From Desulfomonile tiedjei (lineage in GTDB: Bacteria > Desulfobacterota > Desulfomonilia > Desulfomonilales > Desulfomonilaceae), in assembly GCA_016218715.1 (NCBI GenBank), contig JACRDG010000054.1, positions 77,940-134,195 on the forward strand: a DNA stretch of 56,256 bases. Direction: 5' to 3'. Position 1 is the first letter of the stretch. Each line of letters opens with the position of its first letter. A program made the position numbers and the translations under genes. The notes under the pieces were generated by a model that had not been told where the DNA came from, did not search any database, and saw nothing but the letters and a program-made list of their open reading frames with translations. Of the stretch, positions 1 to 56,256 are shown piece by piece.

Positions 1-344
1 CGGAGCACCATAGTATCCCATCGCGCCGAAAAGGCTAGGAGGCTGTTGCGTAACGCAAAGTTTTCCCGACAACGCGCTACGATGGCGGTCGATTTGGCCC
101 CATTTTGGTCAAGCGCAACTGGGCCATCCCTTAGTCTGTCAGAATTTCTAGGAGCCGCTGTTCGTCCTGACAACACTGCCGATTTCACCTGAGTGGCACG
201 ATCAAGGATGGCCTTGGGATTACGCACCAGGCTCCAAGACGTGGCTGAAGCAAGGCCCTCTTTCAGGGTGGCATTTTCGGCAGCACGCCCGCCTTACCCC
301 GCCTGGCGAAGCCACGATTGCAATACGTCCCAAAGGAGGGCATT
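1..344. other. Intergenic leader region, no gene seen
   Basis: I see no convincing reading frame, RNA gene or repeat in these bases. The only clear signal is at the right edge, where a strong Shine-Dalgarno sequence (AAAGGAGG at 332-339) precedes the ATG at 345. The upstream neighbour lies outside the window. Confidence 0.5.
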
Positions 345-2060
345 ATGTGCCGTCACCTGATGGCCCGTGACAAACGCCGCTCATCAGGAGCCTCTGTAAT
401 AGGAGCTTGGAGGTTGTCTTTCGGCATGCGCGAATCCGAACTCCCAGGAACCGGCCGCAACGAAGGTGTGCTACCGGCGACTGCCCTACACCGACACACC
501 GACGCGTTCGCACCGTTGAGTCAGGCTCTGGATGGTTTTTCCACCTTTCAGCGAGGGCTGCTGATCGCTCTCGTGGCGCTCGCGGCATTCTGCCTCGTGA
601 TCAACAGCTCATGGACCGCAACACCTGACAGCGCCTTGTACCTCGCACTGGGAGAATCGCTGGCACGAGGCGATGGATATGTGTTCAACGGCGAGCTACA
701 TACCTTCGTGCCACCGGGTTATCCACTCCTGGTGAGTGCCGCGGCGCGCCTTCTCGGGCCGGATTTCTTAAGCTACCGTATTCTGATGGCGCTCATGGGA
801 GTAATGACTGCCTTCCTGGGGTACCTGCTCGTCCTGAGGCTTGCGGGGCCTGACGTGGCAGTCTTTGCAGGCGGGTTGTTTGTGCTCAACAGCACGCTTC
901 TCGAGAACTCGGCCATGACCCTGACCGACGTCCCCTTTGCGTTCTTTACGCTCGCGGCGTTGCATGTAGTGCTCTCAGCAACGCACGCAGAGCGGAAGAT
1001 TACCTGGACTGTTGCAGCTGCGCTGATTGCGGGCGTCCCCCCGCTTCTGCGGATCAACGGACCCGGCGTTCCCTTCGCCCTGGCATTCTCGCTATTTTGC
1101 GGCTGGCAGGGGGTCGAAGCGAAGCGGCGTTGGCTTCTCGTAGGCCTCTTTCTCCTCGTATCCTTGGCCCCTATTGCGGTCTGGGACTTGTGGAAATCGA
1201 CCTTCCCCGCCGGCTACGGCGAGGGGACGTACCTGGATGCGGTCAAGGGACGGAGTTTTTCCTACCAGATTTGGACGATTGTGGATGCGTTCTGGGGGTA
1301 TTTCGATGAGATGAACCTCGCGCTTACCGGGGTCCGCATCAAGACCGGTTTCCTGGAATTGATCGTCCCGCTGGTTGCCTTTGCAGGGATGGTGTCAGCC
1401 TGGCGGGGGGGAGACCGTCTCCTGGTCCCTCTGACGGCAACGCAGTTCTGCGGCCTTCTCCTGGCCCCCGCTGGCAGCCGGTACCTGATCTTTCTCCTTC
1501 CCGCTCTCTATCTCTTTCTGGGTCTGGGAATCCTGGATATCTGTCGGTGGCTTTCGCAACGAATCCAACGCCCCGTAATGGGGAGCACGGTGTTGCGGGT
1601 CGCTTTTGTGGTAATGGTTGTGCTCAACGTGGGTCACAATGTCAGGACCGTGGTCCAGGCTCGCTCGCCCCAGGAAGCCACCGGTGCGGAGACCCAACGG
1701 AGCCTGCCGTTCTTCGTCGCGGCCCGTTGGCTCAAGGCAAATGATCCCCAAGCTCAGGTGCTCACCACCCGATCCCGTATGATTCATTATCTTTCCGGCA
1801 ATCGAACGCTCCCGCTGCTCCGTTCAGGCGTACCCATCGCCGAAATGTGGGTGGAGGACAAAGCCGGCATCCGGGACCTGATGTCCAGGGGCAACGCGGA
1901 ATACCTCTTCTCGGACTACCGGGAGGCGGCCTTGTACGCCAAAGTAGAAGACGCGCTCAGAGGACTCGGTTACCGGCTCGAAGAGATCCCCGAGGCGAGT
2001 TCCCCGCCGCGATATCGACTCTTCCGGTTGATTGCTCCGGCCGAAGTTTCCGGCCCATAA
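345..2060 (+). CDS. ArnT/GT39-like polytopic membrane glycosyltransferase
   Basis: A 571-residue inner-membrane protein with a short soluble N-terminus followed by many hydrophobic segments from about residue 75 to 430 and a soluble C-terminal domain. The first periplasmic loop carries the acidic pattern typical of GT39/PMT-like enzymes (TPDSALYLALGESLARGDGY, then PPGYPLLVSAAA), which in that family binds a polyprenyl-phosphate-linked sugar and transfers it to an envelope acceptor. The ATG at 345 is chosen over the TTG at 318 because AAAGGAGG lies six bases upstream. The gene stands alone; no lipid A or polyprenyl-sugar gene is adjacent, so donor and acceptor cannot be named. The family call is good, the substrate unknown. 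Confidence 0.75.
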   Translation: MCRHLMARDKRRSSGASVIGAWRLSFGMRESELPGTGRNEGVLPATALHRHTDAFAPLSQALDGFSTFQRGLLIALVALAAFCLVINSSWTATPDSALYLALGESLARGDGYVFNGELHTFVPPGYPLLVSAAARLLGPDFLSYRILMALMGVMTAFLGYLLVLRLAGPDVAVFAGGLFVLNSTLLENSAMTLTDVPFAFFTLAALHVVLSATHAERKITWTVAAALIAGVPPLLRINGPGVPFALAFSLFCGWQGVEAKRRWLLVGLFLLVSLAPIAVWDLWKSTFPAGYGEGTYLDAVKGRSFSYQIWTIVDAFWGYFDEMNLALTGVRIKTGFLELIVPLVAFAGMVSAWRGGDRLLVPLTATQFCGLLLAPAGSRYLIFLLPALYLFLGLGILDICRWLSQRIQRPVMGSTVLRVAFVVMVVLNVGHNVRTVVQARSPQEATGAETQRSLPFFVAARWLKANDPQAQVLTTRSRMIHYLSGNRTLPLLRSGVPIAEMWVEDKAGIRDLMSRGNAEYLFSDYREAALYAKVEDALRGLGYRLEEIPEASSPPRYRLFRLIAPAEVSGP

Positions 2061-2172
2061 TCTTCGAGGACCGCTGCCGGCCTGAAGCCAGCCGTCGGGC
2101 AATTATGAGCCGAAAAATCTGGCGGGCGAGTCAGGAATCGTATGGCTCGGCCCCGCATCTAACAGTTAAGAT

Positions 2173-2186
2173 GTAACCGTTCACCG
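2173..2186. repeat. Solitary copy of a 14-bp repeat end
   Basis: GTAACCGTTCACCG at this site is the exact reverse complement of 2982-2995 and matches 2867-2880 with one mismatch. It may be a lone end of the small element described at 2867-2995. Confidence 0.4.
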
Positions 2187-2264
2187 GGACAAACGTAGTC
2201 CCTCGAAATGACGATGGGGGAACTACTACTTATGGGCGTTATATCTCATGAAAGGAGACAGCCC

Positions 2265-2525
2265 ATGGATTACGGGCTCATTTTAGCTCTGATCATTGTT
2301 GTGGCCGCAGTAGGAGGATTCCTGGTCTTGGCGCGCACCCTGTTCGATAATGTGAAGGCGGCATCGGAAGCCAAAGAGCAATGGAGAAGCTTCAGGGATA
2401 AGAAATGCAGAGAGTTTGAAGAGTGCTTTAATCAGTGCCTAAGAGTGGAGCCACGGGACCGGGACACGAGTGAGATATGCGCTTCCCGTTGCCGCTCAGA
2501 AGGCGATGCCCATGTTTGCGCGTGA
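2265..2525 (+). CDS. Small membrane-anchored twin-CX3C protein, unknown function
   Basis: An 86-residue protein with one N-terminal hydrophobic helix (about residues 3-23, MDYGLILALIIVV...) and a charged C-terminal part containing CFNQC and CASRC, plus flanking Cys residues. Paired CX3C motifs are a pattern known to form disulfide-stapled helical hairpins; that this one does is inference. The ATG at 2265 follows a good ribosome binding site (AAAGGAGA), whereas the longer frame start at 2208 has none. The N-terminal anchor would put the Cys-rich part in the periplasm if the topology is N-in. I do not recognise the family. Confidence 0.6.
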   Translation: MDYGLILALIIVVAAVGGFLVLARTLFDNVKAASEAKEQWRSFRDKKCREFEECFNQCLRVEPRDRDTSEICASRCRSEGDAHVCA

Positions 2526-3183
2526 GGACGAGTCCTGCGAAGGTTTTGTGGCTGCGAAGATCTCATGATGCCTCGGGCCGGGGATCGGAGTGAGGTGTAG
2601 CCGCGGCTGTTGCACTGAGCGGAGAAACCGTGAAATTGATTCAGGAAACGTAATCCCGCGTCGCCGATGCCAGGATGGTGAAGAGGGCGGGGGGATTGTG
2701 AACATATTGCGTGAAACGCCGCAATGAAGAGAATTGTTCTTTTTCCTGACTCCTAACTGATTGCTTTTCTGATTAGAAATGGCATGGGCACCCAGGGCCC
2801 TGCTGCAGAACCGGTTTGACCGAAGGGGCAATCGCATAGTATGGTGAGATTTCGGTGAAAAATTCTGTAATCGTTCACCGGGCTTCCACGCCTCGACGTG
2901 GTGCCCACGGTGAGGATGGAGGGGGAGACAATCTCATCCTCCAGACCTCCCCTACCGTCATTTCGATGGCTGCGTTTGTCGCGGTGAACGGTTACGAACT
3001 TCTCTCATGGGACAGGTCGCTGTGGCACCCGTCTTCGGGACGCGCCCCGCGTGCCTGCGGGAATTGGCGATCCTTCGGAGGTCTTGACGGAGGAATCCGG
3101 ACTCCCGAGCCCTACAGATCGAGTGGGTTCTTCCCGTGGGAATAGTGACCCGACTCTTGAAACAAGCGATTGGTGACGGAGTT
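2526..3183. other. Intergenic region with a small inverted-repeat element
   Basis: No convincing gene. A 96-codon frame at 2855-3145 has no homology I recognise and overlaps the repeat at 2867-2995, so I treat it as chance. The remainder shows no RNA gene or promoter I can defend. Confidence 0.5.
2867..2995. repeat. Possible MITE-like element with 14-bp inverted ends
   Basis: The ends GTAATCGTTCACCG (2867-2880) and CGGTGAACGGTTAC (2982-2995) are inverted repeats with one mismatch, enclosing about 100 bp with internal dyads. A further single copy of the end sits at 2173-2186. I see no target-site duplication and no transposase gene, so mobility is not shown. Confidence 0.4.
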
Positions 3184-5307
3184 ATGGGAAAGAAGAAGCC
3201 ACCGGTAACCAGCACCTTCGATGATACCCAATCGATTGAAGCCAGCGCTGCTCTACCTGATGAAGTGACCACCTCGGGGAGCTTCGATGTGAGGCAATTT
3301 CGGACGAGCACGTTCGGCAAGCTGTTGCAGGCCCTCCCGCTCCCAGCACTGCTCATCGACCAGTCCTTTCGGATAACCTTCGCGAATCAAGCAACGGACA
3401 AGATTGGTCCGGAATGCGGGAGATTGCTCGGTGAGCCTCTGGCTGCTCTGTGCTCGGATGTCGAAACCGGCAAGACAGTCGAGTCGCTGGCAGATGAGGT
3501 TTTTTCCACCAGAACATCAAAGAGTTGTGAAGCCGTGCTCTGCTCCGGCGATACGAAAGTGTGGGGCCGCTTGTTCTTCCGTTCCCTCAGAGTGGAAGAG
3601 CAGAGGTTAATCCTTCTCATTGTCGAGGATTTGACCCTTGAAAAGAGACAGCTCATCATAAGCCAGGGCTACCAGGCGGAGTTGCAGAAGGAGATCGGGG
3701 AGCGTAAGAAGGCCGAAGTGGCTCTTGAAGTAGCCAATCGTGAATTGGAAGATCGAATCCGACAGCGTACTGACGAACTGGTGAAGCTCAATGCGCAATT
3801 AGAGCAAGAAATCAGAGACCGAGAACGCACGGAACGCCTGTTGTACGACAGTCAGCAGAGGCTTGAGCTGGCTCTCAAGGGAGCGGATCTCGGGTTGTGG
3901 GACTACGATGTACAACGAGAGGAGGTCTTTGTCGATCGAACGTGGGCCGCGCTCCTCGGGTATTCGCCGGACGAGACTGAGCCGCGGGTGGACTTCTGGC
4001 GCAGTCTGATGCACCCGGACGACAGGCACGAAGTCATTGAGGAATGGAACAGGCAACTTGAAGGTCTGTCGGGGTTCTTCGAGGCCGAGCACCGGGTAAA
4101 GGCCAAATCGGGGGAGTGGAGATGGATTTTGGCTCGCGGTAAGGTCGTGGAACGCGACCGGGACGGCAGGCCCTTGCGCTTTTCGGGAACCTCGTTTGAC
4201 GTGACTGCCCGCAAGCATGTCGAGGAAAAGCTGCTGCAGATGTCAAAGGTCTTCAGGGAATCCATAGACCCCATCTTCATCAGGGACCTGGAAGGGAACA
4301 TCGCGGATCTGAACGAAGCTGCGGTGGCCACGTACGGTTGGAGTAGGGAGGAGTTGATCGGCAGGTCCATCAAGACCATCGTGGCCCCCGACCGCCACGA
4401 GAAGGCCGATGAGCTTCAGGAGCGATGCCGGAGTGGAGAAGAGGTCGGAAATGTGGAAGCTCTCCATTGCACCAAGTCCGGCAAGACCATACCGGTATTG
4501 CTCAGTCTCTCGCTCTTGACGAACGACAAAGGCGAACCTGTCGGCATCGCCACCATAACCAAGAATCTGAGCGATCTCAAAAAGACCGAAGAGATGCTGC
4601 GTGCGAGGACGAGAGAACTGGAGCGCAGTAATGAAGAGCTTCAGGAATTTGCCTACGTCGCTGCCCACGACCTGAGAGAACCCTTGATCGGCGTGGCGGC
4701 CTACGTGAAACTCCTTTCGCGACATCTCAAAGACAGGCTGGACAAGGAGTCTCACGAGTTTATTTCGCGCTGCCTTAGCACAATCGATCGGATGGACACG
4801 CTCATTCAGAATTTGCTTTCGTATTCACGCCTGGGGAGCGCACCCTTGGTTCTGGAGCCTTCTGATTTGAATACCGTGCTGGAGAGCGCGTTGTCCAACT
4901 TGAAACCACGGATCGACGAAAGCGGGGCCACGGTGACACGGGACGCGCTTCCCACGGTGATTGCAGACCCGGCGCAGATGGTCCTCTTGTTTCAGAACCT
5001 CCTGAGCAATGCCATGAAGTTCCGAAGCAGCAAGCCCTTGAAGATCCACGTGGGATTCTTGAAGAATTTCGGGAAATGGGGATTCTTCGTGAGCGACAAC
5101 GGTATCGGTGTAGACCCAGCTCATGCGGAGAAGATCTTCCGACTCTTTCAGCGCATCGAAGGGAGTTCGGACCGCCCGGGAACGGGAATCGGGTTGGCGC
5201 ATTGCAAGAAGATCGTCGAGAATCACGGCGGACGAATTTGGGTGGAATCCAAACTGGGAGAGGGCTCGACGTTCTATTTCACGATCTCAAGGACGGTTGT
5301 TGTGTAG
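3184..5307 (+). CDS. PAS-domain sensor histidine kinase
   Basis: A 707-residue orphan sensor kinase. In order it has an N-terminal PAS-like domain (about residues 35-155), a coiled coil, a PAS/PAC domain (about 210-345, ending in the RWILARGKVVERDRDGRP-type PAC motif), another PAS (about 350-470), a DHp helix with the H-box AAHDLREPL (phosphoacceptor His near residue 495) and an HATPase domain with NLLSNAMKF, SDNGIGVDP and GTGIGLAH boxes. No transmembrane segment is evident, so it is probably cytosolic. No response regulator is adjacent. The start is uncertain: ATG 3184 and an in-frame GTG at 3136 both lack a well-spaced ribosome binding site. The stop is followed by a dispersed repeat copy. 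Confidence 0.87.
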   Translation: MGKKKPPVTSTFDDTQSIEASAALPDEVTTSGSFDVRQFRTSTFGKLLQALPLPALLIDQSFRITFANQATDKIGPECGRLLGEPLAALCSDVETGKTVESLADEVFSTRTSKSCEAVLCSGDTKVWGRLFFRSLRVEEQRLILLIVEDLTLEKRQLIISQGYQAELQKEIGERKKAEVALEVANRELEDRIRQRTDELVKLNAQLEQEIRDRERTERLLYDSQQRLELALKGADLGLWDYDVQREEVFVDRTWAALLGYSPDETEPRVDFWRSLMHPDDRHEVIEEWNRQLEGLSGFFEAEHRVKAKSGEWRWILARGKVVERDRDGRPLRFSGTSFDVTARKHVEEKLLQMSKVFRESIDPIFIRDLEGNIADLNEAAVATYGWSREELIGRSIKTIVAPDRHEKADELQERCRSGEEVGNVEALHCTKSGKTIPVLLSLSLLTNDKGEPVGIATITKNLSDLKKTEEMLRARTRELERSNEELQEFAYVAAHDLREPLIGVAAYVKLLSRHLKDRLDKESHEFISRCLSTIDRMDTLIQNLLSYSRLGSAPLVLEPSDLNTVLESALSNLKPRIDESGATVTRDALPTVIADPAQMVLLFQNLLSNAMKFRSSKPLKIHVGFLKNFGKWGFFVSDNGIGVDPAHAEKIFRLFQRIEGSSDRPGTGIGLAHCKKIVENHGGRIWVESKLGEGSTFYFTISRTVVV

Positions 5308-5312
5308 CCAGG

Positions 5313-5377
5313 TTATACCAAGTCGCTTTCAAAGCGGTAAGCTGGGGAGCTACTCTTTGGATTGCGGCCCGATGACC
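5313..5377. repeat. TIR element copy A (at the nadB 3' end)
   Basis: A short compressed copy of a family found five times here. Its left end (ATACCAAGTCGCTTTCAAAG) and its right end (CTACTCTTTGGATTGCGGCC) are degenerate inverted copies of each other around a CTGGGGAG core. The right end overlaps the 3' end of nadB on the minus strand and encodes its last residues QSKE and stop. Confidence 0.7.
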
Positions 5378-6981
5378 GGATTGCTGCGCACCAGAACCGT
5401 GTTTTGGGGCGGTCGCGTTGCATCCGGCTCCGGATAGTCGAGGGTGTAATGTAACCCCCTGCTTTCAGTTCGGGCCAATGCGGACCGGATGATTAAATCC
5501 GCCACCACCGCGAGATTACGCAGCTCCAGGAGGTCGGCTGTGACGCGAAACCGGCCGTAGTACTCGTCGATTTCCCGGAGCAGCATGTCCACGCGACGTT
5601 TGGCACGCTCCAGGCGCTTGGTAGTCCGCACGATCCCCACGTAGTCCCACATGAACTGGCGCAGCTCGTGCCAGTTATGGGAGACCACGACCTCCTCGTC
5701 CGAATCGGTGATTCCGGTCTCGTCCCAATCATGCACGTCGGAGGGCCCCGGCGTGCCGGGAAGCTCCCGCACGATGACCGCGGCCGCAGATGCAGAAATC
5801 ACGAGGCATTCGAGCAGTGAGTTGCTCGCGATGCGATTGGCCCCGTGCAGACCGGTACAGGCAACCTCGCCCACCGCGAACAGACCCTTCAAGCTCGTTC
5901 GACCGTTGAGATCTGTCATCACGCCGCCGCACGTGAAGTGCGCCGCGGGGACCACGGGAACAGGATCCTTGGTAAGATGGAAACCGAACTCCCGGCACCG
6001 CCGGTTCACGGTGGGGAAGTGTTTCCGTATAAAACTCGGCGACTTATGGCTTATATCCAGATATACGCAGTCTACGCCGAGGCGTTTCATTTCATGATCG
6101 ATCGCGCGGGCCACGATGTCGCGCGGGGCCAATTCCGCACGAGGATGGAACCTGTCCATGAACCGCGACCCGTCGGGCAGGCGCAGAACAGCCCCCTCAC
6201 CCCTTAAAGCCTCGGTCAAGAGAAACGACTTTGCCCGCGGATGGAAGAGGCACGTCGGATGGAACTGCGTGAATTCCATGTTCGCCACACGACAGCCTGC
6301 TCGCCAGGCCATGGCAATCCCATCGCCCGTGGCTACATCCGGGTTGCTCGTGTAGAGATATACTTTGCTGCAGCCTCCTGAAGCCAGCACTACCGCGCGC
6401 GCCAGGACCGTCTTCACGCGGTTCGATGCCTTGTCCAACACGTACGCTCCTATGCAGCCACTTGAGCGACCGGAGCCGCGCGGCTCGAGAATCAGGTCGA
6501 TGGCCATACAATTCTCGAACAACGTGATGTTTGACTGCGAAAGCGCCCGCTGAACCAGAGCGGTGGAGACGGCCTGGCCTGTGGAGTCGGCCGCGTGGAT
6601 CACTCGACGATGGCTGTGGCCCCCTTCTCGTGTCAGGTGGTACGCCCACTCTCCGTTGGGTCCTTCCTCTCGACTGAATTCCACGCCACTCTCGATGAGC
6701 TTCTGTATGGCATCGCGGCCGCGCTCGACCACGAACCGCACAGCCTCCCGGTCGCACAGCCCTGCACCCGATTCCAGGGTGTCGCGGATGTGTGATTCGA
6801 CCGAATCGGCGTCGTCCAGGACCGCCGCGATCCCCCCCTGAGCGTGGTAGGTGCAACTATCCTGAGCAGAACCCTTCGAGAGCACGGCCACCCGAGCGTG
6901 CGGGGCAACGTCCAGCGCGAGCCGCAACCCCGCTGCGCCGGTGCCTATGACGAGAACATCAAACATCAGCCTGTTTGTCAC
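5350..6981 (-). CDS. nadB: L-aspartate oxidase
   Basis: NadB oxidises L-aspartate to iminoaspartate, the substrate that NadA condenses with dihydroxyacetone phosphate to make quinolinate. The 543-residue protein shows the FAD dinucleotide motif GTGAAGL near the N-terminus, the AQGGIAAVL segment, [15 protein letters not shown] and [18 protein letters not shown], all typical of NadB rather than of fumarate reductase. A GTG start at 6981 is chosen because GGAGG lies seven bases upstream; the ATG at 6966 is the alternative. Either way it overlaps the end of nadC, so the two are translationally coupled. The last residues (QSKE) are encoded by a dispersed repeat element, so the native C-terminus may have been replaced. 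Confidence 0.96.
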
Positions 6982-7822
6982 CGAACTTCCTCCTCCAGTC
7001 GAGGCCGATATCGACCGCGGGGGCCGATTGCGTGATTCGTCCCACCGAGATGAAATCGACGCCTGTTTCTGCGATCTCACGAATGTTTTCCAGGTGGACC
7101 CCTCCGGAGGCTTCGGTCTGGGCGCGACCGCTGACGATCCGGACCGCGGCGCTCAGGGTTGGGATGTCCATGTTGTCCAGGAGCAGTCTGTCCGCTCCTG
7201 CATCAAGTGCTTCGGCAACCTGGTCCAGCGTTTCCACTTCGACCTCGATGGGTGACAGGCCTGCGGCTTTGACCCGCGCCACTGCTTCCCCGATCCCGCT
7301 GCAGACGGCGAGGTGGTTGTCTTTGATCAAGACCGCGGAATCGAGACGCAGGCGGTGGTTCTCTGCGCCGCCCATGCGGGTGGCGTACTTCGCGAGCATG
7401 CGCAGACCGGGAATGGTCTTGCGGGTGTCCAGGAGCACCGCGCCCGTTCCTGCGATCCGCTTCACGTACGCCCGCGTGAGCGTGGCAATCCCGGAGAGGT
7501 GCTGCACAACGTTCAGGGCTGTGCGTTCCGCGGTAAGCAGAGCCCTCGCGGGGCCGCTGATTCGGGCCAGCACGGTCCCTTCCGCGATGAGGTCACCGTC
7601 AGCTACCAGAGGTTCCAGAACAGCGGATCGATCCAGAGTGCCGAACACCTCCAGAGCGATGGGAAGGCCCGCAAGCACCATCTCTTCCCGTGCGGACATA
7701 ACCCCCTGGAAAATGGAATCTTCCGGGATGACCGCCTGCGAGGTGATGTCTCCGCTCCCTACATCTTCCGCGAGGGCCGATTCAATGAAACGCTGCACAG
7801 TGGCCTCGTGTATATCCATCAT
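6959..7822 (-). CDS. nadC: Nicotinate-nucleotide pyrophosphorylase (carboxylating)
   Basis: NadC converts quinolinate and PRPP to nicotinate mononucleotide, CO2 and pyrophosphate, the last dedicated step of de novo NAD synthesis before the common pathway. The 287-residue length is normal. Diagnostic segments are SGDITSQAV near the N-terminus, [55 protein letters not shown] and [10 protein letters not shown]. The start (ATG ATG) follows AAGGGG at good spacing. It lies between nadA (90 bp upstream) and nadB (overlapping) in one operon. Confidence 0.97.
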
Positions 7823-7911
7823 GTTCCGACCCCTTCATCGCCTGTTCGTTATCCTCTCCCATCGTGATTTCGGGAGACTACCTTTGCCCCGGTGAACGAT
7901 TGCGTCTGTTC

Positions 7912-8922
7912 TCACTGTTTCTTCGCGGGAGGGGACAGCTCCAGCATCAGTTCGAGCGGCTTGCGAGCTTCCTGCATGAGCCACCCGGGCATTTCGACTC
8001 TCGGCGCTCCGTTGATCAGACACAGGTAGAGCTTCTCCACGGTGTTCAGCGCCATGTAGGGGCAGAGTGCAGAGAGACCGCCGTTGCAGGTGCCGCTGGC
8101 TCCCGGAACCGGTATGAACTTCTTGCCCGGCGCGGCCTTGACCATCTGGTGGATGAGGTTCGGCTCGGTGGCGACGATAATTTCCGCTGCCGTTGTCTTC
8201 ACCGAAAAATCGAGAAGGGAACGGGTCGAGCCGATGTGGTCCGCGTACGCGAGGATATGCTCCGGACATTCGGGGTGCGCGACCACCACAGCCTGCGGGT
8301 GTTGCGCCTTGAGGTGCTCCAGGGCCGATACGGAGAACTGGGTGTGCACCACACAGGACCCCGGCCAGAAGGTCATGGCGCGTCCGGTCTTGCCACTGAT
8401 GTACCTTCCCAGGTGCTGATCCGGGGCAAAGAGCACGGGTCGATCCTGAGGAAGCTGCCGAACGATCCACTCCGCGTTGGAAGAGGTGACAATCACATCG
8501 GACAGCGCTTTCACTTCCGCGGAGCAGTTGATGTACGTCACCGCTATGTGCTCGGGATGAGACTCCCGGAAGCTGCGGAATTCTTCGGGCCGGCACGACT
8601 CCTCCAGCGTGCATCCCGCGGCCGCGTCGGGGAGCAGGACCGTGCGCTGCGGAGAGAGGATCTTGGCCACTTCAGCCATGAAACGGACGCCGCAAAAGAC
8701 GATCACCTCAGCGGTAGTCGATGCAGCCTTTCTGGAAAGGTCCAGCGAGTCCCCCACGTAGTCGGCCAGGTCCTGGAGCGTGCTGTTCTGGTAATAGTGC
8801 GCGAGGATGACCGCGTTCTTCTCGCGGCGCAACCGGTCGATTTCCGCGACCAAATCGAGCGACGCGACGATGTCTTTTGCTGTCAGGGCCTCGATCGGAG
8901 GAAGAACGATCGTGTCGATCAT
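7912..8922 (-). CDS. nadA: Quinolinate synthase
   Basis: NadA makes quinolinate from iminoaspartate and dihydroxyacetone phosphate with an oxygen-sensitive [4Fe-4S] cluster. The 336-residue protein keeps the three cluster cysteines in CGVRFMAEV (Cys77), HPEC and LSALCPYM, and the HYYQN and GSCVVHTQF motifs. The ATG at 8922 is preferred to the upstream in-frame codons because AGGGAGG sits eight bases before it. It is the first gene of nadA-nadC-nadB. I see no obvious NadR/NiaR-type operator in the 680-bp upstream region. Confidence 0.96.
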   Translation of the reverse strand: MIDTIVLPPIEALTAKDIVASLDLVAEIDRLRREKNAVILAHYYQNSTLQDLADYVGDSLDLSRKAASTTAEVIVFCGVRFMAEVAKILSPQRTVLLPDAAAGCTLEESCRPEEFRSFRESHPEHIAVTYINCSAEVKALSDVIVTSSNAEWIVRQLPQDRPVLFAPDQHLGRYISGKTGRAMTFWPGSCVVHTQFSVSALEHLKAQHPQAVVVAHPECPEHILAYADHIGSTRSLLDFSVKTTAAEIIVATEPNLIHQMVKAAPGKKFIPVPGASGTCNGGLSALCPYMALNTVEKLYLCLINGAPRVEMPGWLMQEARKPLELMLELSPPAKKQ

Positions 8923-9312
8923 GTACCAAGCCTCCCTAGTGGTTAGTCGGGACGGAATCAGTGCCATCACGGTGCGCGTGACCTCCACAGCGATGACGTG
9001 AAACCGGGGCGGAGAGCCCGCTTTACCTGTCGGGTCATGTGCTTGATCTGTCGTCCGGTCGGTGACGGTTCAATCCGCTACCGCGGGGAACGTGGCCCGA
9101 AGAGGTCTAGAAGGGGCTACTCTGCGGGGATGGGAACCTGGGGGAAGAGTTCCTCGAACCTGTTGCAGCCTATGTGAGGGGAAATCCTGGAATAAACTAG
9201 AAATGTATCCGCGGACGATCGCTTCTGTCAAGGATAAACTGTGCGAGGAGCATTCATTCACTTAATCGGGGTCACGTGAGTACTCGAATTCGATCGTTAA
9301 CGAGGGACATTC

Positions 9313-9402
9313 CGTGCATGCCATTCCGGCGGAGGCCGGAATTTAGGCATTTCAGCCCAGCGAGACGCGAGGCTGGGCCCCGGCCTTCGCCGGGGTGACG
9401 AT
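9313..9402. repeat. REP-like double palindrome
   Basis: Two GC-rich palindromes in tandem: ATTCCGGCGGAGGCCGGAAT and, about 35 bp later, CCCCGGCCTTCGCCGGGG followed by TGACGAT. Elements of this build are common extragenic palindromes in proteobacterial genomes; this is inference by resemblance. Confidence 0.6.
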
Positions 9403-9547
9403 GGGGAGCACTGGATTGTCTTTGGGTCAAAAACGCTAGGAGGGTGTCCCGGAGAACTGCATGATCACAGTTGCGCGACGATAAAACTTGACGCTGGTTT
9501 CCGGTTGAGCTACAAAACTGTTTGGTCATGAACTAGGCTTGATCTCA

Positions 9548-9589
9548 AGAGCCACCCAGACCGATCTTCAGGTACGGGTGGCTCTTTTT
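9548..9589 (+). terminator. Terminator-like hairpin
   Basis: A perfect 10-bp stem AGAGCCACCC (9548-9557) with GGGTGGCTCT (9576-9585) is followed by a run of T on the plus strand. No plus-strand gene lies directly upstream, so it may protect the following operon from read-through or act as a leader attenuator. Confidence 0.6.
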
Positions 9590-9605
9590 GTTTGGGGAAA
9601 GCGGA

Positions 9606-10169
9606 ATGGGGGCTGACAACGGAGGCGACAGGACGGCATTGCTGGTGCTGGACGTTCAGAACTACTTCTTTCAGCAAAGCTCTCGGGCCTACCTGAAAGC
9701 AAGTGCCGAAATATTGCCGAGGATCAACGAACTGGCCGACCGGGCCGACCGAGCCGGCTGGCCGGTGGTTTTCACCACTCATCATGCTCCTTCAGGGCAC
9801 GGGAACCTGATGGAAGAGAAGTGGTGGCACCTGCCGAAAGGGGAAGAATGCGCTCTTTACTCGGGATTGAGAGTCCCCGAAACGGCCGAACTGATTCCCA
9901 AGGAGCATTATTCCGCCTTTCTCAGCACTGACCTGGAGGATATCCTTCGTTGCCGCGAGATCGAGCGTGTCGTGCTGTGCGGGGTGATGACACATCTCTG
10001 CGTGGACACCACCGCACGGCACGCGTTTATGCTCGGTTGGAAGCCGATCGTCTTAGCGGATGCGTGCTGTTCCAAGACCGCTCTCTATCACTGGGCAGCC
10101 TTATTGGCTCTCCGCCACGGCTTTGCCGAAATCACCACCTCGAAACGGCTGCAGGTGGCCCTGCCATGA
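9606..10169 (+). CDS. Isochorismatase-family cysteine hydrolase
   Basis: A 187-residue protein with the Asp-Lys-Cys triad of the isochorismatase/nicotinamidase superfamily: Asp16 in LVLDVQNYF, Lys99 in LIPKEHYSAF and Cys132 in GVMTHLCVDTT. The family hydrolyses amides such as nicotinamide, or vinyl ethers such as isochorismate; the substrate here cannot be read from sequence. ATG 9606 is used because GGGGA precedes it. Its stop overlaps the start of the next gene (ATGA), so it is coupled to the TrxR-like and RlmN-like genes. The nearby NAD operon makes a nicotinamidase-type role possible but unproven. Confidence 0.85.
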   Translation: MGADNGGDRTALLVLDVQNYFFQQSSRAYLKASAEILPRINELADRADRAGWPVVFTTHHAPSGHGNLMEEKWWHLPKGEECALYSGLRVPETAELIPKEHYSAFLSTDLEDILRCREIERVVLCGVMTHLCVDTTARHAFMLGWKPIVLADACCSKTALYHWAALLALRHGFAEITTSKRLQVALP

Positions 10170-11032
10170 TCGGCTTTGACGTCATCATCGTCGGCGGAGG
10201 CCCGGCTGGACTGGCCGCGGGTGTTCAGGCCGGTCACATGGGCCTTACCGTCAAGATCCTGGAAAAAGATGTCTGGGGGGGCAGGTTGTGCCTGGCTCGG
10301 AGAGTGGAGAACTTTCCCGGTCTTACCCGGCCGCTCAGTGGCCGGCACGTTGCTGCGAGGTTGCTGCTGCAGGCGCGGCGCAAGACGCTCTCAATGGGAC
10401 TGGAGGCCTGCACGGCGATTGACTGCGTCGATCGGCGCTTCGCTGTGGAAACGAGAGTGAACCGGTACACGGCCAGAGCCGTCATCGTGGCTTGCGGTGT
10501 TCAGCCCAAGCGACTGTTGGTCCCGGGCCTCGGCGTGGACGGAAATCGACTGTTCTATGCATGGCGGGAGCTGCCTCACTTCCGAGGGAAACGGATTGGT
10601 GTCATCGGCGGTGGAGAGGCTGCTTTCGATCAAGCGTGCTCGCTCGCTGAACGGGGCGCTGCGGTCACGGTCCTGATCAGAGCCACTGAGCCCAGGGCGT
10701 TTCACGGACTGGTCCACGAAGCCCTGGAACTTGGGGTCTCCCTCGTGACCCGAGCGGAGATACGACAGGCTGAGATGAAAGGCGCGGCCGTGTCGCTGCA
10801 ATTCTCCGATGGAGGACGGCCGGCTTGTGACGTGGATTATCTTCTTGCCGCAGTGGGGGCAGAGGCCGTCGAAGTGACGATTTCGAAGGTCGCGGCCGGG
10901 AGAAACGGACAGGGGCTCTACTGGGCGGGGGACGTGTGCTCCGGAAGGTACCGGCAGGCTGCCATCGCGTCCGGTGACGGCATTAAGACTGCAATGATTG
11001 TGTACGACTATCTAAGAGGGGAAGAAGGGTAA
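10166..11032 (+). CDS. Thioredoxin-reductase-like flavoprotein lacking the CxxC
   Basis: A 288-residue pyridine-nucleotide-disulfide oxidoreductase-type flavoprotein with FAD motif VGGGPAGLAAG at the N-terminus, NAD(P) motif GVIGGGEAAFDQA in the middle and the C-terminal GLYWAGDVCSG FAD motif. It has the size and architecture of thioredoxin reductase, but the redox-active CxxC that should precede or sit in the NADPH domain is absent, so it is unlikely to reduce thioredoxin. It may instead reduce a ferredoxin or another small partner. ATG overlaps the upstream stop (ATGA) and its own stop overlaps the next ATG (TAATG), so the three genes form a tightly coupled unit. Confidence 0.83.
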   Translation: MIGFDVIIVGGGPAGLAAGVQAGHMGLTVKILEKDVWGGRLCLARRVENFPGLTRPLSGRHVAARLLLQARRKTLSMGLEACTAIDCVDRRFAVETRVNRYTARAVIVACGVQPKRLLVPGLGVDGNRLFYAWRELPHFRGKRIGVIGGGEAAFDQACSLAERGAAVTVLIRATEPRAFHGLVHEALELGVSLVTRAEIRQAEMKGAAVSLQFSDGGRPACDVDYLLAAVGAEAVEVTISKVAAGRNGQGLYWAGDVCSGRYRQAAIASGDGIKTAMIVYDYLRGEEG

Positions 11033-11934
11033 TGGAAATCTTGAGTCATACGGGAAGGCCTGATCTGGCGCAGATTTTCGTGGCAAAAATGCGAGACAAT
11101 GCGGACTTCATGGTGGAATTCGTCGATGCGTGCGACCCCACGGTGGGAGATCGCCGCCGGAAATGGGTGATCGTCATCTCGACCCAGTTCGGTTGTCCCG
11201 TGAAATGCCTTATGTGTGATGCGGGCGGCGCGTTCAAAGGGAATCTGACCTTTCAGGAGATCAGCTCCCAGGTCGAAACCGTCGTCGCGGCGCACGGAGA
11301 CATCGACCCGGGTCAGTGCGATAAGTTAAAGATTCAGTTCGCGAGGATGGGTGAACCCTCGCTCAATGATGCAGTCCTGGAAGTACTGGCCTGGCTCAAG
11401 GATTTTTGTCCCACTGTGATCCCGTGCATCGCCACCATCACTCCGGCCGGTCGCGAGGCGTGGTTCGCCGAGTTGTTGAAGATCCGGGATTGTTTCCGCG
11501 ATTTTCAGCTTCAACTCTCCGTGAACTCCACGGACGACGCATACAGGGACAAGCTCATGCCGTATCCTAAGATGTCATGGGAATGGATGGCGGAGTACGG
11601 CCGGGAGTTCCATCGCAAGGGCCAACGCACGGTTTGTCTCAATTTTGCCCTCTCGCCGGAGATCCCCGTGAGCGCAGCAGCGACTCGTGAGTACTTCGAC
11701 CCGGAGCACTTCGTGGTTAAGCTGACGCCATTGAACCCCACTACTACCGCGGAGGAAAACGGTATGTCTCCGGCAGACAACCGGGCAGATGCCGAGTGCA
11801 GAGTGGCCTGCAAAGCAGAGGAGTTTCTGCGACTCGGGTTCTCCGTGATAGAATCGATCGGGGATATGGAGGAAAACCTCATCGGAAGCAACTGCGGGCA
11901 GGCGGTGAGAAAACTGCGGCTTGCCTCATGGTGA
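11032..11934 (+). CDS. RlmN/Cfr-like radical SAM protein, atypical
   Basis: A 300-residue radical SAM protein with the cluster motif CPVKCLMC (Cys55, Cys59, Cys62) and a region after it (GGAFKGNLTFQEISSQVE) that resembles RlmN/Cfr, which methylate adenosine in 23S rRNA. The C-terminal Cys of that family is kept (Cys288 in SNCGQAV). However, the second catalytic Cys of RlmN, seven residues before the first cluster Cys, is replaced by Val48, and the N-terminal RNA-binding domain is very short. It is therefore unlikely to be the housekeeping RlmN. It starts on TAATG with the preceding flavoprotein, which might supply electrons (inference). Confidence 0.75.
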   Translation: MEILSHTGRPDLAQIFVAKMRDNADFMVEFVDACDPTVGDRRRKWVIVISTQFGCPVKCLMCDAGGAFKGNLTFQEISSQVETVVAAHGDIDPGQCDKLKIQFARMGEPSLNDAVLEVLAWLKDFCPTVIPCIATITPAGREAWFAELLKIRDCFRDFQLQLSVNSTDDAYRDKLMPYPKMSWEWMAEYGREFHRKGQRTVCLNFALSPEIPVSAAATREYFDPEHFVVKLTPLNPTTTAEENGMSPADNRADAECRVACKAEEFLRLGFSVIESIGDMEENLIGSNCGQAVRKLRLASW

Positions 11935-11963
11935 GCCTGCCGGGGAATTGGCCATCAAGGGGG

Positions 11964-12003
11964 ATCAAGGGGAACGTCTTTCCCGAAAGAGGTTCCCCTT
12001 GAT
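11964..12003. terminator. Long hairpin between convergent genes
   Basis: A 12-bp perfect stem (ATCAAGGGGAAC at 11964-11975 with its complement at 11992-12003) is extended by inner pairing TCTTTC/GAAAGA. It lies between the plus-strand radical SAM gene and the minus-strand cbpB-like gene and is probably a bidirectional terminator, although neither side has a long T run. Confidence 0.6.
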
Positions 12004-12051
12004 CTTGCTCGCGTGAGCGCTCCTTCACCTCCAAATCGATGCAGGAACCCT

Positions 12052-13467
12052 TTACAGAGAAGTAATTTCCAGGGCGGTCGAGGTAGCGGAATCCCAGCCG
12101 TCCCAGAGAAAAGCGCTTTCCTTGCCGTCCGCGATGAGCCTCAGTGCATAGCGCACCTGCTCCTCATACAGCTCGCAGAAGGCGCCGGTTCTGTTCATCC
12201 CTCCGTTCATCTCATATGCCTCAGCTGGGCAGGGCGAGCCGCAGAAATGCCGCACCGCGCAGGAGGAGCAGGGAATTATGTCCTCGACCTTCCTCCCCGT
12301 GACCGCCTTGAAGGCCTCGCTCTTCAAGACGTCGCCTATGGGGTCGCGAAAGAGATTCCCGCCGTTGAATTCGGGGACTCCCACAAACTCGCTGCATGGG
12401 AAGAGATCGCCCCTCGCTCCCACCGCGAAGAAACACCTTCCGCCTCCACACGGTGAAATGTCACACATGAGACGCCGAGCCGAGGGTGCGGCGATGCTGA
12501 TAAGCACATTGGCGAAATTCGCGATGACCAGCTGGCGTCCTGTTTCCTGGTACAACTCGTAGGTCCTGTCAAGGGCCTTGAGGTAATGGACTGAGAGATC
12601 CTCATCCGCTGGTCTGATCTCCCTTGCGCCTTGTCTGGTGCATCTCACCGGGTTGAGCATGCCTATGGGAACTTCCATCTCGTGCAGGAATTCCACCATG
12701 TTGCTGAGCGCGGTCATATTGCGCGTCGTCACCGTGCAGATCACATTGTAGTTCGGATACCCCTTGAATCTTTCGAGGAGGGCCGCGCTCCTGCGAAAGA
12801 ATCCCTGACCGGCCCAGTTTTTTCTCGTCGCGTCCGCGATAGCCTCCTCGTGTCCGTCGAGGGAGAGCCCGACACCGATCCCGCGCGAGGTGAGGAAGTC
12901 AATGGCCTCGTCGTCCAACAAGGTGCCATTGGTCTGGATGCCGAAATGGAAATCGTCCCGAAAGCGCTCGATCCCTGCGAAAACCGCATCGCGGGCCAGC
13001 ATCGGCTCAGACCCGTGGAATACCACTTGCGGGAGGCGCCCCTCGGGCATGGTCTTGCCGAAGTAATCCTTCAGGATGCCCAGCGCCGCGATCAGTTGGT
13101 CCTCGGACATGTGAACGCCGTCCCGTCTCATTTCTTCCGGGATATAGCAATAGGAGCAATTCAGATTGCAGCGTTCCGTGGGGTTGAAGTAAACCGCGGA
13201 GGGCTGTAGGCCGAAGCGAAGAACCTCCATCTCTCGGGCGAAGGCGTCACGTTTCTTGCGGAACTCTTGCATGAGCACGCCGCTATCGTTCAGCGCATCG
13301 CCGATCTTGTCTCGTTTCACCAGAGACCAGAAGGCGGTGTCCGGATCGAGGAGAGCGACGTAGTTTTCGTGTGCGATGTCGATCAGTTGAACCGTGGGTC
13401 CGTTGCCGGTATTGCAGTAGCGGCCGCGCGAGGGGGCCGAGTTGTGCACCTCTTTCATCATTTCCAT
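12052..13467 (-). CDS. cbpB: Radical SAM/SPASM peptide maturase, CbpB-like
   Basis: A 471-residue radical SAM enzyme with cluster motif CNLNCSYC (Cys100, 104, 107) and a complete C-terminal SPASM domain (CDISPC...C...C, then CSSCAVRHFCGSPCPAE and a last Cys) that would bind two auxiliary Fe-S clusters. This layout is typical of enzymes that cross-link or otherwise modify small peptides (RiPP maturases) and of sulfatase maturases. No sulfatase is nearby; instead a 29-residue peptide gene lies 261 bp upstream on the same strand and both follow a cobalamin riboswitch. I recall an NCBIfam pair, precursor CbpA and maturase CbpB, that fits this arrangement, but could not check it. The ATG at 13467 has AGGAG eight bases upstream. 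The chemistry on the peptide is unknown. Confidence 0.82.
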   Translation of the reverse strand: MEMMKEVHNSAPSRGRYCNTGNGPTVQLIDIAHENYVALLDPDTAFWSLVKRDKIGDALNDSGVLMQEFRKKRDAFAREMEVLRFGLQPSAVYFNPTERCNLNCSYCYIPEEMRRDGVHMSEDQLIAALGILKDYFGKTMPEGRLPQVVFHGSEPMLARDAVFAGIERFRDDFHFGIQTNGTLLDDEAIDFLTSRGIGVGLSLDGHEEAIADATRKNWAGQGFFRRSAALLERFKGYPNYNVICTVTTRNMTALSNMVEFLHEMEVPIGMLNPVRCTRQGAREIRPADEDLSVHYLKALDRTYELYQETGRQLVIANFANVLISIAAPSARRLMCDISPCGGGRCFFAVGARGDLFPCSEFVGVPEFNGGNLFRDPIGDVLKSEAFKAVTGRKVEDIIPCSSCAVRHFCGSPCPAEAYEMNGGMNRTGAFCELYEEQVRYALRLIADGKESAFLWDGWDSATSTALEITSL

Positions 13468-13683
13468 GGGTCTGGCTCCTGACGGCTATTTAGCAGTTGC
13501 CAAGGATAATGTCCGATTGGTTCGCCGCGGACCTGGGGGCTCCCTCACTTCGGACAACGCAGGGCCGTCAAACCTTCGTTCGGGAGCCGCCAGGTCGGCG
13601 GGGCGAAGCGGTCAGAAATCCTGGCATCTATTGAAAATCGTTGGCATGAAACGCTCGGTGAAACGCTTCCGCAGCACAATTGA

Positions 13684-13716
13684 GGCGGGGGCATCGCCAT
13701 GCGAATCACCCCCGCC
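13684..13716 (-). other. Strong hairpin just downstream of the peptide gene
   Basis: GGCGGGGG pairs with CCCCCGCC across a small inner TCGC/GCGA stem, beginning 12 bases after the cbpA-like stop. There is no T run, so it is more likely an RNA-stability or partial-attenuation element that would raise peptide transcript over maturase transcript (inference). Confidence 0.55.
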
Positions 13717-13728
13717 GCGATAACCGAG

Positions 13729-13818
13729 CTAGTTCGCGTTGGGGACGACGAGGATGTAATGGGACAATCCGGTGCCGTCGGCCGTACAGGTCTTGCGATA
13801 CGCTATAACGTCCTTCAC
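13729..13818 (-). CDS. cbpA: 29-residue RiPP precursor peptide, CbpA-like
   Basis: A GTG-started frame of 29 codons that is too short for ORF callers. It begins MKDVIAYRKTC, continues TADGTGLSHY, ILVVPNAN and ends in TAG. A near-perfect Shine-Dalgarno AAAGGAGGTGA lies seven bases before the GTG, far stronger than expected by chance. It is on the strand and just upstream of the radical SAM/SPASM gene, and both sit downstream of the cobalamin riboswitch and its terminator. It has a single Cys (Cys11), so a disulfide is impossible within one peptide, and Cys11, Tyr, Ser, His and Asp are candidate modification sites. The similarity to the CbpA precursor family is from memory and not verified. Confidence 0.85.
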   Translation of the reverse strand: MKDVIAYRKTCTADGTGLSHYILVVPNAN

Positions 13819-13825
13819 TGTTGCG

Positions 13826-13836
13826 TCACCTCCTTT
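13826..13836 (-). promoter_or_regulatory. Strong ribosome binding site of the peptide gene
   Basis: AAAGGAGGTGA, complementary to nearly the whole anti-SD tail of 16S rRNA, seven bases upstream of GTG 13818. It decides the start of the peptide gene. Confidence 0.85.
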
Positions 13837-13899
13837 CAAGGAACGTTGGGGCCATTCCACCTTTGTGCGCGGCCGCGCCGGTTGCGGGCTTCAGGGCAA

Positions 13900-13933
13900 T
13901 AAAAAAGCCCTGGCACCCAAAGGTGCAGGGCTT
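13900..13933 (-). terminator. Intrinsic terminator of the riboswitch
   Basis: On the minus strand AAGCCCTG-CACC pairs with GGTG-C-CAGGGCTT (12 bp with one bulged C) and is followed by six T in a row. It lies between the aptamer and the peptide gene, the place of an expression platform, so cobalamin binding is expected to favour termination and switch the peptide/maturase genes off. Confidence 0.85.
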
Positions 13934-13954
13934 ACTTTTGCCATCAGAGCAACC

Positions 13955-14125
13955 CCAGTCTAAACGCCCGTCTTCTGGCTTCCGGGTTATCCTCCACCCG
14001 CCCTTCCCATCCGGTTGGAACCGAACAGTGGATATGCGGGGATTGTAACCGGTTACAGCGGCGGGACCGCCACGGATTCACACCGTGTTCCGATAGCGTC
14101 CAGACTTTCCAGGCACTATTTAACG
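13955..14125 (-). ncRNA. Cobalamin (B12) riboswitch
   Basis: Read on the minus strand the region contains the conserved elements in order: a GTGCCT start, GGAACACGGTGTGAATCCG, then GCGGTCCCGCCGCTGTAACC (the classic GCGG-CCCGC-ACTGTAA core), a GATGGGAAGG stem region and the B12-box-like GAAGCCAGAAGACGGGCG. This combination is diagnostic of the adenosyl-/hydroxo-cobalamin aptamer. It is followed by an intrinsic terminator and then by the cbpA-like and cbpB-like genes. None of these genes is a known B12 transport or synthesis gene, which makes the linkage notable. Confidence 0.93.
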
Positions 14126-14147
14126 CGAACCGGCCCTACGCTGTCAA
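14118..14147 (-). promoter_or_regulatory. Candidate sigma-70 promoter for the riboswitch
   Basis: TTGACA (14147-14142) and TTAAAT (14123-14118) with an 18-bp spacer. The predicted start falls very close to the first conserved aptamer bases, which is tight, so a slightly different promoter is possible. Confidence 0.45.
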
Positions 14148-14215
14148 GAGGAAAGCTGACCCGCCGGAGCTTCATTGAAAGCAAGCTCCCCATATTGCTT
14201 CTCGAAGGCGAATTC

Positions 14216-14527
14216 CTATGTATCTTCCACAAATATCACCGTGACGGTATCGGTGAGGATTGTTGCCATGTGCCGGTGCGCTTCGCCGTTCGGGATGAAG
14301 ATACCGTCTCCGGGAGCGTAGAGCTGCACTTCATGGTCGAAACGGATCTCCATTTCTCCTTCCAGCACGTACCCGATATGCCCTCTGTCGCACCAGTGGG
14401 GCGCGAGACCCTTGGTATACTCGACCAGCCGAAGCCTGCGATCGCCGATCCGGTGAATCTTCTGCCGCATCCCTTCCAGTGGCGACTCCCAAGGAATGGA
14501 GGCAAAATCAGCTTTGTATTGAGTCAT
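14216..14527 (-). CDS. Small cupin-domain protein
   Basis: A 103-residue single-domain cupin. The metal-binding motifs are visible as HWCDRGHIGYVLEGEME (motif 1) and PGDGIFIPNGEAHRH (motif 2), giving a metal-binding beta-barrel of the kind used in small regulatory or enzyme proteins. The ATG at 14527 (MTQYKADF) is favoured because this N-terminus is typical for small cupins, although its ribosome binding site is weak; an in-frame GTG lies at 14563. It follows the LivK-like gene by about 75 bp on the same strand. Substrate unknown. Confidence 0.78.
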   Translation of the reverse strand: MTQYKADFASIPWESPLEGMRQKIHRIGDRRLRLVEYTKGLAPHWCDRGHIGYVLEGEMEIRFDHEVQLYAPGDGIFIPNGEAHRHMATILTDTVTVIFVEDT

Positions 14528-14601
14528 GACAGCTCGCTGCTGGAGCAGAACGGACCCCCTCACCGGGGACAGGGCCGGGCCGCCTCAAGGCCGGTAAACG
14601 A

Positions 14602-15816
14602 TTACTGCTCTCTGGCCTTTTTCACATCGTCAACTGACATCATAACTTGATCGGCAGGTATGGTTTCGATTTGGCCGGCAATCAAGAAATCGTACGCGGG
14701 ATCGGCTTTAGTCACCCCCACGAACATGGGCAACATGATCTGGTGATCGAAGTCCCGGACGGTCACCTTCCCCACCGGCGAATCGATCGTGAGCCCCGCG
14801 AGCGCATCCACGAACTTCTCACGGTCTACCGCACCCGCCTTTGCAAAGGCCTGAGCTATGAAATGACCTGCCACATAGCCACAGAAGGCTCCAGCAGTGG
14901 GATATCTCCCGAACACTTGCTTGTAATTGTCCGCGAATACCTTGTTTGCCGGTACCTGCGGATAGTAGAAGAAATAGGGCGAGGTCCCCAGCACCCCTTC
15001 AGGAGCGTTCATGCCCAGCGGTTTGAGTGTGGATAGTTCCGTGGCCATGTGGACGAGGAACGGGACCCGTTCGTTGAATCCAGTGGTCTTCGCGGCCTTT
15101 AGGAAGGGCACGCAGCTCGCGCCTCCTGCAGCGACGATAACCGCATCGGGTTTCGCCGACAGGATAGACGTGATGTACGGGGTGAAATCCGGCTCCCCAA
15201 TTTTCCACCACGATTCGCCGAGAAGCTGAACTTCCGGTTTGAGCTTCTTGAGGTTCGACCAGATCTCCTGGGCCATGGCGTGGCCGAATTCGTAATCGTC
15301 GCCGGCAATCCAATATTTTACGTATGGCCGCTTGACGAGCGTCAAGGCCGCAGCACGCCCGATCATGGCCGTATTCTCGTTCATGGAAAAGACATACCGG
15401 TGGCCCTTGGAGCCGGTAATGGCCGCGCTCTTGCCAAACGTCACCACGAGGGGGATTTTTTCCTTCTTTGCCAGATCGGAGACCGCCAGTGAAACCGCGC
15501 TGTTTGTCGTCCCGGCCAATATATCTACCTGCTCGCGCATGATCAGCTCTTTTGCAGCGCTTAACCCCAGATCCACCTTGAACTTGTCGTCCCGCGTAAT
15601 GAACACTACTTGCCTGCCGAGCACTCCACCTTTGGCGTTTATCTCGTCCAAGGCCAGCTTGAACCCATCTCTCACATCATTGCAATAGACGCTTGGAGGG
15701 CCGGTATACGTGTCGATCATGCCTATCTTGATGGGGTTTTCTGCTTGCAGCGTTCCCGAAAACAGGAAGACCGCCGCTGCCAGCCCAGTCAGGGCGACCG
15801 TGAACACTCTTGTCAT
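14602..15816 (-). CDS. Branched-chain amino acid-type ABC substrate-binding protein (LivK-like)
   Basis: A 404-residue periplasmic binding protein with a signal peptide (MTRVFTVALTGLAAAVFLFSG, probable cleavage near LQA/EN) and the family start IKIGMIDTYTGPP, followed by DGFKLALDEINAKGGVLGRQV. It captures a small ligand (amino acids, amides or aromatic acids in this family) for a membrane transporter. No permease or ATPase gene is nearby, so it is an orphan that must share a transporter or act with a sensor. The start follows GAGGAGA. It may be cotranscribed with the cupin downstream. Confidence 0.9.
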   Translation of the reverse strand: MTRVFTVALTGLAAAVFLFSGTLQAENPIKIGMIDTYTGPPSVYCNDVRDGFKLALDEINAKGGVLGRQVVFITRDDKFKVDLGLSAAKELIMREQVDILAGTTNSAVSLAVSDLAKKEKIPLVVTFGKSAAITGSKGHRYVFSMNENTAMIGRAAALTLVKRPYVKYWIAGDDYEFGHAMAQEIWSNLKKLKPEVQLLGESWWKIGEPDFTPYITSILSAKPDAVIVAAGGASCVPFLKAAKTTGFNERVPFLVHMATELSTLKPLGMNAPEGVLGTSPYFFYYPQVPANKVFADNYKQVFGRYPTAGAFCGYVAGHFIAQAFAKAGAVDREKFVDALAGLTIDSPVGKVTVRDFDHQIMLPMFVGVTKADPAYDFLIAGQIETIPADQVMMSVDDVKKAREQ

Positions 15817-15946
15817 GACTGAGTCTCCTCAGGATCTGCACCGGGACGCATTCAGAATGGGGTTCTTTCTCGATGCGCTTCAGTACATGATCGGCGTCCA
15901 GAGACCGTGCACCAGGGGTCGGTCCGGTTGATCCGCACCTGGAACG

Positions 15947-16477
15947 TCAATGAGCTTGTGCCAGGGCTGTTTTCAACTTCTTTTCTTCCGCAGGCGGGAG
16001 AGAGGTGCGAAGCACGACGCCTTGAAAGCTCTTTAGTTGCTCAAAGACCTTCTCTGCGGCCGTTGTTCCGCGTACCGATACGAAGGAGATCGCGCGACCG
16101 GGCTCGAGGGCATTCCCCAGTTCCCGGATTAGGCTCAGCGGAACACCCAAGTTCAAGCAGACGACGGCGACGCCCCCTGCAATCCAACCGAGCAGGACCC
16201 CGGCCTGACAGGTGAAAAGGGTCGTGCCGAGCGAACCGCCGGACATGATCCACCCCAACACTGCGCCCAGGAATCCGAAATAGAGTGCGCCGCTCACCGA
16301 GAGCTGCCCGGAAAGATTCTCCTGCTGGTCGATGTCGAGTTCATTTTCGCCGTCCTTGAACACCAGCGCCGAGTCCTCGACGTCGAGGACTGCCTTCTCC
16401 CCAAGCTCCTGGATAGCGAAGACAAATGCGTCTGCTTCACAGCGTTCCTTGAATTCTACGGCGATAAGATCACCCAT
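15947..16477 (-). CDS. DUF1269-like membrane protein
   Basis: A 176-residue protein starting MGDLIAVEFKERCEADAFV, with a small alpha/beta N-terminal domain and a hydrophobic glycine-rich hairpin (about residues 70-120) typical of DUF1269 proteins, then a short C-terminal domain (GRAISFVSVRGTTAAEKVFEQL). Function is unknown in this family. The ATG at 16477 has GGAGGAG just upstream; the longer frame to 16654 has no support. Confidence 0.72.
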   Translation of the reverse strand: MGDLIAVEFKERCEADAFVFAIQELGEKAVLDVEDSALVFKDGENELDIDQQENLSGQLSVSGALYFGFLGAVLGWIMSGGSLGTTLFTCQAGVLLGWIAGGVAVVCLNLGVPLSLIRELGNALEPGRAISFVSVRGTTAAEKVFEQLKSFQGVVLRTSLPPAEEKKLKTALAQAH

Positions 16478-16843
16478 ATCTCTCCTCCACTCTGATTCTG
16501 ACTGACACACGCCTTCACGGCGATGACGACTTTCGTAGCGACGGGGCGTCCAAAGAAGTCCCCCGCCCCGAGGTACACCGTTATACCCTGAAAGGGGTCT
16601 TCTCGGCAAATAGAAGCTGCGACCTTTCACGTCAGGAGGTACAGGGGGAAGCACTTCCCGTCCCAGGTTCGCGCGCGTATTTCATGCAGCACGGTCGGCC
16701 GGGCATTATGGCCGTGCGGGTCCGTCGGCTAGGCAATGAAGGGATGGGTTTGCTCGGTGGGATGAGTCCTTGAAGCAAATTGGGCGAGAGCCCGCTAAAG
16801 CAAACTCTCGCCCAATACTTATGACACTATAACCAAGAGCGGG
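16478..16843. other. Intergenic region with an RRM-gene terminator
   Basis: No gene seen. It holds the terminator at 16780-16815 and the upstream region of the DUF1269-like gene. Confidence 0.5.
16780..16815 (-). terminator. Terminator-like hairpin after the RRM gene
   Basis: TTGGGCGAGAG and CTCTCGCCCAA form an 11-bp perfect stem starting about 30 bp after the RRM stop codon on the minus strand, followed by TTTGCTT. It is likely the transcription terminator of that gene. Confidence 0.65.
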
Positions 16844-17179
16844 TTACCAGCGCGACCTGCCGCCGCCACCGCCGCCACCGCCACCGCCGCCGCCGCTGTC
16901 TCTCCGCCTGCCACCACCGCCACCGCTATTGGTCTTGGGGCGAGCTTCGTTCACCTTGATGCTGCGGCCGTTGAGATCCTTGGAATCCAGCTCCTGGATC
17001 GCGCGCAGGCCTTCTTCACGATTTCGCATTTCGATGAACCCGAATCCTCGGGACCGGCCGGTGAACTGGTCGACGATGATCTTTGCCGAATCGACCACCC
17101 CGTATCCTTCAAACAGATCCTTGAGTTCGCTCTCGCTGGCATCGAAGGACAGGTTGCCAACATAAATGTTAATACTCAT
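16844..17179 (-). CDS. RRM-domain RNA-binding protein with glycine-rich tail
   Basis: A 111-residue RNA recognition motif protein. RNP2 is IYVGNL near the N-terminus and RNP1 is RGFGFIEM near residue 45; the C-terminal third is a glycine/arginine tail with a run of glycines ending RSRW. Bacterial proteins of this type (cyanobacterial Rbp-like) bind single-stranded RNA and are often cold-induced. ATG 17179 has AAGGAG seven bases upstream; the long leader of more than 150 bases could carry regulation, but no motif stands out. Confidence 0.92.
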   Translation of the reverse strand: MSINIYVGNLSFDASESELKDLFEGYGVVDSAKIIVDQFTGRSRGFGFIEMRNREEGLRAIQELDSKDLNGRSIKVNEARPKTNSGGGGGRRRDSGGGGGGGGGGGGRSRW

Positions 17180-17618
17180 TCTCTCACTCCTTGAGATAAG
17201 AAGCACCCGGCACATGACGTGGAGTGCGTTTTCGGTTACGAACAAGGGCTCTTTGTGATCGGGGATAAACCGGCTGGAGAAACGGTGTCGCTATCCTCGC
17301 ACGGGCGCCTCTGTCCTTCCGTCTTAAGCCTTGCATCACGCCCGTGGTCCTAACGAGAGGTCGACCGGAGAAACACAAGTTAAGCTTCAATTATGAGGAT
17401 ATCCCCCGCACTTTTGCTTGTCAAGGGATTTCTCCCCCTCAAATCTCGGCCGTTTTTCCCGTCCGCGGAGTCTGGTCGCTGCTCCGGGGAGTTGCGGGAA
17501 ACGGCTGCAGGTGCCATACTGTTTGAGGATAGCCGCCGGGCAACCGCTTGTCCTGGTTCAGCGAAACCGGGTCTCGTATTCCGGCCTCCCGGGCGCCGAT
17601 TGGGGGGACTGCTTTAGC
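17180..17618. other. Divergent intergenic region
   Basis: Separates the minus-strand RRM gene from the plus-strand TPR protein and should contain both promoters. An in-frame extension of the TPR gene to 17418 exists but lacks a ribosome binding site and a membrane-protein-like sequence. Nothing else seen. Confidence 0.5.
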
Positions 17619-20339
17619 ATGAACGTTGAATCCCAAGAACTCCGAACCATGGACACCTTTCGTGCCGAGAGCGCGACCTTTTCTGCAAAAGCGACAGGAA
17701 CCGATGTCAACCCAGCAGGCACTCGGCAGTGGGTCGGCCGTATTGCCGTGCTTTTCCTGTTCTTTTTCGGAGCAGCCCTGACCCTCCACTGGCCGGGTTT
17801 CCACGCGGGAATGGTGTACGACAGCAACGTTTGGATTCAGCAAAAGGAGCACGTCTTTGCCCGAGGGAGTCTTCAGGATATCCTCGGTATAGTCCCCGCG
17901 AGGCCTCTCTTTGTACTGAGCCTGTACGCGAATTACCTGCTCGGCGGCATGGACCCGATCCCTTTCCGGGTCGTCAACGCGGCTTTCCTGGCTGCTGCAG
18001 GGGCGGCGCTGGCCTTCCTCATTTGGCTGGTGCTTGACATAGCGGGCAACGCTGCGCCTGGAGCGGAAAGGGGTCGTAGGTGGGTATGTGCATTCCTCGG
18101 ACTCCTCTTTGTCGTCCATCCCTTACAGTCGTTCGTCGTTCTATATATCTGGCAGCGGGAAGCGCTCATGGCGTGCTTGTTCTATTTCACTGGCCTGGCG
18201 CTCTACTTCGCCGCTCGGTCGGGCAGGTTCAAACGTGTCGGTCCCGCGTACGTCGGTGCGGCGTTGCTGCTCCTTTGCGGACTCTGGAGCAAAGAGAACG
18301 TGGCCACCTTGCCGCTCGCATGGCTCGCGGGAGAACTCGTTCTCTTCCGTCCGAGTTGGCGTCACCTCTTGCGGCGAGCGCTCGTTATCGCTGCGATATC
18401 GGTGATGCCCGCAGTGATTTACGGGTACACCGTGAACGTTCTCCATGGTCCGGAGACTACTCACGCTCAGGGGATGATCAATCGCCTGCTCGGACATTAT
18501 GCTTTCAGCGGGCTCACCGTCGACCAAGTAGTCCTCACCGAGTGTCGGATATGGTTCTCCTACCTGCGCATGATTTGTGCCCCGTATTTCCATCAACTGG
18601 AATTCATAAGGGCCGAGACCGTTTCACTATCGCTGTTCGATCCGCTGGCCACAATGCCCGCGGTGGCAGGAATCGTCGGTCTGGTGGCCGCGGGGATAGG
18701 GTTGGCGAAAAAGCGCCCTGTTGCATCGTATGGAATTCTCCTGGTCGTGATCTCCCTGCTGCCCGAGTCCCTCATGATTCCGCCATATCTCTTCTTTGGG
18801 TACCGGGCTGTCCTCCCGATGGCCGGGGTTCTGATCGTCCTTTCCGAACCGCTTATTATGGCGATGTCGAAGTTGCGGGGCGCGTCTCCCCGGGGACTTT
18901 GGCTGACGGTCGCGTTCCTCACCGCGATCGCGCCGGTGGCCTATCTCTCGGCGGTGACCTATGGAGAAGCCAAACAATGGAGTTCCTTCACCTTCTGGAA
19001 AAGAGCCGCCGATCGTCTGCCACCCTTTTCCGGCCACACCGAAACCGTACCTTACCTGGACATCGTGGTGAATTCGATGCTGGAATACATCAACGTCCAG
19101 CGCTATGCCGACGCCGTGGACATCTTTGCCAGGGCCGAAGGGAGTGATCCTCCGCTCGTCGACAAGACGGGCCGGCCGGCTTTCCCGTTTGTCGGTGCAG
19201 CGGAGGTCGATAACGCGATCGACAAGTTCATAGCCACGTTCCCGACAAAACCCGACCGCGTGGGAGCCGTGCTCCTCAATCTCGGCGTGGTAGCCGGATC
19301 GATGGGGCGATCGGACGAAGCGCTCAGAATCTATCGGAAAGCCGCGGAAATCAATCCCGCGCTGACGATCGCTCACCTCAATCTCGGAGCGGGCCTGGAA
19401 CAGGCAGGCGATCTCGCCGGTGCGCTGGAAGCGTATGTGAAGGCAGTCGAATCGGATTCCCGTTCGGCGGAAGCTTGCCGAAGCCTTGGGGCCGCGCTCA
19501 CACGGGCAGGATACCTGCCCGAGGCCGTGGAGTATCTGAACCGGGCAATCCAGCTTGAACCGAATCTGTTCACGGCACGCGTCAGTCTCGGGGACGCTCT
19601 GGAGGCTTACAACAAAATCCCCTCAGCGCTGGAGGCATACCGAAAATCCCTTGAAATCGCTCCGGATTGTGTACCCGCGTACCAGGGTTTGGCCCGCCTC
19701 CACCTGAGGCTGGGCGATGTCCCCGCCGCGGTCCGGCACTTTCGCAAAGCCGTGGAACTCGATCCGCAATCCGCAGCGAACCATACCAACCTCGCGTTCG
19801 CCTTGCTCCAGTCCGGCATGCTCAGCCAAGCCCAGCACCACTATCGCGAGGCCCTCAAGCTCGACCCGCAGGACATGCTTGCGCGAAACAACCTCGGCGT
19901 GACGATGAAAAGAATGGGCAATCGGGCCGAGGCGGTTCACGTCCTGGAAGAGGCCCTGGAAAAGGACCCCACGTTCGTAACCACGTATCACAACCTTGCC
20001 GTGGTGTTGGAAGAGTCCGGACAACGGGATCGAGCCATCGCGACCCTTCGAAAGGCACTTGAAATCGACCCAGCGTCCGCGGAGATCCACCACGACCTGG
20101 CACGCAGCCTCCTAAACGCTGGGGAGATCACCGAAGCCATCGCTCACGCGAGAAAGGCTGTGCAGCACGACCCGACCCAGCCGCGGTTTTACGTCACGCT
20201 CGGTGAAGCTCTTGAACAGAGCGGCGATCTTACCGGGGCCCTCGCGCAATACAAGGCCGCGGCACGATTAAGGGACGATTCGATGCCACCCGGCACTTCG
20301 AACGGTACGATTGGTCCCGATTCGCATTCAAAGAAGTGA
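17619..20339 (+). CDS. TMTC-like membrane protein with C-terminal TPR array
   Basis: A 906-residue protein with about ten transmembrane helices (residues roughly 35-480) and a long C-terminal array of about ten TPR units (from about residue 560), for example NLGVVAGSMGRSDEALRIYRK. The order polytopic membrane domain then TPRs, and the sequence HPLQSFVVLYIWQREALMA with RPLFVLSLYANYLLGG, resemble eukaryotic TMTC O-mannosyltransferases and bacterial homologues of the GT-C fold. The usual acidic pair in the first loop appears as YDSN. The start is the ATG at 17619. The next gene encodes a secreted Thr-rich protein, a plausible acceptor (inference). The last residues (DSHSKK) are encoded by a dispersed repeat. 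Confidence 0.75.
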   Translation: MNVESQELRTMDTFRAESATFSAKATGTDVNPAGTRQWVGRIAVLFLFFFGAALTLHWPGFHAGMVYDSNVWIQQKEHVFARGSLQDILGIVPARPLFVLSLYANYLLGGMDPIPFRVVNAAFLAAAGAALAFLIWLVLDIAGNAAPGAERGRRWVCAFLGLLFVVHPLQSFVVLYIWQREALMACLFYFTGLALYFAARSGRFKRVGPAYVGAALLLLCGLWSKENVATLPLAWLAGELVLFRPSWRHLLRRALVIAAISVMPAVIYGYTVNVLHGPETTHAQGMINRLLGHYAFSGLTVDQVVLTECRIWFSYLRMICAPYFHQLEFIRAETVSLSLFDPLATMPAVAGIVGLVAAGIGLAKKRPVASYGILLVVISLLPESLMIPPYLFFGYRAVLPMAGVLIVLSEPLIMAMSKLRGASPRGLWLTVAFLTAIAPVAYLSAVTYGEAKQWSSFTFWKRAADRLPPFSGHTETVPYLDIVVNSMLEYINVQRYADAVDIFARAEGSDPPLVDKTGRPAFPFVGAAEVDNAIDKFIATFPTKPDRVGAVLLNLGVVAGSMGRSDEALRIYRKAAEINPALTIAHLNLGAGLEQAGDLAGALEAYVKAVESDSRSAEACRSLGAALTRAGYLPEAVEYLNRAIQLEPNLFTARVSLGDALEAYNKIPSALEAYRKSLEIAPDCVPAYQGLARLHLRLGDVPAAVRHFRKAVELDPQSAANHTNLAFALLQSGMLSQAQHHYREALKLDPQDMLARNNLGVTMKRMGNRAEAVHVLEEALEKDPTFVTTYHNLAVVLEESGQRDRAIATLRKALEIDPASAEIHHDLARSLLNAGEITEAIAHARKAVQHDPTQPRFYVTLGEALEQSGDLTGALAQYKAAARLRDDSMPPGTSNGTIGPDSHSKK

Positions 20340-20410
20340 TCTGGGGAGAAACCCCCTTGCCCAAACAAGTTCCCCCCGGAGTTACTCTTTAGTTTGCGGC
20401 CTGGTATGAG
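20317..20410. repeat. TIR element copy B (at the TPR gene 3' end)
   Basis: Left end GATTCGCATTCAAAGAAGTGA overlaps the last codons and stop of the TPR gene; right end GTTACTCTTTAGTTTGCGG is its degenerate inverted copy. The core has CTGGGGAGAAAC and a GTTCCCCCC complement. Confidence 0.7.
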
Positions 20411-20494
20411 AGGGTTGTGGGTGCTGACCGTGCAGGGCTGGCATGCCGGGGCTCGAAGTGGTAGACTCATTCAATGAATGGGAGTCGAGATTGA

Positions 20495-22417
<1,923 letters not shown>

Positions 22418-22615
22418 ATTTCCGGCCATGTGCTGCGAGCGGCTCCGGAGTCATTCTCCCGCGAGGAGATGCCTCCGGAACCGTCATGAAACGCACGATG
22501 AACGCTTACGAAAATCAGCCTGCGAAGTCAATCGGAAGACAGGATGACGCTCGCTTCCAGACTCTCGACCGCAACCAGAGCACGCACACTCCGTAAGCGA
22601 CGCGCGGCTCTGTTC

Positions 22616-23605
22616 CTAACCCTGTTTGACGATTTCCATGACCCGATCCCGGAACTCGCGGCTCTTCTCGTCGGGGGTCACCATCTCGATCTCTGAAGCT
22701 GAGACGACTCCCAGGCCAAGTTCCACTGCCCGTGCAATCTGTTCCTGTTCGAATATCTTCGGCTTCATGATCGCCTGATTGCTGCCAAGGGATTTCAGGA
22801 TTGCTACCCCCAGCGAGTCCGTGGCTACACGATCCGTTGAAGCAAGGAAGACGCCAGCCTTCGCGCGTTTGCCCACCATCGGGCCGCCGTCCACGAATGC
22901 TTCGATCCCGTCGAGGAGGATGATCGCGGGTTTGAAGGGCGCATTGATCTCGGCAATCATCTTGCGCTGATGCGGCGACGTGTGCAGCTCACGCATGTAC
23001 TGATACCCGTGGCGGCTCGTAGGAACACATCCCACGTGAAGCTTGAGCGACATGGTGAAGACCCCTCCGTACTGATGAGTCTTCAGGCAGCAGGTCGAAA
23101 CGAGGCATTCGGACTCCAGGATCGGTCTCGCGACGCGGAAACCGTCCTTCCAGTGGCTGTTCTCCGGTTTGACCGGTACCCAGTCTTTTTCCGCCAGGGT
23201 ATCGAAGTCGATGATCTTGACGTTGAGGTTCTTTAGAAGCGGCACAATCCCTTTCTGATCCATCACTTCACGGGTTGGTGGGTAACTCCTCTCTCCCACA
23301 CTGACGGACTTCGCTCCCATTCCCCACAATTCCTTCACCAGAGCCACAAGGGTGTCGTTATGCGTCGAACCGGGATACGCGTCCGCGGTGTTGAAATTCG
23401 GCTTGACGAGAACATCTTTGTTCTTCACCGGGTTGATCCCGAGGGTTGTCAGGGAAGTCTTCACCCCTTCCCTGCGATCGTCTGTCATGACCAGCGCAAC
23501 ACGCGTTTTCTGAGCTGCCAGGAGCTGACCTCGCTCCAGCACGGCAAGGGCGCCCCCCGCGACTCCAGCGTATTTCAGGAATTCCCTCCGACTGCATGCA
23601 CTCAT
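22616..23605 (-). CDS. Tat-exported DUF362 protein
   Basis: A 329-residue protein of the DUF362 family with an N-terminal twin-arginine signal (SRREFLKYAGVAGG), so it is probably exported folded with a cofactor. Conserved segments are VLVKPNFNTADAYPGSTH, SECLVSTCCLKTHQYGGVFTMSLK and PAIILLDGIEAFVDGGP. Some relatives carry an extra ferredoxin domain; this one does not. ATG 23605 follows AAAGGAGGGGG, and the longer frame to 23773 is not supported. It diverges from the SDR gene. Biochemical role unknown. Confidence 0.83.
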   Translation of the reverse strand: MSACSRREFLKYAGVAGGALAVLERGQLLAAQKTRVALVMTDDRREGVKTSLTTLGINPVKNKDVLVKPNFNTADAYPGSTHNDTLVALVKELWGMGAKSVSVGERSYPPTREVMDQKGIVPLLKNLNVKIIDFDTLAEKDWVPVKPENSHWKDGFRVARPILESECLVSTCCLKTHQYGGVFTMSLKLHVGCVPTSRHGYQYMRELHTSPHQRKMIAEINAPFKPAIILLDGIEAFVDGGPMVGKRAKAGVFLASTDRVATDSLGVAILKSLGSNQAIMKPKIFEQEQIARAVELGLGVVSASEIEMVTPDEKSREFRDRVMEIVKQG

Positions 23606-24026
23606 CGCCCCCTCCTTTACCATCATAAATATGATAACCGAATCCTGTACCGGGTCAATAAAGTATCCAAGCTGAGAATCTTTCGTATCGTCGGTGCATC
23701 TAAATTTCGGAAAGCTACATGATGAACGGGCCAAATTGCGGAAAGTATTGTGCCAAGTGAGGTCTGGAGTCATAAATTAGTTCGGAATGAAAGCGAGGAA
23801 TTGCAGTCCATTCATATAACGCAAGAAATTCCTTACAAAGACACATGCGGTTAGGGACTTGGCGGTCACTGGCAAACCTGGGGCGATGTTATTGGCGCCG
23901 CGGTGATCCGGGTGGCCGAGCAGCGTGGCGGTTCCCGATTTTCCTGCCAAGCACCGGCACAATCAAGTCTTGTCGGACGGTCTGAATTGCGTCAAGAGGA
24001 ACGCGGCGGGGACAAGGAGAAGCAGC
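23606..24026. other. Divergent promoter region
   Basis: About 420 bp between DUF362 (minus) and the SDR gene (plus), relatively AT-rich at 23620-23850. No gene, terminator or repeat recognised; the plus-strand side ends in the SDR ribosome binding site (AAGGAGA at 24015-24021). Confidence 0.45.
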
Positions 24027-24770
24027 ATGGACCTTCGTCTTGAAAATAAACGGGCGCTGGTAACTGGCGGCAGCCGTGGCATCGGAGCGGCCATCGTCAA
24101 ACGTCTGGCCAGCGAAGGTGCACACGTCGCACTGACCTATATAAGCAACCCCGATAAGGCCGACGAAGCGGTGAAGGCAGCCCAGGAGTTGGGCGTGAAA
24201 GCCCTGGCAATCCAAGCTGACAGCGCCGAGGCCGAGGCGGTGATTGCTGCCGTGGAGCGCACGGTACGGGAGCTGGGCGGGATCGACATTTTGGTCAACA
24301 GCGCGGGAATCGGAGTCGTTGCGCCCATCGACGACTATCGCCTCGAAGATTTTGACCGCACCCTGGCGGTGAACGTTCGAGCCGTGTTCGTCGCTACCCA
24401 GGCCGCGGTGAAGCATATGCAGGAGGGCGGGCGCATCATCAACGTCGGGAGTTGCAACGCAGAACGCATGCCCTTCGTGGGTGGCGGAGTCTATGCGATG
24501 AGCAAGGCAGCTCTCGTGGGGCTGGTCAAAGGACTTGCACGCGACCTCGGCCCGCGCGGCATCACCATTAACAACGTGCAGCCCGGTCCCACGGATACCG
24601 ATATGAACCCCGCCAACAGCGATTTCGCGAAGATGTTGCTGCAGTTCATGGCGTTGCCTCGCTATGGCACAGGCGACCAGATTGCATCGTTGGTGGCCTA
24701 TCTCGCCAGCCCGGAGGCAGCCTACGTGACGGGGGCAAGTCTGAGCATCGACGGGGGATTTACCGCGTAA
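24027..24770 (+). CDS. Short-chain dehydrogenase/reductase
   Basis: A 247-residue classical SDR of FabG type. It has the NADP-binding GGSRGIG motif (residues 14-20), the NSAG segment and the catalytic triad Ser142, Tyr156 and Lys160 (YAMSK). Classical SDRs oxidise or reduce a hydroxy/keto pair on diverse substrates; the true substrate is unknown. ATG 24027 follows AAGGAGA. It begins a plus-strand run of redox and hydrolase genes (24.0-30.7 kb), each with its own strong ribosome binding site. Confidence 0.92.
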   Translation: MDLRLENKRALVTGGSRGIGAAIVKRLASEGAHVALTYISNPDKADEAVKAAQELGVKALAIQADSAEAEAVIAAVERTVRELGGIDILVNSAGIGVVAPIDDYRLEDFDRTLAVNVRAVFVATQAAVKHMQEGGRIINVGSCNAERMPFVGGGVYAMSKAALVGLVKGLARDLGPRGITINNVQPGPTDTDMNPANSDFAKMLLQFMALPRYGTGDQIASLVAYLASPEAAYVTGASLSIDGGFTA

Positions 24771-24983
24771 TCACCCGAACAACGAACGTCAGTGAAAGTG
24801 GCGGTGGAGTTAATTCACGTAAGACAAGAAAGAGAGACAGAATTTTTGTGAGCGAATTCCTTGTAACAGCCGTTCCCCAACCATGCCGTGGAGCCAAAGC
24901 GAAGCAACGAGAGGCTCATGACCGGCGCTGGAAAGTCATGGCCGGAAGTTGACGGCTGTCTCATCGGCCGAAAGGAGAAAGTC

Positions 24984-25538
24984 ATGGGTTCGAAACTATC
25001 TATTCTCGGTTTTGCGGGCAGCCTTCGTCAAAGCTCCTTCAACAAAGCCATCTTGAGGGCCGCGCTGGAAATGGTTCCGTCCGAGGCGACGCTGGAAATC
25101 TTCGACCTCGTGGGGATTCCCCTATTCAACCAGGACCTGGAGAGTCAGCCGTCAGAGAGAGTCACTGAGTTCAAAGCGGCAATTCGCGCTGCCGATGCCT
25201 TGTTGATCGCCACCCCCGAATACAACTACTCAATGCCCGGAGTTTTGAAAAATGCCCTGGACAGTGCTTCCCGACCCTATGGTGACAACGCCTTGGATGG
25301 TAAACCGGTGGCGATCATGGGCGCTTCCATCGGTATGCTTGGCACGGCAAGAGCACAGTACCATTTGCGCCAAAGCTGCGTCTTCTTGAACATGTATCCG
25401 TTGAACCTCCCGGAGGTGATGGTGCCTTTTGTGCAGGACAAAATCGATGACAAAGGCCGCCTGACGGACCCAAAAACAAGGGAGAAAATCACCGAATTGG
25501 TCGATGCACTGATCGTTTGGGCTCGGCGACTGAAATAG
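24984..25538 (+). CDS. NADPH-dependent FMN reductase
   Basis: A 184-residue flavodoxin-fold reductase. The FMN phosphate loop is GSLRQSSFN near the N-terminus, the flavin-contacting segment is TPEYNYSMPGVLKNALD, and the end matches ChrR/YieF/azoreductase-type proteins that pass electrons from NAD(P)H through FMN to quinones or other acceptors. ATG 24984 is preferred because AAAGGAGA precedes it. Its neighbour downstream is a quinone-oxidoreductase-like MDR, so both may handle quinoid or aromatic compounds (inference). Confidence 0.92.
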   Translation: MGSKLSILGFAGSLRQSSFNKAILRAALEMVPSEATLEIFDLVGIPLFNQDLESQPSERVTEFKAAIRAADALLIATPEYNYSMPGVLKNALDSASRPYGDNALDGKPVAIMGASIGMLGTARAQYHLRQSCVFLNMYPLNLPEVMVPFVQDKIDDKGRLTDPKTREKITELVDALIVWARRLK

Positions 25539-25698
25539 AGCTGTTGCTTTGCTGCAGGGGAGAATCCGGCCAGGCAATGCTGTGAAGCGCAAATTTCGGC
25601 CTCGTGACTCCGGGTGAGTGGCATCTCACCGCGGGTAGCAAGCCTGGAATTTGCAGAATGAGTGTCTACGTAATTGGCACCCCGCTGGGGGCTGGATT

Positions 25699-26673
25699 AT
25701 GAGCGAAATTCCTGGAGCACACAAGCGCACACTTATGCAAATGATGAAAGCAGCGCGCGTCCACCAGGTCGGCGGGCTTGAAGCCATCGTGCATGAGGAG
25801 GTGTCCCGGCACGAGCCTGCCGAGGGACAGGTACTGGTCCGAGTGAAAGCGGCGGGAGTCGGTCCGTGGGATGCCTGGGTGAGGGCCGGCAAAAGTGCGC
25901 TTCAGCAGTCGTTGCCGTTAATTCTCGGATCCGACTTGTCAGGAGTTGTCGAGGACGTCGGCTCGGGTGTCTCAGCCTTCTACCCTGGGGATGAAGTATT
26001 TGGCGTGACGAATTCCCAGTTCACCGGGGCCTATGCCGAATACGCCGTCGCAGACGCTGCAATGATAGCTCACAAACCGAGGCGCCTGAGTTACGTCGAG
26101 GCTGCCTCGGTCCCGGTGGTGGCGAGCACGGCATGGCAGATGGTCTTCGATCACGGGCAGGTGGATGGCACGAAACGTGTGCTTGTGCATGGAGCTGCCG
26201 GTAATGTTGGTACCTATGCGGTGCGGCTTGCGAAGCGAGTCGGAGCCGTAGTCATCGCCACTTTCCTCACCCGCCAAGTGGATTACGTCCGCGCCCTTCG
26301 TGCAGACCAAATAATTGAGGTGCAGACTACTCGTTTCGAGGATCGGGTGAAGGACGTCGATGTCGTTATTGCCACGATCGGTGGCCAGAACCTCGACCGA
26401 TCTTTCGAAGTTCTCAAGTCTGGGGGGGTCCTCGTGTCTTCGGTCGCCATGCCTGATCAGGAAAAGGCAGGACAACACCATGTCCGAGGCGTGTTTATTC
26501 TCGTCGCCGTCACATCCGAAGTTTTGACCAAGCTTGCGGATCTGCTCGATTCAAACCAACTCACAACGAATGTCGGTGAAGTGCTGCCCCTTGCCAACGC
26601 GCGGCTGGCGCACGAGATGCTGGCCGGGAAGCCCCACAAAGGAGGCAAGATCGTCCTGGTGGTCGATGAATGA
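25699..26673 (+). CDS. MDR-family oxidoreductase (quinone-reductase-like)
   Basis: A 324-residue medium-chain dehydrogenase/reductase: N-terminal GroES-like part (VLVRVKAAGVGPWDAWVRAG, GSDLSGVVEDVG) and a Rossmann part with HGAAGNVGTYAVRLAK. The zinc-binding residues of alcohol dehydrogenases are missing, placing it among zinc-free quinone oxidoreductase-like MDRs using NADPH. The start is ATG 25699 with a weak ribosome binding site; MMKAARVHQ at 25741-25746 is an alternative start closer to the family norm. Confidence 0.88.
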   Translation: MSEIPGAHKRTLMQMMKAARVHQVGGLEAIVHEEVSRHEPAEGQVLVRVKAAGVGPWDAWVRAGKSALQQSLPLILGSDLSGVVEDVGSGVSAFYPGDEVFGVTNSQFTGAYAEYAVADAAMIAHKPRRLSYVEAASVPVVASTAWQMVFDHGQVDGTKRVLVHGAAGNVGTYAVRLAKRVGAVVIATFLTRQVDYVRALRADQIIEVQTTRFEDRVKDVDVVIATIGGQNLDRSFEVLKSGGVLVSSVAMPDQEKAGQHHVRGVFILVAVTSEVLTKLADLLDSNQLTTNVGEVLPLANARLAHEMLAGKPHKGGKIVLVVDE

Positions 26674-26794
26674 GTATCATAACCGAAGGTCATGATCCGC
26701 GAGCGCAATGCGCATCGCCGCGACAACGTACACATGCTGCGGTCTATGTCGCAGGTGTTGGGCACAAACTCCTAACTACGAAGAGGAGGAAGTC

Positions 26795-27544
26795 ATGTCT
26801 GAAAACATCGGTCGCACAAAGCGTAGCGAAAAGGGGTTACTCACGCCGGACAACTGTATTGTCGCGCTTATCGATTTCCAACCCCAGATGCTCTTTGGCG
26901 TTTCCAATTTCGACCGCCAGACGATTATCAACAATGTCGTCGCACTCGCGAAAGCCGCGAAGGTTTTCGACATCCCTGTTGTCCTCTCTACGGTTGAAAC
27001 CAAGAACTTCAGCGGAAACATGTGGCCGCAGATCGAAGCCGTCTTCCCAGACCAGGCCCCAATCGAACGATCTACCATGAACTCCTGGGACGACAAGAAC
27101 TTCGTTGCCGCGATCGAAAAGATCGGACGGAAAAAGATCGTATTGGCCGGATTGTGGACGGAAACCTGTGTTGCGCTTCCGACCGTGCAGGCTATTCACG
27201 ACGGGTACGAAGTCTATGTCGTCGAAGACTGCTGCGGCGACGTCAGCGTGCTCGCGCACGAAAATGCGATGAAGCGCATGATCCAGGCGGGTGCGAAGCC
27301 GGTTACGTCTCTTTCCGTGATGCTGGAGTGGCAACGCGACTGGGCAGAGCGCGACACGTACGACGCGGTTATGGACATCGTGAAGACTCATTGCGGAGCG
27401 TACGGCATCGGCGTGGAGTACGCATACACGATGGTGCACGGAGCGCCGGCCACGAAGTTCCCCGAATACGTCGTCTCCGGCGCCGCACATGAGGACAGGG
27501 AACGGCGTGAAGAGCCGGAATCCCCGCCCACATTCCAACACTGA
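26795..27544 (+). CDS. Isochorismatase-family hydrolase (YcaC-like)
   Basis: A 249-residue cysteine hydrolase: Asp27 in ALIDFQPQML and nucleophile Cys125 in GLWTETCVALPT, with the MNSWDDKNFV segment characteristic of the YcaC-like branch. The C-terminal extension (about 50 residues after the core) is longer than in the small family members. The substrate is unknown. ATG 26795 follows GAGGAGG. It sits directly upstream of an amidohydrolase, so the pair may process an amide-type metabolite. Confidence 0.88.
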   Translation: MSENIGRTKRSEKGLLTPDNCIVALIDFQPQMLFGVSNFDRQTIINNVVALAKAAKVFDIPVVLSTVETKNFSGNMWPQIEAVFPDQAPIERSTMNSWDDKNFVAAIEKIGRKKIVLAGLWTETCVALPTVQAIHDGYEVYVVEDCCGDVSVLAHENAMKRMIQAGAKPVTSLSVMLEWQRDWAERDTYDAVMDIVKTHCGAYGIGVEYAYTMVHGAPATKFPEYVVSGAAHEDRERREEPESPPTFQH

Positions 27545-27566
27545 TGTGCCTACAAGGGAGGCCGAC

Positions 27567-29387
27567 ATGGACGCAGACACCATAGTTCATAACGGGAAGA
27601 TCGCAACGAACGCCCTTCCGTCGTTTGTGGAAGCAATCGCGATCACCGACGGGAAAATCAGCGCTGCTGGGACAAATATCGAGATCCTGCAGCAACGTGG
27701 ACCGGCGACGAACGTGATTGACGTCCGGGGCAGAACCGTCATCCCAGGCCTGAACGATTCGCACATGCATCCGATCCGTGGCGGCCTCAACTACAACATG
27801 GAGCTTCGTTGGGATGGCGTTCCATCGCTCGTGGACGCGCTGCGGATGCTGAAGGAGCAGGCCGCGCGGACTCCTCCACCGCAGTGGGTCAGGGTGATCG
27901 GTGGGTGGACGGGGTTTCAGTTCGCCGAACGTCGCATGCCGACTCTCGACGAGATCAATCGCGTCGCACCCGATACGCCCGTGTTTGTGCTGCACCTGTA
28001 CGACCGGGCGTTTCTGAATGCCGCGGCCTTGCGGGCTGTCGGTTATACAAAAGACACGCCCGATCCACCAGCTGGTGAGATTCAGCGAGATAAGCGAGGG
28101 AACCCGACGGGGTTGCTCATCGCGCGTCCGAACGCGATGATTCTCTATTCCACGCTGGCCAAAGGCCCGAGACTCTCGCGCGAGGATCAGATGAACTCGA
28201 CGCGTCAGTTCATGCGCGAACTCAACCGCTTTGGCATCACAAGCGTCATCGACGCGGGCGGCGGTTTTCAGAACTACCCGGACGACTACGAGGTTATCGA
28301 CGAACTTCACAAGCGAGGTGAACTCACGGTTCGCGTCGCCTACAACCTGTTCACACAGAAGCCCCAGCATGAATTGGCCGACTTCCAGCGATGGACCCGG
28401 ATGACGAGCCACGGGAGGGGCGACGACTTCTACCGGATGAACGGTGCGGGTGAGATGCTCGTCTTCTCCGCGGCCGATTTCGAAGACTTTCTCGAGCCGC
28501 GGCCGGAGATGCCCCCCGTGATGGAGGACGAGCTCAAGGCGGTCGTCCGGCACCTCGTGGAAAACCGTTGGCCTTTCCGCCTCCACGCTACCTACGACGA
28601 GACGATCAGCCGTGCACTGAAAGTCTATGAAGAAGTGAATCGTGAGGTTCCATTCGAGGGTCTTCACTGGTTTTTTGACCATTGCGAGACGATATCCGAC
28701 CGCAACATAGAGCGGATCAAGGCGCTCGGCGGCGGTATCGCGGTGCAAGACCGGATGGCCTTCCAGGGCGAATATTTCGTGAATCGATACGGGGAAAGAC
28801 AAGCGCAGCGGACGCCGCCAGTCAGGCGGATGCTCGAGCTGGGCGTGCCGGTCGGCGCGGGCACGGACGCGACGCGAGTCTCAAGCTACAACCCGTTCCT
28901 CGCACTATACTGGCTGGTCACAGGCAAGACCGTCGGGGGCACTGCGCTCTACCCGGAAAGCAACCGCCTCGACCGGATGGAGGCGCTCCGCCTCTACACG
29001 GTCGGGAGCAGTTGGTTCTCTTCCGAGGAAGGGAAGAAGGGTTCACTTGTGCCGGGGCAATTGGCCGATCTTACTGTGCTCTCCGCCGATTACTTCTCGA
29101 TCTCGGAAGAGCAGATCAAACACCTTGAATCGGTACTGACCTTAGTCGGAGGCCGTATCGTCTTCGCCGCGAGCGAGTTCGGGCGCTTAGGGCCGCCGCC
29201 CCTACCGGTTAGTCCAGACTGGTCTCCGGTCAAGACGTACGGAGGGTACGCTGGAGCAGGGGTAGCGAAGAACCCTGTGCGAAGGCAGGCACACCACCAC
29301 GCTCAGGCCCGTGGAGCACATACCCACAGGTGGGTGCTCGGCGAGTCCGGGCTGTGGACCCTGGGCTGCGATTGCTTTGCCTTCTAG
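27567..29387 (+). CDS. YtcJ-like metal-dependent amidohydrolase
   Basis: A 606-residue amidohydrolase of the YtcJ/exoenzyme-regulatory type. The metal-binding HxH is HMHP in PGLNDSHMHPIRGG, later metal ligands lie in FRLHATYDE and WFFDHCE, and the catalytic Asp in GAGTDATR. The N-terminal beta domain starts ADTIVHNGKIAT. Such enzymes hydrolyse amides or related bonds on unknown small substrates. ATG 27567 follows AAGGGAGG, 22 bp after the hydrolase stop. Confidence 0.9.
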   Translation: MDADTIVHNGKIATNALPSFVEAIAITDGKISAAGTNIEILQQRGPATNVIDVRGRTVIPGLNDSHMHPIRGGLNYNMELRWDGVPSLVDALRMLKEQAARTPPPQWVRVIGGWTGFQFAERRMPTLDEINRVAPDTPVFVLHLYDRAFLNAAALRAVGYTKDTPDPPAGEIQRDKRGNPTGLLIARPNAMILYSTLAKGPRLSREDQMNSTRQFMRELNRFGITSVIDAGGGFQNYPDDYEVIDELHKRGELTVRVAYNLFTQKPQHELADFQRWTRMTSHGRGDDFYRMNGAGEMLVFSAADFEDFLEPRPEMPPVMEDELKAVVRHLVENRWPFRLHATYDETISRALKVYEEVNREVPFEGLHWFFDHCETISDRNIERIKALGGGIAVQDRMAFQGEYFVNRYGERQAQRTPPVRRMLELGVPVGAGTDATRVSSYNPFLALYWLVTGKTVGGTALYPESNRLDRMEALRLYTVGSSWFSSEEGKKGSLVPGQLADLTVLSADYFSISEEQIKHLESVLTLVGGRIVFAASEFGRLGPPPLPVSPDWSPVKTYGGYAGAGVAKNPVRRQAHHHAQARGAHTHRWVLGESGLWTLGCDCFAF

Positions 29388-29445
29388 CACTCCACCGGCT
29401 CGAGGGGAAAAAATGCCGGCTCATCCGGCTAAGAAGGAGATACCC

Positions 29446-30315
29446 ATGGAAACCACAGCAGGACCCGAGCAGGCTCTAACTGAAAAAGTGCTGAAGGCCT
29501 ACTCGAACATTGAGAACCCCCGGCTGAAGTTCATCGTTTCGGTACTGATCAAACATCTGCACGCGTGCGTGAAAGAGATGCAGGTGACAGACGACGAATG
29601 GGAGTTTGCCTGGGACTTCATGGAAAGGATGGCCGCCATGACAGGCCCTGAAAGAAATGAATTCCTCTTGTTTGCCGACGTCATCGGGGTGAGTCAACTC
29701 ATCGAGACGCTCAATCATGAAAAGCCGGGCCAGCCAGTTGGTTTTGCGTTGGTTGGTCCGTTCCTTCGTGCAAACGACCCCTTCCGTGAAAGAGGAGCTT
29801 CCATTGCAAGCGATGATACTACCGGCACTCGCGTGAGGATTTCGGGAAGAGTGTTCGACTTTGAGACGAACACGCCGATCGAGGGTGCGATTCTCGATAC
29901 ATGGCAAGCAGCGACAAATGGATTTTATGAGAACCAGGATCCGAACCAACCTGACTACAATCTGCGAGGCCGCTTCAGGACGGATGAAAACGGAAACTTC
30001 GAGATTGTCGCGCTCAAGCCGACTGCATACCCCGTTCCAACCGACGGCCCGGTGGGTGAACTCTTGCGAGCCGCCAGGAGACCACCTGACAGGCCGGCCC
30101 ACATCCACTTCATCGTGTCGGCTCCGGGTTATGAGACGCTCGTCACCCAGATCTTTGTAAACGGGGACCCGATAATCGAGGACGACGCGGTTTTCACGGC
30201 AAGCAGGAACATGGTCGGGGATTTCGAGAAAGAAGGGGACCACTTCCGGCTGACTTATGATTTTCCTCTCAAGAGAGGTGTTTCAATAATGCCGAAAGCC
30301 CCAATTGCAGCCTAG
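29446..30315 (+). CDS. Intradiol ring-cleavage dioxygenase (catechol/hydroxyquinol type)
   Basis: A 289-residue non-heme iron(III) dioxygenase. The helical N-terminal dimerisation domain (residues 10-100) precedes the catalytic beta-sandwich with the ligands Tyr161, Tyr195 (TAYPVPTDGP), His219 and His221 (PAHIHF). It cleaves catechol or a hydroxylated catechol between the hydroxyls using O2, giving a muconate. ATG 29446 follows AAGGAGA. An O2-dependent enzyme looks out of place in an apparent anaerobe; no muconate cycloisomerase or lactonase is nearby, so it may serve detoxification or have been acquired. Confidence 0.93.
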   Translation: METTAGPEQALTEKVLKAYSNIENPRLKFIVSVLIKHLHACVKEMQVTDDEWEFAWDFMERMAAMTGPERNEFLLFADVIGVSQLIETLNHEKPGQPVGFALVGPFLRANDPFRERGASIASDDTTGTRVRISGRVFDFETNTPIEGAILDTWQAATNGFYENQDPNQPDYNLRGRFRTDENGNFEIVALKPTAYPVPTDGPVGELLRAARRPPDRPAHIHFIVSAPGYETLVTQIFVNGDPIIEDDAVFTASRNMVGDFEKEGDHFRLTYDFPLKRGVSIMPKAPIAA

Positions 30316-30325
30316 GAGAGCCATC

Positions 30326-30718
30326 ATGGAAGACGTCGCTAAACACATCGTCGGCTCGTGGCGATTGGTACATTCCATAAGCATTAATGCGGATGGTGAG
30401 AGGGTATATCCCTATGGAGAAGATGCCATTGGGTACATCTCCTACAGCGACACCGGCATCATGGCGGTACAGATAAGCAGGAAATCCAGAGAAGAGCGCC
30501 CGGATCGTGCGCGGCTTGAGGCCGATTACCTGGCTTACTTCGGCCGATACGAAATCGACACTGAAAAGCAGGTGGTCCGCCATTACGTCGAAGGGCAACT
30601 GTTTCCAGGCGAACACCCTGAGGTTCTCGTAAGAAAGTACCGGTTCGATGGCGATCTGATGTCGCTAAAGCCGGTGGATGGGACCAATCGCGAAATCTTG
30701 TGGCAGCGGGTCCGATAA
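30326..30718 (+). CDS. Lipocalin-like domain protein
   Basis: A 130-residue protein with the start HIVGSWRLVHSISINADG and the pattern of the bacterial lipocalin-like domain (beta-barrel, possible small-molecule binding). ATG 30326 follows AGGAG, ten bases after the dioxygenase stop, so the two are probably cotranscribed. It might bind the dioxygenase substrate or product, which is inference only. Confidence 0.82.
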   Translation: MEDVAKHIVGSWRLVHSISINADGERVYPYGEDAIGYISYSDTGIMAVQISRKSREERPDRARLEADYLAYFGRYEIDTEKQVVRHYVEGQLFPGEHPEVLVRKYRFDGDLMSLKPVDGTNREILWQRVR

Positions 30719-30765
30719 TAGTCCGCTGCCATAAGCAGGGCGAACCGCCTTGATCGGAGGCAATC

Positions 30766-30960
30766 GTGAGAGGCCTTTTCTTTTGCAAGACAGGCTCATT
30801 GGACAATCTGAAAGTCGAAGAGCTTCCCATGCCGGTTCCGAAGGTGGGCGAGGTCCTTGTGAAGGTCTTTGCCGCGGCCATCAATCCGAGCGATCCGAAG
30901 AATGTCCTCGGAAAAATGTCGGAAACCGGAACGCCCCGAGTTCCCGGACGTGACTTTTGA
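30766..30960 (+). pseudogene. N-terminal fragment of an MDR oxidoreductase
   Basis: A 64-residue frame beginning MRGLFFCKTGSLDNLKVEELP and running through AAAINPSDPKNVLGKM to VPGRDF, the exact N-terminal part of a quinone-oxidoreductase-like MDR, then TGA. Normally about 260 further residues follow (GRDFAGVV...). The sequence after the stop does not resume the family in any frame I can see, so it is a deletion remnant. The stop is not at a Cys position, so selenocysteine is not an explanation. Confidence 0.78.
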
Positions 30961-31116
30961 GGAAGTCGGTCACGCATAATGAAGAGGAGCACGTAAAGGG
31001 ACGGGATAGAGGACACGAATTTCGAAGGACTGCTCAGCATGAGAGCGGTTGCTTGTTTCTTTTGGAGACATCAAGCCGTGTTCGGGACTGGGTCCGGATG
31101 CGGAAGCTGAACGGGG

Positions 31117-32250
31117 GTGAAAGTGAAAATCTTGATTGGCATGCTGGGAGGAGGCCTCATCGTGCTCGTCCTGTGGGATGCTTTCGAGACCATCATTCTT
31201 CCGCGCCGCGTGACGCGCCGATTTCGCTTTGCCCGTCTCTTCTATCGGAGTACCTGGGTGGCCTACTCGGCTCTTGGTTCATACCTTTTGTCGGGAAAAC
31301 GCAAAGAAGGCTTCTTCAGCTTCTACGGTCCTCTTTCGCTGCTGGCGCTGGTCGGTCTTTGGGCACTCGGTCTCATGATTGGCTTCGCGTGTCTGCACTG
31401 GGCCGGAGGGCCTGGGCTAAACACGCCGGATGGTCAGCAGAGTTTTCTGACCGATCTGTATCTGAGTGGAACGACCTTTTTTACGCTCGGGATTGGTGAT
31501 GTTGCCCCACGCACGACGCTTGCAAGACTCCTGGTTGTGCTGGAAGCAGGGATAGGATTCGCTTTTCTGGCGTTAATCATTGGGTACGTACCCCCGCTTA
31601 ATCAAGCATTTTCCCGCCGCGAGACAAGCATTTCTCTCCTCGATGCGCGCGCGGGCTCGCCCCCGACAGCAGCGGAAATGTTGCTTCGGCACAGTGGCAC
31701 CGACGGAATGGAGGCGCTGCGCGAGCTTCTCCACGAGTGGGAACTCTGGTCAGCGGAATTCCTGGAGATCCACTTGTCTTATCCGGTTCTCGCTTATTTT
31801 CGTTCCCAACACGATAACCAGTCCTGGCTTGCGGCTCTCACTGCAATTTTGGACACCACTTCGTTTATAGTGGCCGGTGTGGACGAAACCTGTCAGGCTC
31901 AAGCGGAGCGCACTTTTGCCATAGCACGACATGCCGTCGTGGATCTTGCCATAGTTTTTGACAGTCCTCCGCGCGAGCCCGATCAGGATCGGCTTTCTCC
32001 CATTGAGCTGAGCCGTTTACGCTCCTCGCTGGCAGCGGCCGGCTTAATGCTTCGCGAGGGACGCGATGCGGACCAAAGGCTCGTAGACCTGCGAAGAACG
32101 TATGAACCGTACATCTACTCGCTTTGCAGGCATTTTCGTATTCACCTTCCCCCGTGGATTCACGAAACCAAGCAGCGTGACAATTGGGAGATGAGCGTGT
32201 GGGAACCGCCTGCTCGAGTATTGCGAAGACGCGGGAGGGGGCACTTTTAG
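31117..32250 (+). CDS. Ion-channel (K+-channel-like) membrane protein with cytosolic domain
   Basis: A 377-residue protein with four hydrophobic segments in its first 170 residues and a potassium-channel-type pore loop TTFFTLGIGDVAP, where the selectivity filter TLGIGD is a variant of TVGYGD. The remaining 200 residues form a soluble helical domain. Ion specificity cannot be assured because the central Tyr of the filter is Ile. The GTG start at 31117 is tentative; GGGGGTG lies just upstream. No partner genes are apparent. Confidence 0.82.
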   Translation: MKVKILIGMLGGGLIVLVLWDAFETIILPRRVTRRFRFARLFYRSTWVAYSALGSYLLSGKRKEGFFSFYGPLSLLALVGLWALGLMIGFACLHWAGGPGLNTPDGQQSFLTDLYLSGTTFFTLGIGDVAPRTTLARLLVVLEAGIGFAFLALIIGYVPPLNQAFSRRETSISLLDARAGSPPTAAEMLLRHSGTDGMEALRELLHEWELWSAEFLEIHLSYPVLAYFRSQHDNQSWLAALTAILDTTSFIVAGVDETCQAQAERTFAIARHAVVDLAIVFDSPPREPDQDRLSPIELSRLRSSLAAAGLMLREGRDADQRLVDLRRTYEPYIYSLCRHFRIHLPPWIHETKQRDNWEMSVWEPPARVLRRRGRGHF

Positions 32251-32439
32251 CCCCGGAGCTTCGGCGCTGAGATCGATGCACGTCACTCTAACGTTCGCGG
32301 GTTCCGTGCGTCTAACCATAAGAGAAGTCGTTCACCGGCGGAAATTCGGTCTCTCGGAACCACTCGGAGACGTTGCGAACAAGACCATCCGGTTAAGGGC
32401 TTTCTGTGGTTACGACGTTTGCACGGGAGGTGATTCAGG

Positions 32440-32787
32440 ATGAGATACGGCAAGGTAGTACCAGTGCTCATTGTAGCGGCAATGGCCGTGCTGGTGGTCC
32501 TGGTCGGCGTGGCTCGGGCCGATCAATCGCTCGGAACTTCGTCTTCTGCAACAGCAGCTATGGGGCGGACAGTTCTCGCGGACAGAGTCGTAAACCCCGA
32601 AGGAACGATGCTCCAGGTACCAGTGACCAACGTGGACTGGCGGGGCCGGCATTATGGGGGCCGGCACTCTGGCTACTGGCGGCCGTACAACAAGTTTCGG
32701 TCGTATTATTACAGTTACCCGCGGCCCCGGTGCTGGTGGAACGGTTACCGGTGGGTGTGCAAGTACAGAGGACGGGGCGTATATTAG
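32440..32787 (+). CDS. Small secreted Tyr/Arg/Trp-rich protein
   Basis: A 115-residue protein with a signal peptide (VLIVAAMAVLVVLVGVARA) and a mature part rich in Arg, Tyr, Trp and Gly, ending PRPRCWWNGYRWVCKYRGRG with two Cys that may form a disulfide. The ATG has GGGAGG 14 bases upstream and GATTCAGG nearer. No family recognised; small basic aromatic periplasmic proteins of this type are common in deltaproteobacteria but uncharacterised. Confidence 0.68.
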   Translation: MRYGKVVPVLIVAAMAVLVVLVGVARADQSLGTSSSATAAMGRTVLADRVVNPEGTMLQVPVTNVDWRGRHYGGRHSGYWRPYNKFRSYYYSYPRPRCWWNGYRWVCKYRGRGVY

Positions 32788-32888
32788 CTCGGACAGCTCG
32801 AATGCCCGGCTCCCAGGGAGGGCTGCGCTCCAGAGACGTTGCCGAGAATGATACCCGACGAGAACGGCCGGACACGATCGAAATGAGT

Positions 32889-32983
32889 AATACCGAGTGG
32901 CAATCCAAAGAGTAACTCTGGGGGGAGCTTCCTTGTGCAAAGAAGTTCTCCCCAGGTTACGTCTTTTGAAGCGACTCGGTATC
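32889..32983. repeat. TIR element copy C
   Basis: About 95 bp with inverted ends AATACCGAGTGGCAATCCAA...GAGTAACTCTGGGG (left) and CCCCAGGTTACGTC...GCGACTCGGTATC (right), around a core containing TTGTGCAAAGAAGTTCTCC. It abuts the 3' end of arsM. The left end read inward again spells a short tail ending QSKE and stop. Confidence 0.75.
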
Positions 32984-33809
32984 AGACGCTCCTGCAATCA
33001 CAGGAACATCCGGGTTTTACCGCTTCGATGAGAGCGGAAGCGATGTAGTCTTCGATATTGCGGCCTGGTGCCCATTCGCGGATGAATTGGCGACTCTCGT
33101 CCTTCGGCCGAATGCTGACCCGATCGAAGCCCGATTCACGGAGCATCGCTTCGAGGTCAACAACGGTGGCGGCACCCGCAATGCAGCTCGAGTAGAGGGT
33201 GAGGTCGTTCCGGACATCGTCAGGCAATGGTGCAGTGGCGACGACATCCGAGATGGCGAGCCGTCCCCCCGGTTTCAAGACCCGGAAGGCTTCGCGGAAT
33301 ACCCGGCTCTTGTCGGGTGAGAGGTTTATGACGCAGTTTGAGATGATGACGTCCACGGCCGAATCCGCGACCGGCAGGTTTTCAATCTCACCGAGCCGGA
33401 ACTCGATATTGCTATACGCTTCGGTTTCCGCATACTTCCGCGCCTTGGCAAGCATTTCCGGGGTCATGTCAACACCGATAACTCGTCCGGTTGTCCCCAC
33501 CTGCCTGGCGGCGAGGAAACCATCGAATCCTGCCCCGCTCCCCAGATCCAGAACGGTCTCTCCAGGTTTCAAGGCTGCTACGGCCTGTGGATTGCCGCAT
33601 CCGAGCCCCAGATCGGAGCCTGCGGGAGCGGATTGGAGTTCTGCCGCCGAATATCCTACTTGCATGGACGAACTCCCTTGAGAAGCGGGCGACGGCCCGG
33701 AGCAGCACCCGGACGGAGAGCACCCGCACCCTGCCTGGCCCTCTTTCGCTATGGTTCCGTACCTTTTCCTTACGGATTCTCTGATTTCGTCAGACCGTAG
33801 GTCCTTCAT
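32982..33809 (-). CDS. arsM: Arsenite S-adenosylmethionine methyltransferase
   Basis: A 275-residue ArsM. It methylates As(III) to mono-, di- and trimethyl arsenicals with SAM. The SAM motif is VLDLGSGAGFDGFLAAR, and the conserved arsenic-binding cysteines are present as Cys71 (GLGCGNPQA), Cys159 (SNCVINLSPDK) and Cys209 (YSSCIAGA). An N-terminal Cys-rich patch (CGC...CC) and a C-terminal CSCDC may also bind metalloid. It is the last gene of an arsR-led operon. Methylarsenicals are volatile or exported, consistent with detoxification. Confidence 0.95.
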   Translation of the reverse strand: MKDLRSDEIRESVRKRYGTIAKEGQAGCGCSPSGCCSGPSPASQGSSSMQVGYSAAELQSAPAGSDLGLGCGNPQAVAALKPGETVLDLGSGAGFDGFLAARQVGTTGRVIGVDMTPEMLAKARKYAETEAYSNIEFRLGEIENLPVADSAVDVIISNCVINLSPDKSRVFREAFRVLKPGGRLAISDVVATAPLPDDVRNDLTLYSSCIAGAATVVDLEAMLRESGFDRVSIRPKDESRQFIREWAPGRNIEDYIASALIEAVKPGCSCDCRSV

Positions 33810-33842
33810 TTCTTCACATCCCTTCTCCTGCAGGCGCCTGTG

Positions 33843-34544
33843 TCACGGATTCGCCAACAGGTAAAAGCCGACTACGATAAGCAAAAGTCCGGCAACAGTA
33901 TTCATCGCCGGGGTAATCCGCTGAACCACCGACTGCAATTTCCCGAATCCAGCTCCAAGTCCCACGAGCACTCCAGCCATAGGCAGGCTGTACCCGATCG
34001 AGAAGACGGCAAGGATAGCCGCGCCCCAAAGTGTGTGTCCTTGCAAGGTCGTCACCGCGAGGGCTACCGGGAGTATGGGATTGCACAGCACGGAACAAGC
34101 GGCTGCGCCCCCTCCTACGGCAAGACCGTACATCGTTGCTCCGGAAGATCGGCGCTTCCAGGTGTTTTCGGTGAACAGGAGACCGGCCAAATCGAATGGG
34201 AGCAGATCCAGGCTGGCCAGGCCAAACAGGACCAGGACGAATCCCGCGAAAAGCTTCCAGTAAAGCCCCAGCGAGGCCCCGCCAACGCTACCGACAAATC
34301 CGCTGACTGCGCCGATGGCCGCGAACGCTGCGACCGTGCCGATCGTGAACCACAGCGCGGTGAGGAAGAGCGCTCGACGATCGCCCGTATGCCCAAATGT
34401 CCCGGAGTACCCCGCAATCGCGCCGAGGACGGGCAGGTTGCAGCAGGAGGTCACGGAACCGATCAACCCAAGCACAAAGGCCGCGGGAAAGACCGCGGGA
34501 GACAGGGCGGATGATGCGAGAACCTCTGCGGACCATTCGAGCAT
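33843..34544 (-). CDS. ArsG-like CcdA-family membrane transporter
   Basis: A 233-residue CcdA/DsbD-type membrane protein with six hydrophobic segments and two cysteine motifs, TSCCNLPVLGAIAGY and AACSVLCNPILP, positioned in TM1 and TM4 as in CcdA. In ars contexts this branch is named ArsG, proposed as an efflux permease for aromatic aminoarsenicals in Shewanella arsEFG. ATG 34544 follows AAGGAG. It sits between the ArsF-like gene and arsM. A thiol-electron transfer role is the alternative. Confidence 0.75.
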   Translation of the reverse strand: MLEWSAEVLASSALSPAVFPAAFVLGLIGSVTSCCNLPVLGAIAGYSGTFGHTGDRRALFLTALWFTIGTVAAFAAIGAVSGFVGSVGGASLGLYWKLFAGFVLVLFGLASLDLLPFDLAGLLFTENTWKRRSSGATMYGLAVGGGAAACSVLCNPILPVALAVTTLQGHTLWGAAILAVFSIGYSLPMAGVLVGLGAGFGKLQSVVQRITPAMNTVAGLLLIVVGFYLLANP

Positions 34545-34556
34545 CAAGAAACTCCT

Positions 34557-35264
34557 TCACTTCGGGCAGCACGCCGCATTGCCTTGCGTAGGACAGCACG
34601 AACCAGGCTGCGACGCCTGAACGAACGCGTAATATAGCCGCGCCTCAGAGATATCGCCCGACACTGCCGAGGGAGTGCCCTGCCGCCCCAGAACCACGAC
34701 GCAAGGAAAGGCTTCGACGGAAAAGTGTCGTACCAGGCGAGCGTAATCGGGGACGTTGCTCGGCAGCGTGAACACGCCGATCCTTTTTCCCAAGGTCTGC
34801 AGCTTGTTCAGTACCACTTGAATCTGCGCGCACGTGGCCTGATACGCTTCCGGTCTCTCCCCGCGCAACATGATGAATGCCACATCAGTATCCGCTGCCA
34901 ACGTTTCCATGGCTTTCAGGGAGTCCACGGTCTGGATGAAGAGGGCTTCTCCTCGTTGCGACTGAGGCTTAAGCTTGCCCGGGCCATCTCCGGGTGCAGA
35001 GGATCGTTCCGCGAGGCTGCTGGAAAAAGGCTGTGTCGGTGTTGTCTTCCCGGACTGAAGCGACGTCCCCGTTACCCATGAATGAGTCCCTACCGCGATG
35101 GCCGCGGTTATGACGATAACGGAAATGAGCGTCCTGCCCCGACTCCACGATCGCTGTTTCGGATTGCAGCACGACGACCCTTGACCGTCAGCCGATGAGC
35201 AACAGGGTGAAGCATCCCTGGTACCGTCGTCGGTTCCCTTTCCTTCAGGCATCACGTTCTGCAT
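34557..35264 (-). CDS. ArsF-like membrane-anchored thioredoxin-fold protein
   Basis: A 235-residue protein with a Cys-rich cytosolic N-terminus (CCSSADGQGSSCC), one transmembrane helix (about residues 46-64), a thioredoxin-like domain without CxxC and a Cys-rich tail (SCCPTQGNAACC). The arrangement next to a CcdA/ArsG-like gene in an ars operon resembles ArsF, a subunit of the ArsEF arylarsenical nitroreductase; a small ArsE partner is not present here. The gene overlaps the end of arsR by 13 bp. Function by analogy only. Confidence 0.62.
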   Translation of the reverse strand: MQNVMPEGKGTDDGTRDASPCCSSADGQGSSCCNPKQRSWSRGRTLISVIVITAAIAVGTHSWVTGTSLQSGKTTPTQPFSSSLAERSSAPGDGPGKLKPQSQRGEALFIQTVDSLKAMETLAADTDVAFIMLRGERPEAYQATCAQIQVVLNKLQTLGKRIGVFTLPSNVPDYARLVRHFSVEAFPCVVVLGRQGTPSAVSGDISEARLYYAFVQASQPGSCCPTQGNAACCPK

Positions 35265-35635
35265 GTAAATCCCCCCACGTTGTCACATTCCTCTTGCCCC
35301 GCGTCTGCTGTCGGCCATCCTCCGGTCAACAAGCTCGCCGCTGCGAGGACCGTGTCCCGGTCCACCCAGCAGAGGATGTTCTTCCCGCGTCGTTCCATGC
35401 GGATAAGCCCTGAATGCCGGAGTTCCTTCAGATGGTGAGAAACGGTGGAAGGGTCGATCGCGAGCCCCCTGCCGAGTTCACCCACACACTGTTGTGCTGC
35501 TGCCTCGGAACTGCATTTGGTTCCTGGCGGGCAGCATGAGACCAATCGCATGAAAATCTGCAAGCGGTTGGGATTGGCCAGGGCCTTGAAGATCTCGGCG
35601 AAGCGGTCCGCCTCTTCTATTTGATGCTTTGACAT
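35252..35635 (-). CDS. arsR: ArsR-family metalloid-sensing repressor
   Basis: A 127-residue winged-helix repressor: MSKHQIEEADRFAEIFKALANPNRLQIFMRL, then a Cys-rich insert CCPPGTKC...QQC, then the recognition helix region DPSTVSHHLKELRHSGLI. Arsenite binding to Cys residues would release DNA. The Cys insert in the middle of the protein is unusual and probably part of the sensor site. ATG 35635 is chosen from the N-terminal family pattern; the ribosome binding site is weak. It is first in the arsR-arsF-arsG-arsM operon and diverges from the selenoprotein gene, so its operator could control both. Confidence 0.92.
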   Translation of the reverse strand: MSKHQIEEADRFAEIFKALANPNRLQIFMRLVSCCPPGTKCSSEAAAQQCVGELGRGLAIDPSTVSHHLKELRHSGLIRMERRGKNILCWVDRDTVLAAASLLTGGWPTADAGQEECDNVGGFTCRT

Positions 35636-35640
35636 ATGTC
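35631..35640. promoter_or_regulatory. Palindrome at the arsR start (possible operator)
   Basis: GACATATGTC is a perfect 10-bp palindrome containing the arsR start codon. Upstream on the minus strand TTGACA (35670-35665) could be a -35 box with a weak -10 at 35647-35642, which places transcription start next to the ATG. A role as ArsR operator is inference. Confidence 0.35.
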
Positions 35641-35816
35641 CATCTTTCCATGTAGCTCCCCGTTTGTCAAGAAAAAAACAACCCATCTCGAGCCTCGCCC
35701 TTGCAGGCCCGTGCAACCGTGGAGTATCGTGGTTCCCTTCTAAGGCTGAATTGGCGGACCACGCTCCCGCGGTCCGATACAGGGGCTTCACGACTCTACA
35801 GATAAGGAGGACAACC

Positions 35817-36254
35817 ATGACGGACAACGTGTCGCAACGTACGAGGGAGCTTTTTGAATCCGGGCTTTACTGAGCGGAAAGCGTTCTGCTCGCCATTGCG
35901 GAGAGCAAAGGGATCCGGTCGGATCTCCTGCCGAGAATTGCTACGGGCTTTTGTGGCGGAGTGTCGCGAACCTGCGGCATGTGTGGCGCGGTGAGCGGCG
36001 GAATCATGGCGATCGGCCTGTTTGCCGGCAGAAATACCGCTACCGAGTCGGTCCTGCCCGCGTATGCAAAATCGCAAAGGTTTGTACAAGCGTTCGCGGG
36101 CCGGTTCGGCTCGACGAATTGCCGGGATCTGATCGGCCTCGATCTGGGGACCGACGCAGGACAGGCTCAGTTCAAAGAAAATAATCTCATGCAACAGTGT
36201 ATCGGGTACGCGGAAGAAGCCGCGGGGATGGCTCTCGCTGTGATCGAAGAGTGA
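35817..36254 (+). CDS. C_GCAxxG_C_C family protein with in-frame TGA (probable selenoprotein)
   Basis: A 145-codon gene interrupted by TGA at 35871-35873 (codon 19). Before it the frame reads MTDNVSQRTRELFESGLY, after it AESVLLAIAESKG and on to a normal stop. Family members have G-x-x-Cys-A-x-S-V-L at this point, so TGA replaces the first conserved Cys, as expected for selenocysteine. The other conserved Cys are kept (Cys46, 53, 56 in TCGMCGAVSG, Cys102 and Cys128). A good ribosome binding site (AAGGAGG, six bases before ATG) precedes it. A hairpin UGCUC/GAGCA starts 14 bases after TGA as a possible SECIS. ORF callers would report two fragments. A nonsense mutation is the alternative. Confidence 0.85.
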
Positions 36255-36402
36255 TATTGGGTGGAACTTCTTTGTGCAAAGAAGTTCCACCCACGACCCC
36301 CTTCAAGGAAACGAGAAGTTTTTGGAGAGAGGTCTGGTCGGAAACCTTCTTTCAAAAAAGGCTCTCCCCAAAGTCACCCTTTGGCCTGCGACTTGGTATC
36401 AG
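36241..36402. repeat. TIR element copy D
   Basis: About 160 bp between the selenoprotein gene and a membrane protein gene. It contains a perfect 13-bp-arm hairpin (36261-36290, loop GTGC) and the right end TTTGGCCTGCGACTTGGTAT, which encodes the last residues of the minus-strand gene. The left end is more degenerate (CGAAGAGTGATATTGGG) and overlaps the stop of the selenoprotein gene. Confidence 0.7.
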
Positions 36403-36889
36403 GCTCAAGCTCCGAATGCGCAACCATCCGCGTCCACTTCCAGAGCCTCCAGTAGTACACTGCGCCGATGGCCAGCCCACACACCGTGGGCGACGGCTCA
36501 GAGCGCAAGATTTCATACGACTCCGGAGAAACCAGGCCACGGAGCGCACAACTTAGTGGGATCCCAAGGAAACTCACCACCAGCACTAGTCCGATGCCTG
36601 TGCTTATTGCCAGGGGAAAGCTCAAACAAAAGAAACGGGGCAGGAAATCCTTGTCGTCTCCGCTGCCGTTGGCGCGGTAGCAGGCTACGGTCCCAAGGAT
36701 TGGCACCATCATACTGATAACGGCACTGGCCAGAGCCGTGATGTCCGGCCCCTCCCTCGGGACTAAGTGCATCAAGTACTGTAGACTTGCCAGGACGACC
36801 CACACGAGAACGTACTTGACCTGCTCCCTTTGCGATACCCGCTCTTCTTTCAGGTCCTGAGCCAGGGCCTCCACGTCCCACAGATACAT
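36374..36889 (-). CDS. Four-TM membrane protein, unknown function
   Basis: A 171-residue protein with about four hydrophobic helices (residues 24-45, 52-70, 88-112 and 133-150). No domain recognised. ATG 36889 follows GAGGGGGTGAGG. The last ten residues (EPDTKSQAKG) are encoded within dispersed repeat copy D, so the original C-terminus has probably been lost. Confidence 0.65.
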   Translation of the reverse strand: MYLWDVEALAQDLKEERVSQREQVKYVLVWVVLASLQYLMHLVPREGPDITALASAVISMMVPILGTVACYRANGSGDDKDFLPRFFCLSFPLAISTGIGLVLVVSFLGIPLSCALRGLVSPESYEILRSEPSPTVCGLAIGAVYYWRLWKWTRMVAHSELEPDTKSQAKG

Positions 36890-37372
36890 TCCTCACCCCC
36901 TCAAATACTCACCGTTCAACTGCTATTGCACCGTGAAACCGGCGATGTGTCAAGACACAAAAAATGAGGACCTGGGAGCGCTGCATGGAGCTTCGGCGAC
37001 GGGTTCACTTTGAACCGTCGTCGGTTTCAGAGCCTGTTTGAAAAGCAAGGAAGTGGTCCCAGTTGTGCCGCTTGCGTTCCGTAGAGCCCGGCGTCCCTGC
37101 CGGGCTATTTTGAACGACCGGCACGGAGGCCGGTCGCTACGGAATGGAAGCCGGCTCCCATGTATGTGGAAAGAGAGGGGGACAGGAGGGAGCGTTTCTC
37201 TGCAATTGAGGGAGTTGGAAGCACGCCTTACTTGGCCCGAGGCCTCGGATTCGTCGCACCGGGAGCGAGCAGTCTAGGGTACCAATTACCCGGTGCTCGG
37301 AGAATCCTTAATAACGTGGAAATAGAAAATCGTCTGCGGGCTTCCAATCCCACACGGACTTTCGCGTTACGC
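36890..37372. other. Intergenic region with REP-like palindromes
   Basis: About 480 bp with no convincing gene. It carries palindromes such as GCCCGGCGTCCCTGCCGGGC (about 37087-37106) and GACCGGCACGGAGGCCGGTC (about 37117-37136), typical of extragenic palindromic elements. Confidence 0.55.
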
Positions 37373-38692
37373 TCAGCCCGCTTTTGCCGTTAGCTGCAAT
37401 TGAGGCTCCTCGGAGGTAGCCGCGGGAACCTTTCGGGATGCCGTCTCCTGGACCAGCGCATCGGCTACCAGTCCGGAGACGAACTGAACCTTGGTTTCCA
37501 GGCCGTAATACTCCATCAGGTCCGAAAGCTGGGAATGGCAGTTTTCGCACGCGGTGGCGAGGATGGTCGCTCCCGTGGCCTTGACCTCGTCGACCTTGAC
37601 CTTCGCGGACTTCATGCGGAACTCTTTGTCCCCCATGATCACCAGCCCGCCGCCTCCACCGCAGCAATAGCTGGCCCGGCGATTCGACTGGAGATCGACG
37701 AAGTCGTCGGTCAAGTGTTTCAGGATGTACCGCGGCTCTTCGTATATGCCGCCTTGCCGTGCGATCTGACACGGGTCGTGGTAGGTAATGCGTGCATCGA
37801 TCTTGGACTTGTCAAGCTTGATCCGCCCTTCTCGCAGGTACCGGGCGATCAGCTCGACAAACGTGATGACGTTGAACGAGTGCTTGCCGGTCATGTGTTT
37901 CATCACGCGATACGCGGTGCCGCATTCGCAGATTGCGACCTCCTTGACCTTCAATCGCTCCGCCTCGTCGATGATGCGCTGCGCGATCTCCTTGGTCTTC
38001 TTGGGGTTTCCCACGAAAGCGCCGAAGTTGACCGCCTCGAAGTAACTCAGCGACCACTTCTCTCCGGCAGCGTTCATGATCGCCGCGGCCGGGACGATCG
38101 AGTGTTTGCCTGCCAGCGCGACGTACAGAACGTCAGCGCCTTGCACGTCCAGCGGGACCGCCTCTTCGCCGCCCTCGCTGCGCCATTTTTCGATCACCTC
38201 GGCCTCGAGGTTGCGCACGGCCTGTGCGAAGCTCTTCTTCGTGGCTTCGATGTTGCGCCCCTTGGATATGGAGACGTCGGCAAGCATGGTAAGCACCTTG
38301 GGCTCACGGTCCGATCCGATGAGGAGCAGCTTGGCAATAGACTGAATGAGCCCGGTGTCGATGCCGAACGGGCAGAAGGTCATGCACCGACGACATCCGG
38401 TGCAGGTGTACGCGGTCTCCCACACCCGATCCATCCACGCGTCGTCCAGCTCCACCGCCTCGTTCCACCAGGGAGCGATCTTGCCGGAGAGCTTGAAGTA
38501 CTTCTCGTACAGCCTGCGAATATTCTGAGCACGGGAGACCGCAGTGTAGCGCGTCTCCGGCATCGATTGGTACACATGACACGCTTCGATGCAAACGCCG
38601 CAGCGGGTGCAGTTGTCCAGATACAGGCGCGCGGCGCGGGTGAGCTTGTCGGCAAACAGCTCGAGGAGTTCTTTTTTCTGATTCTCTTCCAT
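37373..38692 (-). CDS. HdrD-like iron-sulfur electron-transfer subunit
   Basis: A 439-residue cytosolic protein with two N-terminal [4Fe-4S] motifs (CTRCGVCIEACHVY at residues 28-41 and CTGCRRCMTFCPFGID) and a C-terminal CCG-type module (HDPCQ...SYCCGGGG...ACENCHSQL) of the heterodisulfide-reductase D/glycolate oxidase F superfamily. The CCG cysteines bind a non-cubane cluster that handles disulfides in HdrB/D. It is two bases from the cytochrome-b-like gene, with which it would form an HdrDE- or TmcBC-like membrane complex. Neighbouring TusA and DsrE2 suggest a protein-bound persulfide as partner (inference). Confidence 0.87.
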   Translation of the reverse strand: MEENQKKELLELFADKLTRAARLYLDNCTRCGVCIEACHVYQSMPETRYTAVSRAQNIRRLYEKYFKLSGKIAPWWNEAVELDDAWMDRVWETAYTCTGCRRCMTFCPFGIDTGLIQSIAKLLLIGSDREPKVLTMLADVSISKGRNIEATKKSFAQAVRNLEAEVIEKWRSEGGEEAVPLDVQGADVLYVALAGKHSIVPAAAIMNAAGEKWSLSYFEAVNFGAFVGNPKKTKEIAQRIIDEAERLKVKEVAICECGTAYRVMKHMTGKHSFNVITFVELIARYLREGRIKLDKSKIDARITYHDPCQIARQGGIYEEPRYILKHLTDDFVDLQSNRRASYCCGGGGGLVIMGDKEFRMKSAKVKVDEVKATGATILATACENCHSQLSDLMEYYGLETKVQFVSGLVADALVQETASRKVPAATSEEPQLQLTAKAG

Positions 38693-38694
38693 GG

Positions 38695-39408
38695 TTACGC
38701 TCTCCTCAGCGCGTTCAACGGCAGGGCAAAGAAGCTGTGCATGATCTTGCTGAACGGCAGAATCATAAGGAACAGATTGGCCAAGAGGACATGTACCGCG
38801 ATCACGGTGTAGTGCCCTCCGGAAAGGACCTCACTGGGGTCCTGGAAGGTGAACTTCACCAGTCCGTTGAGGTACGCACCAAAATCCTGCTTGCTCAGCA
38901 CGAATCCATTCTGGCCCCACGAGTTGGCCCAGCTGATGACGTCTCCGGTGAGGAAAAGGCAGAACAACAGGAGCAGCAGAATATAGTCCGAAGGGACCGA
39001 CAGCTCCCGCACCGGTGCGCGAAATCGCCGGAAGAGCAGGTAGAGCACTGAAACAGTCAAAGCGACCCCTACGGCTCCATGACCGATCATGTGGTGCGAA
39101 GCCCCGGAGACGATGCTCAACTGCGGAATCAGATCGAGGTGCGCAACAATGAGCAGCACGAAGGCCACATGGAACGTCATGAGGAAGAACCACAATAGTG
39201 GGCGGTGCTCTCTCACCGTGGGGAGTGTAAAAGTGTCCACCAGTGCGGCGAGGAGCGGGGTCTTTGTCTCAGGGAAGATCTGCAGCGTCGTGGGATGCTG
39301 GGGGGCCTTGAGAAGGCGGACGATCTTCGCTGCGATGCCGATCAGGCACCAGGCGACGGCCAGGTACACCATGGGCACCATGATGAAATAATAGAGTCTG
39401 TCTATCAT
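38695..39408 (-). CDS. Membrane cytochrome b subunit (NarI/DsrM/HdrE-like)
   Basis: A 237-residue integral membrane protein with about six hydrophobic helices. Several membrane-embedded His (HRPLLWFFLMTFHVAF, HHMIGHGAV, VIAVHVLLANLFL) are placed to ligate b-type hemes as in NarI/DsrM. It would move electrons between the quinone pool and the HdrD-like subunit. It lies 17 bp after tusA. Confidence 0.83.
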   Translation of the reverse strand: MIDRLYYFIMVPMVYLAVAWCLIGIAAKIVRLLKAPQHPTTLQIFPETKTPLLAALVDTFTLPTVREHRPLLWFFLMTFHVAFVLLIVAHLDLIPQLSIVSGASHHMIGHGAVGVALTVSVLYLLFRRFRAPVRELSVPSDYILLLLLFCLFLTGDVISWANSWGQNGFVLSKQDFGAYLNGLVKFTFQDPSEVLSGGHYTVIAVHVLLANLFLMILPFSKIMHSFFALPLNALRRA

Positions 39409-39425
39409 CCCTGCTCTCCGGACAG

Positions 39426-39665
39426 CTACTTGAGCCGCTTGACGAATATTTGGATCGAGCCTTCCCGCTGCTTGGTTTCCAGCACCTCGTTCCCCGTGGT
39501 GTCGGCCCAGGCCGGGAAGTCCGCCAGGGAGCCCGGATCGGTGGTGTGCACCTCAATGATCTCCCCTACTTTTACGGAATTGATCTCCTGGCTCATCTTC
39601 ACCACCGGCATCGGGCAGGGAAGTCCCTTGAGATCGAGTACCTTCGCTACAGCGTGTGCGGACAT
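39426..39665 (-). CDS. tusA: TusA-family sulfur carrier protein
   Basis: A 79-residue TusA with the signature LDLKGLPCPMPVVKM (persulfide-forming Cys17 in CPxP). It carries sulfane sulfur between enzymes. It is located between dsrE2 and the HdrE-like gene, the arrangement expected when TusA hands sulfur to or from a membrane-linked oxidoreductase rather than to tRNA modification. Confidence 0.95.
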   Translation of the reverse strand: MSAHAVAKVLDLKGLPCPMPVVKMSQEINSVKVGEIIEVHTTDPGSLADFPAWADTTGNEVLETKQREGSIQIFVKRLK

Positions 39666-39676
39666 GCTAATTCTCC

Positions 39677-40255
39677 TTAGATGAAGAGCTGGTTGATGGA
39701 TTTCCGGGAATGATTCAGGAACGTGGCTACCCCGACGTACTCGAGGTTCGGATAGTCGATGATCTCCTCGCGCTTGAATCCCATCAGATCCATGGACATT
39801 TCACAGACCTTGATCTCTACGCCGAGCTGGCCTGCCATCTCGAAGAGTTGATCTAGGCTGGGGGCGTTCTTCTTCTTCATAAGCCCCTTGAGCATCGCGG
39901 TCCCCATCCCGCCCATGTTCATCTGGGAGAGCTTCGTCTTGTTGCGGCCTTTCGGCAGCATCCAGCCGAACATCTTGGACATGAAGTCCTTGCCGCGGGC
40001 GTCGCCGTTGGCTTTCCGCAGCGCTGCGGTTCCCCAGAAGGTGAAGAAGAGTACCACCTTCATCCCCATGGCCGCCGCGCCGGTGGCGATGATCATCGAG
40101 GCGAGCAGCTTGTCCAGGTCGCCGGAAAAGACGATCATGGAAAGCTTGTTTTCCTGCGCGGGACCAAGCTCCTCGACTTTCTTCCTCAGCTCCGCGATCT
40201 GGAATTCGAGATCCTGGTAATGCGTGGTGGCCTGCATGGTAGCGGGTGCGCTCAT
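39677..40255 (-). CDS. DsrE2-like sulfurtransferase
   Basis: A 192-residue DsrE/DsrF/DrsH-family protein of the DsrE2 type: N-terminal coiled region then MIVFSGDLDKLLASMIIATG, a hydrophobic strand (VVLFFTFWGTAAL), a Met-rich loop and the conserved cysteine in IKVCEMSMDLMGF. DsrE2 relays sulfur with TusA. It is the first gene of the operon, 11 bp before tusA, and has a strong upstream promoter. Confidence 0.9.
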   Translation of the reverse strand: MSAPATMQATTHYQDLEFQIAELRKKVEELGPAQENKLSMIVFSGDLDKLLASMIIATGAAAMGMKVVLFFTFWGTAALRKANGDARGKDFMSKMFGWMLPKGRNKTKLSQMNMGGMGTAMLKGLMKKKNAPSLDQLFEMAGQLGVEIKVCEMSMDLMGFKREEIIDYPNLEYVGVATFLNHSRKSINQLFI

Positions 40256-40854
40256 TGTGCTTCCTCCTACGTTACGATTTGGGTAGCGGTTGTTCGGGCC
40301 TCTCGGGCCAGTTTTTCTGGAGGCCCCTCACGGGTATCAATGGTTCCGCGGGGCCTCTTGGTATGCAGTTATATTAATATCCTAATCTCTGTATAACAGC
40401 CCGAACTCCCTATGTCAACTAAATTCGTCAAGAAAAAACACGACCCCCTCGGCATCACCTTCTCTCACATTTAGTTTGTACTATCAGATAGTTATGGTCG
40501 CCGTCCCTCTTCCCGGCAGTATGCCGATAGAACCGGTTGCTGCAAAAGGCCCTGCAGTCCCCTCGGTTCCGCTCCCTCCCTCCGGACGTTTTTGCTGATC
40601 TGTTTTGTCAAGAATAGCCGGATCGGTCCTGTCCCGCTTCAGAGGCTCTGATGAGGCCTTGTCGGTGATTGATCTGGAAGGTACCAGTCGCATACGCGCG
40701 GCCATTTGTGACCGAGCGGTCGCGGCCTGTTCCGTTTTTCTGGTGACTGCCCTGCATGAAAGTGCTAATAATTGGTAATCACGGAATATGCGCCTCTCGT
40801 GGGCGACCGCGCGGCGGTCCGAACACGAGGAGCCCTGTTTGGGAGACGTGGCTC
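40256..40854. other. Divergent intergenic region
   Basis: Holds the dsrE2-operon promoter and about 350 bp with no convincing gene. A 73-codon minus-strand frame at 40484-40705 has no ribosome binding site and a composition unlike its neighbours, so I do not call it. Confidence 0.5.
40390..40418 (-). promoter_or_regulatory. Sigma-70 promoter of the dsrE2 operon
   Basis: On the minus strand TTGACA (40418-40413), a 17-bp spacer and TATACA (40395-40390) match the sigma-70 consensus at 11 of 12 bases. The leader to the dsrE2 ATG would be about 130 bases. Confidence 0.7.
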
Positions 40855-42603
40855 TTGTCGGATGAAAAGATCAGACTGCTGATGGTTGAAGACGACATGG
40901 TAGATCGCATGGCCTTCCAGCGCATGGTGAAGGCCGAGGGTCTCCCGTACGAGTACACGTGCGCGTCTTCGGCAGCAGCAGGAAGGGAAGCACTGAAAGC
41001 CGGGTCTTTCGACGTGGTGATCTCGGATTACAACCTTGGTGACGGCACGGCCTTCGACGTCATCAGCGAGGTCCCCGCAGGGGTAGCCATCATCCTCGTC
41101 ACCGGCGCCGGTGACGAAGGGATTGCGGTCAAGGCCATGAAGGCCGGCGCGCAGGATTACCTCATCAAGGACCAGAGCGGCAATTATCTCAAGACACTCC
41201 CCGTGACCGTTGCCAACAGCGTCAAGGCCAAGGCGACCGAACGGCAATTGCAGCAGTATCATGTGGAACTGGAGAAGGTCGTCGAGGAGCTGCGGAGAAC
41301 CAACGAGGAACTCGTACAACAAATAGCCCAGCGGGAGCGAGCGGAAGAAGACCTCCGGGAATCGCTGGAAACGTCAGCGAACATAGTGGAAACGATCCCT
41401 TCGGGTCTTCTCACCTTTCAATACCAGCCGCCGGGCGAGATTTTCCTCGTCAGCGGCAACCCCGAGGCCGAGCATCTCCTGGGGATAAAGATCAAGGATT
41501 GGGCCGGACAGGAACTGGATGAAATTTGGCCCAACGCCCGGGTTCAGGGGCTCACGAGGGCGCTGCTCCACACCCTCCAAACCGGCGAGCGGTTCAAGGA
41601 GGAAGCCGGCGTATACATGAAGGGGGGTATAACGAGGTTTTTCCGGGTGAGGGCGTTTCGCATCCCGGGAGAATTACTGGGGCTGGCTTTCGAAGATGTA
41701 ACCGAACGCACCAAAGCCGAAATGGCCCTTCAGGAGGCGCATGAAGAACAGGAACGCCGCGTCGAAGAACGGACCGCGGACCTTGTCACCGAGAACCTGG
41801 AACTCAAGGAGGACATCAAGCGTCGCAAGCGCTCGGACGATCTGCTGGTCCGGGCATCGAGACTGGCTGCGATGGTGCAGATGGCCAAACCTCTCACCGA
41901 CCGCCTCAGCGAGCTGCTCGCCACGATTGCCGGGAGCACCGGAGAGGCATTGAGCCGCGTTGATGCGAGCGCCCCCCCTGATGTGGAGCCCTTGCTCCAA
42001 CAAGTCCTGGATTCCTCTCAAGAGGCAGCGTCGACTATCACGCGACTCGGCCAGTTCGCTCGAGCCGCGGCTGGGCCGGCCGGTTTGCAGATCAGGAACG
42101 TGTTCAGCCTGAGCGATTGCGCGCGCAAGGCAGTCGAAATCTGCGGCCTCCAGCACAACTCGCAAGCGGGCGACGACGGCAAGAACCTGTCGCTCGAGCT
42201 TGACCTGAACGACAACTGCCTGGTTGAAGGAGCGGAAGAGGACCTGGTTCAGGTCATCGTCAACCTCGCGCAAAACGCGAAGGAGGCGTTGCCCAACGGC
42301 GGGACCATAAAGGTAAGGACAGGGACGGAGGAAGATCACAGCGTCGTTTGGGTGGAAGACAACGGCGTCGGAATACTGCAACACGACATCGTCAAGATCT
42401 TCGAGCCGTTCTGGACCTCGAAGGAATCCCATTCCGGTCTGGGGCTGAAGATGTGCTTCGGTATCGTGCACAGCCACGGAGGCACGATACGGGTCTACAG
42501 CCTGATCGGCCGAGGAACCAAGGTTCGAGTGAGCCTCCCCCACGTTTCTCAGACCCAAGAAGGCCCAGGCGAGGCTGAGGTCAGTTCCCCTTCAAGTGAG
42601 TGA
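40855..42603 (+). CDS. Receiver-PAS-HATPase signalling protein lacking the phospho-His
   Basis: A 582-residue protein from the TTG at 40855 (GGGAG upstream). Order: receiver domain (residues 5-125; LLMVEDDMVDR, acceptor Asp in VVISDYNLGDG, Lys in YLIKDQ), coiled coil, PAS domain (about 165-290), second coiled coil, a DHp-like helix and an HATPase with NLAQNAKEAL, VEDNGVGIL and HSGLGLKMCFG boxes. In the DHp the usual AHEINNPL is replaced by LTDRLSELL, and Asp349 stands where the His should be. ATP binding looks intact, but canonical autophosphorylation is not possible. Confidence 0.85.
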   Translation: MSDEKIRLLMVEDDMVDRMAFQRMVKAEGLPYEYTCASSAAAGREALKAGSFDVVISDYNLGDGTAFDVISEVPAGVAIILVTGAGDEGIAVKAMKAGAQDYLIKDQSGNYLKTLPVTVANSVKAKATERQLQQYHVELEKVVEELRRTNEELVQQIAQRERAEEDLRESLETSANIVETIPSGLLTFQYQPPGEIFLVSGNPEAEHLLGIKIKDWAGQELDEIWPNARVQGLTRALLHTLQTGERFKEEAGVYMKGGITRFFRVRAFRIPGELLGLAFEDVTERTKAEMALQEAHEEQERRVEERTADLVTENLELKEDIKRRKRSDDLLVRASRLAAMVQMAKPLTDRLSELLATIAGSTGEALSRVDASAPPDVEPLLQQVLDSSQEAASTITRLGQFARAAAGPAGLQIRNVFSLSDCARKAVEICGLQHNSQAGDDGKNLSLELDLNDNCLVEGAEEDLVQVIVNLAQNAKEALPNGGTIKVRTGTEEDHSVVWVEDNGVGILQHDIVKIFEPFWTSKESHSGLGLKMCFGIVHSHGGTIRVYSLIGRGTKVRVSLPHVSQTQEGPGEAEVSSPSSE

Positions 42604-42681
42604 TATCGGGTGGGAGCCTGCTTGAAGATGCCGCCGCGCTGCGGCAGGGTTATCAGGTGTTGTGGAACAGACGTTCTACCT

Positions 42682-42900
42682 TCAAGGACTCACAACATCT
42701 TCGTGTCTACGTTCATTCTTTGAAGGAAACTGCACATGCTTCGAAAACTCCATGCCAAGGACCCCAACTGCCACGGCTCCGATTACAGCGGCAGCCACGT
42801 ACCGAAGGTACGACAGCTCTGGTGCAATAATCAAAAGGAATACTCCCCATAGGGCTCCACCAATCGCCACACGAATCCACTTCTGCATCCATTTCTTCAT
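42682..42900 (-). CDS. Small two-helix membrane protein, paralog 1
   Basis: A 72-residue protein (MKKWMQKWIRVAIGGALW...) with two hydrophobic helices and a polar C-terminus SKNERRHEDV. It is a tandem paralog of the gene at 42999-43217 with the shared pattern MK(K/R)WM, IAP(E/D)LS and SKNERR. The ATG at 42900 follows AAGGAGTGA. Function unknown. Confidence 0.68.
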   Translation of the reverse strand: MKKWMQKWIRVAIGGALWGVFLLIIAPELSYLRYVAAAVIGAVAVGVLGMEFSKHVQFPSKNERRHEDVVSP

Positions 42901-42998
42901 TAAGTTCACTCCTTGACGGTCTCTAGATCAAGGCAGCCACGACGCGACCAGCCGCCCGACGGCAGGTTTTCATGTGCCGTGAAACGGACTCGCTGCCC

Positions 42999-43217
42999 TC
43001 AAGTGCTTGAATCGTCTTCACCTCTACGTTCATTCTTTGAAACAGACTGCACCAGCAGCGAAGCATCCAGAGAAATAAGACAGATTGCTGCAATTCCGAT
43101 TAGACCGGCTGCCAGGTGCCGAGGGGCAGATAGGTCTGGCGCAATTACGTGCACAAGGCCGAGCCATAAGAAAGCACCAATCATCGAAAGAATTGATTTA
43201 TACATCCATCTCTTCAT
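42999..43217 (-). CDS. Small two-helix membrane protein, paralog 2
   Basis: A 72-residue paralog (MKRWMYKSILSMIGAFLW...) of the preceding entry with the same helix positions and C-terminal SKNERRGED. ATG 43217 follows AGGAGGTGA. It lies 27 bp downstream of the MurG-like glycosyltransferase and may be cotranscribed with it. Function unknown. Confidence 0.68.
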   Translation of the reverse strand: MKRWMYKSILSMIGAFLWLGLVHVIAPDLSAPRHLAAGLIGIAAICLISLDASLLVQSVSKNERRGEDDSST

Positions 43218-43244
43218 TGAGTTCACCTCCTGACCGTAATCAGC

Positions 43245-44436
<1,192 letters not shown>

Positions 44437-44438
<2 letters not shown>

Positions 44439-44628
44439 ACCGATTCGCAACTCAAAGAAGTAATCTTGGGGAAACTTCTTTGTGCAAAGAAGTTTCCCGC
44501 AAGCTCCCTTCAAGAAACTCTATTGCCCTTGGCTTTCCCCCTCTCCTCAGAGAGGAGAGGGGCCTGGGGAGAAACCTTTTTTCAAAAAGGTTCTCCCCAG
44601 TTACTCTTTGGATTGCGACTTGGCATCA
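44437..44628. repeat. TIR element copy E
   Basis: The longest copy, about 192 bp. Left end ATACCGATTCGCAACTCAAA, right end TACTCTTTGGATTGCGACTTGGC, inverted and similar. Inside are a 13-bp-arm hairpin (44468-44497) and a CCTCTCCTCAGAGAGGAGAGG palindrome. The left end touches the MurG-like start codon; the right end encodes the tail of the radical SAM gene. Confidence 0.8.
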
Positions 44629-45691
44629 GCCCCGCGATTTGGGCAAGGACGCTATTCTCTTCTCCGAACTCGTAGCACGAGGCACAGACCTGGAAGGCAT
44701 GCCCTGAGGCCATACCTGCACAGATCTCCCGCCGCACCTCTGACCCAAGGATCTCCCCGATGCGAGTCGGTCGTACGACGTTCCCGAGGATCGGCATCTC
44801 TTGCCTTCCGGTGCAGCACGGCAGCACTTCGCCGTTCGCGTCGACGAACAGGTTGCACCACGGCGCAAAACAAAAGCGGGTCTGCGGTGTTTGGTTGGAC
44901 GGATCGTCGCTTTCAGCGCGGGTGGTATTCGTTTGTACACGGAACAGGGGGAAGCGGCTCAGAAGCAGCGGCTGCCACGCCTGAGATCCGACAGCCAATG
45001 CAGCCCACTGCTCCGCTTTGGGGTGCACCCTTCGATCCGTCGTGCGCACCGGCAACAAACGCCAGCTCTCCACACCTCGTTCCGTAAGGAGGCGGAACAG
45101 GTCCGGCAGCGAGTCGATATTGTTCCGCATGACGACGGTATTCACCGCGACAATCGGGCCGTGACCCTTGCGCGCGCGTCGCACCTGCAACCGTTGAATA
45201 CCCTTCCACGTCAGGTCCCACGCACCTTCGACACCCCGAAGCGCGTCATGCTTCCTTCTGGATGCAGCATCGACGGAAAACACAACGGTGTGAACCCGAT
45301 TCTCCACGAGAAATCTCGCCTTGTCCTTGTCCATGAGGGTGCCGTTGGTGGTCAGGTTGACCTGGAGACCCAATGACGCCGCGTGCCGCACGATTTCCTC
45401 CAGATCAGGGCGAAGGAGGACTTCACCGCCGGAGAAGTGGATCTTTCTCAGCCCGCGGCGATGCAGGGACGAGAGGATCGACATGATCCGTTCCGTACCG
45501 AGAAGATCTACTCCTCGGTCCAGCGCGGCTCCCAGACGCCACAACCTGCAGACCTTGCAGCGGAGATTGCACCGCCAGGTGAGCTTGATCTTGGCCGTGA
45601 GCACCGGCAGATGAAGATCCGGATCGGATCGAAGACGTCGGACCCGATCCGCCAGGCCTTCTTCTCGTTCAACAATTGTTCGGAGATCCAT
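44582..45691 (-). CDS. Radical SAM/SPASM-like enzyme in a glycosyltransferase island
   Basis: A 369-residue radical SAM enzyme: cluster motif CNLRCKVC (Cys41, 45, 48), HFSGGEVLLRPDLEEI, LTTNGTLM and a C-terminal twitch/SPASM-type region (CFAPWCNLFVDANGEVLPCC...CASCYEF) for auxiliary Fe-S. It probably modifies a peptide or sugar-linked substrate. Neighbours are glycosyltransferases; no peptide gene was found by eye in the flanking gaps. The last 14 residues (MPSRNPKSNWGEPF) come from repeat copy E, in a different frame from the other repeat-coded tails. Confidence 0.85.
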   Translation of the reverse strand: MDLRTIVEREEGLADRVRRLRSDPDLHLPVLTAKIKLTWRCNLRCKVCRLWRLGAALDRGVDLLGTERIMSILSSLHRRGLRKIHFSGGEVLLRPDLEEIVRHAASLGLQVNLTTNGTLMDKDKARFLVENRVHTVVFSVDAASRRKHDALRGVEGAWDLTWKGIQRLQVRRARKGHGPIVAVNTVVMRNNIDSLPDLFRLLTERGVESWRLLPVRTTDRRVHPKAEQWAALAVGSQAWQPLLLSRFPLFRVQTNTTRAESDDPSNQTPQTRFCFAPWCNLFVDANGEVLPCCTGRQEMPILGNVVRPTRIGEILGSEVRREICAGMASGHAFQVCASCYEFGEENSVLAQIAGLMPSRNPKSNWGEPF

Positions 45692-45750
45692 GGCGAAACT
45701 CTGGACGTAGTACGCCTTTTCACAAGTTCGGTCGCGGATTTCGGGGCCTT

Positions 45751-45825
45751 GATGGGACAGGCATCTTGCCTGTCATTTCTTAATGGACCGGCAAGATCGG
45801 CCCCACTGAACAGCCAAGAGCTGGC
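45751..45825. repeat. Intergenic copy of the GT-gene palindromic repeat
   Basis: Contains GACAGGCATCTTGCCTGTC and GACCGGCAAGATCGGCCCCA followed by CTGAACAGCC, the latter an inverted near-copy of 43834-43866. Confidence 0.7.
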
Positions 45826-45866
45826 CCATGAGCCATGCCGTATTTACGAAATTCTGCACTTAGCTG

Positions 45867-47027
45867 TTACGACTGCTTCGGCTCACCGGCACCGTGCAGA
45901 ATCTGGCACAGCGCATCGGTTTCGCGTTCCATGGAGTAGTTCACCCTGACAAACTCCCTTGCTGCGGCCCCCATGGCTGCCCGAGCCGAGGGGCTCAGCC
46001 GCAGGGCTCGGCCCAGTGCTTCAGCCGCGGCCTCCCGATCCTGAGCGCGAAACACAAAACCGGTTTGGCCGTCCGTGACCACTTCGCCCATGGCGCCGGC
46101 ATCGGACACGATCGGCGCAACTCCCGCGCTCATGGCCTCCAGGAGCACGTTGGGCATGCCGTCATACAGCGAGGGGATGGCCACGAAATCACAGGCCCTG
46201 TACAAGCCGGGGAGCCTGTCCCGGTCGGTGAAGGGGTTACGCACGCTCCGTGGCGCAAGCACCGGGTCGGTGAGAATCTCGATGGTCTCGTCGTCAAGCC
46301 GATCGCCCACGACGAGCAGACCGACTCGATCGAGGAAGTTTGCGTCTCTGAGCGCTCCGAGCCAGAGGTCGAGGCCTTTCTTGTACTTCAATTCGCCAAA
46401 AAGCCCGATGATGGTTCTCTCGTCGAACTCCGGGTTTGCCCTGATCTCGTCACGCTGCGCCTCATCGCGTGGGAGCAGCTCCCATGCGGAGACGTCCACG
46501 CCGTTGGGCACGAGCCGAACATCCCTTCCCGGATACAGGGCTATGATACGGCGCTTCATCTCCGAGGAAATCGCCGCCACCACCGTCGCACGGGACAGGG
46601 TTTCACGCACCCACGGGCCGCGTTCCGCGTCGAACCAGGTTTCATCGAAATCGTTGCCTCTGACCAGGACCAGCGACGGACAACCGAGCCACGCAGCGTA
46701 CGTGACAGCCATGAAACCGGCGATTCCCGCGCCGAATCCGACAGCGAAGGTGTACGGTTCACCTCGGTGCTCCATGCACAGCAGGTTCCAGAGCCGTTGA
46801 GCCGTCTTCCCCGTCCCCGCGCTGCGGCTCACATGATGGTCCGTTCCTCCGTCCCGGGGAACAGACCGGAGCACCGGCTTCGGGTCGGATTCGGTGAGCG
46901 CGGCCACGTCCACCCAAACTCCGCGGCCGCGAAGCGCCTCGACCTTGCGCGCGGAGCTGACAGCCATGCCGCCTTCCAAGGGTGGGTGTTGATGGGTTAT
47001 CCAGAGGATTCTCGGTTTCCGGTCCAT
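45867..47027 (-). CDS. Family 4 glycosyltransferase
   Basis: A 386-residue GT-B enzyme of family GT4. The N-terminal domain begins RILWITHQHPPLEGGMAVSSARKVEAL; the C-terminal domain has VGLFGELKYKKGLDLWLGAL-type and PSLYDGMPNVLLEAMSAGVAPIVSDAGAMGEVV motifs with the conserved Glu of the retaining donor site. It transfers sugar from a nucleotide donor to an envelope glycan or natural product. It belongs to the minus-strand island 43.2-49.8 kb. Confidence 0.92.
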   Translation of the reverse strand: MDRKPRILWITHQHPPLEGGMAVSSARKVEALRGRGVWVDVAALTESDPKPVLRSVPRDGGTDHHVSRSAGTGKTAQRLWNLLCMEHRGEPYTFAVGFGAGIAGFMAVTYAAWLGCPSLVLVRGNDFDETWFDAERGPWVRETLSRATVVAAISSEMKRRIIALYPGRDVRLVPNGVDVSAWELLPRDEAQRDEIRANPEFDERTIIGLFGELKYKKGLDLWLGALRDANFLDRVGLLVVGDRLDDETIEILTDPVLAPRSVRNPFTDRDRLPGLYRACDFVAIPSLYDGMPNVLLEAMSAGVAPIVSDAGAMGEVVTDGQTGFVFRAQDREAAAEALGRALRLSPSARAAMGAAAREFVRVNYSMERETDALCQILHGAGEPKQS

Positions 47028-47127
47028 GATCTATACCATTCTTGGGAATCCGCGGAGCCGGTCAGCTCACGAGGAGGTGCGGATACGCGATCGTTTCACA
47101 AGCACCCGGCGACCCCGGCCAAGAGTG

Positions 47128-47592
47128 TCAACTCTCCAGGAAATGATCCAGATCGTCTCTCTCTTCCCGGTCAGCACCTTCTTCATCTTCGGGCCCTTCC
47201 CCCGCGGTGGCGGCCGGGCCCTTGGTCGGAGCTTCCGTGGTTTCCTCGAAGGTACGGTAATCGCGATCGGAAAAGTAATGCGAAGATCCGGTTACAACGG
47301 GTTGGTAGTCGTACTTATCGTAGTATTGGTCACGGTCCGGGTAGCTCAGTGGAGCATCGGTATCGGCATCGAGATCATCTTCTTCCGTGTCGTCATCCTC
47401 ATCGCTGGCATCACGCTGATCCCGGTAGTAGCACTCGGGACAGACGGGCCCTTCGGGACCAACGACACGATGCGCTGCACATACCGGCCGAGCGCAGAGA
47501 GAACACGTATCGACCGCGAGTTCGCCGCAATCCTCCAGAAAGAGAAGCCCTTTCTTGGAATGGCAGATTCCGCCCTGTGTAGGATCTCGCAT
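47128..47592 (-). CDS. Zinc-ribbon-like acidic protein, unknown
   Basis: A 154-residue protein with a Cys/His-rich N-terminal part (CHSKKG, CGELAVDTCSLCARPVCAAH, CPEC) that resembles a treble-clef/zinc-ribbon, and a long acidic, disordered C-terminus (ASDEDDDTEEDDLDAD). ATG 47592 is used (GGAG upstream); an in-frame TTG at 47601 overlaps the upstream stop. Probably cotranscribed with 47598-48479. No function recognised. Confidence 0.65.
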   Translation of the reverse strand: MRDPTQGGICHSKKGLLFLEDCGELAVDTCSLCARPVCAAHRVVGPEGPVCPECYYRDQRDASDEDDDTEEDDLDADTDAPLSYPDRDQYYDKYDYQPVVTGSSHYFSDRDYRTFEETTEAPTKGPAATAGEGPEDEEGADREERDDLDHFLES

Positions 47593-47597
47593 GACGA

Positions 47598-48479
47598 TCA
47601 ACTCCGCCTGCTCGGTTTGAGCAACGAGCCGAGGACAAAGAACATGCCGACCAACTCTTCCGGGCTAACGCTCGCCTCGGGCAATTGCCGGTCCTTGAAC
47701 TTAAACTTGCGGGTGAGCCTGCAGATCTCGCCCCGCGGCTTCTGCATCAGCCTCAGGTTCTCCTGCCCGGACCGTCGGGCCACCCGGTCGCGGTCGAAAC
47801 AGAGCCGTTCGGGATCAGGGATCAAACCTACCGTAACCTTGACGAGTTTTTTCCATTTGGTCTTGGCCTTAGTTTTGCCGCGTAGGTTCGTCCAGGTCCG
47901 TTGCTGTACGGTATACCTATTCTCGATGCCGAGCAGCATCCTGCTTCCGTTGGACAGAGGCGCTTGCATGTGGCACCAGGGATCTGAATAGACTTTTTCC
48001 ACGATTTTCTTGCATCGCCCCGGTGGCAACTGTTTCTCTGCGATAAGCTTCTGTTTTGTCGGACCCGACACGTCCACCAGCATCGAGATCCGGCCTTTCG
48101 CGGGGATGTCTTCTGCCATGATTCTCAGGAATTTCAACAGAACGTTTCGGAAGTCATTGCTGACGTCCGTGGAACGCAGCCTCCACCAGCGGACCAGATA
48201 GAACCCCGCCATGCCCGCGCTCACCACCGACAACACCGCAACATAGATGAAAAACGTCGCTGCAACAGCAAACACCGCGGCGAGAAACAGAAAACCGAAG
48301 ATCTTCCGGCGCGCGGGACCCACCAACGGCTCGGACGTCCGATCGATCGCTGCGACCTCGGCGAGGAGCGCCCGCCACTCGTTTAAAGGGCGACGTCCGT
48401 AAATCCTTTTGAGCTGCAGGATGGATCGAGCTGCTGGCGATGGGGCCCTCGGTTTGATCGCCTGATTTGTTCGGGGCAT
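47598..48479 (-). CDS. Two-TM membrane protein, unknown
   Basis: A 293-residue protein with a basic N-terminus, two adjacent hydrophobic helices (about residues 61-97) and a C-terminal cytosolic domain of about 190 residues rich in Lys/Arg (GKTKAKTKWKKLVKVTVGL). No family recognised. It lies between a glycosyltransferase upstream and the zinc-ribbon gene downstream and overlaps or abuts the latter. Confidence 0.68.
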   Translation of the reverse strand: MPRTNQAIKPRAPSPAARSILQLKRIYGRRPLNEWRALLAEVAAIDRTSEPLVGPARRKIFGFLFLAAVFAVAATFFIYVAVLSVVSAGMAGFYLVRWWRLRSTDVSNDFRNVLLKFLRIMAEDIPAKGRISMLVDVSGPTKQKLIAEKQLPPGRCKKIVEKVYSDPWCHMQAPLSNGSRMLLGIENRYTVQQRTWTNLRGKTKAKTKWKKLVKVTVGLIPDPERLCFDRDRVARRSGQENLRLMQKPRGEICRLTRKFKFKDRQLPEASVSPEELVGMFFVLGSLLKPSRRS

Positions 48480-48500
48480 CTTCCCTCCCCTGGTGAAGGG

Positions 48501-49775
48501 TCAGTCCGCAGCGTCGATATGACTGGCTGCCCGTTGCTGCATCGCGACAGTGCGGGCCAATTGAAACGCGTGTTTCAATCTCTCAAACATCACCTTGCGT
48601 GTAAAGCGCTTTTCCGCGGTTCTCCGCGCCGCGGTGCCCATCTGGCTCGTGAAGCACGGATTCTCAAGGGCGCGCCGGATGGCCAGTGCCCACGCCCGAG
48701 CGTCGTCGGGTCTGACGAGCCAACCGGTGATGCCATGATCGACGAGAGGACGGGTGACCCGGAGGTTGGACGCGAGCACCGGTGTGCCGGCAGCCATGGA
48801 TTCGACTATTTTCAGCGGGCAGCATCCCTGGACTGTGTTGCGAAAGGTTTCCGTGAGTGGGGCCACCGTGAACTCCAGCCTGGCTATGACCGCCGCGAGA
48901 CGCTCCGGCGAAAGGGGAGCCTGGACACACACCCGATCGGTCAGGCCGTAGGTGCGGACAGACTTTCTGAGGCTCGGCAAGGCCCGCCTCTGTCCACTGT
49001 GAATGATGAGGAGCCTGACCTCGGGCCACGCTGGAGCCACCATGCTCCAGGCCTGCAGGAGGATTTCGATTCCCTGCCAAGGATGTAGGCTGCCGAAATA
49101 ACCGAACCAGCGCCCTTCGGACAAGCTTTCGAGCGGGCATTCGTCACCCGAGGCCTGAAAGAAGGCAGCGGAAGCCGAATTGGCAACCACCCGGATCTTT
49201 TCGGCACCGATCCCCAGATCACGCAACGCCATGCTTGTGACATCCGATACTGTGACGATCGTGTCGCACGTTCTGAGGCAGTATCGCTCCAGGTCTCCAA
49301 GTTTGGCCATCAAGGCGGGGTTTTCTTTGAGCGCGGGATGGGTGTACGACAGTTCCCAGCTTGGAAGCCCGTTGACCTCGAACACCGTGGCGACACGGCC
49401 GCTTATGCCGACGGCCGGCCTCCCGCCCCAAGGGTCACGGAATACACACAACTCAGGGGTCGCGGAGAGCCCCGACAACGTGCGGTGCACGAATTCGCCG
49501 AACTCCTCGGCTCGCCGCAGCAGGTTGGGAAGATGAACTTTGTGTCGCAGGACGAGAACGCTCCCCTCGATCTGGAGCGACGGCATGTCTGCATAACCGA
49601 GGCAAAGGAGCAGGACGGGCGCGTGGTGTTCAGCCAGGGCCGTCACCATCGCGGCAATATGGCTACTCGCGCCTTTGGGGCGAGGAAACACCTCAAAGGC
49701 AATGTACACGGAGCGCGGCGCGACCGGCAGCCGGAGAATGCGTGACGGACTTTTCGGTGGGTCGGGCCTCGGCAT
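48501..49775 (-). CDS. Family 4-type glycosyltransferase
   Basis: A 424-residue GT-B glycosyltransferase: N-terminal ARSVYIAFEVFPRPKGASSHIAAMV-like segment, C-terminal GYFGSLHPWQGIEILLQAW and LKIVESMAAGTPVLASNL motifs of the GT4 superfamily. It heads the minus-strand glycan island. Donor and acceptor unknown. Confidence 0.88.
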   Translation of the reverse strand: MPRPDPPKSPSRILRLPVAPRSVYIAFEVFPRPKGASSHIAAMVTALAEHHAPVLLLCLGYADMPSLQIEGSVLVLRHKVHLPNLLRRAEEFGEFVHRTLSGLSATPELCVFRDPWGGRPAVGISGRVATVFEVNGLPSWELSYTHPALKENPALMAKLGDLERYCLRTCDTIVTVSDVTSMALRDLGIGAEKIRVVANSASAAFFQASGDECPLESLSEGRWFGYFGSLHPWQGIEILLQAWSMVAPAWPEVRLLIIHSGQRRALPSLRKSVRTYGLTDRVCVQAPLSPERLAAVIARLEFTVAPLTETFRNTVQGCCPLKIVESMAAGTPVLASNLRVTRPLVDHGITGWLVRPDDARAWALAIRRALENPCFTSQMGTAARRTAEKRFTRKVMFERLKHAFQLARTVAMQQRAASHIDAAD

Positions 49776-49901
49776 AGCCTATCGCTCGCGGAAAGCATTC
49801 ACCGCGCGTCGCACCACTCGCACAGAGGCCCGCGGTACCAGGGGCATGTGGGGCAGGCCACGTGTGCCCCGCCTCGCTGGGAGACTCTTGTGTTCGGAAA
49901 C

Positions 49902-50390
49902 TCAGCCGTTCTCCGGCCTCTTAGTCTCCTGCATTTGCTTCCGAATCTGGTCCCTATGGTCGCCCCCTGCGTTTCTTAGCTTGAGAAATGCTGCTAGCAG
50001 GTCCGGGTTATTCGTTTGGACAACCTCCCAGTATTCCCGCTCCAGGGTTGTGCTCTCGAACTCGTAGGCAAAAAGGAGGGCGTTCTTTTCTGTCAGACTA
50101 CCGGCATTGAGTTTTGCCAGGCTTGCGTAAATCCGTCCGACAGCAGCCTGGATCGCCGTGAGCGGTGACATTTTGCCTATGCTGAACGCATCAGGCTTTT
50201 TGCTCAGAGCTTGGGCCATCCCGATGAGCAAAGCCGCGTGGGCAGATTCTTCCTTTCCCAACCCCAGCCAAAATTTTTGGTTTTCCGGGAAGCGCGCGGC
50301 ACAGGCCGAGTAAAACTTCTCGATCGCGTGCTCGGCCTCTATCATGAGGTTCAGTGCCTCACGAACTTCATTCACGGTCGTATCGTACAT
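49902..50390 (-). CDS. Ferritin-like (rubrerythrin-type) domain protein
   Basis: A 162-residue four-helix protein with carboxylate/His positions of a ferritin-like di-iron site: EAEHAIEKFY, KEESAHAALL and FEFEST-like YEFESTTLEREYW. Such proteins reduce peroxide or store metal, but the full set of ligands is not certain here and no rubredoxin domain is present. ATG 50390 follows GGAGG. Confidence 0.72.
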   Translation of the reverse strand: MYDTTVNEVREALNLMIEAEHAIEKFYSACAARFPENQKFWLGLGKEESAHAALLIGMAQALSKKPDAFSIGKMSPLTAIQAAVGRIYASLAKLNAGSLTEKNALLFAYEFESTTLEREYWEVVQTNNPDLLAAFLKLRNAGGDHRDQIRKQMQETKRPENG

Positions 50391-50596
50391 ATTTCTGCGT
50401 CCTCCGTATCCTGCTCGGCTTCCAATATCCTGGGGGAGACGCACTCGACTATCATGTATTGTAGCAAGAACACCGAACCATGGCAATGTCTACCCATGGG
50501 TCAAAGGCGGGGTCGGCCCGGATGTCTTGCAGCGACGCATCTTTTTGTCTGGCAAGTTCGAGTGGCAGAGATTACCTTTAATTCAAGGAGACCACG

Positions 50597-52015
50597 ATGA
50601 ATCTGCTGACACGCGCCCTGTCCATGGCGAGGCGAACCACGTTGCATGAGGCTGCCGCTTCGGGGCGGCTGCCTGAGGTGGTACGTCTCCTCGAAAGGGG
50701 AGCGGATGTCAACAGTGAGGTCGACGGCAATATAACCCCCTTGATGGCCGCCTCGGTCAACGGATTCCCGGAGATCGTACGAGAGCTCCTGGCTCACGGC
50801 GCATATGTGAACGCCCGGAGCAGCCTGGAGGTGACGTCACTGATGCTGGCGGCTGCCAATGGACATCTTGAGACCACGAGGATCCTCCTCGCGCACCGCG
50901 CGTATGTGAATGGGGCCGACCATGAGGGGTTGACCGCCTTTATCATGGCCTGCGCCCGCGGCCATGCGGAGGTGGCAAGGGTCCTGATGGTGGCAGGCGC
51001 AGACGTCAATTGGGCCGCATCCGACGGCAGCACCGCATTAACGACAGCGGCGAGGAAAGGCCATTTCGAGGTGGTGAGGCTCCTCCTGGAAAACGGAGTG
51101 GATGCGAACCAGATTGGTGAATCGGGAGAGACTCCGCTGATCACTGCCGTTGCCAAGGGTGATCTCGCATTCGCGGACCTCCTTCTTGCCAACGGGGCTG
51201 AACCCGACGCCCGCGACAAGGACGGGAATACGGCGCTGCTCAAAGCAGCCAGTATTGGCGCACTGGAAGCGGCCGAAGTACTCCTCCGGCGAGGAGCGGA
51301 CATCGAAGCGAAGAACTTCCGCGGTTGTACGCCTCTCATGGCCGCTGCCACGCTCGGGAAGACTGATTTCATGCGCGTACTGCTGGACCGCGGAGCGGAC
51401 GTTGACGCGGCCAGCAGCGACGGAGTCACCCCGCTGATGCTGGCGTCTGCAAGGGGCCGTGCGGAATCGGCCAGGTTGCTCCTCGACAAGGGCGCAGACC
51501 CGAACCGGGTGTGCCGGGACGGCGGGACGGCTTTGGTGGCCGCAGCTTCGGGGGCACATGGACCGGTGGTGCGGTTGTTGCTGCAAGCCAATGGCCTCTC
51601 TGGTAGGGAAGTCACGAATCCGAATCTGAACCCGGCACTCGTCATGGCCGCGGTGGAAGGCCACTCGGACATTGTCAGGCTCCTCCTCGATGGAGGTGCC
51701 GATCCCGATTTCATTTGCGATGACGGGAGCTCTCCGCTCCTCTTGGCTGCTTTCAAAGGACACCTCGACGTGGTTCGGCTGCTCTTGGGCAGAGGCGCAA
51801 GCGTCACGGGGCGCGGCAACCGGGCCAGCATGGCCCTGGCGATGGCCGCGGCAGGCGGCCATGCCAACGTGGTGGAGCTGCTCCTCGGGCCGCGCGGCGC
51901 GGTCCGCGTGAAAGAATCGGATGTCCAAGCTGCATTGATACTGGCAGTCCGCGGGCGTCACTGGGATGTGGTCAAGCGCCTGGTTGATTGGAAGCCGGCC
52001 GCACCCGTTCATTAA
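50597..52015 (+). CDS. Ankyrin-repeat protein
   Basis: A 472-residue protein made almost entirely of about 13 ankyrin repeats of 33 residues (for example DGNITPLMAASVNGFPEIVRE), starting at about residue 18. No signal peptide or membrane segment is visible, so it is probably cytosolic. Ankyrin arrays mediate protein-protein contacts; the partner is unknown. The ATG follows AAGGAG. The flanking genes (ferritin-like, PstS-like) give no functional hint. Confidence 0.95.
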   Translation: MNLLTRALSMARRTTLHEAAASGRLPEVVRLLERGADVNSEVDGNITPLMAASVNGFPEIVRELLAHGAYVNARSSLEVTSLMLAAANGHLETTRILLAHRAYVNGADHEGLTAFIMACARGHAEVARVLMVAGADVNWAASDGSTALTTAARKGHFEVVRLLLENGVDANQIGESGETPLITAVAKGDLAFADLLLANGAEPDARDKDGNTALLKAASIGALEAAEVLLRRGADIEAKNFRGCTPLMAAATLGKTDFMRVLLDRGADVDAASSDGVTPLMLASARGRAESARLLLDKGADPNRVCRDGGTALVAAASGAHGPVVRLLLQANGLSGREVTNPNLNPALVMAAVEGHSDIVRLLLDGGADPDFICDDGSSPLLLAAFKGHLDVVRLLLGRGASVTGRGNRASMALAMAAAGGHANVVELLLGPRGAVRVKESDVQAALILAVRGRHWDVVKRLVDWKPAAPVH

Positions 52016-52819
52016 TGACGAAACTGCGTACACCTTTGCATGGATTCGGAGTCGAATTGGGAGACGCAGACCTGCTGCCCAAGTTCGGGGGTTCGGACGC
52101 AGAGGCAGAACCCCGCGCGGTTGCCGAGTTCTCCAGCTCTTTGTCATCGTATTTGCACCATCTAATACTAGGGGATGGCGAGTGCCGGAATTTCGGTATT
52201 CTTCCGTCCTGAATCTTTACAGTTTGTCAAGAAATCTTACATTTGCCTCGCCCTCCGTGGCCCTCATGCCAACGCGCCATTAAACAAGTAGTATCGCCGA
52301 TAGGCGTTGCTGGGAGGTCTTCGGAGCGCAGGCAGGCTGCGCCGTCCGTAGCGAAGGAGACCTCCCAGGAAGAACTTTCAACAGGCTTCTCGAATATTAC
52401 CTTTTCAAAAGCGCGTTGGTACCAAAACAAAGAACTGGGCCGGCACTCGGAATCTTCATCTCAGTCACCTGCGGCACGACAGTTGCAAGCTGACAAAATG
52501 ATGGCGACTGCGCCGCGGCTTCCGTAGCAGCCAGCCGCCAAGAATAAGGCACGATTGGATTGTCGACGACCTGGGAGACTCTCGAACCACGGTTGATACC
52601 GGTTGCCAATAATAACGTCTCCAATTCAGCGCGGGCAGAAGCTGCAAAATCCCCCCTTCCTACTTTCATGCAAGGTGGGTTGGGGCGATTTTCATTCGGA
52701 AAGAGCTTTTGGCAACCACGATAGCCGCTCGGGATTGTCTGAAGTGAGGGAGTCTTTCAGGCCGCCGCGAACAACAAGCCAAAGAATTGGTCACCTGCTG
52801 TTTAGGCGAGGAGGGCGTC
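52016..52819. other. Long intergenic region with a hairpin
   Basis: About 800 bp without a convincing gene; several 60-110-codon frames on both strands lack ribosome binding sites and family resemblance. It contains an 11-bp inverted repeat (CTGGGAGGTCT at 52310-52320 with 52358-52368) around a GC-rich loop that could be part of a small RNA or a decayed element. Confidence 0.5.
52310..52368. repeat. Inverted repeat, possible structured RNA
   Basis: Eleven perfect base pairs flank a 37-base loop that itself has GAGCGCAGG/GGCTGCGCC-type pairing. No T run follows on either strand. Confidence 0.4.
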
Positions 52820-53656
52820 ATGAAGCGGATTCTACTGTCGGTGTTCGGGGCATTCCTTGTTGGGTTCTGCATGATGATCAGTGTGCAACGTTCCGACGCG
52901 AGCACTGTCATTCGAGTGAAAGGGACTGATGAGATGGCCGGGCGCGTTGATGCTCAGGCGAAAGCGTTCCTCAAAGACCATCCCGGTTTCACGGTGATGG
53001 TGAGCGGCGGGTCGACCGCAATGGGTTTGCCCGATCTTGTCGACGGCAACTGCGAAGTCGTGATGGCAGGCCATGAACTCACCGGTGAGGATGAGAAAAG
53101 AGCCGCAGCTAAAGGGGTTAACCTTGTTAGGCGCTTAGTGGGATACGGCGCCATTCCGATCTTGATTCATCCGGACAACCCGGTAAATGAGCTGACCGTG
53201 GAGCAAGTAAAGAAGCTGATGAAGGGCGAGTATACGTCCTGGAACCAAGTTGGCGGTCCCGATGTCCCCGTACTGATTGTGGCTCTGGAGGGAGTTTCCT
53301 CCACCCTAATGTTCCTGACACAGGACTTCCTCCAGGTGCCGAGCCTCAAGTCTCAGGTAGTCCGTGTCCTGTCCTACAGGAGTATCATCCAGAAAGTATC
53401 TGACAATAAGGGGGCTCTGGGATACAGCCGATTGCGAGATCTGGAAGGCAGAGAAGGGCCGGAAGGGGTAAAGGTCTTGAAAATCAAGAAAGATCCTGAC
53501 AGCCCCGGAGTTGCTCCATCGAGACGTACCATCGCCGATGAAAGTTATCCGATCAGGAGACCCTTCTCGCTCTGGCTAGGCACCAATGCCAGCCCGGATG
53601 TGAAAACATTCGTGGATTTCGTCGTCGCAAAGGGGTGGGGCGCCCAACTGAAGTAG
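52820..53656 (+). CDS. PstS-like periplasmic substrate-binding protein
   Basis: A 278-residue exported protein with a signal peptide (residues 1-28) and the phosphate-binding-type signature IRVKGTDEMAGRVDAQ, VSGGSTAMGLPDLVDG and LTVEQVKKLMKGEYTSWNQVGG. It resembles PstS-like proteins but ligand identity is not certain. No pst transporter genes follow. ATG 52820 has GAGGAGGG upstream. Confidence 0.88.
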   Translation: MKRILLSVFGAFLVGFCMMISVQRSDASTVIRVKGTDEMAGRVDAQAKAFLKDHPGFTVMVSGGSTAMGLPDLVDGNCEVVMAGHELTGEDEKRAAAKGVNLVRRLVGYGAIPILIHPDNPVNELTVEQVKKLMKGEYTSWNQVGGPDVPVLIVALEGVSSTLMFLTQDFLQVPSLKSQVVRVLSYRSIIQKVSDNKGALGYSRLRDLEGREGPEGVKVLKIKKDPDSPGVAPSRRTIADESYPIRRPFSLWLGTNASPDVKTFVDFVVAKGWGAQLK

Positions 53657-53797
53657 GGCAGTGGCCAGAAGTCCTGTGTCTGTTATCGCTCACCGGGCTC
53701 TGAGGGCTCCCGTCGCCAGTTCGAGGGGCTCCCTTTCTCCCGGTGCACGGTCACCACTGATCTGCTATTTGGCCTTCGCCTCGTGGGACCACATTTG

Positions 53798-53832
53798 GGG
53801 GGCCACTGCCGGGCAAGCCGGCAGTGGCCCCC
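53798..53832. repeat. Palindromic repeat between convergent genes
   Basis: Fifteen-base arms GGGGGCCACTGCCGG and complement with a GCAAG loop, homologous to the palindrome in the glycosyltransferase gene at 43931-44000. Located between convergent genes, where it may serve as terminator. Confidence 0.75.
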
Positions 53833-53852
53833 GTTGCAAGGAGATCATTGAA

Positions 53853-55517
53853 TTAGTTGCCCGCGGCGAGGTCCTTCTTGATGACCTTCTTGTCGATTTT
53901 CCCGACGCTCGTCTTGGGGATCTGGTCCACCACGAGAATGGTGTCGGGGACCGCCCATTTGGAAATCGTGCCGTCATCGACGAATCGGCCGAGGAACGAT
54001 CGCACGGAGTCCGCGGAAATATCTCCGTCCGCTCCGGCCTTAGGGACCACCATGGCAAGCGGTCTTTCGCCCCACTTGTCGTCCGGAACGCCTACCACGG
54101 CCACCTCGGAAACCGCCGGGTGCTGACTGATCAGACTCTCCAGCAGGAGCGACGAGATCCACTCACCGCCGGTCTTGATAACATCCTTCAACCGGTCGGT
54201 GATCCGAACGTAGCCGTCTGGTCGCAGGCAGGCAATGTCACCCGTGTGGAGCCATCCGCCAGCCCACAGGTCCTCGGATTTGTCGGGAGTCTTGAAGTAT
54301 CCCTGAGTGAGCCAGGGGGACCGCACCACGATCTCGCCCGGAGTCTTGTTGTCCGGCGGCACCGGTTTGCCGGTTACCACATCCACGACCTGCAGGTTCA
54401 CAAGCGGGATCGGGAGGCCGGTCAGCGTGTTGATGTCGAGCTGGCGCTCCATGTCCCACTCCAGCATGTGCGGCTTCAGATTCGCCAGCGTGAGGATCGG
54501 ACAGGTTTCGGACATGCCGTAACCCGCAAAGATCTCGATGCCTCGCTCCATGGCCGCTTTGGCCAGACCTCGCGCCAAAGCGGACCCACCGATGATCACC
54601 TTCCAGCCGCTGAGATCGACGTCCTTCGCAGCGGGGCTGGTCAGGATCATGTGCAGGATCGTGGGAACGCAGTGGGAAAAGGTGACCTTTTCCTTCACCA
54701 GTAGCTTCAGGAGCATGGTAGGCTCGTACCGCCCCGGGTACACCTGTTTCGCGCCGAGCAGCGTGGCTACGAACGGCACTCCCCACGCGTGCACGTGGAA
54801 CATAGGTGTGATGGGCATGTACACGTCCGAAGACTGGAAACGGCCCGGGCCCACGTAGCTCCCGATCCCCATCGCTCCGCCCAGTGTATGCAACACTAGT
54901 TGGCGGTGGCTGTAGAACACTCCTTTGGGATCTCCGGTGGTGCCTGTGGTGTAGAAGGTCGTGGCCTGCGTGTTCTCGTCGAGTTCGGGAAAATCGAACG
55001 AGTCGCTCGCCTGTGCGAGCAGGTCCTCGTATTCCCCAGCAAGGGGGAGCGTTGTGGACGGTTTTTCACCGCGGTCGCTGAGCACGATGTATTTCTTAAC
55101 CGTGTCGAGCCGGCCAGAAAGGCTCTCCAACACCGGTAGAAAATCCTCGTGAACCAGGACCACGTCGTCCTCCGCGTGATTCATGGTAAAGAGCATCTGA
55201 TCCGGGGACAGACGGATGTTCACTGTGTGAAGGATCGCCCCCATCATGGGGATCGCAAAGAAACATTCGAGGTACCGATGAGAATCCCAGTCGAGCACAG
55301 CCACGGTATCACCCGGTCCGACCCCCTGGGCCTGGAGCGCGGAAGCGAGCCGATTGATCCGGTTTGAGAGGTCGCGGTACGTATACCGGAGTTGGTCCCG
55401 ATAGACTATCTCCTGATCGGGAGCGTATGCCATGGGAGTGTGAAGCAGTTGCTTGACGATCAGCGGGTACGTGTACGCCGACGGACTTACCTCGATAATG
55501 CGAGGTGATTTGGCCAT
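53853..55517 (-). CDS. Acyl-CoA synthetase (AMP-forming), long/medium-chain type
   Basis: A 554-residue ANL-family ligase. Motifs are TTGTTGDPKGVFYSH (P-loop), GYGMSETCP, GWLHTGD, ITDRLKDVIKTGGEWIS and the C-terminal KTSVGKIDKK with the catalytic Lys. It activates a carboxylic acid with ATP and couples it to CoA; the overall likeness is to long-chain fatty-acid-CoA ligases. ATG 55517 is chosen for its GGAGGGAG upstream. No beta-oxidation genes are adjacent. Confidence 0.93.
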   Translation of the reverse strand: MAKSPRIIEVSPSAYTYPLIVKQLLHTPMAYAPDQEIVYRDQLRYTYRDLSNRINRLASALQAQGVGPGDTVAVLDWDSHRYLECFFAIPMMGAILHTVNIRLSPDQMLFTMNHAEDDVVLVHEDFLPVLESLSGRLDTVKKYIVLSDRGEKPSTTLPLAGEYEDLLAQASDSFDFPELDENTQATTFYTTGTTGDPKGVFYSHRQLVLHTLGGAMGIGSYVGPGRFQSSDVYMPITPMFHVHAWGVPFVATLLGAKQVYPGRYEPTMLLKLLVKEKVTFSHCVPTILHMILTSPAAKDVDLSGWKVIIGGSALARGLAKAAMERGIEIFAGYGMSETCPILTLANLKPHMLEWDMERQLDINTLTGLPIPLVNLQVVDVVTGKPVPPDNKTPGEIVVRSPWLTQGYFKTPDKSEDLWAGGWLHTGDIACLRPDGYVRITDRLKDVIKTGGEWISSLLLESLISQHPAVSEVAVVGVPDDKWGERPLAMVVPKAGADGDISADSVRSFLGRFVDDGTISKWAVPDTILVVDQIPKTSVGKIDKKVIKKDLAAGN

Positions 55518-56113
55518 TCCTTTTCTCCCTCCGAATTCGCAATCGGGATAGGCCCACAAATTCCCCACGGGGCCCGATTTTTCTCATCGAGGGCGCACGT
55601 GGGCTGTTCTCGGCCACCTGGGTCGCCCTCGGCGCACCAATATACTCCCGGATTATTCGGCGGTAAACAAACAAAAAGATGTTCTTCCGGTCAACCACCT
55701 GATATGGTGACGGAAATAGACAAGCATCGAGAGTAATCGGCTGGTCGGGGGTGGTATATCCATGTGGCTTCAGCCTTCCCCTTGGCCCGGTACCACCGAG
55801 CCGTGTTTGGATGACAAGTGCGGCGGAAAGAACGGTTGACGGAGTGACGGAGGGTGAGGTACGCTCAGAGACAGGATAAAAAGAGCTTTTTCATCAACAT
55901 GAGGAAGGTTTTGCCTCTTTCAAGTCGCGTGGGAGATCCTCCCGGGGCTTCCTCTGTCGCAGGTGGACACTGCCGAGGCCCGATTCCGGGGAAAACACTT
56001 CAGAATGGTCGAAACCGTGGCATAATTCGGGGTTAATTAGACAGGTGGGCACCGAAGCACCATATTCATAGGAGCACGGTGCATAAGTTCAGACAACGAA
56101 AGGAGGAAACTTT
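55518..56113. other. Intergenic region upstream of katG
   Basis: About 595 bp between the divergent acyl-CoA synthetase and katG. No gene is convincing (a 60-codon frame at 55854-56036 lacks support). No PerR or OxyR box could be defined by eye. Confidence 0.45.
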
Positions 56114-56256
56114 ATGAATGAAGATAGCAAGTGCCCGGTGACAGGCGGAGCAAACAATCAACCGACCGGCAGAGGTACGTCGAACCGGGACTGGTGGCCG
56201 AACCAGTTGAACCTCAAGATTCTTCATCAGAACTCTCACATGAGCAATCCGATGGG
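56114..56256 (+). CDS. katG: Catalase-peroxidase, N-terminal part (runs off the window)
   Basis: The first 47 codons of KatG, a heme enzyme that destroys hydrogen peroxide. Signature: [12 protein letters not shown], then [18 protein letters not shown], the family's N-terminal motif. AAAGGAGG lies upstream of the ATG at 56114. The rest of the gene is outside the window. Confidence 0.93.

Follow-up and report, generated by a model that had tools for sequence, protein, structure and literature searches.

The window, a stretch of 56,256 nucleotides from Desulfomonile tiedjei, encodes a member of the named CbpA/CbpB family of precursor peptide and radical SAM maturase. The pair is not of a new kind; its genomic context is new. 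The trio of cobalamin riboswitch, cbpA and cbpB recurs in many bacterial phyla, often beside genes for B12 synthesis or salvage. The data link this family, in many phyla, to the assembly and salvage of cobamides, which leaves a narrower question: what step, common to de novo producers and salvagers, needs a modified peptide? No product or function of the CbpA/CbpB family is described in the literature searched, which included few subscription papers and did not extend to bioRxiv.

Organization of the riboswitch-cbpA-cbpB unit

The unit comprises the following features, listed in the order of transcription:

13948 to 14136, minus strand: cobalamin riboswitch aptamer (RF00174; cmscan 85.6 bits, E 9.7e-20)
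13901 to 13931, minus strand: intrinsic terminator, expression platform of the riboswitch (GCCCTGCACC...GGTGCCAGGGC, then T6)
13826 to 13836, minus strand: Shine-Dalgarno sequence of cbpA, AAAGGAGGTGA (GGAGGTGA in 6/6 aligned sequences, window included)
13729 to 13818, minus strand: cbpA, 29-residue precursor MKDVIAYRKTCTADGTGLSHYILVVPNAN, GTG start (TIGR04164, 50.4 bits)
12052 to 13467, minus strand: cbpB, 471-residue radical SAM/SPASM peptide maturase (TIGR04163, 723.3 bits)

The initial annotation had placed a cobalamin riboswitch at 13955-14125 on the minus strand and named the Rfam cobalamin model as a check. That model matched over its full length (positions 1-189), well above its gathering score of 31.5 bits, and was the sole Rfam gathering match in the window; a search of the organism's own genome recovered the same riboswitch at G000:C8:91887-92075. 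The intrinsic terminator noted earlier downstream of the riboswitch was likewise located, and its hairpin and T-run are aligned in all six sequences compared (the window and five relatives); at the foot of the stem both partners change together from G-C to A-T. A terminator scan alone found two candidates against 1.5 expected in shuffles, which is not above chance, so the call is credible because of its conservation in relatives and not because of the scan. The fold of the leader RNA is unremarkable (z -1.84). Expression at low cobalamin fits this layout of riboswitch and terminator: at high corrinoid levels the riboswitch would let the terminator form and switch cbpAB off, while at low levels cbpA and cbpB would both be transcribed.

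The CbpA precursor peptide

Placed downstream of the riboswitch and 261 bases ahead of cbpB, the cbpA frame extends from a GTG at 13818 to a stop codon at 13731-13729; in the six-sequence alignment the relatives start at the same place with ATG or TTG. The peptide exceeds the cut-off of 35 bits for NCBIfam TIGR04164 (cobo_pep), a model that was also matched by all 40 peptides chosen by hand from 97 distinct CbpA relatives. Codon-position differences, summed over the 15 pairs of the six sequences, amounted to 26/8/127, which indicates that the frame is translated and under purifying selection. Residues C11, G17, L18 and H20 are unchanged in 97/97 distinct peptides, R8 is present in all 96 distinct relatives that have that column, and a further position holds Tyr or Phe in 97/97 (Phe in six). 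Cys11 is the only cysteine of the window's CbpA. The 29-codon GTG-started peptide with its Shine-Dalgarno sequence and single Cys11, as first described, is thus borne out by the family match, by the conservation of the frame beside homologous maturases and by a cysteine kept at the same place in every distinct relative. Neither of the results named beforehand as refuting, a missing cobalamin-model hit or an unconserved 29-codon frame beside homologous maturases, was obtained.

The position of the frame might suggest that it is a mere leader or attenuator of cbpB and no substrate at all. We consider this almost certainly wrong: the amino-acid sequence is conserved across phyla with an invariant Cys and His, the neighbouring CbpB has the fold of a SPASM maturase, and the codon-position bias and the invariant residues lead us to reject a role as leader alone.

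The CbpB maturase

The second gene was read earlier as a radical SAM/SPASM maturase at 12052-13467, and the pair was tentatively named CbpA/CbpB. Both assignments hold, since CbpB also carries Pfam Radical_SAM and SPASM domains and exceeds the TIGR04163 (rSAM_cobopep) cut-off of 375 bits, so that both proteins lie above the curated cut-offs of their families. For comparison among relatives, a CbpB set of 78 was drawn from the 80 best of 421 matches after exclusion of L064 (length) and L129 (stop), and 69 of the 78 were aligned with the window's protein. Invariant in these 70 sequences are C100, C104 and C107 (CxxxCxxC), as well as C358, C400, C403, C409, C413 and C431, which by their spacing we take to be the SPASM cysteines. 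The identity of the window's CbpB to the 69 other rows, all from among those best matches, is 59-78%, which is high for enzymes across different phyla. In a quick tree of 79 CbpB rows, 34 changes were needed to account for 14 phylum labels (taken from submitters' titles), which suggests transfer of cbpB between phyla.

The nearest solved structure to the CbpB model is CteB (Z 33.5, rmsd 3.6, 382 residues, 24% identity), residues 23-447 of the whole model aligning with CteB 1-448. When the N-terminal domain was compared by itself, in search of the winged-helix fold of a RiPP recognition element, Foldseek gave no significant match: the best row was TbiB1, a protein that binds leader peptides (E 0.28), and CteB stood at E 0.79. 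CteB scored Z 2.9 with this domain, below unrelated rows at Z 4.0.

Recurrence and gene neighbourhoods across phyla

Two sets of CbpB loci were examined: the best matches of phylum and family searches (L004-L039) and the best 80 of 421 matches (L061-L140, here the named loci), together 116 loci, of which 10 fell in both sets, leaving 106 distinct. A CbpA frame was found in 101 of the 106; in the remaining five (L039, L064, L080, L123 and L126), either the cbpB start is missing or no more than 161 bases precede it. Since the named loci represent just the nearest matches (80 of 421), conservation is overstated here. Of the 71 informative loci in this sample, 53 have a riboswitch no more than 500 nt ahead of cbpA; 12 of these 53 helped to build the search model, which derives from 26 riboswitches (14 in L004-L033, the other 12 in named loci), and match by construction. 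The nine loci excluded from this count (L061, L064, L080, L081, L092, L105, L123, L124 and L126) had short upstream DNA or no CbpA found at that stage; CbpA was later found in L092. Among the 18 informative loci without a near riboswitch, 16 carry cobamide genes in their flanks; for this flank check 52 loci were treated as near, L075, one of the 53, being grouped with the rest. In L066 and L138, both of them informative, the available DNA contains no riboswitch and no cobamide genes.

The unit is found inside cob/cbi operons (e.g., CobA-CbiA-CbiC-cbpA-cbpB-CbiX-CbiM in L073), directly upstream of CobT (L099, L100, L106 and L134), in one operon with CobA in several loci, near BtuF/BtuC/TonB receptor genes (L082, L097, L113 and L126) and, in other loci, near CbiM, CbiQ, CbiO or NicO. 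Altogether 21 neighbour clusters, named from one or a few tested members each, are common to at least five of the 80 loci: CbpB itself, a group of ORFs that lie mostly antisense to it, one AsnB-like ORF, and otherwise clusters in which the members tested are genes for cobamides, cobalt or corrinoid uptake. No constant partner (exporter, peptidase or second enzyme) appears among these shared clusters, and no single cobamide gene is a constant neighbour in the named loci. A broad ABC-ATPase cluster, present in 21 loci and named from a single member, could hide an exporter ATPase.

The window's own genome contains a cbi operon, CbiM-CbiQ-CbiO and CobS. Its other two cobalamin riboswitches precede CbiM-CbiQ-CbiO and two ORFs that appear outer-membrane-like by eye. 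None of the tested neighbours of the window's cbpAB is a cobamide gene.

Co-occurrence with cobamide pathway genes

In the phylum set of 390 genomes (taken as G000-G389; matches at E <=0.001, counted by hand), CobS was present in 34/34 CbpB genomes versus 258/356 others (p 4e-5) and CbiD in 33/34 versus 160/356 (p 4e-10), both p values ignoring shared ancestry. Two CbpB genomes, G390 and G392, were left out; in the worst case the counts become 34/36 for CobS and 33/36 for CbiD. Above the curated cut-offs, CobS was found in 242 and CbiD in 191 of the 390 genomes. Outside this set, 50 CbpB genomes, nearly all of them metagenome-assembled genomes (MAGs), were picked by hand from the 80 named loci (best 80 of 421); 45 contained CobS and 30 CbiD, and five had no CobS match. 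CobS is present in 17 of the 20 picked genomes that lack CbiD, a pattern that makes ring synthesis or cobalt insertion less likely as the role. Eight salvage-type operons contain cbpAB (L082, L086, L097, L113, L119, L126, L131 and L137), in genomes without a CbiD match. Because of these operons we reject cobalt uptake or insertion as the general role; the genomes concerned are MAGs, which may be incomplete. Conversely, CbpB is absent from many genomes with CbiD (the 160 above), among them G102 and G386, members of the window genome's own family that have both CbiD and CobS; cbpAB is therefore accessory, not essential.

Proposed function and alternative explanations

The reading that we favour, at somewhat less than an even chance, is that CbpB crosslinks CbpA at Cys11 and that the product, as part of a RiPP unit of the cobamide regulon, serves corrinoid assembly or salvage, a function that we infer to lie within the cell. 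Most likely, CbpB would form a thioether between the invariant Cys11 and one residue of the invariant G-L-S-H-[YF] stretch, a proposal based on the relatives CteB, PapB and QhpD and on residue invariance. The modified peptide would be trimmed little or not at all and is probably kept in the cytosol. Judging from which genomes have cbpAB, it may act at steps common to the de novo and salvage routes rather than in cobalt insertion; candidates are late assembly, corrinoid handling, and redox or adenosylation steps. As a guess, the invariant His, together with the Cys if free, might bind to cobalt in corrinoids that are incomplete or base-off. A bolder and rather doubtful version would make CbpA the source of the first RiPP factor of B12 metabolism, a peptide with crosslinked Cys/His, made only at corrinoid shortage, that binds or reduces incomplete corrinoids in late assembly and salvage and has spread through at least 10 phyla as a cobamide accessory. 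If the peptide does act on corrinoids, a pathway that looks nearly complete would have a hidden, ribosomally made part.

The initial annotation had suggested that the product scavenges, replaces or signals the lack of B12. This stands only in part. Replacement of B12 is weakly supported, because CobS is present in most CbpB genomes, and the window's genome contains CobS together with a cbi operon and CbiM-CbiQ-CbiO; the better fit is a part played within the synthesis or salvage of corrinoids. Scavenging by a secreted corrinoid or cobalt 'phore', a product that would capture its ligand extracellularly and be retaken by TonB/BtuFCD or cobalt transporters, would agree with the low-corrinoid expression layout, with the uptake and cobalt-transport genes near cbpAB in the loci listed above, and with the genes behind the other two riboswitches of the window's genome. 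It is nevertheless improbable: the shared clusters include no exporter or peptidase (the ABC-ATPase cluster aside), which argues against a dedicated secreted scavenger, and the 29-residue CbpA of the window has no signal-like N-terminus, as judged by eye.

Somewhat less improbable, but still unlikely, is that CbpA is the precursor of a small PQQ-like redox cofactor that supplies electrons for Co(II) to Co(I) reduction or elsewhere in the pathway, or else feeds into the CobT-dependent activation of the lower ligand. A near-fixed core and a maturase conserved across phyla are what a cofactor would show, and CobA as operon-mate, CobT directly downstream and the invariant His and Tyr/Phe positions all point the same way; yet the shared clusters contain no protease or further maturation enzyme, no one cobamide gene is a constant neighbour, and the Phe found in six peptides counts against a Tyr-quinone form. 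Finally, some SPASM maturases yield antimicrobials, as one report describes for ruminococcin C (PMC6779426), and expression of a peptide antibiotic or signal might merely track B12 status. The core is near-fixed across phyla, however, many copies sit inside cobamide operons, and immunity or export genes are absent from the shared clusters, all of which makes this very improbable.

Relation to known maturation systems

Nothing tested separates the window's pair from the TIGR04164 CbpA / TIGR04163 CbpB family. The PQQ system also combines a short conserved precursor, PqqA, with a radical SAM/SPASM enzyme, PqqE, to give a peptide-derived cofactor. CbpA/CbpB would at most work in the manner of PqqA/PqqE: PqqE is a weaker fold match to CbpB (Z 19.8), the PqqA core differs from that of CbpA, and the partners PqqD, PqqC and PqqF are not among the cbpAB neighbours that were named. 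The CteB/SCIFF (thermocellin) ranthipeptide maturases, of which CteB forms thioethers, share with CbpB the radical SAM and SPASM domains and a Cys-bearing substrate, and CteB is its best structural match. CbpB nevertheless scores only 109.9 bits against the SCIFF model (TIGR03974), whose cut-off is 425, and SCIFF has six Cys in 45 residues where the window's CbpA has one; moreover, unlike CteB/SCIFF, the CbpA/CbpB pair belongs to the B12 regulon. The next best NCBIfam relatives include thioether-forming maturases: the ranthipeptide maturase PapB (NF047865; 132.9 bits, cut-off 340) and the quinohemoprotein amine dehydrogenase maturation protein QhpD (108.8 bits, cut-off 453). CbpB falls below both cut-offs. 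PapB is described as following a Cys-X3-Asp rule (PMC8172795), whereas the CbpA residue three after Cys varies (Asp 23, Lys 16, Asn 13 and Glu 11 times among the 97 distinct peptides).

The cbpAB pair and its leader

The leader and the two genes are encoded on the minus strand of the window, as follows:

13948-14136, minus strand: cobalamin riboswitch (RF00174; 85.6 bits, E 9.7e-20, full model)
13931-13901, minus strand: hairpin with a T-run (terminator), seen in the sequence and kept in relatives
13836-13826, minus strand: strong Shine-Dalgarno sequence, seen in the sequence
13818-13729, minus strand: cbpA, precursor peptide, 29 codons with a GTG start (TIGR04164 match)
13467-12052, minus strand: cbpB, radical SAM/SPASM maturase, 471 codons, 261 bases downstream of cbpA (TIGR04163 match)

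The cobalamin riboswitch proposed in the initial annotation was confirmed by the Rfam covariance search, in which it was the only gathering match within the window and one of three RF00174 matches in the genome. In an alignment of the window and five relatives, all four elements (aptamer, terminator, Shine-Dalgarno sequence and reading frame) were in register. The terminator scan alone gave no excess over its shuffles, and the terminator is accepted because of its conservation in relatives, not because of the scan. The cbpA start codon varies among GTG, ATG and TTG in these six sequences, at a fixed position. Summed over their 15 pairs, 26, 8 and 127 differences fell at codon positions 1, 2 and 3, with 118 synonymous versus 30 non-synonymous codon differences; this codon-position pattern shows a translated frame whose amino-acid sequence is conserved.

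The family names given in the annotation proved correct, as both products exceeded the NCBIfam cut-offs: 50.4 bits for the peptide (TIGR04164, modified peptide precursor CbpA; cut-off 35) and 723.3 bits for the enzyme (TIGR04163, peptide-modifying radical SAM enzyme CbpB; cut-off 375). The window pair is thus a well-supported instance of the named family.

Conservation of CbpA and CbpB

A CbpB relative is encoded in 421 stretches among 84,980 species genomes (tblastn, E up to 1e-3), only the best 80 of which were retained as named loci; in total, 116 loci were studied, 106 of them distinct. A CbpA frame was detected at 100 of the 106 by iterated profile and at one more (L092) by pattern search, while at the remaining five the DNA ends near or within cbpB. 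The expected conservation of the 29-codon frame beside the maturase therefore holds across genomes (101/106). All 40 peptides picked for scanning matched TIGR04164. In window numbering, Cys11, Gly17 (preceding Leu), Leu18 and His20 are each present in all 97 distinct peptides, Arg8 in all 96 that extend to that column and Ser19 in 95 of 97; position 21 is always filled by Tyr (91) or Phe (6). The window peptide lacks the lysine-rich ends found in most relatives, and the conserved VIAYRKTC...GLSHYIL stretch is therefore the part that matters.

Among 70 aligned CbpB sequences, drawn from the nearest matches (which share 59-78% of residues with the window's enzyme), the radical SAM cysteines (C100, C104, C107) and the SPASM cysteines (C358, C400, C403, C409, C413, C431) are invariant. 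The next NCBIfam relatives were PapB (132.9 bits), DynA (128.2), anaerobic sulfatase maturase (112.5), SCIFF maturase (109.9) and quinohemoprotein amine dehydrogenase maturation protein (108.8), each score being far under the respective cut-off. The AlphaFold2 model (mean pLDDT 86.1, pTM 0.88) was nearest to the SCIFF maturase CteB (Foldseek E 4.6e-21; Z 33.5, rmsd 3.6, 382 residues), followed by anaerobic sulfatase maturase, ChlB and TigE; CteB was also the best solved relative by sequence profile (5wgg, E 1.6e-34). As described in PMC8172795, CteB produces a Cys-Thr thioether and its structure contains an N-terminal recognition element. The whole-model alignment suggests that CbpB may carry such an element, which the domain alone does not confirm. 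CbpB does not appear in the text of two papers on recognition elements.

Association with cobamide genes

The CbpB loci were searched with a covariance model derived from 26 of their own riboswitches. This model gave a single match at each of 31 of the 36 loci from the phylum and family searches (L004-L039); of the other five, three (L037-L039) are truncated, and two (L008 and L009, which coincide with L067 and L073) lie amid cob genes. Among the best 80 of 421 matches, 71 loci were informative: a riboswitch occurred within 500 nt upstream of cbpA at 53 and 3 to 9.3 kb upstream at four, and none was found within the available flanks at 14. The Rfam model itself was run on 20 loci, mainly weak or missing cases. 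Cobamide genes were present at 16 of the 18 informative loci without a near riboswitch; L066 and L138 had neither in the flanks examined. At the genome level, counting matches on any contig, RF00174 was detected (E up to 0.001) in 77 of 80 CbpB genomes (38/40 and 39/40).

The flanks of 35 of the 80 named loci contained at least one of 16 cobamide or cobalt genes, each identified by blastp against a single reference protein of that name, and 27 contained at least two. By NCBIfam matches of representatives, the neighbours included CobQ/CobD, CobT, CbiB, CobS, CbiA, CobA, CobU and CobC, together with CbiC, CbiD, CbiL, CbiE, CbiJ, CbiF, CbiH, CbiM, CbiQ, CbiO, BtuF, BtuC and a TonB receptor. In four loci (L099, L100, L106, L134) cobT directly follows cbpB. 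The window's own genome encodes a cbi operon (CobQ-CobD, CbiB, CbiA, CbiC, CbiD) and CobS, as well as CbiM-CbiQ-CbiO downstream of another cobalamin riboswitch.

Four loci (L098, L102, L108, L125) display head-to-head cobalamin riboswitches about 105-130 bases apart, one directed toward cbpAB and the other toward an opposite-strand cob operon. In L087, tandem riboswitches (5360-5551 and 7380-7571; 125.2 and 127.4 bits) flank cbpAB, the second preceding CobU and a TonB receptor.

Of 395 genomes from the window's phylum, 36 encode a CbpB that scores over the cut-off, as do 9 of 18 from its family; none of the 14 controls does. The pair is accessory, as shown by two relatives without it (G102, G386). 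In the phylum set, CobS was matched in all 34 CbpB genomes, which are spread over 12 families, versus 258 of 356 others, and CbiD in 33 of 34 versus 160 of 356 (Fisher p 4.4e-5 and 3.7e-10, uncorrected for shared ancestry); the lone CbpB genome without CbiD (G005) is 79% complete. In one family (f29), a single genome, G326, has CobS or CbiD, and it alone has CbpB. Among 50 CbpB genomes picked from the best 80 of 421, 45 had CobS and 30 CbiD, and CobS was present in 17 of the 20 without CbiD.

Eight of these 20 genomes, mostly Omnitrophota by title, harbor salvage-type loci with varying subsets of CobU, CobT, CobS, CbiB, CobD, cbpAB, BtuF, BtuC, an ATPase, a TonB receptor, and AsnB-like, DUF71 (PF01902) and activase-like radical SAM ORFs. 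The AsnB-like ORF beside cbpAB (L082, L113) aligns with just the latter portion of the AsnB profile; the small activase-like ORF occurs near cbpAB in L082, L086 and L119, and DUF71 in L082 and L113. DUF71 proteins were previously tied to B12 salvage, 75 of 102 adjoining B12 transporter genes (PMC3541065); the main text of that paper does not mention radical SAM.

Possible role of the pair

The riboswitch, the peptide, the enzyme family and the conservation are established, as is a genomic link with cobamide metabolism that covers de novo synthesis as well as salvage. Most useful among the new findings is the link to steps common to cobamide synthesis and salvage: occurrence of the pair in genomes with CobS and without CbiD speaks for action at such a shared step. 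That the core and the maturase hardly vary points to a single conserved task, more cofactor- or chaperone-like than antibiotic. Expression would occur at low corrinoid, Cys11 would carry a thioether and the mature product would be cytosolic; one might guess that it binds or reduces corrinoids. The annotation had proposed that the product could help scavenge or replace B12, or signal its lack; its riboswitch-peptide-maturase observation stands, and replacement of B12 now looks weak.

As far as found, the function of CbpA/CbpB is undescribed. Searches under the family names or accessions retrieved no paper on them (weak evidence, with subscription papers mostly outside coverage), nor was there one on cbpAB among the matches listed for cobalamin riboswitches with RiPP, SPASM, radical SAM or regulon. 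Related background includes a 2013 riboswitch regulon survey (PMC3766115) and a 2022 cobalamin riboswitch study (PMC9600662).

Other observations in the genome

A second cobalamin riboswitch (G000:C43:30439-30621; L001 1501-1683) precedes two large ORFs of 580 and 620 codons (L142 5848-10354), outer-membrane-like by eye and without Pfam or NCBIfam matches at the thresholds used; a new corrinoid or cobalt porin is possible. Divergent from this riboswitch is a small, extremely His-rich ORF noted by eye (L001, about 2028-2285, plus strand), possibly a metal-binding protein. In the window, a 300-residue radical SAM ORF (11032-11934, plus strand) is convergent with cbpB; it is weakly RlmN/Cfr-like (40.4 bits, cut-off 290) and therefore not a standard RlmN. 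Within a 617-codon ORF (20564-22417, plus strand) lies an extended stretch of Thr-Gly and related repeats.
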